Shown here piece after piece: positions 1 to 44,189 of a stretch of 44,189 nucleotides of DNA. The translations under genes and the position numbers were made by a program. The notes beneath the pieces were generated by a model. That model did not search any database, had not been told where the DNA came from, and saw only the letters and a list, made by a program, of their open reading frames with translations. Numbering within the stretch: the stretch's first letter is position 1; each line of letters begins with the position of its first letter. The DNA comes from Microcaldota archaeon (GTDB lineage: Archaea > Micrarchaeota > Micrarchaeia > Anstonellales > Bilamarchaeaceae), in NCBI GenBank assembly GCA_016932815.1, contig JAFGCC010000019.1:1-44189 (forward strand), given 5' to 3'.

Positions 1-86
1 ATCCTGGGTTGGGGAGGTTTTGTGTTGGTCATACTTCTCAGGACCAACCCAGCCCTTATATTTTTAAGCAGTTACCGGACAGCCTT
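1..86. repeat. Left copy of an 86-bp terminal inverted repeat
   Basis: Bases 1-86 are the exact reverse complement of bases 44104-44189; identity stops at base 87. Inside are two arms that can pair in alternative ways: CTGGGTTGG (4-12) with CCAACCCAG (44-52), and GTTGGTC (24-30) with GACCAAC (42-48). They share bases 44-48, so only one hairpin can form at a time. Reading outward (minus strand here) a TATA-like AT-rich stretch lies at about 57-66. The repeat starts 20 bases beyond the guaA stop codon and may include its 3' end region. No transposase is adjacent. Confidence 0.97.
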
Positions 87-105
87 CTTTTTTGTGGTTA
101 TTTCC

Positions 106-1062
106 CTATTCCATCTCAATAGTCGAAGGCGGCTTGTTCGTAATGTCGTAGAGCACCCTCCCCGCCCCCCGCACCTCATTCGTAATCCGGGTGGAAATCC
201 TCCCCAAAACTTCGTGCGGAATCTCCGAAAAATTCGCGGTCATCCCATCGAGGCTCCCAACAGCGCGCACAACGACCGTGTGCTTGTAAATCCTCTCATC
301 GCCTGCCACTCCGACGGTTTTAGCCGGAAGGACTGCTGCAAAGTACTGCCAGGGCCTCTCCATCTCCCCTTTTTCCGAAGCCAAATCAATCTCCTCTTCC
401 ACGATTGCGCAGGCTTCCCTGGCTATCTCAACTTTCTCCCTCGTAATTTCTCCCACGACCCTTATTGCGAGTGCGGGCCCGGGGAAAGGCTGCCTCTCAA
501 ATACGTGCTTTGGGAGCCCAAGTTCTTTTCCCACCATGCGCACCTCGTGCTTGTACAATTCGCGCAGGGGCTCGCACAATTCCAGCCCCATGTCCTTGGG
601 CAGCCCGCCCACGTTGTGGTGGCTCTTGATAGTGTCGCGCCCCATGCCCCCGCTCTCAATCCAGTCGGGAGCAATTGTCCCCTGTATTAACACTTCCGCC
701 CCGCTCCCTTTTGCGTGCTCTTCAAAAACGCGTATGAACAATTCCCCAATCAGCTTCCTCTTCTCTTCTGGTTCAGAAACTCCCTCCAATTTTGAGAGGA
801 ACTTCTCTTTTGCGTCAATCACTTCCAGGGGAACCCCCTCCTTTTTAGCCGCATCCAGGACGGCCTCGGTTTCGCCCTTGCGCATGAATCCGGTATCCAC
901 GAAAAGCGTGGTCAATTGATTCGGGATTGCCCTTGCGGCAAGCCCTGCAGCGACCATGGAATCCACCCCTCCCGAAACTGCGGTAATTGCTTTTTTGTCC
1001 CCCACTTTTTCTTTTATCTCTCTGACTGCTTCTTCAATGAATTTTTCAGGATTGAACGCCAT
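106..1062 (-). CDS. guaAB: GMP synthase (glutamine-hydrolysing), ATP-pyrophosphatase subunit B
   Basis: It adenylates XMP and aminates it to GMP, using ammonia from a separate glutamine amidotransferase subunit, as in most archaea. The 318-residue protein has the N-type ATP-pyrophosphatase P-loop SGGVDS at residues 30-35, a central ATPase domain and the C-terminal GMP-synthase dimerisation domain ending ITNKPPSTIEME, where the family usually ends in EWE. No class-I amidotransferase domain is fused and none is encoded in the window. The ATG at 1062 starts just before a conserved helix and faces an EndoQ gene across an AT-rich divergent promoter. Confidence 0.95.
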   Translation of the reverse strand: MAFNPEKFIEEAVREIKEKVGDKKAITAVSGGVDSMVAAGLAARAIPNQLTTLFVDTGFMRKGETEAVLDAAKKEGVPLEVIDAKEKFLSKLEGVSEPEEKRKLIGELFIRVFEEHAKGSGAEVLIQGTIAPDWIESGGMGRDTIKSHHNVGGLPKDMGLELCEPLRELYKHEVRMVGKELGLPKHVFERQPFPGPALAIRVVGEITREKVEIAREACAIVEEEIDLASEKGEMERPWQYFAAVLPAKTVGVAGDERIYKHTVVVRAVGSLDGMTANFSEIPHEVLGRISTRITNEVRGAGRVLYDITNKPPSTIEME

Positions 1063-1081
1063 GTGTCTTAATGAGCCACCT

Positions 1082-1093
1082 TCTTTTAAAAAA
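1082..1093. promoter_or_regulatory. Shared divergent TATA region for guaA and EndoQ genes
   Basis: The only AT-rich block in the 54-base gap between the two divergent start codons is CTTTTAAAAAAG. It is near-palindromic and lies about 25-35 bases from the EndoQ ATG and 20-30 from the guaA ATG, suitable for TATA boxes in both directions and very short leaders. Inferred from spacing only. Confidence 0.5.
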
Positions 1094-1116
1094 GAAGCTG
1101 TTAATTCCTATAGTAT

Positions 1117-2355
1117 ATGCGCATAATAGCCGACCTCCACCTCCATTCCAAGTATTCAAGGGCAACCAGCCCAAACTGTGATTTGGGTGGGCTCTCCGAA
1201 TGGGCGAAAATCAAGGGAGTAGGCTTGCTGGCAACAGGCGACTTCACCCACCCACAATGGATTAAGGAACTCAAAAAAGGCCTAAAACCCGCAGGGGAAG
1301 GAATATACGAATACGATGGAATCTCCTTCATGCTCACTGCCGAAATCTGCAACATTTTCGAATTAGCGGGAAAAGTAAAGAAGGTGCACACGCTCCTCTT
1401 AGCCCCCTCATTTGAAGCGGTAGCCCAATTCAACGACGCAATAAGCAGTTACGGAAACCTCGCAGAAGACGGGCGCCCAATCCTGAAAATGGACATAGCA
1501 GAACTATTGGATATCACAGAATCAACCTCAAAGGAAATAATGTTCGTTCCCGCGCACGCGTGGACTCCCTGGTTCGGGGTTTTCGGCTCAAAGAGCGGCT
1601 TTGATTCATTGGAGGAAGCATTCGGGAAGAAGAAGTCCCACATAAAGGCAATAGAAACCGGATTGTCAAGCGACCCGCAGATGAACTGGATGCTATCTTC
1701 CCTAGACGGCGTTTCCCTAATCTCAAATAGCGATGCGCATTCCCCGCAGAAAATAGCGAGGGAGGCAAACGTCTTCGAACTAAACGAATTAACCTACAAC
1801 TCGGTAAAAAATGCAATAGAAACAAGGGAAGGCTTCGTAAAAACCTACGAGTTCTACCCTGAAGAAGGCAAATACCACTGGGACGGGCATAGAAACTGCA
1901 ACGTATGCCTAAACCCCTCGGAAACGAAAAGGCTGGGGGGAAGGTGCCCCAAGTGCCGCAGGCCATTGACCGTAGGCGTCCTAAACCGCGTCTACAATCT
2001 TGCCGACAGGCAGCAGGGCTACCTCCCAAAAGGGGCGGTCCCCTTCACAAGGCTAATCCCACTAACTACGATATTATCCGCAGTACGGGGAAAAGGCGAG
2101 CAGACAAAAACCATAACCGAGGAATACTTCAAGATGGTCCATTATTTCGGAAGCGAGTTTGCAGCATTGGAGGCCCCAAGGGAACAGTTGCGCTTAGCAT
2201 CCGACAAGGAGGCAGCCGACGCAATAGTCCATGCAAGGGAGGGAAAGATTTACTGGGTCCCCGGCCACGATGGGGTTTTCGGCCAGCTATCCTTAGAGAA
2301 GGTGGACCAGCCCGCCCGCTCGGTAAAAGGCCAGAAAAGCCTGATGGACTTCTGA
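1117..2355 (+). CDS. Endonuclease Q (EndoQ), PHP-domain DNA repair endonuclease
   Basis: EndoQ nicks DNA 5' of deaminated bases (dU, dI, xanthine) and abasic sites. The 412-residue protein has an N-terminal PHP domain with metal ligands in ADLHLHSKYS (residues 5-14), GDFTHP (41-46), PAHAW (145-149) and NSDAHSP (204-210). A zinc finger follows (CNVC at 261-264, CPKC at 277-280) and then the helical C-terminal part typical of EndoQ. The last residues, QKSLMDF (406-412), fit a PCNA-interacting peptide (QxxLxxF), which agrees with the reported PCNA dependence of Thermococcales EndoQ. Length matches the family (about 420 residues). Confidence 0.9.
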   Translation: MRIIADLHLHSKYSRATSPNCDLGGLSEWAKIKGVGLLATGDFTHPQWIKELKKGLKPAGEGIYEYDGISFMLTAEICNIFELAGKVKKVHTLLLAPSFEAVAQFNDAISSYGNLAEDGRPILKMDIAELLDITESTSKEIMFVPAHAWTPWFGVFGSKSGFDSLEEAFGKKKSHIKAIETGLSSDPQMNWMLSSLDGVSLISNSDAHSPQKIAREANVFELNELTYNSVKNAIETREGFVKTYEFYPEEGKYHWDGHRNCNVCLNPSETKRLGGRCPKCRRPLTVGVLNRVYNLADRQQGYLPKGAVPFTRLIPLTTILSAVRGKGEQTKTITEEYFKMVHYFGSEFAALEAPREQLRLASDKEAADAIVHAREGKIYWVPGHDGVFGQLSLEKVDQPARSVKGQKSLMDF

Positions 2356-2411
2356 GTGCGCCCACGCATTTCCATTAAAAGGGTTTTTGCCCAAATCTAG
2401 CCTTGATTACA

Positions 2412-3887
2412 ATGGAACTCCACGAAAAAATATTCGAGCTGTCACTAAACCGCTCAATTTTCATGAGCTCAAACGAGATTTATGGCTCCTTATCCGGCTT
2501 CTATGATTATGGGCCCATAGGCTGCAGGGTAAAAAAGAACCTGGAGAACCTATGGAGGAGGATGTTCCTGGTTGAAGAGGGCTTCCTGGAAGTTGAAACC
2601 TCGATAGTAACCCCGGAGATAGTGCTAAAAGCAAGCGGGCACGTAGACGAATTCACGGACCCGGTAGTCTCGTGCAAGGAGTGCAACTCCAAAGTTCGCG
2701 CAGACCACCTGGTAGAAGGAAAGCTGAACGTAAAATGGGACATGAAGCTAGAATCCCTGGACAAATTAATCCGCGACAACGACATAAGATGCCCATCATG
2801 CAAAGGAGAGCTCTCAAACGCCTACAACACCAACCTCATGTTTGAAACGGGAATAGGCGCCGACCTTGCAAAAGCATTCCTGCGCCCTGAGACCGCGCAG
2901 GGAATCTTCACCTCCTTCCAGAGGGTGTTTAGGAACTCAGGCTCCAAGCTCCCATTAGCAGTAGGGCAGATAGGACGGAGTTTCAGAAACGAGATTTCCC
3001 CCAGGAAGGGGTTGGTCCGCATGAGGGAGTTCACCCAGATGGAGCTAGAATACTTCTTCAACCCCTCCAATCCCGAAATAGAAGGGTTCGAAGCAATAAA
3101 GGATGAGAAGATGCGCATGCTAAAGCGCGATGCAAAAGAGCCAGTCTGGATGAGCGCCGAAGAGGTCGTAAAAGAGGGAATAGGAAACGAAATAATGGCG
3201 TACTTCCTTGCAAAAGAATGGAAGTATTACGTTTTAGCGGGGCTCAATCCCGAAAAGATGTGGTTTAGGCACCTAGGCGAAGGCGAAACCCCCCACTATT
3301 CACAGAGCAACGTGGACATGGAAGCAGAAACCTCATATGGAATAGTCGAGATTGCAGGCAACGCCTACCGCACCGATTACGATTTGTCAAGGCACAAGGA
3401 ATTTAGCAAGAAAGAGCAGGAAGTCTTCATACAGGAAGAAGGAAAGAAAATCCTCCCCCACGTATTTGAAGTCTCAATGGGCGCAGACAGGCTCATCTTC
3501 TGCCTTCTTGAGCATTGCTTTAGGGACAAGGGCGAAGGAAAAGAATGGGAATGGTTCAACCTTCCCCCGGCAGTTGCCCCCTACGAAGTTGCGGTTTTCC
3601 CGCTAATGAAGAAGCCGGAGCTAAAAAACCCCGCAATGGAAATAGCCTCGGCCCTGCGCGAAGAGGGCATAAACACCTATTTCTCCCCCACAGGCTCAAT
3701 AGGAAAAAGGTATGCAAGGGCGGACGAAGTCGGAATCCCCTATGCAATAACAATCGATTATGATACGCTGGAGGATTCGACTGTTACCCTGCGCTTCCGG
3801 AACGACGGCCAGCAGGAGCGCATAAAAAAAGAGGAGCTCTCCCCAAAGATAAAGCAGTACAAGAAAGAAGGCAAATTTACCCTATAG
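2412..3887 (+). CDS. glyS: Glycyl-tRNA synthetase (alpha2, class II)
   Basis: It charges tRNA-Gly. The protein is 491 residues from the ATG at 2412; a TTG nine bases upstream is less likely. It has the alpha2-type start with YGSLSGFYDYGPIG, zinc-binding CKEC and CPSC pairs in the insertion, class II motif 2 (GRSFRNEISPRKGLVRMREF), motif 3 (VSMGADRLIF) and a C-terminal anticodon-binding domain (PYEVAVFPL onward; TGSIGKRYARADEVGIPYAI). The length suits archaeal/eukaryotic-type enzymes rather than bacterial alpha2beta2. It follows EndoQ on the same strand after 56 bases with its own AT-rich upstream sequence. Confidence 0.96.
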   Translation: MELHEKIFELSLNRSIFMSSNEIYGSLSGFYDYGPIGCRVKKNLENLWRRMFLVEEGFLEVETSIVTPEIVLKASGHVDEFTDPVVSCKECNSKVRADHLVEGKLNVKWDMKLESLDKLIRDNDIRCPSCKGELSNAYNTNLMFETGIGADLAKAFLRPETAQGIFTSFQRVFRNSGSKLPLAVGQIGRSFRNEISPRKGLVRMREFTQMELEYFFNPSNPEIEGFEAIKDEKMRMLKRDAKEPVWMSAEEVVKEGIGNEIMAYFLAKEWKYYVLAGLNPEKMWFRHLGEGETPHYSQSNVDMEAETSYGIVEIAGNAYRTDYDLSRHKEFSKKEQEVFIQEEGKKILPHVFEVSMGADRLIFCLLEHCFRDKGEGKEWEWFNLPPAVAPYEVAVFPLMKKPELKNPAMEIASALREEGINTYFSPTGSIGKRYARADEVGIPYAITIDYDTLEDSTVTLRFRNDGQQERIKKEELSPKIKQYKKEGKFTL

Positions 3888-3978
3888 AGCAGGCTGCCCC
3901 AGGTGCCCCAGGGAAGGCCCCCGGCGCATTTTGCTTCCAGCACGGGCATTTTTAGACGTGGGGGGCAGGAAGCAGGCA

Positions 3979-3984
3979 TATAAA
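3979..3984 (+). promoter_or_regulatory. TATA box of the VWA-protein gene
   Basis: TATAAA sits 30-35 bases before the ATG at 4014, which gives a very short or absent leader. This rules out the TTG at 3999 as the start. Confidence 0.6.
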
Positions 3985-4013
3985 CCTTTTCATGGATATT
4001 GCACCGTGATTTC

Positions 4014-4718
4014 ATGCGCTTGAAATTCGGAATGCTATTCCTCGTCCTTGCGCTCTCGCTGGTTGCCGCGCGTCCCACACTCATCATACTCGACGCTTCC
4101 GGCAGCATGAGCGGGATCATGGACAGCGGGATGAGCAAGATGGAAGCCGCAAAAATTGCGGCCACGGACCTTGTGGAGAATGCAAACGAGCCAATCGCAC
4201 TCATGATTTATACGAACTGCGATTCCGGCCTTGACCCTTACAGCGGCCCAATTAGCCTCGTAGTCGATTTTACCATGGACAAGCAGCTCCTAAAAAACGA
4301 GATTGCGGCAATTAGCCCCTATGGGGGAACGCCCATCTCCAACTCGATAAAGGAAGCTGCCACGCACGTGGGCTCTACGGGCAACAACGCGGGCATCGTA
4401 ATCCTCACAGACGGAGAGGAGACCTGCGACGCGCTTAGTGCAAGCGAAATCGCACAGCTTGCCCAGCAGAACGGGGTTAGCATCATAAACATCGTAGGGT
4501 TCCAGCTCTATCCTGGCACAGAACAGGAGATGGAGCAGGTTGCACAGGCAACCGGAGGAGAATACTACGAGGCAACGGACCTTGAGACCCTCCAGCAGTC
4601 TTTGCAGCAGGCATACGAGTCCTCAAGCGACACGAGCCTGCTTAGCGTAAACTGCTGCCCGACTCCGGTCTTTGCGCTTTTGCTCCTTGGGGCATTTGCA
4701 TTTTATAGGAAGGACTAA
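4014..4718 (+). CDS. Secreted, membrane-anchored von Willebrand factor A domain protein
   Basis: The protein has 234 residues. An N-terminal hydrophobic signal sequence (about residues 5-19) is followed directly by a VWA domain with a full MIDAS: DASGS at 27-31, the later Thr in YGGTPIS, and Asp in LTDGEE. The C-terminus has a short hydrophobic anchor (VFALLLLGAFAFY) with a positive tail (RKD), preceded by Ser/Gln-rich sequence and a CC pair. VWA domains bind protein ligands through a divalent metal, so a cell-surface adhesion or complex-assembly role is possible; the ligand is unknown. A T-rich tract after the stop (4725-4758) probably ends transcription. Confidence 0.85.
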   Translation: MRLKFGMLFLVLALSLVAARPTLIILDASGSMSGIMDSGMSKMEAAKIAATDLVENANEPIALMIYTNCDSGLDPYSGPISLVVDFTMDKQLLKNEIAAISPYGGTPISNSIKEAATHVGSTGNNAGIVILTDGEETCDALSASEIAQLAQQNGVSIINIVGFQLYPGTEQEMEQVAQATGGEYYEATDLETLQQSLQQAYESSSDTSLLSVNCCPTPVFALLLLGAFAFYRKD

Positions 4719-4784
4719 ACCCCTTCTTTATTTTCCTTTTATTTCTGTTTTTTTGCGGGGATTTTCTTCTAGCTTGGATTACAA

Positions 4785-5072
4785 TCAGCACCTTCTTAGC
4801 TTAAGCGGGGGATTTTGCAGGTTCCGCCCCATGCTAGGTTTTATGGGGAACGATTTTTCCACGAACCGTCCCTTGCTCATCCACTCCCGCGCTTTCCGGC
4901 TGAAGACCTCAATCTTTTTCTCTATTGCCGCTTCTCCCTCGCCTGCTAATTCCTTGAATTCCCTATACGAGGGGGGGCTGAAGTAGGATATGTTTAGTGC
5001 AACGAAGAACAATACGGCGCGGGAGAGCTTCCGGTTCTTAGGAGGCTTTGCCGGCAGTTGGATTTCGTCCAT
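4785..5072 (-). CDS. Hypothetical protein, 95 residues
   Basis: I recognise no family. The protein starts MDEIQLPAKPP, has one short hydrophobic stretch (AVLFFVALNISYF, about residues 19-31) and then an amphipathic, charge-rich helical region (about 36-70), with a basic C-terminus. The start ATG follows an AT-rich stretch (minus-strand TTTTATATTTT-like, around 5090-5100) suitable as a TATA box for a leaderless mRNA. It converges on the VWA gene. The hydrophobic segment is borderline for a membrane span. Confidence 0.6.
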   Translation of the reverse strand: MDEIQLPAKPPKNRKLSRAVLFFVALNISYFSPPSYREFKELAGEGEAAIEKKIEVFSRKAREWMSKGRFVEKSFPIKPSMGRNLQNPPLKLRRC

Positions 5073-5200
5073 GCCTTTTGTTGGGTTGCATAAAATATAA
5101 AAACGTGTGCTAATTTTTCACATGAGCTGCGGAATTGCGGAATGCTCCCCTCCCCTCCCGCTTATATTGGTTCTTCGGGAAGCCCCTCGCGTGTGCTCAA

Positions 5201-5377
5201 ATGGGCGGAAAGGAGGAATTCAACAGGAGGCGAAAATGGCTCAGGAGGCTCATCTTCTCAAGCCCCATGCTCACCGAAATGTACTCGGAATTCCTGGAGG
5301 CTTTATCAGAGGGGGACTTCGGCAAGGCCAAAAGAAGGGCCGACGACATGTTCTACGAGTTCCTTCGCAAGGCCTAG
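5201..5377 (+). CDS. Small basic hypothetical protein, 58 residues
   Basis: From the ATG at 5201 the peptide begins MGGKEEFNRRRKWLRRLIF and ends YEFLRKA. It looks like two amphipathic helices. The frame stays open further upstream, but a TATA-like CTTATATT at 5161-5168 places transcription start near 5190, so 5201 is favoured. Its stop overlaps the stop of the convergent winged-helix gene in a shared CTAG. No family recognised. Confidence 0.5.
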   Translation: MGGKEEFNRRRKWLRRLIFSSPMLTEMYSEFLEALSEGDFGKAKRRADDMFYEFLRKA

Positions 5378-5682
5378 GAGGTCAGCTTCTCTATGGCCCT
5401 AATGAGCTTGAGGACCTTCTTCCCCTTTGCCGTGATTTTCCATGCAACCGCCACGGGGCGGTCGGTCGCGTCCACGGTCTTTTCCCCAATGAGCCCCGCC
5501 TTGCGGGATTCTTTTATGAATGCGGAAACCAGGTTTTTGTTCTTGTAATCCGCCTTTTGCCGGATTTCCATAAAACGCAGCGGCTTCTCTTCAAGTGCGG
5601 CGAGCATTTTCAGGTAGCTCTCCCTCATAAGCCACTTGCTGGGGTTGCGCTTTGCCCTGCCCCTTCCCGGTTCCGGACGCAT
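5374..5682 (-). CDS. Winged helix-turn-helix DNA-binding protein
   Basis: The 102-residue protein has a basic N-terminus and then a single winged helix: helix 1 around YLKMLAALEEKP, helices 2-3 (FMEIRQKADYKNKNLVSAFIKESRKAGLI) and a wing (VAVAWKITAKGKKVLKLIRAIEKL). This fits small archaeal ArsR/PadR-like transcription factors. No effector domain is present. It ends convergently with the 58-residue ORF, sharing CTAG. Regulatory targets cannot be deduced. Confidence 0.7.
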   Translation of the reverse strand: MRPEPGRGRAKRNPSKWLMRESYLKMLAALEEKPLRFMEIRQKADYKNKNLVSAFIKESRKAGLIGEKTVDATDRPVAVAWKITAKGKKVLKLIRAIEKLTS

Positions 5683-5828
5683 GGCTCCATTAATCTGCCC
5701 TCCTTTTTATTCGGGTTATGTTCGTATTCCGCACCATTACCGCGGTGCTTTTTTCCGATACCATTTAAAAGTATTGCCACGTATATCCTGTGTAACAAAA
5801 ACGGTTACCAAAGCCAGGCGGTGTTTCC

Positions 5829-5990
5829 ATGGCACAAGACGACGCAGGTTTGCAGGATTCCATATTCCCCAATTTCCGCTACCCTAGGATGTGGGATTCC
5901 CTAATTGCCCGCAGGCTGCGGGAAAAAGGCTTCAAGCGCGCAGAATACATGCGCTCTCTTTTGAGGAGGGATTTGCTTGGAAAAGAATAA
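5829..5990 (+). CDS. Small hypothetical protein, 53 residues
   Basis: Translating from the ATG at 5829 gives MAQDDAGLQDSIFPN and so on to LLGKE with a TAA stop. The C-terminal half is a basic amphipathic helix (ARRLREKGFKRAEYMRSLLRRDLL). A TTTAAAAG element (about 5764-5771) lies some 60 bases upstream, so a leader of about 35 bases is possible. It overlaps the next small ORF by 14 bases, which suggests coupling. Function unknown. Confidence 0.5.
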   Translation: MAQDDAGLQDSIFPNFRYPRMWDSLIARRLREKGFKRAEYMRSLLRRDLLGKE

Positions 5991-6117
5991 GCAACGTGCG
6001 CCGGGAGGCAGGCGTTTTCCGGGGCGTTGCCCATACTGCGGCAGGAAAGTTGAAGAGGCTTCGGAAGACGAGCTTCCAGAGAGGCGCAGGGGCAGGCCCT
6101 ACCCTCATTTGGAGTGA
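5977..6117 (+). CDS. Possible small half-zinc-ribbon protein, 46 residues
   Basis: A TTG start at 5977, overlapping the previous ORF, gives a 46-residue basic peptide with one CPYCGRK knuckle and a C-terminal PYPHLE. There is only one CxxC, so any zinc site would need His or a partner chain. It ends 18 bases before the glycosyltransferase ATG. Support comes from the compact tandem arrangement and the zinc knuckle only. Confidence 0.35.
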   Translation: MEKNKQRAPGGRRFPGRCPYCGRKVEEASEDELPERRRGRPYPHLE

Positions 6118-6135
6118 GTCCGGAGAGTGCGGGTC

Positions 6136-7209
6136 ATGGCGTTAAATAACGAAGTCCTGATTGTTCCGCAAAAGCATCTGCTAAATGGGGAACTCTTTAG
6201 GCTTGAGGGTAAGCACCGGAGGGAGGATAAGCTCCCTTGGGTGGAACTGCGGAAAGAACTGCGGAAGGAGGGCCTTGAGCTAAAAACCATCGACCAGTCT
6301 GATGACGCTTGCAACGCACGCGCGGTAGTGTTCATCGAAGTTCCCTCCCCCCGCAACAGAATCTACCGGTTTTGCCTGGAGAACAGGATGCAGGAGCGGC
6401 TTTTTTTCATGGCTTATGAGCCCCAGATTATACATCCCCCCAATCATAATGCCGACCTGCACTCCGAGTTCAAGGCCGCCTCCACGTTCAACAACCGCCT
6501 GGTGGATGGCAGGAAGTACTTCAAGCACAATTTTACCCTCCCAATCCGGCATGGGGATAAAATTTCCCTTCCCCGGGGAAATTTTGGTAAAAAGAAGCTG
6601 CTCTGCCTCATATCCTCAAACAAGTATTCGCACCGCAAAAACGAGTTATATTCGGAGCGCATCCGCGCAATCCGTTTTATGGAGCGCAACCACCCTGCCG
6701 ATTTCGACTTATATGGGGTTGGCTGGGATATGCCCGTAATCCACTTACCGCTTGCATCGATGCTCCCGGTAAATGCCGCAATACAGAGATTCTACCCTGT
6801 TTTCCCGTCCCTCCCAAGATTTTCTTCATATCCTTCTTACAGGGGGGTGAGCTGGGATAAGGCGAAGCTCTTTCCCAACTACAAGTTCACGATTGCCTAC
6901 GAGAACGAGTTGGGGTCCTACGGATACGTTTCGGAGAAAATACTCGAGGCAATGCTCTACGGATGCGTTCCGGTTTACCTGGGGGAGAGGCAGATATCCA
7001 GCATGGTCCCGGCGGGCTGTTTCGTTGACAAGAGAAGCTACTCGGACTATCGTGAGCTCTATGAGTACCTCTCTTGCGTGGATGAGTGCGAGCATGCAGG
7101 CTATCTGGAGAACATCGAGCGTTTCCTAAACAGCAAAAAGGCATATCCTTTCACAATTGATGCTTTCATAGAGAGCTTTTCTAGGATGCTAAATGGGGGC
7201 AGTGCATGA
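6136..7209 (+). CDS. Glycosyltransferase family 10 (fucosyltransferase-like)
   Basis: The 357-residue protein has no obvious signal or membrane segment. Its C-terminal third carries the GT10 signature: FTIAYENE, then GYVSEKILEAML and GCVPVYLGE, the alpha-1,3/4-fucosyltransferase-type nucleotide-sugar-binding core. The N-terminal half is a divergent acceptor domain. GT10 enzymes transfer fucose or related sugars from GDP donors. The ATG at 6136 has GGAG ten bases upstream; a GTG at 6127 is possible. No GDP-fucose synthesis genes are in the window. It is followed by a 29-residue hydrophobic ORF in ATGA overlap. Confidence 0.8.
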   Translation: MALNNEVLIVPQKHLLNGELFRLEGKHRREDKLPWVELRKELRKEGLELKTIDQSDDACNARAVVFIEVPSPRNRIYRFCLENRMQERLFFMAYEPQIIHPPNHNADLHSEFKAASTFNNRLVDGRKYFKHNFTLPIRHGDKISLPRGNFGKKKLLCLISSNKYSHRKNELYSERIRAIRFMERNHPADFDLYGVGWDMPVIHLPLASMLPVNAAIQRFYPVFPSLPRFSSYPSYRGVSWDKAKLFPNYKFTIAYENELGSYGYVSEKILEAMLYGCVPVYLGERQISSMVPAGCFVDKRSYSDYRELYEYLSCVDECEHAGYLENIERFLNSKKAYPFTIDAFIESFSRMLNGGSA

Positions 7210-7295
7210 AGGCGGGCGGAACCGGTTTTGGGGCGATGCGCGCTTTGGCGGCTCTATCCCTCGTTTTCTACGGGCTGGCATTTGGCCTCCTGTGA
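7206..7295 (+). CDS. Possible 29-residue membrane peptide
   Basis: Its ATG overlaps the glycosyltransferase stop (ATGA). The peptide is short, with a Gly-rich start and one hydrophobic segment MRALAALSLVFYGLAFGLL long enough to span a membrane. It could be a translationally coupled small membrane protein or a chance ORF; the overlap is the only real support. Confidence 0.3.
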   Translation: MKAGGTGFGAMRALAALSLVFYGLAFGLL

Positions 7296-7416
7296 ATTCT
7301 AGCATATGCGCTCTTAGGGGCGCTTTCAAGGATTTGTCCTCCTGGGCCAAGGGAGTGTTTGAGGGGATGGAGAAAGAGCCATTCTGATTCTATAAAACTA
7401 GGTTGCAGGATAAAAA

Positions 7417-7500
7417 CGCCGGGGGTGGGATTTGAACCCACGAATCCTTGCGGAAAACAGGTTAGCAACCTGCCGCCCTGCCGGACTAGGCGACCCCAGC
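7417..7500 (-). tRNA. tRNA-Ser (GCT)
   Basis: A class II tRNA with acceptor GCTGGGG pairing CCCCGGC, discriminator G and no encoded CCA. The anticodon stem GCAGG/CCTGT encloses loop TTGCTAA (anticodon GCT). The long variable arm includes TCCGCAAGGA and the T arm is GTGGGTTCAAATCCCAC. A run of five T follows on the transcribed strand and may terminate. Confidence 0.97.
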
Positions 7501-7518
7501 ATGAATTACATATCTGAT

Positions 7519-7617
7519 ACCCCAAAAACGGGGGTTGGTTAGCGGGAGGAGTGACAGTATGAAGCTCACGCCCGCAGGCGGCACAAGAGCTTCATGCTGG
7601 CATAGGGGCGGAGCCCC
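7519..7617. other. Structured spacer between tRNA-Ala and tRNA-Ser
   Basis: The 128-base spacer holds three hairpins: CCCC/GGGG around AAAAAC (7520-7533), a 9-bp stem ATGAAGCTC/GAGCTTCAT (7559-7567 with 7587-7595) and GGGGC-GGA-GCCCC (7605-7617). They may be processing signals of a joint tRNA precursor or a small RNA. No ORF supports coding. Confidence 0.35.
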
Positions 7618-7628
7618 CACCTGCCGAA

Positions 7629-7700
7629 TGGACTTGGGGGGAATCGCACCCCCGGCTTCGCCGATGCGAACGGCGCACTCTACTGCTGAGTTACAAGCCC
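7629..7700 (-). tRNA. tRNA-Ala (CGC)
   Basis: Acceptor GGGCTTG pairs CAAGTCC, discriminator A, no encoded CCA. The D stem is ACTC/GAGT, so position 10 is A rather than the near-universal G. The anticodon stem CGCCG/CGGCG encloses loop TTCGCAT (anticodon CGC), and the T arm is GGGGGTGCGATTCCCCC. The first ten bases also encode the last codons and the TAA stop of the upstream homing endonuclease gene. Confidence 0.96.
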
Positions 7701-8677
7701 GTCGGTTTGATTGTTCCCGTGGATATCCACTCGTCATATTTGCAGATATTCCGGGGATTGCTGCTTCCTATTTTCTTAAACCATATTTTAAAGTTATTGC
7801 AGCCCCTGACGACAACGGTTTGCCCGTGGATATACGCGGGTATTCCTTGTTTGTTCAAAACACTTTTAACCTGTTCCCTCAGCCTGCTGCTTATGCTCCA
7901 GATGAAGATGTAAGGGTATTTGTAGCCCTCGTCTTTCCTGGCGGTAACGCATCCATCTGTATCAAACAAGCCCCGTATCACGTTGTTTACGCTTTCTGGA
8001 GGCAGCGACATTAGCTCTGGAGGCATCTTTAGCTCCCTGCCTTTCATACCTACCGGGAAACCGTGTTTTACCAACCATTTGGAAACGTGGGAAGCACAGG
8101 TTACTGCGTCTATCGTTCCAGAGCTCCTCCGTTTGCGCGAATTTATCCTGACTCCGAAGACTTTTCCCATTAGGGGGACCAGAAACCCCTCAAAATAAGC
8201 CCGGTCCTTCTCCGAATTCCCGCTGATGACTACGCTCGTTTTCTCTTTTCCGCCTTTTATGGGATATCTGGATACGCATCCATCGCCCATCATAATCCCG
8301 TAGAATTCAAGGGCCTCAGGGTTTGAGATGCTTATTTCGTCAATCTTTGGGAAATTCTTGGATAGCTGGCTCCTTACCTTTTTCATGCGTGCGCCAATCT
8401 CGCTTTTGCTCATTTGCCCAGCTGTCCGCTTGCCCCCCAGCACACGGCCCCAACTCTGCTCCAGTTTTCGCCCTTTTTCTAGAAATCTGGAGGTTCTGGG
8501 TTCCAAATCGCATAATTTAGCGAAGAAAGTGGTTGGCATCGTGCAAGCGCCGCTTCTCCAGTTCTTTATCGCCCGGTTTTTTTCCCCGGTCTTTTTGGCG
8601 AGTTCTTCGTTGTCAAGATTAAGCTGGGAGAACATTTCGTCTAAAGTCGCCCTTTCGAACTTCAACCTGCCTCCCAT
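7691..8677 (-). CDS. LAGLIDADG homing endonuclease next to tRNA-Ala
   Basis: The 328-residue protein has an N-terminal XRE-like helix-turn-helix region (about residues 10-60) and two LAGLIDADG helices, FYGIMMGDGC (125-134) and IRGLFDTDGC (234-243), each with the catalytic acidic residue. It is therefore a monomeric two-motif endonuclease likely to be active. It is free-standing, with no intein splicing motifs. The reading frame ends inside tRNA-Ala: its final Gly-Leu-stop is encoded by tRNA bases 2-10. A 15-base copy of the tRNA 5' end lies 37 bases upstream of its ATG, so the gene seems to have inserted into, or duplicated, the tRNA 5' end. It may belong to a mobile unit of about 1 kb. Confidence 0.88.
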   Translation of the reverse strand: MGGRLKFERATLDEMFSQLNLDNEELAKKTGEKNRAIKNWRSGACTMPTTFFAKLCDLEPRTSRFLEKGRKLEQSWGRVLGGKRTAGQMSKSEIGARMKKVRSQLSKNFPKIDEISISNPEALEFYGIMMGDGCVSRYPIKGGKEKTSVVISGNSEKDRAYFEGFLVPLMGKVFGVRINSRKRRSSGTIDAVTCASHVSKWLVKHGFPVGMKGRELKMPPELMSLPPESVNNVIRGLFDTDGCVTARKDEGYKYPYIFIWSISSRLREQVKSVLNKQGIPAYIHGQTVVVRGCNNFKIWFKKIGSSNPRNICKYDEWISTGTIKPTGL

Positions 8678-8713
8678 GGGAGTACATGCAGGCTAAAGCA
8701 TTTATTTCTTACT

Positions 8714-8728
8714 CTGAGCTACAAGCCC
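8714..8728 (-). repeat. 5' fragment of tRNA-Ala (direct repeat flanking the endonuclease gene)
   Basis: On the minus strand the sequence GGGCTTGTAGCTCAG matches 14 of 15 bases of the start of the intact tRNA-Ala (GGGCTTGTAACTCAG) in the same orientation about 1.03 kb away. The weaker match AGTA follows after a one-base gap. The single difference is tRNA position 10, where the fragment carries the usual G. It lies 19 bases after the rpoK stop. Confidence 0.85.
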
Positions 8729-8747
8729 GATATAACAAATTCCAGAT

Positions 8748-8915
8748 TCAATTTACGACCACAAGCGGGCTGACGTCCTTCTCAAGCTCAAGCTTCGCCA
8801 CGTTGATGAAGGTCATTTCCTTGGAAACTTTCACCAGGGGCGGTGCGCCAAGCGAGAGCTGGAGCGCGCGTGCACCTACGATTCTTGCAATCTCAAAGTT
8901 ATTTAGGTTCTTCAT
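8748..8915 (-). CDS. rpoK: DNA-directed RNA polymerase subunit K (Rpb6/omega homologue)
   Basis: The 55-residue protein starts MKNLNNFEIARIVGARALQL and contains the family signature ARIVGARALQLSLGAPPLV (residues 10-28), followed by a beta-strand tail ending PLVVVN. RpoK clamps the largest RNA polymerase subunit during assembly. The length is normal. The gene sits between tRNA-Trp and the tRNA-Ala fragment on the same strand, so tRNA-Trp, rpoK, tRNA-Ala and tRNA-Ser were probably one cluster before the endonuclease arrived. GGGTGG lies just before the ATG. Confidence 0.93.
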   Translation of the reverse strand: MKNLNNFEIARIVGARALQLSLGAPPLVKVSKEMTFINVAKLELEKDVSPLVVVN

Positions 8916-8942
8916 TGATTCCACCCGGATTGGAGGTTATTC

Positions 8943-8966
8943 TTAAAGCCCAAAAGCTTTTTAACC
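8943..8966 (-). promoter_or_regulatory. Probable rpoK promoter, sharing a motif with the 27.66-kb promoter
   Basis: Read on the plus strand, 8943-8966 matches 27662-27685 in 20 of 24 ungapped positions. The minus strand reads TTAAAAAGCTTTTGGGCTTTAA, combining a GGG (BRE-like) plus CTTTAA TATA-like box about 30 bases before the rpoK ATG with a second TTAAAAAG further up. Confidence 0.55.
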
Positions 8967-8975
8967 GTATAATCT

Positions 8976-9071
8976 TGGGATCATAGGGATTTGAACCCTA
9001 ACATGCAGGTTTCTTTATCGGGGGAGTCCCCCACTGGAGCCTGCCGCGCTACCAAGTTACGCCATGACCCC
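8976..9071 (-). tRNA. tRNA-Trp (CCA) with an intron of about 23 bases
   Basis: Acceptor GGGGTCA pairs TGATCCC, discriminator A, no encoded CCA. The anticodon stem is GCAGG/CCTGC. The loop region CTCCAG is interrupted after position 37 by about 23 bases containing the hairpin GGGGGACTCCCCC, then resumes with A before the 3' stem. This fits a canonical archaeal 37/38 intron removed by the bulge-helix-bulge endonuclease; the exact splice sites could shift by a base or two. A TTTTAAAA promoter lies about 32-39 bases upstream (9103-9110). Confidence 0.94.
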
Positions 9072-9102
9072 TCCAAGAGAGAATAGTTATGTTGCATGAA
9101 GC

Positions 9103-9234
9103 TTTTAAAAACCCGCCCGCACTCCTCTGGAGGGTGCGCGGCCTGCGGAAGGGGGGCACGGGCAAAGCCTCCACAATGAAGGCCCTGGAAACGGGGCAGG
9201 GCACCCCCGCATAAAGCGGGAGCATACGTTTTTT
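9103..9234 (+). ncRNA. Candidate small non-coding RNA with terminator
   Basis: The 200-base gap has a palindromic TATA-like TTTTAAAA (9103-9110) usable in both directions. GC-rich sequence follows with the possible hairpin GCCCTG/CAGGGC around GAAAC (9183-9203), and then CCCGC-ATAAA-GCGGG (9206-9220) followed by six T (9229-9234). That is a promoter, a folded body and a terminator-like end on the plus strand. There is no convincing ORF and no match I recognise to RNase P RNA or box RNAs. The true 5' end is probably near 9130. Confidence 0.35.
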
Positions 9235-9271
9235 ATTCGTTCCCGGCACATTAACCTAAGTTGTGATGTAA

Positions 9272-10105
9272 ATGGGGCCAGTAACAGACATGGATTTGCT
9301 GAAAACCAAAGCGGAATATTATGCTAGAAAGCTGCAGGATTCTAATCCCACAAACAGGGAGAACGCCGCAAAGGCAGTCTATGATATGTACTCGGACACC
9401 TACCATGCGCTGCCTTCGGACAAGGAAACCGAAGGCTTCATAGCCAAGAAAAAGCTAATCGACGATACGTTGCTCCACGTCCTCTTAGAAGCCCTCAAGG
9501 GTGACAAGTCCGAGGAAGTGCGCAGGCAGGTTGCGCTGGCCCTTGGAGCATCAGAACGCAAAGAGGCAATCGCCCCGCTGGCTGCCGCCTTGCAGGATGA
9601 AGACAGCCAGGTGGCAGGATACGCGGCATCCGGGCTGGGCAAGCTTGGAGGCGTAGAGGAGATGCTCCCCCACTTCCTCAACCTGGTAAAGCGTGAGGGC
9701 CTAGATGATAACATGAAGTCTGGAGTGGCGCAGGGGCTGTATGATTTGTTCAATTCAAAAGCAAACGAGGGGGAAGAGCCATACTACATCAAGGAAAAAG
9801 ACCGCGAGCCCTTGGTAAATTTCCTCCTAAAAACCGTGGGGGAGTCCGGAATGGGGGCAATGAGCGCGGCAATGGCACTAAAGGATGCGGCGTATTACAT
9901 AAAGACCCTGAAGCCGCTAAGGGAACTTGAGGCAAAAGCGGAAAGCCCAGAGGTAAAGAGGGCGCTCTCAGAAGCAATCTCCGCTCTCGAAGAGAGAATC
10001 GCAATACGCGGAGGGCAGGGCTTCCAGAGCGGAAAATCGCCTTCGGAACTTGAGGGCGGGGAACAGGGAGGCCGGGCAGTCCCAAGGAAAAGGGCAGTGC
10101 GCTAG
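9272..10105 (+). CDS. HEAT-repeat protein
   Basis: The 277-residue protein is almost all helical, with clear HEAT/PBS-lyase-type repeats in the middle: EVRRQVALALGASERKEAI, then SQVAGYAASGLGKLGG, and weaker ones on both sides. The C-terminus (after about residue 245) is disordered and Gly/Arg/Lys-rich. Such proteins are protein- or tRNA-modification scaffolds, but no partner can be assigned. Start ATG at 9272 is used; MDLLKTK at 9290 is an alternative. The next gene starts 28 bases downstream, so they are probably co-transcribed. Confidence 0.75.
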   Translation: MGPVTDMDLLKTKAEYYARKLQDSNPTNRENAAKAVYDMYSDTYHALPSDKETEGFIAKKKLIDDTLLHVLLEALKGDKSEEVRRQVALALGASERKEAIAPLAAALQDEDSQVAGYAASGLGKLGGVEEMLPHFLNLVKREGLDDNMKSGVAQGLYDLFNSKANEGEEPYYIKEKDREPLVNFLLKTVGESGMGAMSAAMALKDAAYYIKTLKPLRELEAKAESPEVKRALSEAISALEERIAIRGGQGFQSGKSPSELEGGEQGGRAVPRKRAVR

Positions 10106-10133
10106 AAGAGGGCAAGGAAACGGGTCATGGGGC

Positions 10134-11699
10134 ATGGACGAAACAGGGGTGGCACTTGAGCGCGCATGGAGCGGAACCTGCAAGGTTTTATTCGGGCAGG
10201 AACTTGGGAGCTACAAATTATACTCGAAATGGCTAAGGGAACTCGTGGATGCCCCAAGCACAAGGAAATCCTGCATCTTAGGCAAGGAAGTAATCCACTC
10301 CACAAACAATTATCGCAAGAGCGCGCCCTCAATTAGCTTAGACGAGGTGGATTTCCACAGGAAGTTCCCTCCCCTCAACCTAAACGAGATAAAGGACATA
10401 GACAGCATATCCGAAGCGGTAAAAGATAGGGTAGCCTACGCGGGAAACATGATTCTGGGCAACTCAAGGTTCATAGAAAAAAGCTCAAATGTAAACGACA
10501 GCTTCTACGTGTCCGATTCCACCATTTGCGGGAATTCCAAATACATGGCTTACTGCACCCTAACAAGGCACGACAGCTACGGATTCGGGGGGAATGCGTT
10601 TTCGCAATGCGATTTCTGCCTCAAGTGCCATGAACTAACCAGGGTTAAGCGCTCATTCGAATTGTGGATGAGCCAGGATTGCGAGGACTGCTATTATTCG
10701 CACGGGTTGAAGAACTGCTCAAACTGCATCTTCTGCTTCAACCTCCAGAACAAGCGCAATGCAATCGGGAACCAAGAACTCCCCCCAGACAAGTTCAGGC
10801 AAATCCGCGCAAAGCTAATTTCGGAGATGGCAGAAGAATTAAAGGCCAAAAAGCGCCTGCCATCCCTAATAGAAATCGTGGGCAAGGAGAAGAAGGCGCC
10901 CAAAATACGCGTGAGCGCTCCCGCTCCTGAGGAGCAAAAGGACAAGGGCAAAATAGAAGCCGCATTCTCAAAAACGATGCAGTTGATTTTCGGAGTGCCC
11001 CACTCAAAGGGAATAGATTTCTACGCGGATTGGCTAACCATGCACACTAGGGGCTTTGAGAGGCACAAATCCGCAGCAAGCAAAAAGGAAGTGTTCCTCG
11101 CCCACTACGGAAACTATTCAGACCTCCCCAAAGACCGGCTCCTAAATCTAGAAGAGGCGCAGGAATTCGGGAAGAGCGCAAAAGCCGCCCCGGATGAGAT
11201 AGGGGGAATCTCCCTCTCAAATGCGCACTCCAAAATAAGCGAAATCGCCTTCTTCAACACCGGCATACAAGACGGGCAGAACCCAAACGACATAGAATGC
11301 ACAATCAACATAGAAGCATCCAACTGCTACCGCACCGTATGCAGCGTTTATTCCAAATACTGCGGATGCTCGTTCTGGCCAAGGAGCTCGGAGCATGCAT
11401 TCGGCTGCGATTCCGTATTTGACACGGGCTTCTGCGTAAACTGCTACCATTCAGTTAGGCTCTCAAGATGCTTCGAGATGGACAGCTGCAATTCCTGCAT
11501 GGACTGCATGTTCTGCCACAACTGCGAGAACCTCCAGAATTCCATGTTCTGCTTCAACACGAAAAACAAGAACTACGCAATAGGGAACGTGGAAGTCGGG
11601 AGGGAGGAATACCTCCGCATAAAGAAGCTCGTCCTAGACGAAATAAATTCGGAGCTGGAAAAAACCGGGAAGCTAAAGAGAAGCGTGTTCTCATTCTAA
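10134..11699 (+). CDS. Duplicated cysteine-rich protein of unknown function
   Basis: The 521-residue protein is built from two homologous halves. Each half has an N-terminal region with LNL(N)E-like and SEIA/SISEA-like segments, then a strongly cysteine-rich strip (QCDFCLKCHEL, QDCEDCYYSHGLKNCSNC, CFNLQNKRNAIGN in half one; GFCVNCYHSVRLSRC, SCNSCMDCMFCHNCENL, CFNTKNKNYAIGN in half two), then a helical tail (FRQIRAKLISEM and YLRIKKLVLDEI). The near-periodic CxxC/CxNC spacing suggests a stacked beta-solenoid with metal or disulphide rungs. No enzyme motif is visible. It follows the HEAT gene and its 3' end overlaps the convergent DHH gene by 9 bases. Confidence 0.8.
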   Translation: MDETGVALERAWSGTCKVLFGQELGSYKLYSKWLRELVDAPSTRKSCILGKEVIHSTNNYRKSAPSISLDEVDFHRKFPPLNLNEIKDIDSISEAVKDRVAYAGNMILGNSRFIEKSSNVNDSFYVSDSTICGNSKYMAYCTLTRHDSYGFGGNAFSQCDFCLKCHELTRVKRSFELWMSQDCEDCYYSHGLKNCSNCIFCFNLQNKRNAIGNQELPPDKFRQIRAKLISEMAEELKAKKRLPSLIEIVGKEKKAPKIRVSAPAPEEQKDKGKIEAAFSKTMQLIFGVPHSKGIDFYADWLTMHTRGFERHKSAASKKEVFLAHYGNYSDLPKDRLLNLEEAQEFGKSAKAAPDEIGGISLSNAHSKISEIAFFNTGIQDGQNPNDIECTINIEASNCYRTVCSVYSKYCGCSFWPRSSEHAFGCDSVFDTGFCVNCYHSVRLSRCFEMDSCNSCMDCMFCHNCENLQNSMFCFNTKNKNYAIGNVEVGREEYLRIKKLVLDEINSELEKTGKLKRSVFSF

Positions 11700-13055
11700 G
11701 GAGGCCTCCCGCACCTTCTCCAAGATTTTCTCCACCACGCTGTCCACAAAGCCCTCTTTTATGCGAAGCGATGCAGCGCGCGCATGCCCGCCCCCGCCTT
11801 CAATGAAATCCCCCATTTCCTCTTTCAGAGAGGCGATAATGGAATCCGCCTTCACCCCTTTTTCAACCGCACCCGAATTAATCCTAAAAGAAAGCCCGTT
11901 CTTCCAGACTCCAAGGACCACCGCGGGCGCATCCCCCACCAGCTCAAACCCCCGCGTTGTAATCTTGCCTTTGCCCGGAAACTCCCTGCTCTTTACCTTC
12001 TCCGTATCCACCACGTAAACCGAAACCGCCCCTTCAAGCTTTTTCTTCATGTTCTTCTGCACGTCCTCGCTAATCCTATCCAGGGCTTCACGGGCCTGAA
12101 CCAGAACGGAAGCATAAAGCTCCCTGTTCTCAAGGGCGTTCTTGTAGAAATCCAGCTTGTTCCCAAAGCCCGAATAGGTAGCCATGTAGTCTAGGACAAG
12201 CGCAACCTCCCGCTCCGTATCCGAAACAGGAAGTATGGGGCTCTTGTCGCCCGCGCACGCAATGGGAGCTAAAGAAGCCGCATCCTCCCCGCATGCGCGC
12301 GCAACCTCAACAGCCAGGTAGCCCGCAGTATAGAATGATGCTTCCGCAGAGGAATCCACGGTCCACGGGCTAAGCAGAACGTGCGAATTCCTCTCCGCCT
12401 TCCCCTCGTTTGGGTGGTGGTCTATAATCATGACTTCCGCCCCGCTTGCTTTTAGGACGGACAATCCCTCCGCGCTTTCAATCCCGCACCCAAAATCAAG
12501 CAGGATTACAAGCGGCTTCTTCTGCCCCTGGAGGTTTCCTATGTCCCGCATCGCATCAAAGGGGGTGTAATTTGCGGAATTCTGCTGGGAAGTGTATGCG
12601 CGAACCACCCTGGTTAATGCAAGGGCCCCCGCAATCCCGTCTGCGTCATTGTGGAAGCGCAATAACACGTGCCTCCCAAGCTTCCTTGCCCCAAGGAGCT
12701 TCCTTGCGCACTCTTCTATTTTGGGCTTGAGTTTTTCCACGGCGCTCCCTTCTGCAAGCAAGGCAACATCAAAGAGCTTCGCGTTCGCCTCCACCCTGCC
12801 AATAACGGATTCGTAAATCCCGGAAGTTTTCTCAAGGGAAGAAACTTTCAGCTTCATGAATCCCCGGTCGTTGTAGGCGCTCCCCGAAACCATCAACTCC
12901 TGCCCGTATTCAAAGAACGAGCCGGATTCAAATTCTATTTCGCCTTCCCCGTCGGTAAGAGTATATGAGAATCCCCCCCTCTCTTTCCTCCTGCGCGAGA
13001 TTACGCAGGGGGCATTTTCCACTACCGCACCTTCCTCAAGATTTTTTAGTGACAT
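11691..13055 (-). CDS. DHH-family phosphoesterase (archaeal RecJ-like nuclease)
   Basis: The 454-residue protein has an N-terminal OB-like strand-rich domain (about residues 1-75), then a DHH domain with HNDADG (135-140), DFGCG (187-191), the DHH motif itself in IIDHHPNE (210-217) and a later GD motif (CAGDKSP). It ends with a DHHA1 domain bearing GGGGHARAA (420 onward). This matches archaeal RecJ-like proteins (GAN/Cdc45-related group), which degrade single-stranded DNA or short oligonucleotides using Mn2+. The exact subfamily is uncertain. Its leader may include the palindromic element at 13076-13162. Confidence 0.85.
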   Translation of the reverse strand: MSLKNLEEGAVVENAPCVISRRRKERGGFSYTLTDGEGEIEFESGSFFEYGQELMVSGSAYNDRGFMKLKVSSLEKTSGIYESVIGRVEANAKLFDVALLAEGSAVEKLKPKIEECARKLLGARKLGRHVLLRFHNDADGIAGALALTRVVRAYTSQQNSANYTPFDAMRDIGNLQGQKKPLVILLDFGCGIESAEGLSVLKASGAEVMIIDHHPNEGKAERNSHVLLSPWTVDSSAEASFYTAGYLAVEVARACGEDAASLAPIACAGDKSPILPVSDTEREVALVLDYMATYSGFGNKLDFYKNALENRELYASVLVQAREALDRISEDVQKNMKKKLEGAVSVYVVDTEKVKSREFPGKGKITTRGFELVGDAPAVVLGVWKNGLSFRINSGAVEKGVKADSIIASLKEEMGDFIEGGGGHARAASLRIKEGFVDSVVEKILEKVREASLE

Positions 13056-13075
13056 TCCAATTCCTCAATTATTAT

Positions 13076-13162
13076 GGATGGAGATTGCATCTCTTATGTT
13101 GCGTTTTGCCTTGGGATATGCATCCTGGCAATGAGGGCACAGATGCAATCCAGAAACCATCC
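13076..13162. other. Strongly palindromic 87-bp element, candidate structured RNA
   Basis: Nested perfect stems: GGATGG (13076-13081) with CCATCC (13157-13162); GATTGCATC (13083-13091) with GATGCAATC (13142-13150); TTGCC (13106-13110) with GGCAA (13127-13131); GGAT (13114-13117) with ATCC (13122-13125). A CTTTTT tract follows on the plus strand (13167-13172). It lies between the divergent DHH and archease genes. It could be a stand-alone RNA or a 5' leader element of the DHH mRNA. I recognise no known riboswitch or box RNA. Confidence 0.55.
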
Positions 13163-13257
13163 CCATCTTTTTCAAATAAGACCTATTTTTTGTTGTTTTC
13201 ACGAATGGCTACTTCCCCATCACAGCCATAAAAAGCTTTGCTTGCTTATTTACCGGT

Positions 13258-13653
13258 ATGTACCGCTACCTTGAGCACACAGCAGACGAGCTGCTAGAGG
13301 CACAGGCTCCAACGTTTGCGCAAGCCCTAAAGGACGCGGTTGAAGGCTCCTTTGAGCTAATCGGGAAAGGAAAAAGGGAGGAAGCCAAACTGGAAATTGA
13401 AGCAGCCGCGGAAACAAAAGAAGACCTCGTAGTCGAAATCCTGCAGGAAACCGTAGTGGGCTGCGAGCTAAACGGGCTATCCCCCTCCCGTGCGGAGCTA
13501 ATCGAATTGAACGAAGAGGCTCCGCATGCGAAATTCAGGATAATCTGTGAGAAAAAGCCCCCAAGGAACCAGATAAAGGCGGTGACCTACCACCTCCTCA
13601 AAGTTGAAAACGAAAACGGGAAGTGGAGGATAAACGTCCTCTTTGATGTATGA
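13258..13653 (+). CDS. Archease (RtcB tRNA-ligase activating protein)
   Basis: The 131-residue protein begins YRYLEHTADELLEA, carrying the conserved HTAD, and ends VTYHLLKVENENGKWRINV with a final DV, the typical archease C-terminus with its metal-binding Asp. Archease speeds guanylylation and multiple turnover by RtcB, which joins tRNA halves after intron removal; this fits the intron-bearing tRNA-Trp. The length is normal. The ATG is preceded by an AT-rich segment (GCTTATTTACC, about 13243-13253). Confidence 0.94.
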   Translation: MYRYLEHTADELLEAQAPTFAQALKDAVEGSFELIGKGKREEAKLEIEAAAETKEDLVVEILQETVVGCELNGLSPSRAELIELNEEAPHAKFRIICEKKPPRNQIKAVTYHLLKVENENGKWRINVLFDV

Positions 13654-13693
13654 ATGATGCGGGAATGCCCGAATGCCCCCAGGCAGGGCGCTC

Positions 13694-14341
13694 TCACGCT
13701 TTTTTCCGCTCTTCCTTTTGGGGGACAGCCTCGGAAGCTTTCGCCTCTTCCGCTTCCCGAACGAGCCCGGTCAGCTCCTCTTCGGAGAAGAACTCGAACT
13801 TCGCCTTTGATAGTTTCGTGTAGAGCCCCTGCTTCTTCTTAAACTGGTCCGGGCCTTCGAGCATGTGGCTTGTTCCCCCCCAAACCCCGAACCAGCCCAG
13901 GGGGGCCATCACGGTTGAGAGGAGTTTCACGGTTATGTGGCCTGCGAAGGAAGCTTCGAGCAGGATAAGGAGCGAGAGGAGCACCACCCCGCTTAGGAAG
14001 TAGATGACGCCTTTCTTCCATTCCCCCTCCACCAGCCGGTCGTATTCCGCCTTGCGCGAAGAAAAATGCTCCCGCAGGCGCTTTTTGATGGTCGCTTCGC
14101 TCTTCTGGGAGCGCAGGGCCTGGGGGACGCTCATGCGCAGGCTGAAGTCTTCGTTCTTGTCTTCGGAAGTGCGCCTCATCACTTCGTCTATGAAGTCCGC
14201 GGAAACCGCCCTCTTGGAATAGGGCGCCGGGTCGAAGTCCGAGAAAACGTCGTCGTATCCGTCCATCCAGATATCCACGAAGGCGAGGACGGAGGATGCC
14301 CTCTTGCCTTCAACCTTCTTCTCGAGCTTGGGGTCTGCCAT
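13694..14341 (-). CDS. Hypothetical membrane protein with two transmembrane helices
   Basis: The protein has 215 residues. A soluble, charge-rich N-terminal half (to about 110) is followed by two hydrophobic helices (GVIYFLSGVVLLSLLILLEA and VKLLSTVMAPLGWFGVWGG) and a charged, Lys/Glu-rich cytosolic tail ending KEERKKA. The layout resembles small 2TM-domain proteins with both ends on the same side. No catalytic motifs. It stands alone between archease and the amidohydrolase. Confidence 0.7.
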   Translation of the reverse strand: MADPKLEKKVEGKRASSVLAFVDIWMDGYDDVFSDFDPAPYSKRAVSADFIDEVMRRTSEDKNEDFSLRMSVPQALRSQKSEATIKKRLREHFSSRKAEYDRLVEGEWKKGVIYFLSGVVLLSLLILLEASFAGHITVKLLSTVMAPLGWFGVWGGTSHMLEGPDQFKKKQGLYTKLSKAKFEFFSEEELTGLVREAEEAKASEAVPQKEERKKA

Positions 14342-14409
14342 CGGATTACCAACTCACGCAGGCTTTGGGAAAGAAGTAATTAATACCCATCATGCAGGGC
14401 CATGGGCCA

Positions 14410-15708
14410 TTATTTTTTTACCCCAAGGATTTCCTTTGCGCGGTAAATTATCTTCTTCTCGTCTGCAACCAGCACGTTCCTCTCGCGCATCAGGATTTTC
14501 CCGTTGCAGATTACGCTGTTTACGGAAAACGGGAAAGTAGAATACACAATCTGGCTGATTACGTCGTTTAGGGGCGAGAATGCAAGGTGCGAGGTGGAAA
14601 GCAGGATGATATCCGCCTTGTTGCCCACCTTTATTTCACCTGTGTTCCCAAGGCGCAATGCCTTTGCCCCGTTCCTGGTTGCCATCGCAAACGCTTTTAG
14701 GTGGTCCATCGCGTGCGGGTCCTTGCGCTCCTCTTTCTGCATTAGGCAGGATAGGCGCGCCTGCTCGAACATGCTGAAATTGTAGTATGCCGCAACGTCG
14801 GTCCCCAGGCACACGTTTATTCCCTTTTTGAGCATATACGGGATATCCGGGGTTCCCGAAGCAAGGAGCATATTCGAGCCGGGGCAGTGGGAGATTGAAG
14901 CCTTCCTCTTTGCAATGAGGTCCAAATCCCCGCGCGAAGTCCACACGCAATGCGTTAAGAGCGCCCTCTCGTTTAGGAGCCCGAGCTTGTCTAAGTGCCG
15001 TATCACGCTTGTCTTGTATTGTTTTTTCTCCCATGCCACTTCCTCGCGGTTTTCCTGGGTGTGCGTCCTAAAGAGGACTCCGTATTTTTCGCAGAGCCTC
15101 TTGCACCCTTTGAGCAGCGGGTCCGTTGCGGTAATCGCAAATCTGGGAGTCACAGCGTAACTTAGGAGCCCGCCATTTTTCCCGTGCCATTTGCGCAGGA
15201 GCGATTCGCTCTCTTTTAGGCAGGTGTCGGTGTCCTGCTGCAATTCCGCCGGGGAATTCCGGTCCATCATGGTCTTGCCTATTACCGCACGGAACCCGAA
15301 CTGCTTTGCCGCCTTGAATGCCTCTTCCACATGGTATACGGAAGTGTAGTCTGACAGGGTGGTCACCCCGCAGTGGAGCATCTGCAAATAAGCGGCTTCC
15401 GCGCACGCCCGCGCCTTCTCCTTATCCAGCTCCCCCTCCCACTTCCAGATGTATTTTTTTAGCCATTCTAGAAGGCTCTCATCCGCTGTTAGCCCCTGGG
15501 TTGCAATCTGGTAGGAGTGCATGTGCGAGTCCACGAATCCCGGGCAGATTATGCGGCTGTGCGCCCCTATGGAATCCTCAAAAGAATACTTCTTCTGCAT
15601 CTCTTCTCTGGGGCCCATATCCATTATTTTGTCCTTTTCTATCGCCAGAGAATAGTTCTCCTTAATCCCTTCCGAAGTTATTACCCATCCGCCCCACGCC
15701 TCGTACAT
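14410..15708 (-). CDS. Metal-dependent amidohydrolase (guanine deaminase/MTA-SAH deaminase type)
   Basis: From the ATG at 15708 the protein has 432 residues. A small N-terminal beta domain leads to GFVDSHMHSYQ (metal HxH), then RTHTQENREEV (metal His), LTHCVW (metal His) and LGTDVAAYYN (metal Asp): the full mononuclear amidohydrolase set. The HTQEN motif and QIATQGL loop resemble guanine deaminases and related aminohydrolases; MTA/SAH deaminase is the main alternative. The ATG at 15732 is rejected because a TATA-like AGATATTAATT lies about 30 bases before 15708. A 14-bp palindrome sits between TATA box and ATG. Confidence 0.8.
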   Translation of the reverse strand: MYEAWGGWVITSEGIKENYSLAIEKDKIMDMGPREEMQKKYSFEDSIGAHSRIICPGFVDSHMHSYQIATQGLTADESLLEWLKKYIWKWEGELDKEKARACAEAAYLQMLHCGVTTLSDYTSVYHVEEAFKAAKQFGFRAVIGKTMMDRNSPAELQQDTDTCLKESESLLRKWHGKNGGLLSYAVTPRFAITATDPLLKGCKRLCEKYGVLFRTHTQENREEVAWEKKQYKTSVIRHLDKLGLLNERALLTHCVWTSRGDLDLIAKRKASISHCPGSNMLLASGTPDIPYMLKKGINVCLGTDVAAYYNFSMFEQARLSCLMQKEERKDPHAMDHLKAFAMATRNGAKALRLGNTGEIKVGNKADIILLSTSHLAFSPLNDVISQIVYSTFPFSVNSVICNGKILMRERNVLVADEKKIIYRAKEILGVKK

Positions 15709-15710
15709 AC

Positions 15711-15724
15711 TTTCCCATGGGAAA
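15711..15724. promoter_or_regulatory. Palindromic probable operator before the amidohydrolase
   Basis: TTTCCCATGGGAAA is a perfect 14-bp palindrome. It ends three bases before the favoured ATG (15708) and lies downstream of the TATA-like element, where a bound repressor would block initiation. Confidence 0.45.
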
Positions 15725-15801
15725 AGAAGCAATTAATATCTTTCCACGGCCCAGGGGGCGCTTATATAGTGCGAACAACCAATATCTGCCCCAACCTGCG
15801 C

Positions 15802-16419
15802 CTATTTCCGGCCGTCTTCGTAGCGCACTTTTCTTCCTTCAACCACGAATCTCCCCCTTGAGAATTTAGCAACCACAGAGCGCATGGCCTTATGTTCAAA
15901 GGGAAGGATTTTTTCGCACACTTCGTCTGCGCTTTTGCAGTCGCGGATGTCCACGCAGGCCTGCTCGATTATGGGCCCAGTGTCGCACCCCCCATCGACA
16001 AAATGCACTGTGCATCCTGATACTTTTACCCCGTATTCGAATGCCTGCTTTTGCCCGTCCAATCCCGGAAAAGAGGGCAGGAGCGCCGGGTGTATGTTTA
16101 TTATCCGATGGAGGTAGGGAATGAGGAGTTCGTCGGTAATTATGCGCATGTATCCTGCTAGCACTATCAAGTCCGGAGAATAGGACCCAAGGGCTTCGCG
16201 TATTTTCAGGTTCATCTCCTCGCGGCTTGCGCACTCCTTGGGCGGTATCACGCGCGTGGGAATCCCGTTCTGCCTTGCGCGCTCAATTGCGTATGCATCC
16301 GGCTTGTCGGAGATTAGCACGACCACTTCTCCATCTATGTCCCCTTCCTTTATCCCGTCTATTATGCTCTGGAAGTTGGAGCCCCTTCCCGAAGCCAGAA
16401 CCGCTATCCTTATTCCCAT
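15802..16419 (-). CDS. purN: Phosphoribosylglycinamide formyltransferase
   Basis: It transfers a formyl group from 10-formyl-tetrahydrofolate to GAR in de novo purine synthesis. The 205-residue protein starts MGIRIAVLASGRGSNFQSII (phosphate loop). It contains the folate-site region LAGYMRIITDELL, the catalytic Asn-His-Asp in INIHPALLPSFPG, and SGCTVHFVDGGCDTGPII. The frame is open 32 codons upstream, but alignment to the family and the ATG at 16419 favour the short form. It belongs with the neighbouring folate genes. Confidence 0.95.
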   Translation of the reverse strand: MGIRIAVLASGRGSNFQSIIDGIKEGDIDGEVVVLISDKPDAYAIERARQNGIPTRVIPPKECASREEMNLKIREALGSYSPDLIVLAGYMRIITDELLIPYLHRIINIHPALLPSFPGLDGQKQAFEYGVKVSGCTVHFVDGGCDTGPIIEQACVDIRDCKSADEVCEKILPFEHKAMRSVVAKFSRGRFVVEGRKVRYEDGRK

Positions 16420-16550
16420 ATCCACATTTCTATTCGGAAGTAAATTAAATGGTTTGGAGGGCATAGGGAACGCGGGTTCCGCCGCCTCAACCCCCCTCTT
16501 CAAAAATCCCGTCAATCGTTCCCCCGGTAATGAAAACCCTTATTCCGCCC

Positions 16551-17099
16551 TCATTTTTCAATCCGTATTATCTCCCGCTCGGTAACCACGATGTCCATCG
16601 GAACGTCGTGGGTTTCGTTGGGTATTTTTTCCACCAACTGGAAATCAAAGCATATTCCTACGTTTACGCATTCTTTGTCTTTTAGGTAGCGGTCGTAATA
16701 GCCGCCGCCCATCCCTATCCTGTGCCCGAACTTGTCGAACACCACCCCCGGAACGATTACCATGTCAACATGGCGCCTCTCGGGCTTTTCCAGGGGTTCT
16801 GGAATCCCGTATTTCCCCCGCCCCAACTCATCGGATTCCCCGTAGAGGACCAGGCACATGGCCCCGCCCTCTCTTACTACGGGCACGCACACGTCCTTGC
16901 CCGCCTTCCTTGCAGCTTCTATAATCCCCGCGGTATCCACTTCCCCGTTAACCGGAAGGTAGGCCGCGACCACTCCCGCACCCAGGAATTCATCTAGCCC
17001 AAGGAGCTTCTGTGCAATCCGGAGGCTCTTCCCCTTTTGCTCCGCAGCGGGCTGTGCCTTCCTTTTTGCGAGTATCTCATTTCTCAGCGAGCGCTTCAT
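16551..17099 (-). CDS. 5-formyltetrahydrofolate cyclo-ligase
   Basis: It converts 5-formyl-THF to 5,10-methenyl-THF with ATP. The 182-residue protein has the typical basic N-terminus (KRSLRNEILAKRKAQ), VAAYLPVNGEVDT, GKYGIPEP, VPGVVFDKFGHRIGMGGGYYDRYL (ATP/folate signature, about 115-139) and a terminal EREIIRI strand. Its ATG overlaps the folC stop in ATGA, so the two are translationally coupled. Confidence 0.94.
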   Translation of the reverse strand: MKRSLRNEILAKRKAQPAAEQKGKSLRIAQKLLGLDEFLGAGVVAAYLPVNGEVDTAGIIEAARKAGKDVCVPVVREGGAMCLVLYGESDELGRGKYGIPEPLEKPERRHVDMVIVPGVVFDKFGHRIGMGGGYYDRYLKDKECVNVGICFDFQLVEKIPNETHDVPMDIVVTEREIIRIEK

Positions 17100-18346
17100 G
17101 ATTCTCCCTTCCTCATTGCCGCATACGCTTCCTCCATCATATAAATTGAGCCGGTAATTAAAACCATTCTCCCTTCCCCCGCAAGCCCCCTTGCAAATTC
17201 TATTGCATCCGCAACGCTCCTAGAAGCATAGGATTCCGCGTATTCCTTCCCGATTTCGAGCAGCTCCTCAGGCTCTTCTGCCCGCTCATTATCGGCAGGC
17301 TTGCAGAAAACGAAAACCGAAACCCTCTCCCCAAGCGCGCGCAGCATCTCCTTCCAATCCTTGTCCTTCATGCAGGCAAACACGCAGATAATCTCCTTCT
17401 CCCCAAAAACCGGGAGCGAATCAACCATCGCTTTCACCCCCGCGGGGTTGTGCGCGGCATCGGCAACAACAAGCGGCTCTTCCAAAAGAACTTCCATCCT
17501 CCCCCTAATCCGCGCCCCCAGGAGCCCCGCCCTTATCGCATCCGCGGAGCAGCCCAAACTGTGCGCGGCGCAAATTGCCAGGCACGCATTGCGCACCTGG
17601 AAATCCCCAAGCATCCTAATTTCCAAGCCCCCAATCTCCGCTTCCCCCGAATAATCAAAAGCCGTCCCCCCAATCCCTTTTCGGATTGCCCTCCCCTCAA
17701 AATCCTCCCCGTAAACTAGGAGGTTGAGCCCCCGCTTCCTAGCTTCGCTCCTTATTTTCTCAAGCCCAAGCGATGCCCCGGTAATCGCAAGCCCACTCTT
17801 CATTATGCCCGCTTTCTCAAAAGCAATAGAATCAATTTCCGAACCCAGCCATTTTGTGTGCTCAAGCCCGATTGAAGCGACAATGGCAACTTCCTCCCTG
17901 GCAACGTTGACAGCATCCAGCCTTCCCCCCATCCCAACCTCCATTACCGCATAATCAACGGAGTTCTCCGCAAAGTAGCGGTATGCGCACGCGGCAACCG
18001 CTTCAAAGTAGGTGATCATTCTCCCTTCTCCCTCCCCAAGCCACTTTTTCACTTCCCCTTCCAGCCCCAGGGCTTCCGAATCGGGAATCTCCTTCCCGTT
18101 TATCATTATGCGCTCATTGAAGCGCAGAAGGTGCGGGGAGTAGAAGCTTCCCACTTTATGATTGCAAGAGCGCAAAATGGAGCTTAGGAACGATGTAGTG
18201 GAGCCCTTCCCGTTTGTTCCCCCAATCAGGATAACCTTCATTTTGTCCTGCGGGTTCCCCCAGGATTCAAGGAGCGCAGAAACCCGCCCAAGCCCCGGCT
18301 GAGAACCGAATTTCTCCAAGAATGCAAACGGCGCCTCCTTCTCCAT
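17096..18346 (-). CDS. folC: Folylpolyglutamate/dihydrofolate synthase (Mur ligase family)
   Basis: It adds glutamate to folates. Starting at the ATG at 18346 (MEKEAPFAFLEKFG), the protein has 416 residues. It contains GRVSALLESWGNP, the P-loop GGTNGKGSTT, FYSPHLLRFNERI, VMEVGMGGRLDAVN, SIGLEHTKWLG and DAAHNPAG, all typical of FolC. The open frame runs 37 codons further upstream with a basic, low-similarity sequence that is probably not translated. FolC is uncommon in archaea that use methanopterin, so its presence with MTHFS, PurN, GlyA and FolD points to true folates. Confidence 0.92.
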   Translation of the reverse strand: MEKEAPFAFLEKFGSQPGLGRVSALLESWGNPQDKMKVILIGGTNGKGSTTSFLSSILRSCNHKVGSFYSPHLLRFNERIMINGKEIPDSEALGLEGEVKKWLGEGEGRMITYFEAVAACAYRYFAENSVDYAVMEVGMGGRLDAVNVAREEVAIVASIGLEHTKWLGSEIDSIAFEKAGIMKSGLAITGASLGLEKIRSEARKRGLNLLVYGEDFEGRAIRKGIGGTAFDYSGEAEIGGLEIRMLGDFQVRNACLAICAAHSLGCSADAIRAGLLGARIRGRMEVLLEEPLVVADAAHNPAGVKAMVDSLPVFGEKEIICVFACMKDKDWKEMLRALGERVSVFVFCKPADNERAEEPEELLEIGKEYAESYASRSVADAIEFARGLAGEGRMVLITGSIYMMEEAYAAMRKGES

Positions 18347-18468
18347 GCGGTCAGTCCTCCATCGTCTTTTAGCGGGCTTCTGGTGCCTGCCGAGTACCCG
18401 CATTCTTCTGCCCCAATCCCTTTTAATTGATGTGCCCACCCTCGGACATTTGCCCACAAACCACCACC

Positions 18469-18476
18469 TTTATAAA
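18469..18476 (+). promoter_or_regulatory. TATA box for the 60-residue ORF
   Basis: TTTATAAA ends 24 bases before the ATG at 18500, the spacing expected for an archaeal leaderless transcript. Confidence 0.55.
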
Positions 18477-18499
18477 CACTTCCCTACACATATAACAAC

Positions 18500-18682
18500 A
18501 TGGGGAAATACGGGAAAAACCCGGAAATCCCCAAATCCCGCTTCTCAATTGCAGAGAAGGCCGGAACCGCCCGGGGAAGCCCTCAATCCCCCCGGGATGG
18601 AAACCGGCGCAGTGATGCCACTCCTGGGGTTTCTCCAGTCAGGAGAGATTCCGGGGGCAGCATCCATATTTCCCCTTTTTAA
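18500..18682 (+). CDS. Small hypothetical protein, 60 residues
   Basis: The peptide (MGKYGKNPEIPKSRFS at the start, SGGSIHISPF at the end) is basic and rich in Gly, Pro, Ser and Arg, so probably disordered. No family recognised. The main support is a TATA box at ideal leaderless spacing. The stretch contains several GC-rich self-complementary segments, so an RNA gene is an alternative. Confidence 0.4.
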   Translation: MGKYGKNPEIPKSRFSIAEKAGTARGSPQSPRDGNRRSDATPGVSPVRRDSGGSIHISPF

Positions 18683-18825
18683 ACCTCCCGACGAAGAAAG
18701 GGGAATCCGCGCACTTCTGATTTTTAAATGAGGAATCCCTCTTTTTCAACGTCGTTAATCGGCGTATTTTTGCCCACGAAGTGAACAAGCGCGTATTTAA
18801 TCCATGGTGCATATACGCAGCAAAG

Positions 18826-18842
18826 ATGCAGGGTTCCTGCAT
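18826..18842 (+). promoter_or_regulatory. Leader hairpin upstream of the 10-codon ORF
   Basis: ATGCAGG-GTT-CCTGCAT is a perfect 7-bp stem with a 3-base loop. It ends 18 bases before the Shine-Dalgarno sequence at 18861 and so lies in the probable leader of the short ORF. Confidence 0.4.
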
Positions 18843-18860
18843 ACTCATGCCTTCTTTGAA

Positions 18861-18869
18861 GAGGAGGTG
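18861..18869 (+). promoter_or_regulatory. Strong Shine-Dalgarno sequence
   Basis: GAGGAGGTG (continuing GA) closely complements the 3' end of archaeal 16S rRNA. It is spaced 5 bases from the ATG at 18875, among the strongest ribosome-binding sites I noticed in this window. Confidence 0.65.
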
Positions 18870-18874
18870 AAAAC

Positions 18875-18907
18875 ATGGCAAAAAAGAAACCGAAGCCGAA
18901 AGCATAA
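18875..18907 (+). CDS. Ten-residue lysine/proline peptide MAKKKPKPKA
   Basis: A complete 10-codon ORF lies directly after the strong Shine-Dalgarno site and ends in TAA. The downstream sequence has no continuing ORF and soon becomes pyrimidine-rich (about 18932-18959), which suggests termination. It could be a tiny basic ribosome-associated peptide, a leader peptide or the start of a decayed gene. Its length prevents homology judgement. Confidence 0.4.
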   Translation: MAKKKPKPKA

Positions 18908-19010
18908 CCCTAAGCGCAACGGATTTGCACAGTTTCTTTTTTCCTTTCCTTTTTTTCCAAAACCGCATGCGGGGATGCCCCTCTGTGGGTGGCGTTCTTC
19001 CCCATTCCCC

Positions 19011-19607
19011 CTACCGGGTAATAGCGGACAAAAGCTCATACGCCCTTGCAGTATCCTTCTCCCTTACAGCTAGCAGCGTGTTCGTGTAGCAGGAGATGAA
19101 TTCCAGGACGTTTATCCCCTCGTGCGCAAGCGCGTTTAAGACGAATGCGACAACTCCGGGCGTCTCCTCTATGTCCACGGGGCTCCTTATCGTAATCAGG
19201 TTGAGGTTGCGCGTTGTGCGCACAAGCCCCTGCAACTTCTTTTTCCCCCCGAATTCCCCCTCCTCAAGCAGGTAAACGTAGTATTCCCCGCTTTTTGCCT
19301 GCGAAATCGGCTTGACATCCAGCTTCCGTGAAGAAACCACCGCCGCCACCTTGGTCTCAACTAAAATCGTGCTCCCCCGTAGCACTTTTAGCATCTTGTC
19401 CTCCCCCTCAATCTCGGTGTCCCCAAGCTTGCGCGAAATCCGAATCAGCGCCGCCTTAACCGCGCTGAAGCTTTTTTTGGGAATCCCAAGCTCGTGCATG
19501 ACCATGCGTGAGAGGGAACTGTGGTTCATTATCCCGTATTTTAGGCCTTCGCGCAAGGAAGGCTTCCCCTTGACATATAGCCAGACCAGGTCGCTTATTT
19601 TCTCCAT
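19011..19607 (-). CDS. ACT-domain regulatory protein
   Basis: The protein has 198 residues. The N-terminal half carries HTH-like helices (SLREGLKYGIMNHSSLSRMVMHEL and FSAVKAALIRISRKL). The C-terminal half holds two ACT-like folds, the clearest being IRSPVDIEETPGVVAFVLNALAHEGINVLEFISCYTN, similar to aspartate-kinase ACT modules. Such archaeal proteins are probably amino-acid-responsive regulators. A perfect inverted repeat lies between the TATA box and ATG of its own gene and may mean autoregulation. Confidence 0.8.
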   Translation of the reverse strand: MEKISDLVWLYVKGKPSLREGLKYGIMNHSSLSRMVMHELGIPKKSFSAVKAALIRISRKLGDTEIEGEDKMLKVLRGSTILVETKVAAVVSSRKLDVKPISQAKSGEYYVYLLEEGEFGGKKKLQGLVRTTRNLNLITIRSPVDIEETPGVVAFVLNALAHEGINVLEFISCYTNTLLAVREKDTARAYELLSAITR

Positions 19608-19608
19608 A

Positions 19609-19626
19609 TTGCCCCATTTGGGGCAA
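19609..19626. promoter_or_regulatory. Inverted-repeat operator at the ACT-gene start
   Basis: TTGCCCC-ATTT-GGGGCAA is a perfect 7-bp inverted repeat directly before the ATG (19607). It lies downstream of a minus-strand TTTATAATC TATA box (about 19630-19638), so it covers the expected transcription start. Confidence 0.5.
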
Positions 19627-19714
19627 ACCGATTATAAACAGGACATATCTGCCTTCATGCGGGAAATCGCGGAACAGGATGAATGAACCCGGCCCGCCTC
19701 CGGCTATGGGCACA

Positions 19715-19722
19715 TTATAAAA
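19715..19722 (+). promoter_or_regulatory. TATA box of gatDE
   Basis: TTATAAAA lies 37-44 bases before the ATG at 19759 and only 4 bases before another in-frame ATG at 19726. The upstream ATG would precede the transcription start, so 19759 is the gatD start. Confidence 0.6.
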
Positions 19723-19758
19723 CATATGCCGGTTATCAATAAGGCAGGGTGCACACTA

Positions 19759-21012
19759 ATGAAGCTCAATCGTGCGAAAATCACAAAAGGGGGAGAGGAA
19801 TACGAAGGATTAATCCTCCCCTCCTCAAACGACGAGAAAATCGTGCTGAAACTTGATATAGGATACAACATGGGCATAAAGCGCGAAGGCGCAAAAGTAG
19901 AAATCCTAGGAGAATTGGCAATCAATCCTGGCCCGGAAGAGCCGCAGCAGGAGCGGGGAGAAATCGCAATCCTCTCTATGGGCGGGACGATTTGCTCACG
20001 GGTGGAATACAAGACCGGTGCAGTGTATCCAAGCACCAACCCCCGCGACCTGATGCGCAACCTCCCGGAACTAGAAAGAATATGCAGCTTCCACACCAAG
20101 TCCCTATACGCAATGCTCTCCGAAGACCTCTGCCCCTCCCACTGGGTGGGCGCCGCGGAAGCTGCAAAGGAGGAAATAGAAAAAGGGGCAAAAGGAGTCC
20201 TGATCCTGCATGGGACAGACACAATCCACTATTCTGCTTCCGCCCTCTCGTATATGCTCCGCGACACCCCCGTCCCGGTAATATTCGTGGGGGCGCAAAG
20301 GAGCCCGGACCGCCCTTCAAGCGATGCGAGGCTCAACCTCCTGAATGCGGCATACCTTGCAAAGGAGGGAAACATAGCGCACGTGGGCTTGTGCATGCAC
20401 GCAAACACGAACGATTCGTACTGCGAATTCCACAATGGGACCAGGGTGCGCAAGATGCACACTTCGGCCAGGGACGCTTTCCGCTCAATAGGCGCGCCCC
20501 CGCTTGCAAGAGTGGAGTTTGATAAAAACAGGATTGAGGAGCTCTCCCCATGCAAAAAGCGCGGGGGAAAGCTCAAATTTGATTCTAGAATAAGCGATAA
20601 CGTGGCTCTAATCTACGCCCATCCGGGGATAAAGCCCAGGCTCATAGATTCGCTTGGAGATTACGACGGAGTTGTGTTTGCGGGGACCGGCCTTGGCCAT
20701 GTTCCCACAAACTCGTTCAACACCGAAGGCGCAAACAGCATACTCCCCCAGATAAAGTCGCTGTGCGATTCGGGCGTAGTAGTGGCGATGTCGAGCCAGT
20801 GCATAGAAGGGAGGCTCAACATGAACGTTTATACCGCGGGCAGGTTGCTTCGCGAAGCGGGCGTAATAGGGAGCGGCGCAGACTGGACTCCAGAAGCCGC
20901 ATACACCAAGCTCTGCTGGGTGCTGGGGCACCAGAAAGATGCAAAGAAGGCAAAAGAGGAAATGCTCATGCCGCTTGCAGGCGAAATAACAACCAGGAGC
21001 GTGGTAGAATGA
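19759..21012 (+). CDS. gatD: Glutamyl-tRNA(Gln) amidotransferase subunit D
   Basis: GatD is the asparaginase-type glutaminase that feeds ammonia to GatE for converting Glu-tRNA(Gln) to Gln-tRNA(Gln). From 19759 it has 417 residues. A small N-terminal beta domain (YEGLILPSSNDEKIVLKL) precedes an L-asparaginase fold with the nucleophile Thr in SMGGTICSRVEY, the second catalytic triad part in LHGTDTIHYSASAL, and GTGLGHVP and SSQCIEGRLNMNVYTAGR near the end. Its stop overlaps the gatE ATG by 4 bases. GatDE occurs only in archaea. Confidence 0.96.
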   Translation: MKLNRAKITKGGEEYEGLILPSSNDEKIVLKLDIGYNMGIKREGAKVEILGELAINPGPEEPQQERGEIAILSMGGTICSRVEYKTGAVYPSTNPRDLMRNLPELERICSFHTKSLYAMLSEDLCPSHWVGAAEAAKEEIEKGAKGVLILHGTDTIHYSASALSYMLRDTPVPVIFVGAQRSPDRPSSDARLNLLNAAYLAKEGNIAHVGLCMHANTNDSYCEFHNGTRVRKMHTSARDAFRSIGAPPLARVEFDKNRIEELSPCKKRGGKLKFDSRISDNVALIYAHPGIKPRLIDSLGDYDGVVFAGTGLGHVPTNSFNTEGANSILPQIKSLCDSGVVVAMSSQCIEGRLNMNVYTAGRLLREAGVIGSGADWTPEAAYTKLCWVLGHQKDAKKAKEEMLMPLAGEITTRSVVE

Positions 21013-22787
21013 AGTGCGGAATAGAAATCCACCAGCGCCTCGATACCGGAAAGCTATTTTGCAGGTGCCCCTCAAGCCTCTGCGAAGGCGAAGAGCCCGA
21101 CCTGAGGGTAAAGCGCAACCTGCGCGCAAGCAAGTCGGAGGTGGGCGAAATAGACCGCGCCGCATTCCTGGAGCAGGAGAAGCTCCTGGATTTCGAATAC
21201 GAGTTCTTCAACAAGTGCTGCTGCCTAGTGGAACTAGACGAGGAGCCTCCGCACGACATAAACCCGGATGCGCTAAAGCTCGCACTTGGAATCTGCCAGC
21301 AGCTCAATATGCACGTTGTGGACGAAGCCCACGTAATGAGGAAAATAATCGTGGACGGGAGCAACGTTTCGGGCTTCCAGCGCACCTGCCTCCTTGCAAT
21401 CGGAGGACACATAGAAACCTCCGAAGGAAAAGTGGGAATAGGCACAATAGCGATAGAAGAAGAGAGCGCGGGCATCCTAGATGGCGAAGAAGGAGTCAAG
21501 AGGTACAGGCTTGACCGCCTTGGGATTCCCCTAATTGAGCTTGCAACCGAGCCGGACATAAAGAGCCCGGAGCATTGCCGCGAAGTGGCCGAAAAAATAG
21601 GCATGATCCTCCGCGCAACCGGAAAAGCCGCGCGGGGCCTGGGAACAATCCGCCAGGACATAAACGTCTCAATCCCGGAAGGCGCAAGGGTTGAAATCAA
21701 GGGCGTGCAGGACCTAAAGTCCATCCCATTGATAGTGGAAACCGAAGTAAAAAGGCAAGAGGCGCTGGTTTTGCTCCTAGGAAAGCTCAAGGGCGTGAAG
21801 CCGGAGGAAAACCCGAAGGAGGCGGACCTCACAAAAGTGTTCGCGCAAACCTCCTCTGCGCTAATTAGGCGGGGAATAGGTGCGGGGCACAGCATAATGG
21901 GAATGCTCCTAAAGGGAAATGCAGGGCTTCTTGCAACCGAACTCCAGCCCGGAAGGAGGTATGGGACCGAGCTCTCCGATTACGCTAAGACCGCGGGGGT
22001 AAAGGGCATAATCCACTCGGATGAAGACCTCTCCAAATACAAAATCGGCACGGCGGAAGCGGATGCCGTGCGCAAGAGCCTGGGCGCAAAAGAGGATGAT
22101 GCGTTCGTGCTCGTAGTTGCTCCCGAAGGGACTGCACGGATGGCGCTAGCAAGGGTCGCAACCCGCGCCGTCATGCGCGAAGTCCCTGGGGAAACGAGGA
22201 AGGCGAACCAGGATGGCACCACATCGTATATGCGCCCGCTGCCGGGAAGGGCGAGGATGTATCCGGAAACCGACATTCCCGTATTGGAGCTAGGCGAGTC
22301 CCTGCTTGAAGATTCCCGCAAATACACAGGCGAAGGGCTTGAGGCGAAAGAGGAGAAGCTCGCCTCGTTATTGAATCCGCAGATGGCAAAGAGGATGCTC
22401 AAATCCAGGAACCTCGGCGTTTTTGAGGAATTAGTGGAGATGGGGGTTGAGCCGATGCTTGCAGCATCAACCCTGGAAGACACTCTCGTGGCGCTTAGGA
22501 GGGGGGGAGTTGAAATTTCTGATATCAGAGGGACGATGGAGGAACTCTTCTCCTATTACCTAAAAGGGAGTTTCGCAAAATCCGCAATCATAGAAATCCT
22601 GCCAGCATTGATGCAGGGCAAGAAGGTCCCTGAAATCCTAGATGAGCGGCAGCTCCACAAAATCTCAGGCGGCGAACTTGCAAAGCTCCTAGAAGAGCAC
22701 AAGGGGAACATGGGAGAGCTAATGCGGAACTACCGCCTGAGGGTGGACGCAAAGGAAGTGCAGGAACTCCTTGCAAAGCGCGTGTGA
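21009..22787 (+). CDS. gatE: Glutamyl-tRNA(Gln) amidotransferase subunit E
   Basis: GatE is the tRNA-dependent kinase/amidase subunit. The 592-residue protein begins MKCGIEIHQRLDTGKLFCRC. It has the GatB/E cradle motifs (DEEPPHDINPDALKLAL; KIIVDGSNVSGFQRT; RLGIPLIELATEPDI; ARVEIKGVQDL), an AspRS-like insertion (GTELSDYAKTAGVKGIIHSDED) and a C-terminal YqeY-like helical tail that binds tRNA. It follows gatD in ATGA overlap. The longer upstream frame lies inside gatD and is rejected. Confidence 0.96.
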   Translation: MKCGIEIHQRLDTGKLFCRCPSSLCEGEEPDLRVKRNLRASKSEVGEIDRAAFLEQEKLLDFEYEFFNKCCCLVELDEEPPHDINPDALKLALGICQQLNMHVVDEAHVMRKIIVDGSNVSGFQRTCLLAIGGHIETSEGKVGIGTIAIEEESAGILDGEEGVKRYRLDRLGIPLIELATEPDIKSPEHCREVAEKIGMILRATGKAARGLGTIRQDINVSIPEGARVEIKGVQDLKSIPLIVETEVKRQEALVLLLGKLKGVKPEENPKEADLTKVFAQTSSALIRRGIGAGHSIMGMLLKGNAGLLATELQPGRRYGTELSDYAKTAGVKGIIHSDEDLSKYKIGTAEADAVRKSLGAKEDDAFVLVVAPEGTARMALARVATRAVMREVPGETRKANQDGTTSYMRPLPGRARMYPETDIPVLELGESLLEDSRKYTGEGLEAKEEKLASLLNPQMAKRMLKSRNLGVFEELVEMGVEPMLAASTLEDTLVALRRGGVEISDIRGTMEELFSYYLKGSFAKSAIIEILPALMQGKKVPEILDERQLHKISGGELAKLLEEHKGNMGELMRNYRLRVDAKEVQELLAKRV

Positions 22788-22860
22788 GTTCCGCACATTC
22801 CTCCAAACGTTCTCCGGGCGCTCCTAGCCGCATCCTGCGCCTCCAGGCCCCCATCGATAA

Positions 22861-22911
22861 TTATTTAAACACGATTAACCACAAATGGTAATAGTGATAA
22901 CTAATGGTTAA
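22861..22911 (+). promoter_or_regulatory. Repeat-containing promoter of the 262-residue protein gene
   Basis: A TATA-like TTATTTAAAC (22861-22870) is followed by TTAACC (22875-22880) and its inverse GGTTAA (22906-22911) around the ATG at 22904. The near-direct repeats AATGGTAA and AATGGTTAA also occur. Binding sites for a regulator are possible. Confidence 0.35.
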
Positions 22912-23692
22912 CCCAGAAAAAAGTATCGACGAGATACTCCAAGAAGGCCCAGCCCTGGTGCGCTCAGTCATAATCGACGATGACACCATGGTCATGAAGC
23001 CGGAAGAGAACGTCCGGCGCATGATTGCACCTTCGGCAGCCAACGAATCCCCCACAGATGCGGTAGTACGCATCGTGACTCCTAATGTCACATACGCCCA
23101 AGAAATCGGGAAGGATGATGCCCTTGTGTGCATGCTAAACGGCATTGGCGATTATGCAAAAGGTGGCGAAGTGAACGCAATTGCCCAATTCTACAAGGGG
23201 AATTCCGGCATGATAAAGAATAACAAGATCCTCAGCTCGGTTTTCGCAGAGGCCCTCAAGGGGGCGCTAAAAGTTTGCGCAAAAGAGGGGAGGCTCGGTT
23301 CCATCTCAGGAGTAATCGGGGCGGGGGTTCCATCCCCAATAGCCAGGATGATTGTGCCTGCGGCACTCAAGGCCATGCGCGTTTGCATGCTCCGCTTAGA
23401 ATACGAATCCATAGCCGGCTTCCTAAAGACTCCCAATCTCGGGGAGCAGGTATGCTCCAAGGGAATCTCCTGCCTGGTTGCAGGGCGGAGGTTTGACCAG
23501 CTAAGGCAGCTCCTAGAGGGCGGCTCCCTCCCGGAAGGCGCAAAGTACAAGGCCCAGAGGGCGTGCCTAAAATACGAGCGCGACATCAGGGGGGACGGAG
23601 TTTTCTCGCGGCTCTTCAAAAGGGATTCGCGCCCAAAGACCGCAAGGCCCGCAACCCCTGCCCGCGTAATTCGCGTCGATAAAAAAGGCTAG
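22904..23692 (+). CDS. Hypothetical protein, 262 residues
   Basis: I recognise no family. An N-terminal acidic region (to about 70) precedes a mainly helical core rich in Ala, Gly and Leu, with several Cys (CMLNGIGDYA, KVCAKEGRLG, RVCMLRLEYES, EQVCSKGISCLVAG). The tail is basic and Pro/Arg-rich after about residue 235. It has no signal peptide or membrane segments. The repeated short helix pairs suggest a TPR/HEAT-like solenoid, but that is weak. Confidence 0.65.
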   Translation: MVNPEKSIDEILQEGPALVRSVIIDDDTMVMKPEENVRRMIAPSAANESPTDAVVRIVTPNVTYAQEIGKDDALVCMLNGIGDYAKGGEVNAIAQFYKGNSGMIKNNKILSSVFAEALKGALKVCAKEGRLGSISGVIGAGVPSPIARMIVPAALKAMRVCMLRLEYESIAGFLKTPNLGEQVCSKGISCLVAGRRFDQLRQLLEGGSLPEGAKYKAQRACLKYERDIRGDGVFSRLFKRDSRPKTARPATPARVIRVDKKG

Positions 23693-23704
23693 GCACCAAT
23701 ATGA

Positions 23705-23722
23705 GGGCGCGCATATGCGCCC
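23705..23722. terminator. Bidirectional hairpin between convergent genes
   Basis: GGGCGC (23705-23710) pairs with GCGCCC (23717-23722) around GCATAT. It lies in the 49-base gap between two convergent genes. There is no long T-run, so terminator activity is uncertain. Confidence 0.35.
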
Positions 23723-23741
23723 CATCCTGCACCAACGTGCA

Positions 23742-25055
23742 TTAGCCAGATAGCAGCCTTATCGTTTTTTCCACATCGGGATAGAGGCGCTCAGAATGCA
23801 TCAGCGCCACCTCCCTGAGAACGGAATTGGGAACAGAATCCGGGGAATATCCCTTTTTCTCCACGAATTCCAGGATTTCATCCGAAGTTGTTTTCTTCTT
23901 TAAGAGCATCTTCGATACCGCATCAAGCCGCTTCATGTCCTTTTTCCTTGCATTCCTTACTACGAAATTGAAGAGCGCAGAGCAATACCTGTGCACCTGC
24001 TGGCTCTCAAAGCCGCGCAAAGCAGAGCGCAATTCGAGCTTCTTGAGTTTTGAAAAAGGCGGCAGGTAAACGGTGTCCCCCTCCCTCTTAAACGGCTCTT
24101 CTAGCCCGATATCCGATGGGAGCATCTGGAGGTTCTGGCTCTTTATCATTCCAAGGGCCAGCCTTGCCAAATACGATGAGGAAAACAGTATGGAGGGCAT
24201 GTTCATGTCCGGCCCCCGGTACTCAAGCGTTCCCAGCCTGTTCACCCTTACTGCCCCCCACATAAAGCGCAGGTTGGAGAATTTCCTTATCCTAGGCGGA
24301 ACGGGTATGCAGTGGGATTTTAGGAGCCCTATGAAGGTTTCCTTCCTCCGCGAAGACATTACCTTGAGGTCGTGCAGGGTGTATTCGTATCCTGGCAGCC
24401 CGCCGAAATTCTCGTGCTCGGTGTGTATCCCGCTTATGCCTTCTTTGTCTAATATGAGGTCCCGGTAAACCGCCACCCTCGCGTCCTTTGCAAAATGCCT
24501 CCCCTTGTGGAAGGGCGAAGACTGGCAGAACGTAATTAGCGCGGGGTCTGCTGCCACCATGAAATTGTACTGGTTTATGAAGGTGTCTTTTGCCTTTGAA
24601 TACCTTAGCGAGCGTATGGTCCTGCTGCTTTTTTCGACTATTCCCCTAGGAAGCGAATAATGGAAGTGGAAACCAACGGTACTCAACGAATACTTGTACC
24701 TCTTTTTCCCATACAGCCGCGCCTGCGCAAGGGTAAACGGGGTTTCGCGAAGCTTCGAATCCGCTTTTGCCGGATAGCACCCTAGGGGCAGCAGCCTCAG
24801 CCCGTGCCCGCTGCAGACATCCAGAATCTCGCGGAGGTTGCACAGGTATTTGCGCTCTACCTCCCTAAGCTGCCTCCCCGGGTACGCCCCGACTTCAAGC
24901 ATGGACCTGAAAACCTCCTTGCGCATATGGAGGTGCACCCTCTTCTTTTTGGAGAGCAGGTTGATTGCGCCATCCGCCTTATCAAGCAGCCCCCCGTTTT
25001 CGCCTATGGTGAAAAATTCGGTTTCAAAGCCCATGGTGGGAAACTTGCCAGGCAT
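23742..25055 (-). CDS. Glutamate-cysteine ligase-like (GCS2/YbdK family) carboxylate-amine ligase
   Basis: From the ATG at 25055 the protein has 437 residues. The GCS2 hallmarks are MGFETEFFTIGENGGL at the N-terminus (metal-binding Glu in GxExE-like context), then EVGAYPGRQLREVERKYLCNL and LRLLPLGCYP, with FHFHYSLP and LGTLEYRGPDMNMP (metal and substrate binding) later on. These enzymes join glutamate, or another carboxylate, to an amine using ATP. The substrate here is unknown; gamma-glutamylcysteine is one option. The ATG at 25151 is rejected because a GATAAATAC TATA box lies about 27 bases before 25055. Confidence 0.8.
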   Translation of the reverse strand: MPGKFPTMGFETEFFTIGENGGLLDKADGAINLLSKKKRVHLHMRKEVFRSMLEVGAYPGRQLREVERKYLCNLREILDVCSGHGLRLLPLGCYPAKADSKLRETPFTLAQARLYGKKRYKYSLSTVGFHFHYSLPRGIVEKSSRTIRSLRYSKAKDTFINQYNFMVAADPALITFCQSSPFHKGRHFAKDARVAVYRDLILDKEGISGIHTEHENFGGLPGYEYTLHDLKVMSSRRKETFIGLLKSHCIPVPPRIRKFSNLRFMWGAVRVNRLGTLEYRGPDMNMPSILFSSSYLARLALGMIKSQNLQMLPSDIGLEEPFKREGDTVYLPPFSKLKKLELRSALRGFESQQVHRYCSALFNFVVRNARKKDMKRLDAVSKMLLKKKTTSDEILEFVEKKGYSPDSVPNSVLREVALMHSERLYPDVEKTIRLLSG

Positions 25056-25077
25056 AAAAGGGAACTCATAGCGGGGG

Positions 25078-25086
25078 TATTTATCT
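25078..25086 (-). promoter_or_regulatory. TATA box of the GCS2-like gene
   Basis: The minus strand reads GATAAATAC about 27 bases before the ATG at 25055, giving a leaderless mRNA and fixing the start. Confidence 0.5.
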
Positions 25087-25212
25087 CTATTGGAGAAGGG
25101 GTGGTATCCTGTGGGTTTGCCGCACGCTTCCCGAATGGGGGGTGCGCGCATGCGGATACAAAAACTTTAAAATGATATTAACCAAAGGAGTGCTACACAG
25201 AGAGTGTTGGAT

Positions 25213-25488
25213 ATGGCAGACAAAGTATCGGACATGATAAAGAAGGAGGCCAAAGTGGACAAGGGAGCGGGCGCCAAGGACCCGGTGGGCGACATCCCAC
25301 TAGACAAGCTAATAGGGATTGCGAAAAAGAAGCAATCCTCTTCTATGGGAAAGACGCTCAAGGACGTCCTCAAGGAAGCTGCGGGGACGTGCAGGAGCAT
25401 GGGAGTGACAATTGAAGGCAAGGACGCTTTGGAAGTCATCAGGGAGATAGACGGCGGAAAGCACGACTCTGTGTTGGCGGGAAAATGA
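25213..25488 (+). CDS. Stand-alone C-terminal domain of ribosomal protein L11
   Basis: The 91-residue protein aligns with the rRNA-binding C-terminal domain of archaeal/eukaryotic L11 (uL11). KGAGAKDPVGDIPLDKLIGI corresponds to the start of the domain, and GTCRSMGVTIEGKD (58-71) plus REIDGGKHDSVL to the conserved end. The N-terminal domain (PGPPLGPALGPLGVN region), about half of normal uL11, is absent. It is not hidden in another frame, because a promoter (CTTTAAAAT, 25165-25173) and a divergent gene occupy the upstream DNA. L11 normally follows spt5; here spt5 lies 4.6 kb away without it. The stop overlaps the next ATG. TTG at 25204 is an alternative start. Confidence 0.82.
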   Translation: MADKVSDMIKKEAKVDKGAGAKDPVGDIPLDKLIGIAKKKQSSSMGKTLKDVLKEAAGTCRSMGVTIEGKDALEVIREIDGGKHDSVLAGK

Positions 25489-27110
25489 AACGCCTGCTTT
25501 TTGCCTTCCTGCTGCTCTCCTCGCTTGCTTTTGCCGGGGAGGCATGGAAGATAGACACCGGGGAAGGGATGTCCGAGCAGCCCCTAATTTACGGCTCCAG
25601 GGCAATAGCCGCAACTTCGGATGGGAAGGTGTATTCGATTGAGCCTCCGGCAATAAAGTGGACTTATGACGCGGAAGCGAAAGTGGTTTCCGAACCCCTC
25701 CTCTTGGGAAACCAGATAATAATCGCAACCAAAGGCAAGATACTCTCTCTTGACGCCCTTGGCTCCCTGAACTGGGAGCTTGAGCTCCCGGAAGTCCGGG
25801 GAGCAGCGGTTTCGGACAAGATTTACGTTGCAGACAAGAACGGCCTGCAGGCAATAAATGGCGACGGGACTATCGCATGGAACTTCATGCCCGGAACAGA
25901 AGTGGAAGGCTACGTGCCAGAAGCCCTCCAGAGCCAGGTCATGCGCCCTCTTGCAACAGCGAACTACGTTGCATTTGGATATGGGGATGAAATGTACGTG
26001 CTCCGCACAAGCGGCGCATTCTTGTGGAAAAAGGAAATCGGCGGGATGTGGAACACACCCCCGACCTTCCACGTGAACACCCTGTATGTGGGAACCGCCG
26101 AAGGGATACTCTACGGCCTTGACATCCTAGATGGGGACGTAAAATCAAGCTTCAACCTTTTTGGGCAGGTCTCCACCTCCCCCGCGGTGTATGGGGGAAC
26201 GATAATCGTGGGAACCTCCGAGAACATGCTATATGGGATTTCGGCAGGCAAGGTGCAGTGGTCACTGCAGCTTGATGGGAAAGTGAACAGGCACATGGAG
26301 CTGCCCTCAAACACGCTGTATCTTACTACCACGCGCAGCCTGTATGCGGTAAACCCCGCAAATGGGGAATTGCTATTTAAGAGGCCCTTCATAGACTGGC
26401 CGGGCTCGCCTGCTTATTTTAGGAACCAGGTGGTCATGGGAACAGAAGACGGGAAGATTTACGGAATCGATTCCACAAAAGCCTGCAGCATACTTTACCC
26501 TGAGCAGGATTCGCAGATAGGAGACGCTTTACTGAACATAACCGGGCTTGCGTATTCATCCTCCGGCAGCGCATCCGCGCAGCTTAGGATAAACGGGGGC
26601 TCCTGGCTCACTCCCGATGGGGGAGCGGAATGGACCTACGCGGTTGACCCTTCGGCTTATCCGTATGGGCTAATTGAAATTGAGTGCAGGGTTCCAGACG
26701 AATCCGAGCCATATGCGCTCTCCACGGTGGTGCACGCTGCGAACTTTGATGAGAAGCTCCTTAGCATAACCCACCCATACTCGGTTTCGGCAAACTCCGA
26801 ATTCGAAATCACGGTTACCGATTCGCGCGGAGTCCCAATAAGCGGGGTGAAAGCGTCAATAGACGGGGAGAGGACCGTAACCGGGAACGAATACGGCGTA
26901 ATCGGGCTCTCGCTTGAAGAAGGCTCGCACAAAATAGAACTCAAGAGGGCGGGATACGTGGGCGAGGAAATACGCATAAGCGCAAAAGGCGAGCCCACCC
27001 TCGCATATCTTCTGGGCGGCGCATTCCTGCTGGTCCTAATCGGCTACGTGTATTTCCTCTTCATAGTGAAGCCGAAGAAAAAGGAACTGATAATAAAGGA
27101 GAAGCACTAG
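25485..27110 (+). CDS. Secreted PQQ-type beta-propeller protein with C-terminal anchor
   Basis: The 541-residue protein has a signal peptide (RLLFAFLLLSSLAFAGEA). A beta-propeller of PQQ/BamB-like repeats follows, with alternating DGKVYSIEP, GKILSLDALGSLNWEL, GLQAINGDGTIAWNF, EGILYGLDILDGDVKSS, NMLYGIS, RSLYAVNPANGEL and DGKIYGID blades. Then come two Ig-like/PEGA-like beta domains (about 330-500), a transmembrane helix (LAYLLGGAFLLVLIGYVYFLF) and a basic cytosolic tail. It is probably a surface protein exposed outside the cell. It is coupled to the L11-domain gene by ATGA. Confidence 0.85.
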   Translation: MKRLLFAFLLLSSLAFAGEAWKIDTGEGMSEQPLIYGSRAIAATSDGKVYSIEPPAIKWTYDAEAKVVSEPLLLGNQIIIATKGKILSLDALGSLNWELELPEVRGAAVSDKIYVADKNGLQAINGDGTIAWNFMPGTEVEGYVPEALQSQVMRPLATANYVAFGYGDEMYVLRTSGAFLWKKEIGGMWNTPPTFHVNTLYVGTAEGILYGLDILDGDVKSSFNLFGQVSTSPAVYGGTIIVGTSENMLYGISAGKVQWSLQLDGKVNRHMELPSNTLYLTTTRSLYAVNPANGELLFKRPFIDWPGSPAYFRNQVVMGTEDGKIYGIDSTKACSILYPEQDSQIGDALLNITGLAYSSSGSASAQLRINGGSWLTPDGGAEWTYAVDPSAYPYGLIEIECRVPDESEPYALSTVVHAANFDEKLLSITHPYSVSANSEFEITVTDSRGVPISGVKASIDGERTVTGNEYGVIGLSLEEGSHKIELKRAGYVGEEIRISAKGEPTLAYLLGGAFLLVLIGYVYFLFIVKPKKKELIIKEKH

Positions 27111-27168
27111 CCCGGAAGCCCGCGGGGAAAAGAAAAGCACTGGCTCCCGAAGGCAGAAAACAGGAAAA

Positions 27169-27200
27169 GGGGCAGGGTTGCCCCGTGCCCTTTGTTTTGT
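27169..27200 (+). terminator. Terminator after the beta-propeller gene
   Basis: GGGGCA (27169-27174) pairs with TGCCCC (27179-27184), followed by GTGCCC and a T-rich stretch (TTTGTTTTGTTTT). An alternative outer stem AAAGGG/CCCTTT is possible. Confidence 0.5.
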
Positions 27201-27224
27201 TTTAGCGTTTTTGCCGTGGCAGGC

Positions 27225-27473
27225 TCAGATGCGGTCCATTCCCACTACCTGGACCTGGCTTACGTTCGGGAGCGCGGCTATTTTTTCTTCCAAATCGTCT
27301 AGCCCTCCCCCGTCTTCCATGACGAAGGTAACTACCGCCGCAATCAGCCCGAAGCCGATTGGCTCATCTTCAATCTTTACGACCTTCACGAGTTCCCCCA
27401 CGGCACTCTTGACTTCCTCAAGCTTGCTGGGGTCTTCGGGGTAAACCTTGATTTTTACTGCTACGTCTCCCAT
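27225..27473 (-). CDS. ef1b: Elongation factor 1-beta (aEF1B)
   Basis: It is the guanine-nucleotide exchange factor for aEF1A. The 82-residue protein is a single alpha-beta domain beginning MGDVAVKIKVYPEDPSKLEE, with EDEPIGFGLIAAVVTFVMED and ending VSQVQVVGMDRI, which are the diagnostic regions. The length is slightly short but normal for archaea. It lies 11 bases after the zinc-ribbon gene, the classic archaeal pairing. Confidence 0.95.
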   Translation of the reverse strand: MGDVAVKIKVYPEDPSKLEEVKSAVGELVKVVKIEDEPIGFGLIAAVVTFVMEDGGGLDDLEEKIAALPNVSQVQVVGMDRI

Positions 27474-27484
27474 GGTTCACACCT

Positions 27485-27634
27485 TTATGGTCCCTCAAAT
27501 CCGCATTCGCACGAATACTTGTTCCTAATTTCCCGGCAGTGGTAGCAGCGCACAAGCTGCTTCCCGCATTCGGGGCAGGGGAACTCCGCAAATTCCTTTG
27601 CGAACTTCCCGCACGTTGAGCATCTCTTGGTCAT
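27485..27634 (-). CDS. Zinc-ribbon RNA-binding protein (COG2888 type)
   Basis: The 49-residue protein MTKRCSTCGKFAKEF... has four CxxC/CxC knuckles (CSTC, CPEC, CYHC, CECG), giving two zinc ribbons. This matches the small archaeal Zn-ribbon protein usually encoded directly upstream of aEF1B and thought to act in translation. The start is the second ATG (27634); the first (27639) is followed at once by a stop. Its promoter shares a 24-bp motif with that of rpoK. Confidence 0.9.
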   Translation of the reverse strand: MTKRCSTCGKFAKEFAEFPCPECGKQLVRCYHCREIRNKYSCECGFEGP

Positions 27635-27661
27635 GTCATTCACCAGCAAAAAGTTATGAAT

Positions 27662-27685
27662 TTAAAGCCCAAAGCCTTTTTAAAT
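27662..27685 (-). promoter_or_regulatory. Probable promoter of the zinc-ribbon/aEF1B operon
   Basis: On the minus strand, GGGCTTTAAA with an upstream TTTAAAAAGGC lies at the same distance from its ATG (27634) as the matching motif lies from the rpoK ATG, with 20 of 24 positions identical. Confidence 0.55.
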
Positions 27686-27727
27686 GGTTCTGGCATGAAA
27701 ACCTTTAACGGATTTTATCCAAAACAT

Positions 27728-27801
27728 GCCCTCATAGTCTAGCCTGGATAGGACACGAGCTTGCGGAGCTTGGAACAGGGGTTCGAATCCCCTTGAGGGC
27801 G
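27728..27801 (+). tRNA. tRNA-Arg (GCG)
   Basis: Acceptor GCCCTCA pairs TGAGGGC, discriminator G, no encoded CCA. The anticodon stem CGAGC/GCTTG encloses loop TTGCGGA (anticodon GCG), and the T arm is AGGGGTTCGAATCCCCT. AT-rich TTTTAAATGG and GATTTTATCC elements lie upstream. Confidence 0.95.
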
Positions 27802-27811
27802 TTAAGCCCAT

Positions 27812-28354
27812 CTAATCCATTATCAGCCCGGTGCATCTCCAGTTGATTTCCGCACTTAGCGTTTCCTCATCCACGACGCACGCAGGCATGCATCCCGGCT
27901 TTGTTATGTTCGTTTCAAACCACCAGGTTTGCGTGTAATTGTTGTAAGTGTAGTTCTCAATTAGCACGTCCCCTTCGTCTATGCAGGGGCTTGCAAGCGC
28001 AATCTGCTGCGCTTCTGCGAGGCTTATTATCCCTTCTTCGCCCTGCTGCCCGGATGCGGCTTCAGGGGCGCCCTCCCCTTCTTCCCCGCCTGCGGAGGAT
28101 TCGTTTCCTTCAGATTCGGGAGCAGCCTCAGTTCCGCATTCTGCGGATTCGTTTCCGGCTTCCTGCGGGGCGGTTTCCCCTTCACCTGCGGGCTCGTCCC
28201 CGGTTTCATTCTCCGGAGCTTCCGCGTTCCCGCTTTCGGAAACCTCCCCGGAGCCCCATTCGCCGGAAGAGGCACCCGCCTCGCCTTCTCCCCCCTGGAT
28301 GCATCCAAAGGAGAGTACGAGCATCATTCCAAGAACAATTAGTAGCCTGTTCAT
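27812..28354 (-). CDS. Putative secreted lipoprotein with acidic low-complexity region
   Basis: The 180-residue protein has a signal peptide ending in a lipobox-like LSFGC (about residues 14-18). An 80-residue Glu/Gly/Ala/Ser-rich linker follows, then a small C-terminal domain (EEGIISLAEAQQIALASPC; TQTWWFETNITKPGCMPACVV; SAEINWRCTGLI) with four Cys and several Asn-X-Ser/Thr sites. The compact domain recalls PepSY-like or small archaeal surface domains but is not assigned. The linker may be glycosylated outside the cell. It converges on tRNA-Arg. Confidence 0.75.
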   Translation of the reverse strand: MNRLLIVLGMMLVLSFGCIQGGEGEAGASSGEWGSGEVSESGNAEAPENETGDEPAGEGETAPQEAGNESAECGTEAAPESEGNESSAGGEEGEGAPEAASGQQGEEGIISLAEAQQIALASPCIDEGDVLIENYTYNNYTQTWWFETNITKPGCMPACVVDEETLSAEINWRCTGLIMD

Positions 28355-28472
28355 GCACCCCTAATCCGGGGCAAAGATTATAATGGGGGCAACTCTCCAG
28401 CCCGCTTAGATTGCCTCTCTTTTTAAATCTTTCTTATTACCTTATAGTGCACTTACTTCTTTAGAGGTGTTT

Positions 28473-29669
28473 ATGTTGACAGCAGATGAGAGCACTATGG
28501 CGGAAAATCAATCTTCCAATGCGGCAGCGGCCAGCGCAGGCTCCACCCCCAGGGGTTCGGAGGGTTTTGCGCAGAGGCGCCAGCCAACCAACACCCAGCT
28601 TGCAAACGAGCTCTCGCCCCAGATGAGTGCAGACGATGAGGAGATACTCAAGTTCATTGAAGAGAGCAAGCCGCAGATATACGTGGTGGGAGCAGGCGGA
28701 AGCGGCTCCAACACCCTGGATAGGCTCTTTGAGCTTGGGCTTCGCGATGTGAGCCTAATTGGCATGAACACCGATGCGCACCACCTCCTAAAAGTGAGGG
28801 CGAACAAGAAAGTCCTTCTTGGAAAGCAAATTACAAAGGGGCGCGGCGCAGGAAGCAACCCCGAAGTGGGGATGAACGCGGCAAAAGAGAGCGCAGAGGA
28901 AATCAAGAAATCCATCAACAACTCGAATATGGTATTTATCACCTGCGGCATGGGAGGCGGAACCGGGACCGGGAGCGCCCCCATAATAGCGGAGCACGCA
29001 AAGAGCATGGGTGCGCTTACGGTTGCGATAGTCACCCTCCCCTTCTCCTCCGAAGGAAGGATAAGGATGGAAAATGCGCTCCAGGGGCTTGAGAAACTAA
29101 GAAAATACACAGACACGCTCATAGTAATCCGCAACGACAAGCTCCTCTCGCTTGCCCCGGACCTCCCCCTCAACACCGCATTCAAGGTGTGCGACGAGGT
29201 CCTAGCAGGCTCGGTCAAGGGCATAGTGGAGCTAATCACGTGCTCAGGCATGATGAACGTGGACTTTGCGGACCTAAAGACAATCCTCTCGGATGCCGGA
29301 TACGCGGTAATCGGGCTTGGGGAAGCATCGGTTGATGCAAAGAGCGAAGAGCGCGCAACTATAGCAATTGAGACCGCACTCAACTCCCCGCTGCTTGATT
29401 CGGAGATACACGGCGCCAACCGCGCACTCGTAAATGTAATCGGCGGAGAGGACATGACGCTCAAGGAAGCGGAACTAATCGTTTCCGAGACCGCAAAGAG
29501 GATTCACCCCAACGCCCACATCATCTGGGGAGCGAGGGTGGAAGAGAACCTCCAGAAGGCTTCGCTGAAAGTGCTAGTCGTCCTAGGAGGCGTCAAGTTC
29601 CCCAAGTATGGGGTCGAAGAGCGCGCCCCAGAAGGGCTAGAGGACATAGACCTCGACATAATAGGGTGA
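28473..29669 (+). CDS. ftsZ: Cell division protein FtsZ
   Basis: It is a tubulin-like GTPase that forms the division ring. The 398-residue protein has an extended, Ser/Ala/Gln-rich N-terminal tail (about 55 residues) before VVGAGGSGSNTLDRL, then GMGGGTGTGSAPIIAE (tubulin signature), RNDKLLSLAPDLPLNTAF (T7/synergy region) and NVIGGEDMTLKEAE. A TATA-like CCTTATAG and GAGGTG precede the ATG at 28473; GTG at 28467 or ATG at 28497 are alternatives. It is followed within 6 bases by secE and then spt5, the usual euryarchaeal order for FtsZ1. Confidence 0.95.
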   Translation: MLTADESTMAENQSSNAAAASAGSTPRGSEGFAQRRQPTNTQLANELSPQMSADDEEILKFIEESKPQIYVVGAGGSGSNTLDRLFELGLRDVSLIGMNTDAHHLLKVRANKKVLLGKQITKGRGAGSNPEVGMNAAKESAEEIKKSINNSNMVFITCGMGGGTGTGSAPIIAEHAKSMGALTVAIVTLPFSSEGRIRMENALQGLEKLRKYTDTLIVIRNDKLLSLAPDLPLNTAFKVCDEVLAGSVKGIVELITCSGMMNVDFADLKTILSDAGYAVIGLGEASVDAKSEERATIAIETALNSPLLDSEIHGANRALVNVIGGEDMTLKEAELIVSETAKRIHPNAHIIWGARVEENLQKASLKVLVVLGGVKFPKYGVEERAPEGLEDIDLDIIG

Positions 29670-29675
29670 AAAAGG

Positions 29676-29837
29676 ATGCTTTCGATACACTTTGCAAAGC
29701 GCTGCCTGCGTATCCTCCACATCGCAAAGAAGCCAACGAAGAAGGAGCTTGATGCGATACTAAAGATTACCGGGCTTGGGGTACTTGCAATCGGGGTATT
29801 CGGGATGCTCATGTACTTGATCTTTAACATTATCTAG
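29676..29837 (+). CDS. secE: Preprotein translocase subunit SecE
   Basis: The 53-residue protein has an amphipathic helix (FAKRCLRILHIAKKPTKKEL, with the conserved KP-T-xxE turn) and a single transmembrane helix (LKITGLGVLAIGVFGMLMYLIF). It is the small essential SecYE partner (Sec61-gamma homologue). It sits between ftsZ and spt5, only 6 and 8 bases from them, as in many archaea. It is too short to be seen by length-limited ORF searches. Confidence 0.92.
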   Translation: MLSIHFAKRCLRILHIAKKPTKKELDAILKITGLGVLAIGVFGMLMYLIFNII

Positions 29838-29845
29838 GTGGTTTT

Positions 29846-30298
29846 GTGATATACATATTCAGGGTGACAACCGGGCAGGAAAAAATCGTCTCGCAGATGC
29901 TCGAGAAGAAGGCCAAGGCGCAGAAGCTTGAGGTCTATTCAATACTCGTTCCCGAGAACGTCCGCGGATACCTGTTCGTAGAGGCCGCAACCGAGAACGA
30001 CGCGGTCCACCTTTCGCAGAAAACCCGCCACGTAAAGGGCATACTCAAGCAGAACATCGACGTCTCAGAAGTGGAGAAGATGGTGAAAGCCGAGAAGCCC
30101 GCGGCACTCACAATCGAGCTTTCCGACATTGTGGAGATAAAGAGCGGGGCCTTCAAGGGGGACAAGGCAAAGGTAATCAAGATTGACGAGAACAAGGATG
30201 AACTGACCGTCGAGTTCATGGACATGGCGGTCCCGATTCCCACGACAATCAAGAGGAAGATTGCAAAGCTCTTCAAGAAGGCAGGGGAAGAGGATTAA
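29846..30298 (+). CDS. spt5: Transcription elongation factor Spt5 (NusG family)
   Basis: The 150-residue protein starts at a GTG with VIYIFRVTTGQEKIV-type NGN sequence. It contains VPENVRGYLFVEAATENDAV and a C-terminal KOW domain (VEIKSGAFKGDKAKVIKID). Spt5 with Spt4/RpoE2 keeps RNA polymerase processive. The operon ends here; a T-rich tract follows (30300-30335). The ribosomal genes L11, L1 and L10 that often follow are absent. Confidence 0.94.
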   Translation: MIYIFRVTTGQEKIVSQMLEKKAKAQKLEVYSILVPENVRGYLFVEAATENDAVHLSQKTRHVKGILKQNIDVSEVEKMVKAEKPAALTIELSDIVEIKSGAFKGDKAKVIKIDENKDELTVEFMDMAVPIPTTIKRKIAKLFKKAGEED

Positions 30299-30340
30299 TC
30301 CTTTTTCCCCTCCTGAATTTTTATTCTTCTTCCAACCCGC

Positions 30341-30745
30341 TTAGTTTGCAGTTCTTAGCAAATCCCAGAAATCGTAGCACACGCAGGCGGCGTAAACGAG
30401 AACGAGCAGCAGGTCTATTATGAATAGCTGCCCCGCGACTATTTTCGTGACGAAGCTCGTTAGGGCGAGGGTTATCCCTATTGCAAACATCAATAGCCCC
30501 GTAGTAAGGTGCGCTAAGAACCTCTGCTTGGTATCCTCCATCTTCACCTTCTCATAGGTAAATGCAAAGCACCCAAAGCACGCTATGACCGAAATCAGGG
30601 AGATGGTAGTTAGCATGCTTCCCGCGGCTGCCTTGTCCGAACCAAGCACGTCCCCCATCATGTTAGGCAGGAAGGCACAGACCGCTGCGAGCAGTAGCAG
30701 TATGAGAACGTTCTTCGCTATGTTCTCCTTTATTAGGGCATCCAT
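30341..30745 (-). CDS. Hypothetical integral membrane protein
   Basis: The 134-residue protein has four hydrophobic helices: NVLILLLLAAVCAFLPNMMG, LTTISLISVIACFGCFAFTY, TTGLLMFAIGITLALTSFVT and FIIDLLLVLVYAACVCYDF. It starts one base after the mscS stop, so the two are co-transcribed. A DUF-type small membrane protein of unknown role; modulation of the channel is only suggested by position. Confidence 0.75.
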   Translation of the reverse strand: MDALIKENIAKNVLILLLLAAVCAFLPNMMGDVLGSDKAAAGSMLTTISLISVIACFGCFAFTYEKVKMEDTKQRFLAHLTTGLLMFAIGITLALTSFVTKIVAGQLFIIDLLLVLVYAACVCYDFWDLLRTAN

Positions 30746-30746
30746 C

Positions 30747-31892
30747 TTATGCAGGCCTCTTGCCGCCCTTTTTCATCTTCATAGTTTTCTTTGCGGGCTT
30801 TGCATCGGAGCCTTCCATGTAAAGAGTCCTTGTGGGGAAGGGTATTGAGATTCCTTTCTTTGCAAAGGTGTAGTAAACCTGCCTGGTTAGTTCGCCCTGG
30901 AGCGCGAAGCGGTCCCCGTAAACCGGGATTTTCACAACCACTTTGTACTCCACCGCGCTATCTAGGAAGGAATTGGTGCGGATTACCGACTCATCCAAAT
31001 TCACGACCTTGCCGGTTTTCTTCGCAGCAGCCCTGAGCGCTTCCCACAGGGCATCAATTACCTTGTCAGGCTCATCTTCATAGCTTGCGGTAAATGACAT
31101 CGCATAGCCCATCTCCGAATTGGGGTTGAAGTAGTTTATGATTATGCTCTGGGCCATCTTGGAGTTGGGGATATAGACAATGTTGTTGTCCCATGTGCGT
31201 ATCCGGGTGCTCCTCCAGCCCACTTCCTCAATAGTCCCAATCACTTCTGTCCCATCAAGCTTTATGTAGTCTCCGGGCCTAACGGGCCTGTCTGCTAGGA
31301 GGTGCACTCCCGCAAAGAAGTTGGCCAGGGTTTCCTGGAGGGCAAGGGCGATTGCAAGGCTTCCAACCCCCAAAGCCGCAACGAACGCGGTTATCTCTAT
31401 CCCCATCTGCCCCAATAAAACGATTATTCCAAAAATGTAGATCAAAGAGCGCCCGATTTTTGCAAAGAGGGGGAAAATCTCGTCATCGAATTTGCTGTCG
31501 GTCTTGGGCGCAACCTCCTCCCCGTACCATCTCATGAATGCGGCAAACGTCTTGTCCACCGCGTAAGTTGCCGCCAGTATGAAAAGCAGGGTAAATACCG
31601 TGGAAGTGCTGTATTCAAAGAGCATGAACCCCGCGTAGAACGTCTGCATGGATATGAATACCGCAAGCAGGATTGAGAGTATCTTGAGCGGCCTCCTAAG
31701 CCCGCTTATTAGGTAGTCATCCAGGCGCGTCTTAGTCTTCTTTGTGAGCATTTTCGCAGTGGAAAAGAGCGCCATCACCACGCTGTAAAAGAGCGCGGAC
31801 AATACTGCCGAGGAAACAAGGGTAATTCCCAGCTCCCCGCCGGGCACCATTGAGATGTATTCTTCGAGCATTATCGGGAGTTCGTTGATCAT
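30747..31892 (-). CDS. MscS-family mechanosensitive channel
   Basis: The 381-residue protein has three or four N-terminal helices, then the pore-lining TM3 (FVAALGVGSLAIALALQETLANFFAGV) and the beta domain (RPVRPGDYIKLDGTEVIGTIEEVGWRSTRIRTWDNNIVYIPNS). A C-terminal alpha-beta cage and a short Lys-rich tail complete the MscS plan. It releases solutes upon hypo-osmotic shock. Its upstream region shares an AT-rich promoter with glyA. Confidence 0.93.
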   Translation of the reverse strand: MINELPIMLEEYISMVPGGELGITLVSSAVLSALFYSVVMALFSTAKMLTKKTKTRLDDYLISGLRRPLKILSILLAVFISMQTFYAGFMLFEYSTSTVFTLLFILAATYAVDKTFAAFMRWYGEEVAPKTDSKFDDEIFPLFAKIGRSLIYIFGIIVLLGQMGIEITAFVAALGVGSLAIALALQETLANFFAGVHLLADRPVRPGDYIKLDGTEVIGTIEEVGWRSTRIRTWDNNIVYIPNSKMAQSIIINYFNPNSEMGYAMSFTASYEDEPDKVIDALWEALRAAAKKTGKVVNLDESVIRTNSFLDSAVEYKVVVKIPVYGDRFALQGELTRQVYYTFAKKGISIPFPTRTLYMEGSDAKPAKKTMKMKKGGKRPA

Positions 31893-31913
31893 GTTGGAAA
31901 GTTGCCCATCACT

Positions 31914-31926
31914 CTTTAAATATTTA
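31914..31926. promoter_or_regulatory. Divergent TATA region for mscS and glyA
   Basis: CTTTAAATATTTA is near-palindromic. It lies about 30 bases from the glyA ATG (31956) and about 22-34 from the mscS ATG (31892). GGGAGGA also precedes the glyA ATG. Confidence 0.55.
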
Positions 31927-31955
31927 ATGGGAGAATTTGCAACGGGAGGATTTTT

Positions 31956-33194
31956 ATGGCACTAAAGGAGAAAGACCCCGAGGTATTCTCGCTTATTGAG
32001 AAGGAGCTGCAGCGGCAGAGGGACATGGTAGCCCTGATTGCATCGGAGAATTACGCACCCGAAGAAGTTCTCGAGGCAACCGGCTCGGTCTTGACCAACA
32101 AGTATTCCGAAGGATACCCCGGAAAGAGGTATTATGCGGGCAACGAGTTCATAGACCAGATTGAAACGATTGCAATAGAGAGGGCTAAAAAGCTCTTTGG
32201 GATGCCTTGCGCGAACGTGCAGGCGCATTCGGGCTCTTCTGCCAATTTCGAGGCATACCGCGCAATCATGGAGGACGGGGACACATTCATGGGCATGCGC
32301 CTGGACCAGGGAGGGCACCTAACGCATGGGAGCCCGGTAAATTTTTCGGGGCAGATTTACAAGGTGGTAAGCTATTCTGTCGAGCAGGATACGGAAGTGA
32401 TTGATTACGATAAGCTCATGGAGCAGGCAAAAGAGGCGAAGCCGAAAATGATAGTATGCGGCTATACGGCATATCCGCGGACTGTGGAATTCGGCAAGTT
32501 CCGCGAGATTGCAGATGCCTGCGGGGCATCGCTCCTCTGCGACATAAGCCACATTGCGGGGCTAATAGCAGGAGGTGCGCACATGCCCGCTGGCCCGTAT
32601 GCCGACGTGATTACCACGACCACGCACAAGAGCCTCCGCGGCCCGCGCGGCGCAATCATCCTGGCAAAAGAGGAATTGTGCAAGGCGGTAAACAAGGGGG
32701 TATTCCCAGGTTCGCAGGGGGGCCCGCTTGAGCACGTGATTGCCGCAAAGGCGGTCTGCTTCCAGAATGCAATGCAGCCGGAGTTCAAAGAATACGCGGC
32801 GCAGATAGTAAAGAATGCAAAAGCTCTTGCAAAGGCAATAAACGACCATGGCTTCCGCCTGGTTTCAGGAGGCACCGATAACCATCTTATCCTCGTGGAC
32901 GTGAAATCCAAGGGGATAAACGGGAAGGTTGCGCAGGACTCGCTTGAATTGGCGGGAATAATCTGCAACCGCAACACGATTCCCTATGATACGGAGAAGC
33001 CGTTTATAGGAAGCGGAATCCGCCTGGGCACCCCAGCAGTTACAACCCGAGGGATGAAGGAGGCGGAAATGAAGGAGATTGCAGACCTCTTTGCAAAGGC
33101 GCTTGAGAACACAGAAAATGAGGATGCATTGAGCAAGGTGAGGGCAGAAGCAAAGCAGCTAATGGACAAGTTTCCGCTGTATCCGAACCTTTGA
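31956..33194 (+). CDS. glyA: Serine hydroxymethyltransferase
   Basis: It is PLP-dependent and interconverts serine and glycine while making 5,10-methylene-THF. The 412-residue protein has RQRDMVALIASENYAPEEV, NKYSEGYPGKRYYAG, NVQAHSGSSAN, DISHIAGLIAGG, the PLP-lysine motif TTTHKSLRGPRG and SGIRLGTPAVTTRGM. These are close to bacterial-type GlyA and consistent with folate use. folD follows after 14 bases. Confidence 0.97.
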   Translation: MALKEKDPEVFSLIEKELQRQRDMVALIASENYAPEEVLEATGSVLTNKYSEGYPGKRYYAGNEFIDQIETIAIERAKKLFGMPCANVQAHSGSSANFEAYRAIMEDGDTFMGMRLDQGGHLTHGSPVNFSGQIYKVVSYSVEQDTEVIDYDKLMEQAKEAKPKMIVCGYTAYPRTVEFGKFREIADACGASLLCDISHIAGLIAGGAHMPAGPYADVITTTTHKSLRGPRGAIILAKEELCKAVNKGVFPGSQGGPLEHVIAAKAVCFQNAMQPEFKEYAAQIVKNAKALAKAINDHGFRLVSGGTDNHLILVDVKSKGINGKVAQDSLELAGIICNRNTIPYDTEKPFIGSGIRLGTPAVTTRGMKEAEMKEIADLFAKALENTENEDALSKVRAEAKQLMDKFPLYPNL

Positions 33195-33208
33195 AACGGG
33201 TGCGCCAA

Positions 33209-34042
33209 ATGATTCTGGAAGGCCCTCCGGTTGCGCAGAAAATACTTTCGGAAGTGAAAGCTGGGGTTCGGGAGCTTGGCTTCTCCCCCGGCCTTGCGAT
33301 AATCCGCGTGGGGGAAGACCCCGCGTCCAGGACGTATGTGGGGACTAAGCTAAAGCGCGCAAAAGAGTGCGGGATAACCGGGGTTGAGCACCATTTGCCC
33401 GCAGACGCTACGCAGGAGGAAATCGCGGTGCTAATAGAAGAGCTCAATTCGGATGATTCGGTTTCCGGGATGATTCTCCAGCTCCCGATTCCAAAGCACC
33501 TCAATCCCGCTCCACTGCTTGAGCTTATTTCCCCAAAGAAGGACGCGGACGGGTTGCACCCCTGCTCCCTGGGAAGATTGTTTGAAGGCAGCCCCGGGTT
33601 CGTTCCCGCAACGCCCCAGGGGGTAATGGAGATGCTTGAATTCTACAAGGTTCCCATCTCCGGCAAGAATGCGGTTGTAGTAGGGCGCAGCAGCATGGTC
33701 GGAAAGCCCATGGCCGCCCTTCTCTTGAATGCGAATGCGACCGTTGAAATCTGCCACAGCAGGACGGATGATTTGGGAGAGCACACAAAGCGCGCGGACA
33801 TACTAATTGTTGCAGTAGGGAAGGCAAACCTGATTAGCGCGGACATGGTAAAAGAGGGCGCATCCGTAGTTGATGTGGGCATGAACCGCAATGAGGAAGG
33901 GAAACTGTGCGGGGACGTTGATTTTGAAAACGTAATAAAGAAGGCGAGCGCTTCCCCTGTTCCAAAGGGAGTAGGTCCGCTCACAGTTGCCTGCTTAATG
34001 AAGAACGTGTTGGCTGCGGCGCAAAAATCCGCTTCGGATTAG
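33209..34042 (+). CDS. folD: Methylene-THF dehydrogenase / methenyl-THF cyclohydrolase
   Basis: It oxidises 5,10-methylene-THF to 10-formyl-THF in two steps with NAD(P). The 277-residue protein starts at the ATG at 33209. It has RVGEDPASRTYVGTKLKRAKE (Tyr and Lys of the active site), ILQLPIPKHLN, KDADGLHP, TPQGVMEML, GRSSMVGKPMAALLL (nucleotide site), VDVGMNRN and GVGPLTVACLMKN. It forms an operon with glyA and supplies one-carbon units for PurN. The TTG at 33191 overlaps the glyA stop and is rejected. Confidence 0.96.
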   Translation: MILEGPPVAQKILSEVKAGVRELGFSPGLAIIRVGEDPASRTYVGTKLKRAKECGITGVEHHLPADATQEEIAVLIEELNSDDSVSGMILQLPIPKHLNPAPLLELISPKKDADGLHPCSLGRLFEGSPGFVPATPQGVMEMLEFYKVPISGKNAVVVGRSSMVGKPMAALLLNANATVEICHSRTDDLGEHTKRADILIVAVGKANLISADMVKEGASVVDVGMNRNEEGKLCGDVDFENVIKKASASPVPKGVGPLTVACLMKNVLAAAQKSASD

Positions 34043-34058
34043 AAGGTTCTTTCGCCCT

Positions 34059-35771
34059 TTATTTTATGGCTTTCATCGCCTGCCTGCAGGCTTTTAGCCT
34101 CACGGCCGTTAGTTTGTTCGGCACTACTCCAAGCTCCCTGCGGAAGCCCATGTTGGTTGCAAGCAGCCTCGCTATTTTGCGATACTCCGCTGCGGGTGCG
34201 CCAGGGAAAACTTCAACCTCAACTGCCCTCGCCCTCTTAGGATGCATGTCGAACCCGATTAGCGAACAGGCCCTGCCAGAGTGCAAAACCTCGACCACAA
34301 ACGGGTCTCCTGCAATCACTTCCAGGTTGGGGAAGAACCTTGCACGCAATTCCCTCCCGATTCCTTCGGGAACGTCCATGCCCTCAAACTGCCGGGTTAT
34401 TCCGGAGCCGCCTTCATCATAAAGCGCCTTCTCCAGTTCGGGAATGAGCACTCTTCCTTTTACCTTGCCCATGGAAAATAGCCCCACGTTGATTTCCCTT
34501 GTGAGCTTATTGCTCATGCGCCCGACATCCTCTGCTGCCACCCCGTAGGATTCTAAGGTTTCGGAATCAGGGGATTCCACTCTCAGGCTGCCGCTTTCCT
34601 TGAATATGAACCCGTTAAGCTCCATCGCCTCCAGGAAGGCCTCGGTTAATGAGTATCTCTTGCTGTGCGTAGTGATTATGCTAAGTTCCGGGTGTTCTGC
34701 GTAGAGCTCGCGTATCTTCCTAAAGAGCACGTTGATTCCTACTCCGCCTAGGCGGTGGAGCCCGTGGACCAGAACGGTTCCGCATCCTGGGATTTCCTGC
34801 CCTTCGCCCCTCCTAAAAGGGTTCATGGGAACGTGCGTTGCGCTCATGTTAATCTCCCCCTCCTTTGCAGCAACGGAGACTATGTCAGGGTAGAGTGAAA
34901 CGCAGGAAACGAGTTTTTCAAGGAGGTCCCCAAAGCAGCGCCCGATGGCTATTATCTCCCTGGAAGCAGAGAGGTGGCGCAGCCTCTCGCTTATCGCCCT
35001 GCTGATTGCCTCGGACTTCTCCCCGCGCTGGATTGCAAGTTCCACCGCCTGGTCCCTGCTTAGCCCACGCGTTTGCTGGTATGCAAACCAGAGCTTTTCG
35101 CTTGATTCAATATGCCGCATGACAGTAGAGCCGTGTATTCCTATTGTATTGCCCAGGGAAACGAAATTGGGGGCGCTCCCTGAGCGCATTATCTCCCTTA
35201 GGATGATGTCCTCGTATCTCTTTTGGACTACTTCCTTTGCGTATTCCGGAAGGTTGGCAGTCCATGCTCCCACCGAACATCTTTCTAGGAATTCCTTCTC
35301 GCCAAGGGATTCTAGCCAGTTCTTCGCCCGCTCCTCCATCTTCATTTTGACTTCCGGATTGGCCCTGGCACGCCTGTGCACCGTAGTATTTTTTATCCCG
35401 AGGATGGCCCCCAGATTGGTTCCATCGGGGACTCCGTCGTACCTTTCTATCTCCTCTAGGAGTATGGAATCGAGCCTGCTCCTGAGCATCCCCTTTGAAT
35501 CTTCTGACAGGTTCGACCAGACTACACTCGAGTAGGCCTTTAGGAATTCCGGTTTACCCAGGCCGGCTATCCACTCTTGTGTCTTAGCCTCCATCTTCAT
35601 TCCGACTTCCGCATCCTCCCTGCAAAGCTTGTTTACCGTGCTCCAGTTGATCTTAATCGGGGGGGTTCCCTTCAATAGCTCCCTGGCAAGGGCCCTGGCA
35701 GCCGGGATTCCATCGAATCCGCCAATTGCGAGCATGACTGCTTCTTTGAGTATTGGATCGTTATAGCGCAT
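34059..35771 (-). CDS. Unknown protein with tandem HTH-like repeats, 570 residues
   Basis: No family recognised. The N-terminal third holds a tandem repeat of about 85 residues: unit 1 about 41-110 (WSTVNKLCREDAEVGMKM to LLEEIERY), unit 2 about 126-196 (NTTVHRRARANPEVKMKM to ILREIMRS), and a partial third (STVMRHIESSEKLWF, 215-229). Each unit starts with an HTH-like S/TTVxR helix and has an MKMEE..W..LG..EFL core. The remaining 340 residues are mixed alpha-beta (HGLHRLGGVGINVLF; LSIITTHSKRYSLTEAF; ARAVEVEVFPG) with no motif I can name. It may be a DNA-binding regulator or recombination-type protein. A TTTTTAAAG TATA box lies about 30 bases upstream. Confidence 0.7.
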   Translation of the reverse strand: MRYNDPILKEAVMLAIGGFDGIPAARALARELLKGTPPIKINWSTVNKLCREDAEVGMKMEAKTQEWIAGLGKPEFLKAYSSVVWSNLSEDSKGMLRSRLDSILLEEIERYDGVPDGTNLGAILGIKNTTVHRRARANPEVKMKMEERAKNWLESLGEKEFLERCSVGAWTANLPEYAKEVVQKRYEDIILREIMRSGSAPNFVSLGNTIGIHGSTVMRHIESSEKLWFAYQQTRGLSRDQAVELAIQRGEKSEAISRAISERLRHLSASREIIAIGRCFGDLLEKLVSCVSLYPDIVSVAAKEGEINMSATHVPMNPFRRGEGQEIPGCGTVLVHGLHRLGGVGINVLFRKIRELYAEHPELSIITTHSKRYSLTEAFLEAMELNGFIFKESGSLRVESPDSETLESYGVAAEDVGRMSNKLTREINVGLFSMGKVKGRVLIPELEKALYDEGGSGITRQFEGMDVPEGIGRELRARFFPNLEVIAGDPFVVEVLHSGRACSLIGFDMHPKRARAVEVEVFPGAPAAEYRKIARLLATNMGFRRELGVVPNKLTAVRLKACRQAMKAIK

Positions 35772-35835
35772 GGGGGTTATAGTGTTAAAATCTCTTTAAA
35801 AATGTAACTATATCCTGGCCGAGGGAACGGATTCC

Positions 35836-35868
35836 GGAGGTTTATGTAACCATGGTTACAACCCCTCC
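35836..35868. promoter_or_regulatory. Symmetric palindrome between flavin reductase and the 570-residue gene
   Basis: GTAACCATGGTTAC (35846-35859) is a perfect 14-bp palindrome flanked nearly symmetrically by GGAGG (35836-35840) and CCTCC (35864-35868). It lies upstream of the TATA box of the 570-residue gene and downstream of the flavin reductase stop, so it may be an operator or a terminator hairpin. Confidence 0.4.
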
Positions 35869-35887
35869 CGCTCCCCCGCCGTTTCAT

Positions 35888-36373
35888 TCAAACTTCAATC
35901 CATTCTTCTCCTGCCTGGTACATCCCCTTCTCTTTAGCCCGCTTAACGACATTCACCGCTTCCCCAACGAAGAGAAAATGGTCCCCGGTTTCAAAAGTAT
36001 CAACAAGCCTGCACTCGATTCCCACAGGAGAATCCCCAATCATGGGGCAGTCTATTTTTTCCGCCTCAACCTTCTCCAAGTTAACCTCGGAGAACTTGTC
36101 CATCTGCGCACCGGTATGCGTGCCGCAGAACAGCGTATCTTCGCGCATCTTAGGCGAAACAAGGTTTATCCCAAAGCACTTGCCTTCCTCAATCAGTGAA
36201 TATGTGAGCCTGCTCTTTACGACCGATATCCCAAACAAGGGAGGGTTCCCAGATAGCGGGAAGCACCACGCCGCCGTCATTACATTATCCTTTTTCTTCC
36301 CAGAAGAATCCTCCCCCCTGCTGGTAATTAGCACAATCCGCACAGGGTACAAAAGCCTGTATAGTTTTTCCAT
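35888..36373 (-). CDS. Flavin reductase-like FMN-binding protein
   Basis: The 161-residue protein has a split-barrel flavin reductase fold: YPVRIVLITSR, NVMTAAWCFPLSGNPPLFGISV (FMN phosphate region), SRLTYSLIEEGKCFGINLVSP, then FCGTHTGAQMDKF and a C-terminal DHFLFVGEAVNV strand. Family members reduce FMN or bind it for other oxidoreductases. No partner enzyme is in the window. It is downstream of SRP RNA on the same strand, 86 bases away. Confidence 0.85.
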   Translation of the reverse strand: MEKLYRLLYPVRIVLITSRGEDSSGKKKDNVMTAAWCFPLSGNPPLFGISVVKSRLTYSLIEEGKCFGINLVSPKMREDTLFCGTHTGAQMDKFSEVNLEKVEAEKIDCPMIGDSPVGIECRLVDTFETGDHFLFVGEAVNVVKRAKEKGMYQAGEEWIEV

Positions 36374-36459
36374 CGCCCCATATCCGCGGAGAACAAATTA
36401 AACGTTTCCTTTTCCCAAGAGCATCTCCTGCCCCCGCTTCCTTCTTTTGGTAAAATGAG

Positions 36460-36721
36460 TGGTGGGCATCCCGGATTGCAATCCATCTCCCATGCGGAGC
36501 CATCGCCATCAGCTCCACCTCCGGTCCTTCAAGCATGGCGCAGAGCGCTTATGGCTGCTCCTTCCGGCCTGACCAGGTTCGCACAAAGCCACCATCCTGA
36601 TGGGGAAGGCTTCGACGCCTAAGACAACGGACGCATGAAAAACAAACCACGCACCGGGGCTTCGACCCGCCTAAAGGGGATTTGCGGCAAAAGGGACCCC
36701 TGGCCCCCATCTAGCCCACCA
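36460..36721 (-). ncRNA. Signal recognition particle (7S) RNA
   Basis: On the minus strand the conserved SRP54-binding helix 8 is present (ACCTGGTCAGGCCGGAAGG followed by AGCAGCC). The ends pair: TGGTGGGC at the 5' end (36714-36721) with GCCCACCA at the 3' end (36460-36467). The Alu-type 5' region carries GGGCTAGATGGGGGCC and a matching GCGGGTCGAAGCCCC. Length is about 262 bases, near the archaeal norm of about 300. A TTTAAA TATA box (36744-36749) lies about 25 bases upstream. Ends are estimated to within a few bases. Confidence 0.93.
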
Positions 36722-36784
36722 AGGATGATTAGCGTTCTCCCAGTTTAAAAATGTTGACTTAATTCGGATTCTCCCAAAACACGC

Positions 36785-37348
36785 TCACATATACCGTGCG
36801 CGAGCCTCAATCTCCCCTATTTTTTTGAGAACGGACTTGCTTCCCGCAAACTCAGCAGAATACCCTTCCAAAAACTTCTTCCCGGCAGGGCTCTCCGCCC
36901 CCCCAAGCGAGCGCACCATGGTAATTACATCATCCGCAAAGTCCTCAACCTTCCGCGAAGAAAACCCAAGCCCAAAATCAATTACGTGTATCTTCCCAGC
37001 CCCATCCACAATCAAATTATAAGAAGTAAAATCCCCGTGCACGATTCCCCCAGAATGCAGTTTCCCAAGAATGCGCCCCGCACCCATTACTTCCGAAGCA
37101 GAATCCGAAAGCTTCCGCCCAAGAACCTTCCCAATAACAATATAATCCGCACCAACCGCATAAACAACGGGACACAAAACCCCAAGGGATTTAGCCTTGT
37201 GCAAAAGCCTCGCTTCCCTCCGGGTGCGCCCCAAGCGTATCTCCGAATCAATCTCCGCAATCCGGTATCCCTTCTTCCGCCTCTCCTTCCTAAAGCACGC
37301 ATGCCCCAAAAATTCAACTTCAACAAGTTCAGCTTCTGCTCCCCTCAT
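36785..37348 (-). CDS. bud32: KEOPS complex kinase/ATPase Bud32
   Basis: Bud32 works in KEOPS to make t6A37 in ANN-decoding tRNAs. The 187-residue protein has the small kinase core: KKGYRIAEIDSEIRLGRTRREARLL, YIVIGKVLGRKLSD, LHSGGIVHGDFTSYNLIVD (catalytic loop HGDxxxxN) and HVIDFGLGFSS (DFG). It ends with a basic ARARYM tail, matching stand-alone Bud32 rather than a Kae1 fusion. Kae1 is not in the window. It is the last gene of the cdc48 operon, 3 bases after the M50 protease gene. Confidence 0.95.
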   Translation of the reverse strand: MRGAEAELVEVEFLGHACFRKERRKKGYRIAEIDSEIRLGRTRREARLLHKAKSLGVLCPVVYAVGADYIVIGKVLGRKLSDSASEVMGAGRILGKLHSGGIVHGDFTSYNLIVDGAGKIHVIDFGLGFSSRKVEDFADDVITMVRSLGGAESPAGKKFLEGYSAEFAGSKSVLKKIGEIEARARYM

Positions 37349-37351
37349 TCC

Positions 37352-37975
37352 TCACACCGTAAAAAAGAGCACAGCCAGTATCCCGCCCAAAAGAACGTAA
37401 ACGACCGGGCTCCACGCCCAAATCTTGCTTCCATCAAGGGGAAAAATCGGAATCATGTTGAACAATCCCAGGAATACGTTTATCCATGCAAGAGAGGAGA
37501 GCAATTCAACCTGCGCCCCCGCACTCCCAACCTCCATCGCAAGGGGCCCGACAAACACATAAGCGATAATCGCGCAAAGCGCAATCAAAAGATTCATGGC
37601 CGGCCCGGCAGCGGAAATTATCCCGTTCTCCTCCCGCGTAATCTGCCTGCCCCACCCGCGGATGTAAACCGCACCCGGGGCAATGAACATAAAGCGCGTA
37701 GGCAATACCGCAAGGATTCCCATGAGCATCAGCCCCTGCGTCCACATCCTAAACTGCGCTAAGTGCCCAAAGTAAATCGCGGTAAATTTGTGCGCCAATT
37801 CATGCAGCACGAACCCTGTCCCAACGACAATCAGGAAGAACGAAGCAAGCTGCACAAAATAAGGAACGTCCGAAAAAGCCTCTCCAACGCCCATGCTGTT
37901 CAAGGATAGCGCAAGCGAAATCGCTATAACCGAAATTAGTATCTCAGTTGCTTCCTGGTTGCTAATGTTAATCAT
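37352..37975 (-). CDS. Site-2 protease-like M50 intramembrane metalloprotease
   Basis: The 207-residue protein has five or six hydrophobic segments. The zinc motif is HELAHK (HExxH) in VVGTGFVLHELAHKFTAIYFG, and the third ligand lies in FNMIPIFPLDGSKIW. The family cleaves membrane-embedded substrates. The protein is short and lacks PDZ or CBS domains. It overlaps the upstream gene by 8 bases and belongs to the cdc48 operon. Confidence 0.9.
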   Translation of the reverse strand: MINISNQEATEILISVIAISLALSLNSMGVGEAFSDVPYFVQLASFFLIVVGTGFVLHELAHKFTAIYFGHLAQFRMWTQGLMLMGILAVLPTRFMFIAPGAVYIRGWGRQITREENGIISAAGPAMNLLIALCAIIAYVFVGPLAMEVGSAGAQVELLSSLAWINVFLGLFNMIPIFPLDGSKIWAWSPVVYVLLGGILAVLFFTV

Positions 37976-38354
37976 TCGAAATAACCTCCCCTTTTTCGTA
38001 CATCAACTTGACCCTCGCTGGTGAAAATAATCCCTCGTAGCTCTTAAGAACCCCTACTGCCTCCCTCCCGCGCGCAAAGCGAACCCTAAGTTCCCCCTCC
38101 ATCCTGCAATCATCCGCAGCGGTCCCCATAATCCCGAACAAGCCCGCAAGAGGCCCTTCTAGGACCTGCACGGTATCCCCCTTCCGAACCCCGCGGACCT
38201 GCGGATACAAGACCACGAAAAGAATGGTAAGCCCCAAAGAGCCCGCAACCATTTTCGCAAGCTCCATAAACCCCAAAGAAGGCACAAGCGCAAAGACTAC
38301 AAGCGAGAGCCCAAAGAGCGCAACGAGCATCTTCCCCCCTTCAACTGCAATCAT
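37968..38354 (-). CDS. Membrane protein with NfeD/KOW-like beta domain
   Basis: From the ATG at 38354 the protein has 128 residues. Two N-terminal transmembrane helices (MLVALFGLSLVVFALVPSLG; MVAGSLGLTILFVVLYPQV) are followed by a small beta domain starting RKGDTVQVLEGPLAGLFGIMG (KOW-like) and ending MYEKGEVIS. NfeD-type or translation-SH3-like folds fit. The ATG at 38390 would overlap cdc48 and is less likely; GAGGGA precedes 38354. Confidence 0.7.
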   Translation of the reverse strand: MIAVEGGKMLVALFGLSLVVFALVPSLGFMELAKMVAGSLGLTILFVVLYPQVRGVRKGDTVQVLEGPLAGLFGIMGTAADDCRMEGELRVRFARGREAVGVLKSYEGLFSPARVKLMYEKGEVISND

Positions 38355-38364
38355 CAGAAATCCC

Positions 38365-40518
38365 TCACTGGTACATCTCCCCGAAATCATCCTTGAATTT
38401 CTTTACGCTCTCAACGTCCTTTTTCACAACGCGCGCACCCACTTTCTTGAGTGCCTCATCAAATTCCTTTTCCCCAACGCTCTCTTTCTCCGCGCGTATT
38501 GCCATCATCCCGGCTTCCCTGCAGAGGTTCTCAATGTCCGCACCGGAATAGTTTTTCGTTGCCGCAACGAGCTTGCCCAAGTCCACCCCACGCAGAGGCA
38601 TATCCTTCGTATGGACCTTGAATATCTCCTCCCTCCCTTCCTCAGAAGGAAGGGGTATCTCCACTACGCGGTCAAACCTCCCCGCACGAAGCAGTGCCCT
38701 ATCGAGCATGTCCGGGCGGTTGGTCGCGGCAATCACCACAACCTTCTTCATCGCCCTAAGCCCGTCCATCTCGCTCAAAATAGTATCCACAACCCGCTCG
38801 CTAACGAGGCTCCCCCCTCCCGCATCCAGCCCGCGCACGGGCGCAATGGCATCAATCTCGTCAATAAAGAGTATGCAGGGGGCCGCCTGCCTGGCCTTCC
38901 TGAAGAATTCTCTGGTAACCTTCTCGCTCTCCCCAACCCATTTGGAAAAGATTTCCGGCCCGTTTATCGCAATGAAGTTCGCCTCGGATTCCGTAGCAAC
39001 GGCCTTTGCAAGCAGGGTTTTTCCGGTCCCGGGGGGCCCATACATCAGGATTCCGCGTATCGGGCGTATCCCCATCTTCTCAAACACTTCGGGCTTCTGC
39101 AGGGGAAGGTCAACTAGTTCCTTCAATTCCGCTTTCACAGAATCCAGCCCTCCAACGTCCCCCCATTTCACGTTCGGCTTCTCAACGAACACCTCGCGCA
39201 ATGCAGAAGGGGTAATCCCCCTCATCGCGGTAAAGAAGTCTTCGCGTTTCACTTTCAAATTGTCCAAAACCTCAATTGGTATCTCATCATCTTCCAGGTT
39301 TATTTTCGGGAGCAGCCTCCGCAGGGCGCGTATTGCCGCCTCCTTGGTCAAAGAGGAAATGTCCGCGCCCGTATATCCGTGGGTGAGCCCCGCAAGCTCC
39401 TCAAGCTTCACGTTCTTCTCAAGGGGCATGTTCCTGGTGTGGATCCTGAGAATCGCCTTCCTCCCGTCCCGGTCTGGCACCCCAAACTCAATCTCACGGT
39501 CGAACCTCCCCGGCCTGCGCAAAGCGGGGTCCAGCGAATCCTGCCTGTTGGTAGCGGCAATTACGATTACTTCCCCCCTGCTCTTTAGCCCATCCATCAA
39601 AGTAAGCATCTGGCTTACCATCCTCCGCTCCACTTCCCCGGTCACTTCCTCCCTCTTTGGAGCAATAGCGTCAATCTCGTCTATGAAAATAATCGAGGGC
39701 GCATTCTTCTGCGCCTCGTCAAAGAGCTGCCTGAGCCTCTGCTCGCTCTCCCCAACGTACTTGCTGACCACTTCCGGCCCGCCAAGGTAGATGAAGTTCG
39801 CATCGCTCTCATTTGCAACCGCTTTGGCAAGCAAGGTCTTTCCCGTTCCCGGGGGGCCATACATCAAAACCCCTTTCGGAGGCTCAATCCCCAATTTCTC
39901 AAAAAGCTCGGGGTGCCGCAAGGGGAGCTCAACCATCTCCCTTATTTTCTGGATTTCCTCCCCAAGCCCCCCGACATCATCATAAGTGACCGAGGGCACG
40001 TTCGCCATCTCCTTTATCGGCTCCGTCCGTATCTCTATTGCGGTTTCTTCCGCAATCATAAGCGGCCCGCTGGGGAGAGTGCTTAAGACCACAAGGGGTA
40101 TCGGAGTCCCGAAAACCCCAATGGGCAGGACGTTCCCCTTGACTATGGGCCTGCCTACAAGCATCTTCTTCACATACTGCTCAAATCCCGCATGGAACCT
40201 CACAGGCTGCTGCGGGGCAAGCACGATTTTCTTGGCTTCCTTGGCTTCGGTTGCGGAAACCTTGACTTTGTCCCCAAGCCCGACCCCGGAATTCTGCCTG
40301 AGTATGCCGTTTATGCGCACATCCCCCTCCGCAGTATCAGAAGGGTGCGATGGCCAGACTATTGCGAACGCGGTTTTCTTCCCCTCAAGCTTTACAACGT
40401 CCCCGCTTGAAACCCCAAGCTGCTCGCGGACCTTAGTGCCAAGCCTCGCAATGCTCTTTCCAACGTCACTGCTTAGCGCTTCTGCCACCCTGAGGTAAAC
40501 CGTTTTTTTATCGTCCAC
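38365..40518 (-). CDS. cdc48: Cdc48/VCP (VAT) AAA ATPase
   Basis: The 717-residue unfoldase has an N domain ([20 protein letters not shown] to about 170) and two AAA domains, D1 and D2, each with Walker [16 protein letters not shown] and Walker [25 protein letters not shown], plus arginine-finger regions [15 protein letters not shown] and [15 protein letters not shown]. It extracts and unfolds proteins for the proteasome. It has the usual length for archaeal VAT, with a short acidic tail. It is in an operon with RPA (4 bases) and the membrane genes downstream. Confidence 0.97.
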
Positions 40519-40522
40519 AAAA

Positions 40523-41518
40523 TCACCTTATCTGCGCGCTCTCCACCTGCCCCCCGATTGCATCCTTGAACACCACGAGCACCCTTTTGCCCAGGAGCTC
40601 CGGATTCTTCATCTTAGATAGCATGCGCAAATCCATATCCTCCCTTATCTCTTTGAGGTTTAAAAATCTAATTAGGGCGTCTCTCCCAAGCGAAAACCTT
40701 TTCCCATCCCCCATTACGATTTCCCCCCCGCTTCCGGCATCCTCCCCGACTTCTATTCCCGCAAGCTCCCCGCGGTAGATGTTCTCCCTGTTTTTCCTAA
40801 GGAGCAGCCTGGAGCGCTCCCCCGCTATAACCTCCGCCCCGTTGTATTCAATCCCCTCAAGCAAGACGGAATCCCCGACTTTGAGGTGCTCTCCCTTGCG
40901 CGGGGAAGCAAGCAGAGAAACCGGAACCTCCGCGCCGCTTTCCCCGGATTCATCAGAAGAATCCGAAATGGAGAAAACGAACGCCCGCCCGCCCTCGCTC
41001 ATCCCGCGCATGGAAGAAACCCTCCCCATAACCGAGAACCTCCCCCCATCCCCCGCTTTCCCTACTTCGGAAACGCAAACCACTTCCGCCTTCTCCGAAA
41101 CCGAATAAGTGCTCTTATACCCCACATTCACCCTGCCCATTTTCACGTATCCCTTGCGCACTTCAAGAGTATCAAGGACATGCATCCCCCCGGCCTTTTT
41201 CGCATCCTCCCCCCAGAAATTCAACTGCCCCTCCCCGGAAGCATCGGAAATAATTAGCGTGCGAAGCATCGCCCCGGAAGGAAATTTGCGCAATTCCCCA
41301 ATCGCCTCAACCCTAACGCGCAAATCCACCGAAGCCATCCCCTCGCTGAGTTTCCCTACTCCCGCAACCGCGCTCTCAAGGAGCCCAAGTTCCGATGCAA
41401 CGAGCTTTGCCGCAGCCTCCCTGGTGAGCAACCCGTGGAACCCTTCTATCCTCTCCCGCATCTTCTCTTTGGCTTCATCCTCCCCCAACTTCGCCTCCAG
41501 GAGGGCAACGTAATCCAT
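40523..41518 (-). CDS. rpa: Replication protein A-like single-stranded DNA-binding protein
   Basis: The 331-residue protein has OB folds: residues about 60-165 (VEAIGELRKFPSGAMLRTLIISDASGEGQLNFWGEDA) and about 170-260 (RFSVMGRVSSMRG; VPVSLLASPRKGEHLKVGDSVLLEG), a pattern typical of archaeal RPA41-type proteins. No Cys4 zinc finger is visible. It protects single-stranded DNA in replication and repair. It is tightly packed between ybjQ and cdc48. Confidence 0.88.
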   Translation of the reverse strand: MDYVALLEAKLGEDEAKEKMRERIEGFHGLLTREAAAKLVASELGLLESAVAGVGKLSEGMASVDLRVRVEAIGELRKFPSGAMLRTLIISDASGEGQLNFWGEDAKKAGGMHVLDTLEVRKGYVKMGRVNVGYKSTYSVSEKAEVVCVSEVGKAGDGGRFSVMGRVSSMRGMSEGGRAFVFSISDSSDESGESGAEVPVSLLASPRKGEHLKVGDSVLLEGIEYNGAEVIAGERSRLLLRKNRENIYRGELAGIEVGEDAGSGGEIVMGDGKRFSLGRDALIRFLNLKEIREDMDLRMLSKMKNPELLGKRVLVVFKDAIGGQVESAQIR

Positions 41519-41524
41519 CTATTT

Positions 41525-41869
41525 TCACTCTTTGCCCGCGGATTTCTCCACTACCACCGCGGTTCCCGTTGCGGATAATAGCACCGTCGCCCTGAAGACC
41601 TCGCTCGTTTCTATGTCCATCCTCAAGACGGCGTTTGCCCCCATCTTCGCGGCATTCCCCTTTAGCCTCTGGAGCGCTTCCACCCTCGCTTTCTCCATCT
41701 CGGAGGTAAAAGAGCGCACCTCTCCCCCAAGCATCGCCTCAAATCCGGCAACGACTTTCCCCCCAAGCCCCCTAGTCCTGGCGGTAAGGCCGGAAACCAC
41801 GCCCAGCACCTTTTTCACCTTGTACCCCGGGATTTGCCCCATGGTAACGACCATAACGTCTTCATCCAT
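41525..41869 (-). CDS. YbjQ-like (UPF0145) protein
   Basis: From the ATG at 41869 the protein has 114 residues. GYKVKKVLGVVSGLTARTRGLGGKV, ALQRLKGNAAKMGANAVLRMDIETSEV and LLSATGTAVVVE are characteristic of the YbjQ/DUF74 pentameric family, often described as heavy-metal binding though its role is unsettled. The TTG at 41881 is a less likely start. It is first in the rpa-cdc48 operon and divergent from the NFACT gene. Confidence 0.88.
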   Translation of the reverse strand: MDEDVMVVTMGQIPGYKVKKVLGVVSGLTARTRGLGGKVVAGFEAMLGGEVRSFTSEMEKARVEALQRLKGNAAKMGANAVLRMDIETSEVFRATVLLSATGTAVVVEKSAGKE

Positions 41870-41903
41870 GCAAACTACCAATCCAGGAATTCCCTCCTGC
41901 CAT

Positions 41904-41912
41904 TTTTAATTA
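41904..41912. promoter_or_regulatory. Divergent TATA region for the NFACT gene and the ybjQ-cdc48 operon
   Basis: TTTTAATTA lies about 27 bases before the NFACT ATG at 41935, giving a leaderless mRNA. It is also about 35 bases before the ybjQ ATG on the other strand. Confidence 0.5.
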
Positions 41913-41934
41913 TTCTCATGCTAAACTTCCATTA

Positions 41935-42957
41935 ATGTCCGTGCGCACAATGGCGAACCTGGAATATTCCTTCATGGCCAGAGAGCTCCAGCCGATAGTC
42001 CACAAGTTCTTTGACCAGTTCTACGAGCTGGACGATGGGAGGTTCCGCCTCAAGTTCGGGCGCGACATCATAATAATAGAGCTTGGGACGCGCTTCCACA
42101 AGACCAAATACGTGGAGAACGCCCCTCCCGCAACCGCGTTTGCGATGAAGGTGAGAAAAGAGCTAAAGGGAAAGAGGCTCACAGAACTCTCCCAACATGG
42201 GAGCGACCGCATAATGGTGCTTGATTTTGAGGGCACGCAACTAATAGCCGAGATGTTCGGAAACGGCAACCTCCTCTTGGTGCGCGAAGGGAAAATAATC
42301 GCAGTCTATTCCAAAAAAAGGTGGAAGGACCGCGCCCTAATCTCCAAGGCCGAATACTTCTTCCCCCCATCTTCCACGAAAACGCTGGAAGAGATATTCG
42401 AGGATAATCCCGCATCCGCAGTAGGGGCCGCATTGCGTGACCTGGATATAGGCATGACGTATGTGCGAACAATCCTCAAAGCCGCGAAAGTGAAGGATTC
42501 AAAGAACGTGGATTCCCTCTCGGATTCCGAGAAGGCGGCAATCTCCGAATCCCTAAACGGCCTCCTCTCCCGCCTCAAGCCCGGAGTTTCCTACGATGGG
42601 GATTCCCCGAATTCATTCTCCCTCTGCGGAGGGGAAAAGGAGTTCCCCACCCTCTCGGAAGCGCTGGACGAGTATTTCGGCGCCCCGGAGTTCGTGCAGG
42701 AGGAAGCAGAAGAGAAAGAAAGCAATTCCGCGCGCCTAGAGAGGCTAAAAGAGTCCCAGCAAAAACGCCTGGACGAACTAACGGAGGAAGAAGAGGAAGC
42801 GAAAAAGTGCGCGGACTTCATCTATTCCCATTACGAGGATTTTGAAGCCCTGCTCCAAGCATACAGGAAGCAGGGAATAAAGCCCATAGAAGAGCTTGCG
42901 GAAAAGAGGGGATGGAAGCTAAACGTCAGGGAAAAAGTGCTGGAGATTTCCGCCTAG
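41935..42957 (+). CDS. Short Rqc2/NEMF-like NFACT-N protein
   Basis: Archaeal NEMF/Rqc2 homologues bind stalled 50S-peptidyl-tRNA complexes. This 340-residue protein has the NFACT-N (FbpA-like) domain (LQPIVHKFFDQFYELDDGRFRLKFG; RIMVLDFEGTQLIAEMFGNGNLLLV; helix-hairpin-like GMTYVRTILKAAKVKD) and the start of the coiled-coil (about 230-310). It then stops. The C-terminal coiled-coil and NFACT-R (DUF814) domain, which make full-length proteins about 600-700 residues, are missing and are not found elsewhere in the window. The stop overlaps the convergent gene in CTAG. Confidence 0.82.
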   Translation: MSVRTMANLEYSFMARELQPIVHKFFDQFYELDDGRFRLKFGRDIIIIELGTRFHKTKYVENAPPATAFAMKVRKELKGKRLTELSQHGSDRIMVLDFEGTQLIAEMFGNGNLLLVREGKIIAVYSKKRWKDRALISKAEYFFPPSSTKTLEEIFEDNPASAVGAALRDLDIGMTYVRTILKAAKVKDSKNVDSLSDSEKAAISESLNGLLSRLKPGVSYDGDSPNSFSLCGGEKEFPTLSEALDEYFGAPEFVQEEAEEKESNSARLERLKESQQKRLDELTEEEEEAKKCADFIYSHYEDFEALLQAYRKQGIKPIEELAEKRGWKLNVREKVLEISA

Positions 42958-43385
42958 GCCTTGCGCGCGCCATTCCCGCTTATGTTCTCCACCAGGTATT
43001 CTGCGAGCAGTTTCTTTGCCTTCCGCGGCCTATCCACGGTAATGCCTATGACCACGTGCTCCCCGTCTATTGAAACCTGGGCCAGTTTCTCCAGTTCTAT
43101 CTTCCCGTCAACTAGCATCTTGGCGATTTTGGAGAGGTTCCCGGGCTCGTTTGGTATCCTCACAAAAAGTATGTTGCCGGAACTAACCCTGAACCCGTTT
43201 TGCTCAAGGACTTTCTGCGCCTTCTGCGCGTTTTTTACCACGATGCTGATTATCGCCTTGCCCCCAACCGAGGTGCTGGCTATGGATTCTATGTTTATGC
43301 GCGCCTTCCCCAGTATGTAGGATATGTCGGCTAGCAGCCCCATCTTGTCATCCATTATTATCGTGACGTCCTTCATTTTTCCCAT
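42954..43385 (-). CDS. Tandem ACT-domain protein
   Basis: The 143-residue protein has two ACT folds: DDKMGLLADISYILGKARINIESIAS and PNEPGNLSKIAKMLVDGKIELEKLAQ, each followed by a beta strand. It is a typical small-molecule sensor without enzymatic or DNA-binding parts. A start at the ATG at 43376 (MKDVT) is also possible. It sits 8 bases after DUF424. Confidence 0.85.
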   Translation of the reverse strand: MGKMKDVTIIMDDKMGLLADISYILGKARINIESIASTSVGGKAIISIVVKNAQKAQKVLEQNGFRVSSGNILFVRIPNEPGNLSKIAKMLVDGKIELEKLAQVSIDGEHVVIGITVDRPRKAKKLLAEYLVENISGNGARKA

Positions 43386-43393
43386 CCCGCAAT

Positions 43394-43690
43394 TTAGAGC
43401 CTGTAGATTTGTAAATGCGGCACACCATTTATATACTTGATGTCCCTTTTTTGCACAATTCCCTCTTTGAGCGCAACCCCCACCGCTTTTTCCCCAACCA
43501 GGTTGGCGGACGCAAAATCCCCAAGCGCGGCCCGAACCTGCTCCTGGCCCGCAATCTCCCCCACATAAAAAGAAGAATGCGCCTTCAAATCCAATACGGA
43601 ATCCCCTTCTTCTAGCACCTTCCCTATCAGTTCCCTGTCGCAGGCTGCGACCACATTCCCCTCCGGGCTTTCCCTAACTTTCAGGTACAT
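43394..43690 (-). CDS. DUF424 family archaeal protein
   Basis: The 98-residue protein begins MYLKVRESPEGNVVAACDREL and matches DUF424: LIGKVLEEGDSVLDL, FYVGEI, ANLVGEKAVGVALKEGIV and the ending GVPHLQIYRL. The role is unknown; in some archaea it is fused or adjacent to translation genes. The frame is open through tRNA-Leu upstream, but that part reads the tRNA and is not protein. The ATG lies three bases after the tRNA 3' end. Confidence 0.9.
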   Translation of the reverse strand: MYLKVRESPEGNVVAACDRELIGKVLEEGDSVLDLKAHSSFYVGEIAGQEQVRAALGDFASANLVGEKAVGVALKEGIVQKRDIKYINGVPHLQIYRL

Positions 43691-43693
43691 AAT

Positions 43694-43777
43694 TGCAGGA
43701 GGCAGGATTTGAACCTGCGTAGGCACTAAGCCAACAGATTTTGAGTCTGTCGCGTTTGGCCGCTCCGCCACTCCTGC
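43694..43777 (-). tRNA. tRNA-Leu (CAA)
   Basis: A class II tRNA with acceptor GCAGGAG pairing CTCCTGC, discriminator A and no encoded CCA. The anticodon stem ACAGA/TCTGT encloses loop CTCAAAA (anticodon CAA). The long variable arm is TGGCTTAGTGCC and the T arm GCAGGTTCAAATCCTGC. No clear TATA box is visible upstream. Confidence 0.96.
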
Positions 43778-43816
43778 TCGTTTTTTCTCCGTCAAATGAC
43801 CTGAGCAAAAAACGGA

Positions 43817-43879
43817 TCGCGAAGCCTGCTTCGCGAGAAGAAATCCGCAGATTTCTCCGAATCAAAAAACAACGTTTTT
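43817..43879. other. Three tandem perfect hairpins upstream of tRNA-Leu
   Basis: TCGCGAAGC-CT-GCTTCGCGA (43817-43836), AGAAATC-CGCA-GATTTCT (43839-43856) and AAAAAC-AAC-GTTTTT (43865-43879) lie within 63 bases. The rest of the gap to the terminal repeat (43880-44103) has no supported gene, only a TATA-like TTTATAAT near 44050. Confidence 0.5.
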
Positions 43880-44103
43880 CTCCGTGTCTTTTTGCCTTTG
43901 GCCCGCATTCCTCCGCGTGTTTGGCTGCACTTGGGAACGCTGTGCATCCGCCTCAATCGTGCAAACATCCGTTTCCCGAATCCCAGCGCTCCACAGTTGC
44001 ATGAGCACACCCGATATGCACGAGTGCAACGAATTCTCTGCGCAAAAACATTTATAATGCGCCCACTCTTCCCATAAAAGCGTTTTCAGAGTTCCCCACT
44101 CCC

Positions 44104-44189
44104 AAGGCTGTCCGGTAACTGCTTAAAAATATAAGGGCTGGGTTGGTCCTGAGAAGTATGACCAACACAAAACCTCCCCAACCCAGGAT
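44104..44189. repeat. Right copy of the 86-bp terminal inverted repeat
   Basis: It is an exact inverted copy of bases 1-86. Reading outward on the plus strand it contains TTAAAAATAT (44123-44132), a TATA-like box, then the GGGCTGGGTTGGTCC stretch and the alternative-pairing arms. Both copies therefore direct any transcript off the end of the window. Confidence 0.97.

Follow-up and report, generated by a model that had tools for sequence, protein, structure and literature searches.

A free-standing homing endonuclease gene (HEG) of the LAGLIDADG type in Micrarchaeota very probably replaces the 5' part of a tRNA, or the whole tRNA, with a version of its own. We base this reading on insertion relative to orthologous empty sites, a stub of the native tRNA, one intact single-copy tRNA gene and recurrence at many isoacceptors, all of which were read from sequence. 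The window, i.e. the whole stretch of 44,189 nucleotides that was analysed, belongs to a Micrarchaeota MAG of 1.25 Mb, here called G000. The features of the locus are the following:

8976..9071, minus strand: tRNA-Trp(CCA), containing a canonical intron of 23 nt and serving as synteny marker on the left (ARAGORN, introns allowed)
8751..8915, minus strand: rpoK, RNA polymerase subunit K (PF01192, E=4e-7; matches family-wide), its end being the left flank of the insertion
8710..8728, minus strand: stub left from the 5' end of the native tRNA-Ala, covering nt 1 to about 20, GGGCTTGTAGCTCAG-AGTA (read directly)
8698..8709, minus strand: AT-rich TATA-like box AGAAATAAATGC, directly after the stub and 21-32 nt before the HEG ATG
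7691..8677, minus strand: free-standing LAGLIDADG HEG of 328 aa, ATG at 8677 (PF14528, LAGLIDADG_3, E=4e-11)
7691..7693, minus strand: HEG stop codon TAA, which is tRNA nt 8-10 (T8 A9 A10; read directly)
7629..7700, minus strand: intact tRNA-Ala(CGC) with A10:U25 replacing the native G10:C25 (ARAGORN; stem check)
7416..7501, minus strand: tRNA-Ser(GCT), the next gene downstream and right-hand synteny marker (ARAGORN)

An earlier sequence-only reading of this DNA had described the main elements, and all of them were confirmed: a LAGLIDADG gene whose stop codon coincides with tRNA bases 8-10 (TAA, 7693..7691), an intact tRNA-Ala directly after it (7700..7629, called by ARAGORN) and, just after rpoK, a copy of the tRNA start in the same orientation (8728..8714). 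This 15-nt copy, GGGCTTGTAGCTCAG, is identical to the start of tRNA-Ala(CGC) at 14 of 15 positions. It starts 22 nt beyond the rpoK stop, and the match reaches about 19 nt in all (GGGCTTGTAGCTCAGAGTA, 8728..8710), corresponding to nt 1-20 of tRNA-Ala minus one base. The box AGAAATAAATGC behind it is the probable promoter of the HEG, whose final residues and stop are encoded by tRNA-Ala(CGC). The latter is the sole tRNA-Ala(CGC) found in G000 (single pattern match), and its A10 is no defect because it pairs with U25. Regarding the other genes around the locus, the tRNA-Trp gene with the 23-nt intron (8976-9071, minus strand; also L307) is missed by a default tRNA scan, and tRNA-Ala(GGC) of G000 has a short intron as well. 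The plus strand carries a glycosyltransferase family 10 gene of the fucosyltransferase type (6127-7209; PF00852, E=1e-11) and a cysteine-rich 549-aa ORF without Pfam match (10050-11699), upstream of which a HEAT-repeat protein is encoded (9272-10105).

The AlphaFold2 model of the 328-aa HEG protein (mean pLDDT 88.6) consists of an N-terminal helical bundle resembling a helix-turn-helix (weak HTH_3 match) and two LAGLIDADG halves, each carrying one motif:

8276..8308, minus strand: LAGLIDADG motif 1, EFYGIMMGDGC, with acidic D132 (G131-D132-G133 invariant in 12 relatives)
7949..7981, minus strand: LAGLIDADG motif 2, VIRGLFDTDGC, with acidic D241 (R235-G236-L237 and D239-T240-D241-G242 invariant in 12 relatives)

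Both catalytic acids and the paired alpha-beta-beta-alpha-beta-beta-alpha fold of a two-motif single-chain LAGLIDADG endonuclease are present, and the best PDB folds are I-Tsp061I (E=1.3e-8) and I-DmoI (E about 2e-7). WhiA, a non-nuclease relative, is among the weaker fold matches. From what is known of the family, we take the retained D132 and D241 as an argument for nuclease activity. Orthologues of the HEG are 58-60% identical, with identities of about 0.70, 0.77 and 0.41 at codon positions 1 to 3; the differences are mostly at third positions, hence the protein is under purifying selection. The signs of its putative site-specific cleavage and homing are comparative ones, namely mobility, relics and losses.

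The comparison with related genomes separates filled from empty sites. In two congeners, G020 (L032) and G021 (L033), the whole arrangement of the window is repeated. In three other congeners, G018, G019 and G022, rpoK is directly followed by tRNA-Ala(CGC) without HEG or stub, and therefore the layout in the window represents an insertion. This is the comparison of the interval between rpoK and tRNA-Ala that the sequence-only reading had proposed; the isolated 15-bp copy, whose presence in HEG-free relatives would have refuted that reading, is absent from G018, G019 and G022. The spacing between rpoK and tRNA-Ala(CGC) amounts to 11-31 nt in these three genomes and in G024-G028, which belong to another genus, and tRNA-Ser(GCT) lies downstream in G018, G019, G022 and at L032/L033 as well. 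A tree of RpoB fragments of the genus is star-like and compatible with vertical as well as horizontal inheritance of the window HEG. In other families, tRNA-Ala has a divergent gene (about 470 aa) as its neighbour, with the HEG located between the two. Compared with HEG-free G220, for example, G226 has a flanking gene that is 91% identical and about 1 kb of extra sequence, while G119 and G118 form a second filled/empty pair with the same divergent flanking gene. The stub of G226 follows the native tRNA promoter region at nearly native distance, and in G119 the sequence in common with the empty site reaches the edge of the native tRNA. Hence, the first option of the sequence-only reading, a compact endonuclease unit that was inserted in the tRNA gene and restored its 5' end, is well supported: congeners have empty sites, other families have orthologous ones, and native tRNA stubs precede other such genes.

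The tRNA genes next to HEGs are altered. The median best identity of HEG-bearing tRNA-Ala(CGC) genes to HEG-free congeners is 84%, compared to 99% among the HEG-free genes (p=6e-6), in a test that ignores shared ancestry, neighbouring genomes not being independent samples and congener distances being variable. The alteration is concentrated in the D-arm, as nt 8-26 show 72% identity in HEG-bearing and 94% in HEG-free genes. As internal control, tRNA-Ala(GGC) is identical in G018, G019, G020 and G021, and tRNA-Ala(CGC) of G019-G021 is only 69-72% identical to HEG-free congeners; this control removes much of the doubt related to shared ancestry. The window itself is the mildest case: its tRNA-Ala(CGC) is mostly native, with A10:U25 for G10:C25 and a few other stem bases, and the replacement reading is weakest here. 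The cleanest case is tRNA-Gly(CCC) in G061, where the stub GCGGCTGTAGTCCAGCCTGGTAGGA is identical at 25/25 positions to the native tRNA-Gly of the empty-site genomes G051 and G054. The downstream tRNA-Gly of G061 has about half a dozen changes in nt 5-26 and further ones in nt 46-48, but retains the native sequence in its anticodon arm and acceptor 3' strand. Pairing in its D-stem is kept via changes on both strands, and G15-C48 has become A15-U48, as read from the sequences. G203 shows a similar Gly(CCC) stub with an altered tRNA, and the stub of G020 matches the native Ala type.

A separate observation concerns the elbow of tRNA-Ala. Native tRNA-Ala genes of G000, G018, G022 and many genomes of families f20/f21 have a non-canonical elbow, in which A18 and G55 take the place of G18 and T55 (D-loop AG[CT]AG[CT]A, T-loop TGCRAHT), and most HEG-borne tRNA-Ala genes have the canonical GG and TTC. 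HEG relics occur at 2 of about 28 HEG-free tRNA-Ala genes with canonical T-loop versus 0 of about 50 native ones, which is only suggestive of the canonical T-loop always marking the passage of a HEG.

Altered tRNAs and HEGs also show signs of mobility and decay. The tRNA-Ala genes of G146, which has a HEG, and G127, which has a HEG relic, are identical at 71/72 positions although the genomes belong to different genera; likewise, those of G119 and G180 from different genera are 95% identical, and their congeners are more distant. The relic in G127 comprises just 20-odd C-terminal HEG codons at the tRNA start, and the HEG of G153 is retained with an internal deletion. Furthermore, G145 possesses the tRNA of G153 (99%) without HEG, and G019 the tRNA of G020 (97%) without HEG or stub. 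As read from these comparisons, the series of empty, filled, decayed and lost states is as expected for homing genes. About 950 nt upstream of tRNA-Ala in G127 (L227), an unrelated ORF, which by eye resembles a TrpF-type isomerase, takes the place of the HEG body.

One could assume the opposite order of events, namely that D-arms drift or are converted from other tRNAs and that HEGs are attracted to or tolerated at altered tRNAs without cleaving anything. Association and causal direction are indeed not fully separable from sequence, and HEG-free genomes with unusual tRNA-Ala exist. However, the native stubs upstream in G061, G203, G020 and G226 imply that the altered tRNA came with or after the HEG, and near-identical altered tRNAs accompany HEGs or their relics across genera, which makes such an order improbable.

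The stub itself deserves a closer look. In the whole G000 genome the 15-mer (N at nt 10, at most one mismatch) has 5 occurrences: the stub, the intact tRNA, tRNA-Lys, Ala-GGC with its intron and a gene reading as Ala-TGC with an intron. Elsewhere it is thus found only in tRNA genes and is no common word of the genome, hence the sequence-only reading had recognised a genuine tRNA start. Judged by 600 background windows, the probability of so good a match no further than 120 nt from a gene start is about 0.002. At a distance of 28-39 nt upstream of the HEG start, a native-type tRNA start is present in G000, G020, G021, G226, G229, G180 and G271, with background probabilities for stubs ranging from <0.002 to 0.09; the stubs of G146, G183 and G119 were weak or absent in the scan. 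The TATA-like box is conserved as AGAAATAARTA in G020/G021, and similar boxes follow the stubs in G271, G226, G229, G146, G180, G203 and G061. It is very unlikely, then, that the 15-bp copy arose by chance or represents a promoter fragment derived from a tRNA, the HEG simply being inserted in the spacer between rpoK and the tRNA. Free-standing HEGs usually do reside in spacers and some members have no detectable stub, but the confinement of the 15-mer to tRNA genes in G000, the recurrence of stubs at a similar distance before the HEG start and the perfect match of the G061 stub to native tRNA-Gly speak against it.

The second option of the sequence-only reading was a giant D-loop intron. The upstream copy would then form the 5' exon, and splicing at a bulge-helix-bulge (BHB) motif would remove the HEG as well as the second tRNA start. 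Archaeal tRNA introns carrying HEGs exist, and in the window the joined product would retain all stem pairs (G10:U25). However, G000 is the only one among the loci tested in which both the joined and the intact version would pair. In all six other loci tested (G020, G021, G061, G203, G226 and G229), a molecule joined from stub and tRNA body has broken acceptor or D-stem pairs, whereas the intact downstream gene pairs well in all six, a single mismatch in the D-stem being present in G020 and likewise in G203. The upstream copy of G021 furthermore has lost G3 of the G3:U70 alanine identity pair. A scan of possible junctions in G000 and G020 revealed no BHB with a 4-bp central helix and both flanking helices, and in G021 only a single 4+4 match without outer helix. 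Moreover, no tRNA-Ala(CGC) other than the one beside the HEG was found in those genomes, and this one must therefore be the working copy. Given the mispaired joined products and the BHB scan, we rejected the giant intron, which appears highly improbable.

An integrative element of plasmid or viral type that has been reduced to a single gene, the repeat representing attL/attR, can practically be dismissed: tRNA genes are classic attachment sites and the unit is flanked by direct repeats, but there is no integrase, the HEG is the sole gene-sized ORF between the copies, the compact size of about 0.7-1.0 kb is the same in all families, and the repeat is the tRNA 5' end. A viral origin was also considered and rejected; a scan of viral contigs gave matches of just 23-31%, and no tRNA was found in the loci scanned.

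The window HEG belongs to a larger class. A profile search of 301 Micrarchaeota genomes resulted in HEG matches in 92 of them, and 85 matches were examined with their flanks, 84 from Micrarchaeota and one from a bacterial MAG. Of these, 38/85 end within -40 to +65 nt of a tRNA start on the same strand (24/85 with intron-less calls alone, since intron-allowed ARAGORN calls may include errors). The tRNA is overlapped by the HEG in 25/85 matches, and in 10 of the 38 the stop codon falls on tRNA nt 8-10. The tRNAs concerned are Ala(CGC) in ten and Gly(CCC) in four cases, as well as Thr, Gln, Phe, Val, Asp and others. By chance, well under one such HEG-tRNA adjacency would be expected, an estimate based on how densely tRNAs occur in the remainder of these loci. 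Some other matches are found in rRNA gene regions, so the HEG family has several lifestyles.

Among the further members, relatives of the window HEG lie within 16S or 23S rRNA regions at L124, L125, L143, L147, L149, L150, L151, L153 and L154, and these are probably rRNA introns. In the bacterial MAG (L034:4917-5661), probably CPR, a related HEG overlaps the first 23 nt of tRNA-Ser(GGA), whose CCA is encoded, and no clear stub is seen upstream. At tRNA-Val(GAC) and tRNA-Gln genes beside HEGs (L037 in G274, L046 in G297 and L108 in G020:C57) there are seeming D-loop insertions of 30-40 nt. They are possible D-loop introns and could represent another way of breaking the target site. Antisense overlaps between HEGs and tRNAs were dropped; the example read (L105) lies in repetitive sequence and is likely a false tRNA call.

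From all these comparisons, a mechanism can be proposed for the replacement of tRNA ends by HEGs. The HEG is inserted in the D-loop of the native tRNA gene, behind approximately nt 20, and native nt 1-20 are left upstream as a dead stub with the putative TATA-like promoter of the HEG right behind it. The 3' end of the HEG is fused to the 5' end of a replacement tRNA, in such a way that T8-A9-R10 serves as stop codon, and the intact tRNA is presumably freed from a longer transcript by RNase P. We infer that the endonuclease cuts the native tRNA gene and that during repair from a HEG-bearing allele, the adjoining 5' end of the tRNA, or all of it, is copied along with the HEG. Conversion may end inside the tRNA, as in G061 and perhaps the window, or beyond it, as in G020, G146 and G180. 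The altered D-arm would then escape further cutting. Since the intact tRNA-Ala(GGC) of G020 keeps native nt 1-22, the target must include locus-specific bases beyond these. Whether such an element acts as a natural cleave-and-rescue system, with the endonuclease destroying the only native copy of the tRNA gene and its own element bringing a recoded, cleavage-resistant tRNA as rescue, we consider an even chance. If true, foreign tRNA genes would be spread through the Micrarchaeota in this way, and resistant tRNAs would outlast the decay of the HEG.

Several known systems share single aspects with the tRNA HEGs. I-DmoI and I-Tsp061I have the same fold and motifs as the window HEG, but lie in spliced rRNA introns; the tRNA HEGs do without splicing, and an intact host gene results from the replacement of sequence. 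Integrase elements at tRNAs likewise insert in a tRNA gene, regenerate an intact tRNA and duplicate a tRNA segment. However, they use a tyrosine integrase and a 3' attachment site, whereas the tRNA HEGs are single genes with neither of these, which duplicate a 5' segment, and the regenerated segment is often diverged. SegB of phage T4 is a free-standing GIY-YIG homing endonuclease encoded between tRNA-Arg and tRNA-Ile (PMC2988022). It resembles the tRNA HEGs in being a free-standing endonuclease beside tRNA genes with which the tRNA region spreads along, but its listed target is the intergenic tRNA region of the phage and the review mentions no tRNA stub or rebuilt end (PMC2988022), whereas the window gene is of the LAGLIDADG type and inserted at the tRNA D-loop. 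The mORFs of fungal mitochondria (Allomyces macrogynus, Glomus sp.) replace the C-terminal end of atp6, atp9, cox2 or nad3; the native end is kept as a relic, which has its closest match in relatives, and the new one is diverged (PMC3630166). Here too, an endonuclease gene inside a host gene brings a foreign substitute for the cut-off end and the native end is left behind. In G061 and G020 the native relic is closest to empty-site relatives, and the replacement end is diverged, though weakly in the window. The mORFs differ in affecting the 3' end of protein genes in mitochondria, while the tRNA HEGs affect the 5' end of tRNA genes on archaeal chromosomes and their reading frame overlaps the tRNA. 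By analogy, the logic of the tRNA HEGs would equal that of the mORFs, mirrored to the 5' end and on a tRNA. Our search of the open-access literature yielded no account of HEG fusions to the 5' ends of tRNAs.

Hence, essential and sequence-constrained tRNA genes appear to serve as sites for a free-standing homing gene without intron or splicing, the 5' end being rebuilt instead. A stop codon borrowed from the common T8-A9-R10 of tRNAs provides a simple reason why these HEGs can fuse to many different tRNAs. One phylum holds all stages of the homing cycle, i.e. empty, filled, decaying and lost with the altered tRNA remaining, and a possible natural cut-and-rescue drive becomes directly testable in vitro. 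For the Micrarchaeota themselves, the tRNA HEGs offer an explanation for unusual D-arms and for the patchy occurrence of foreign tRNA-Ala genes.
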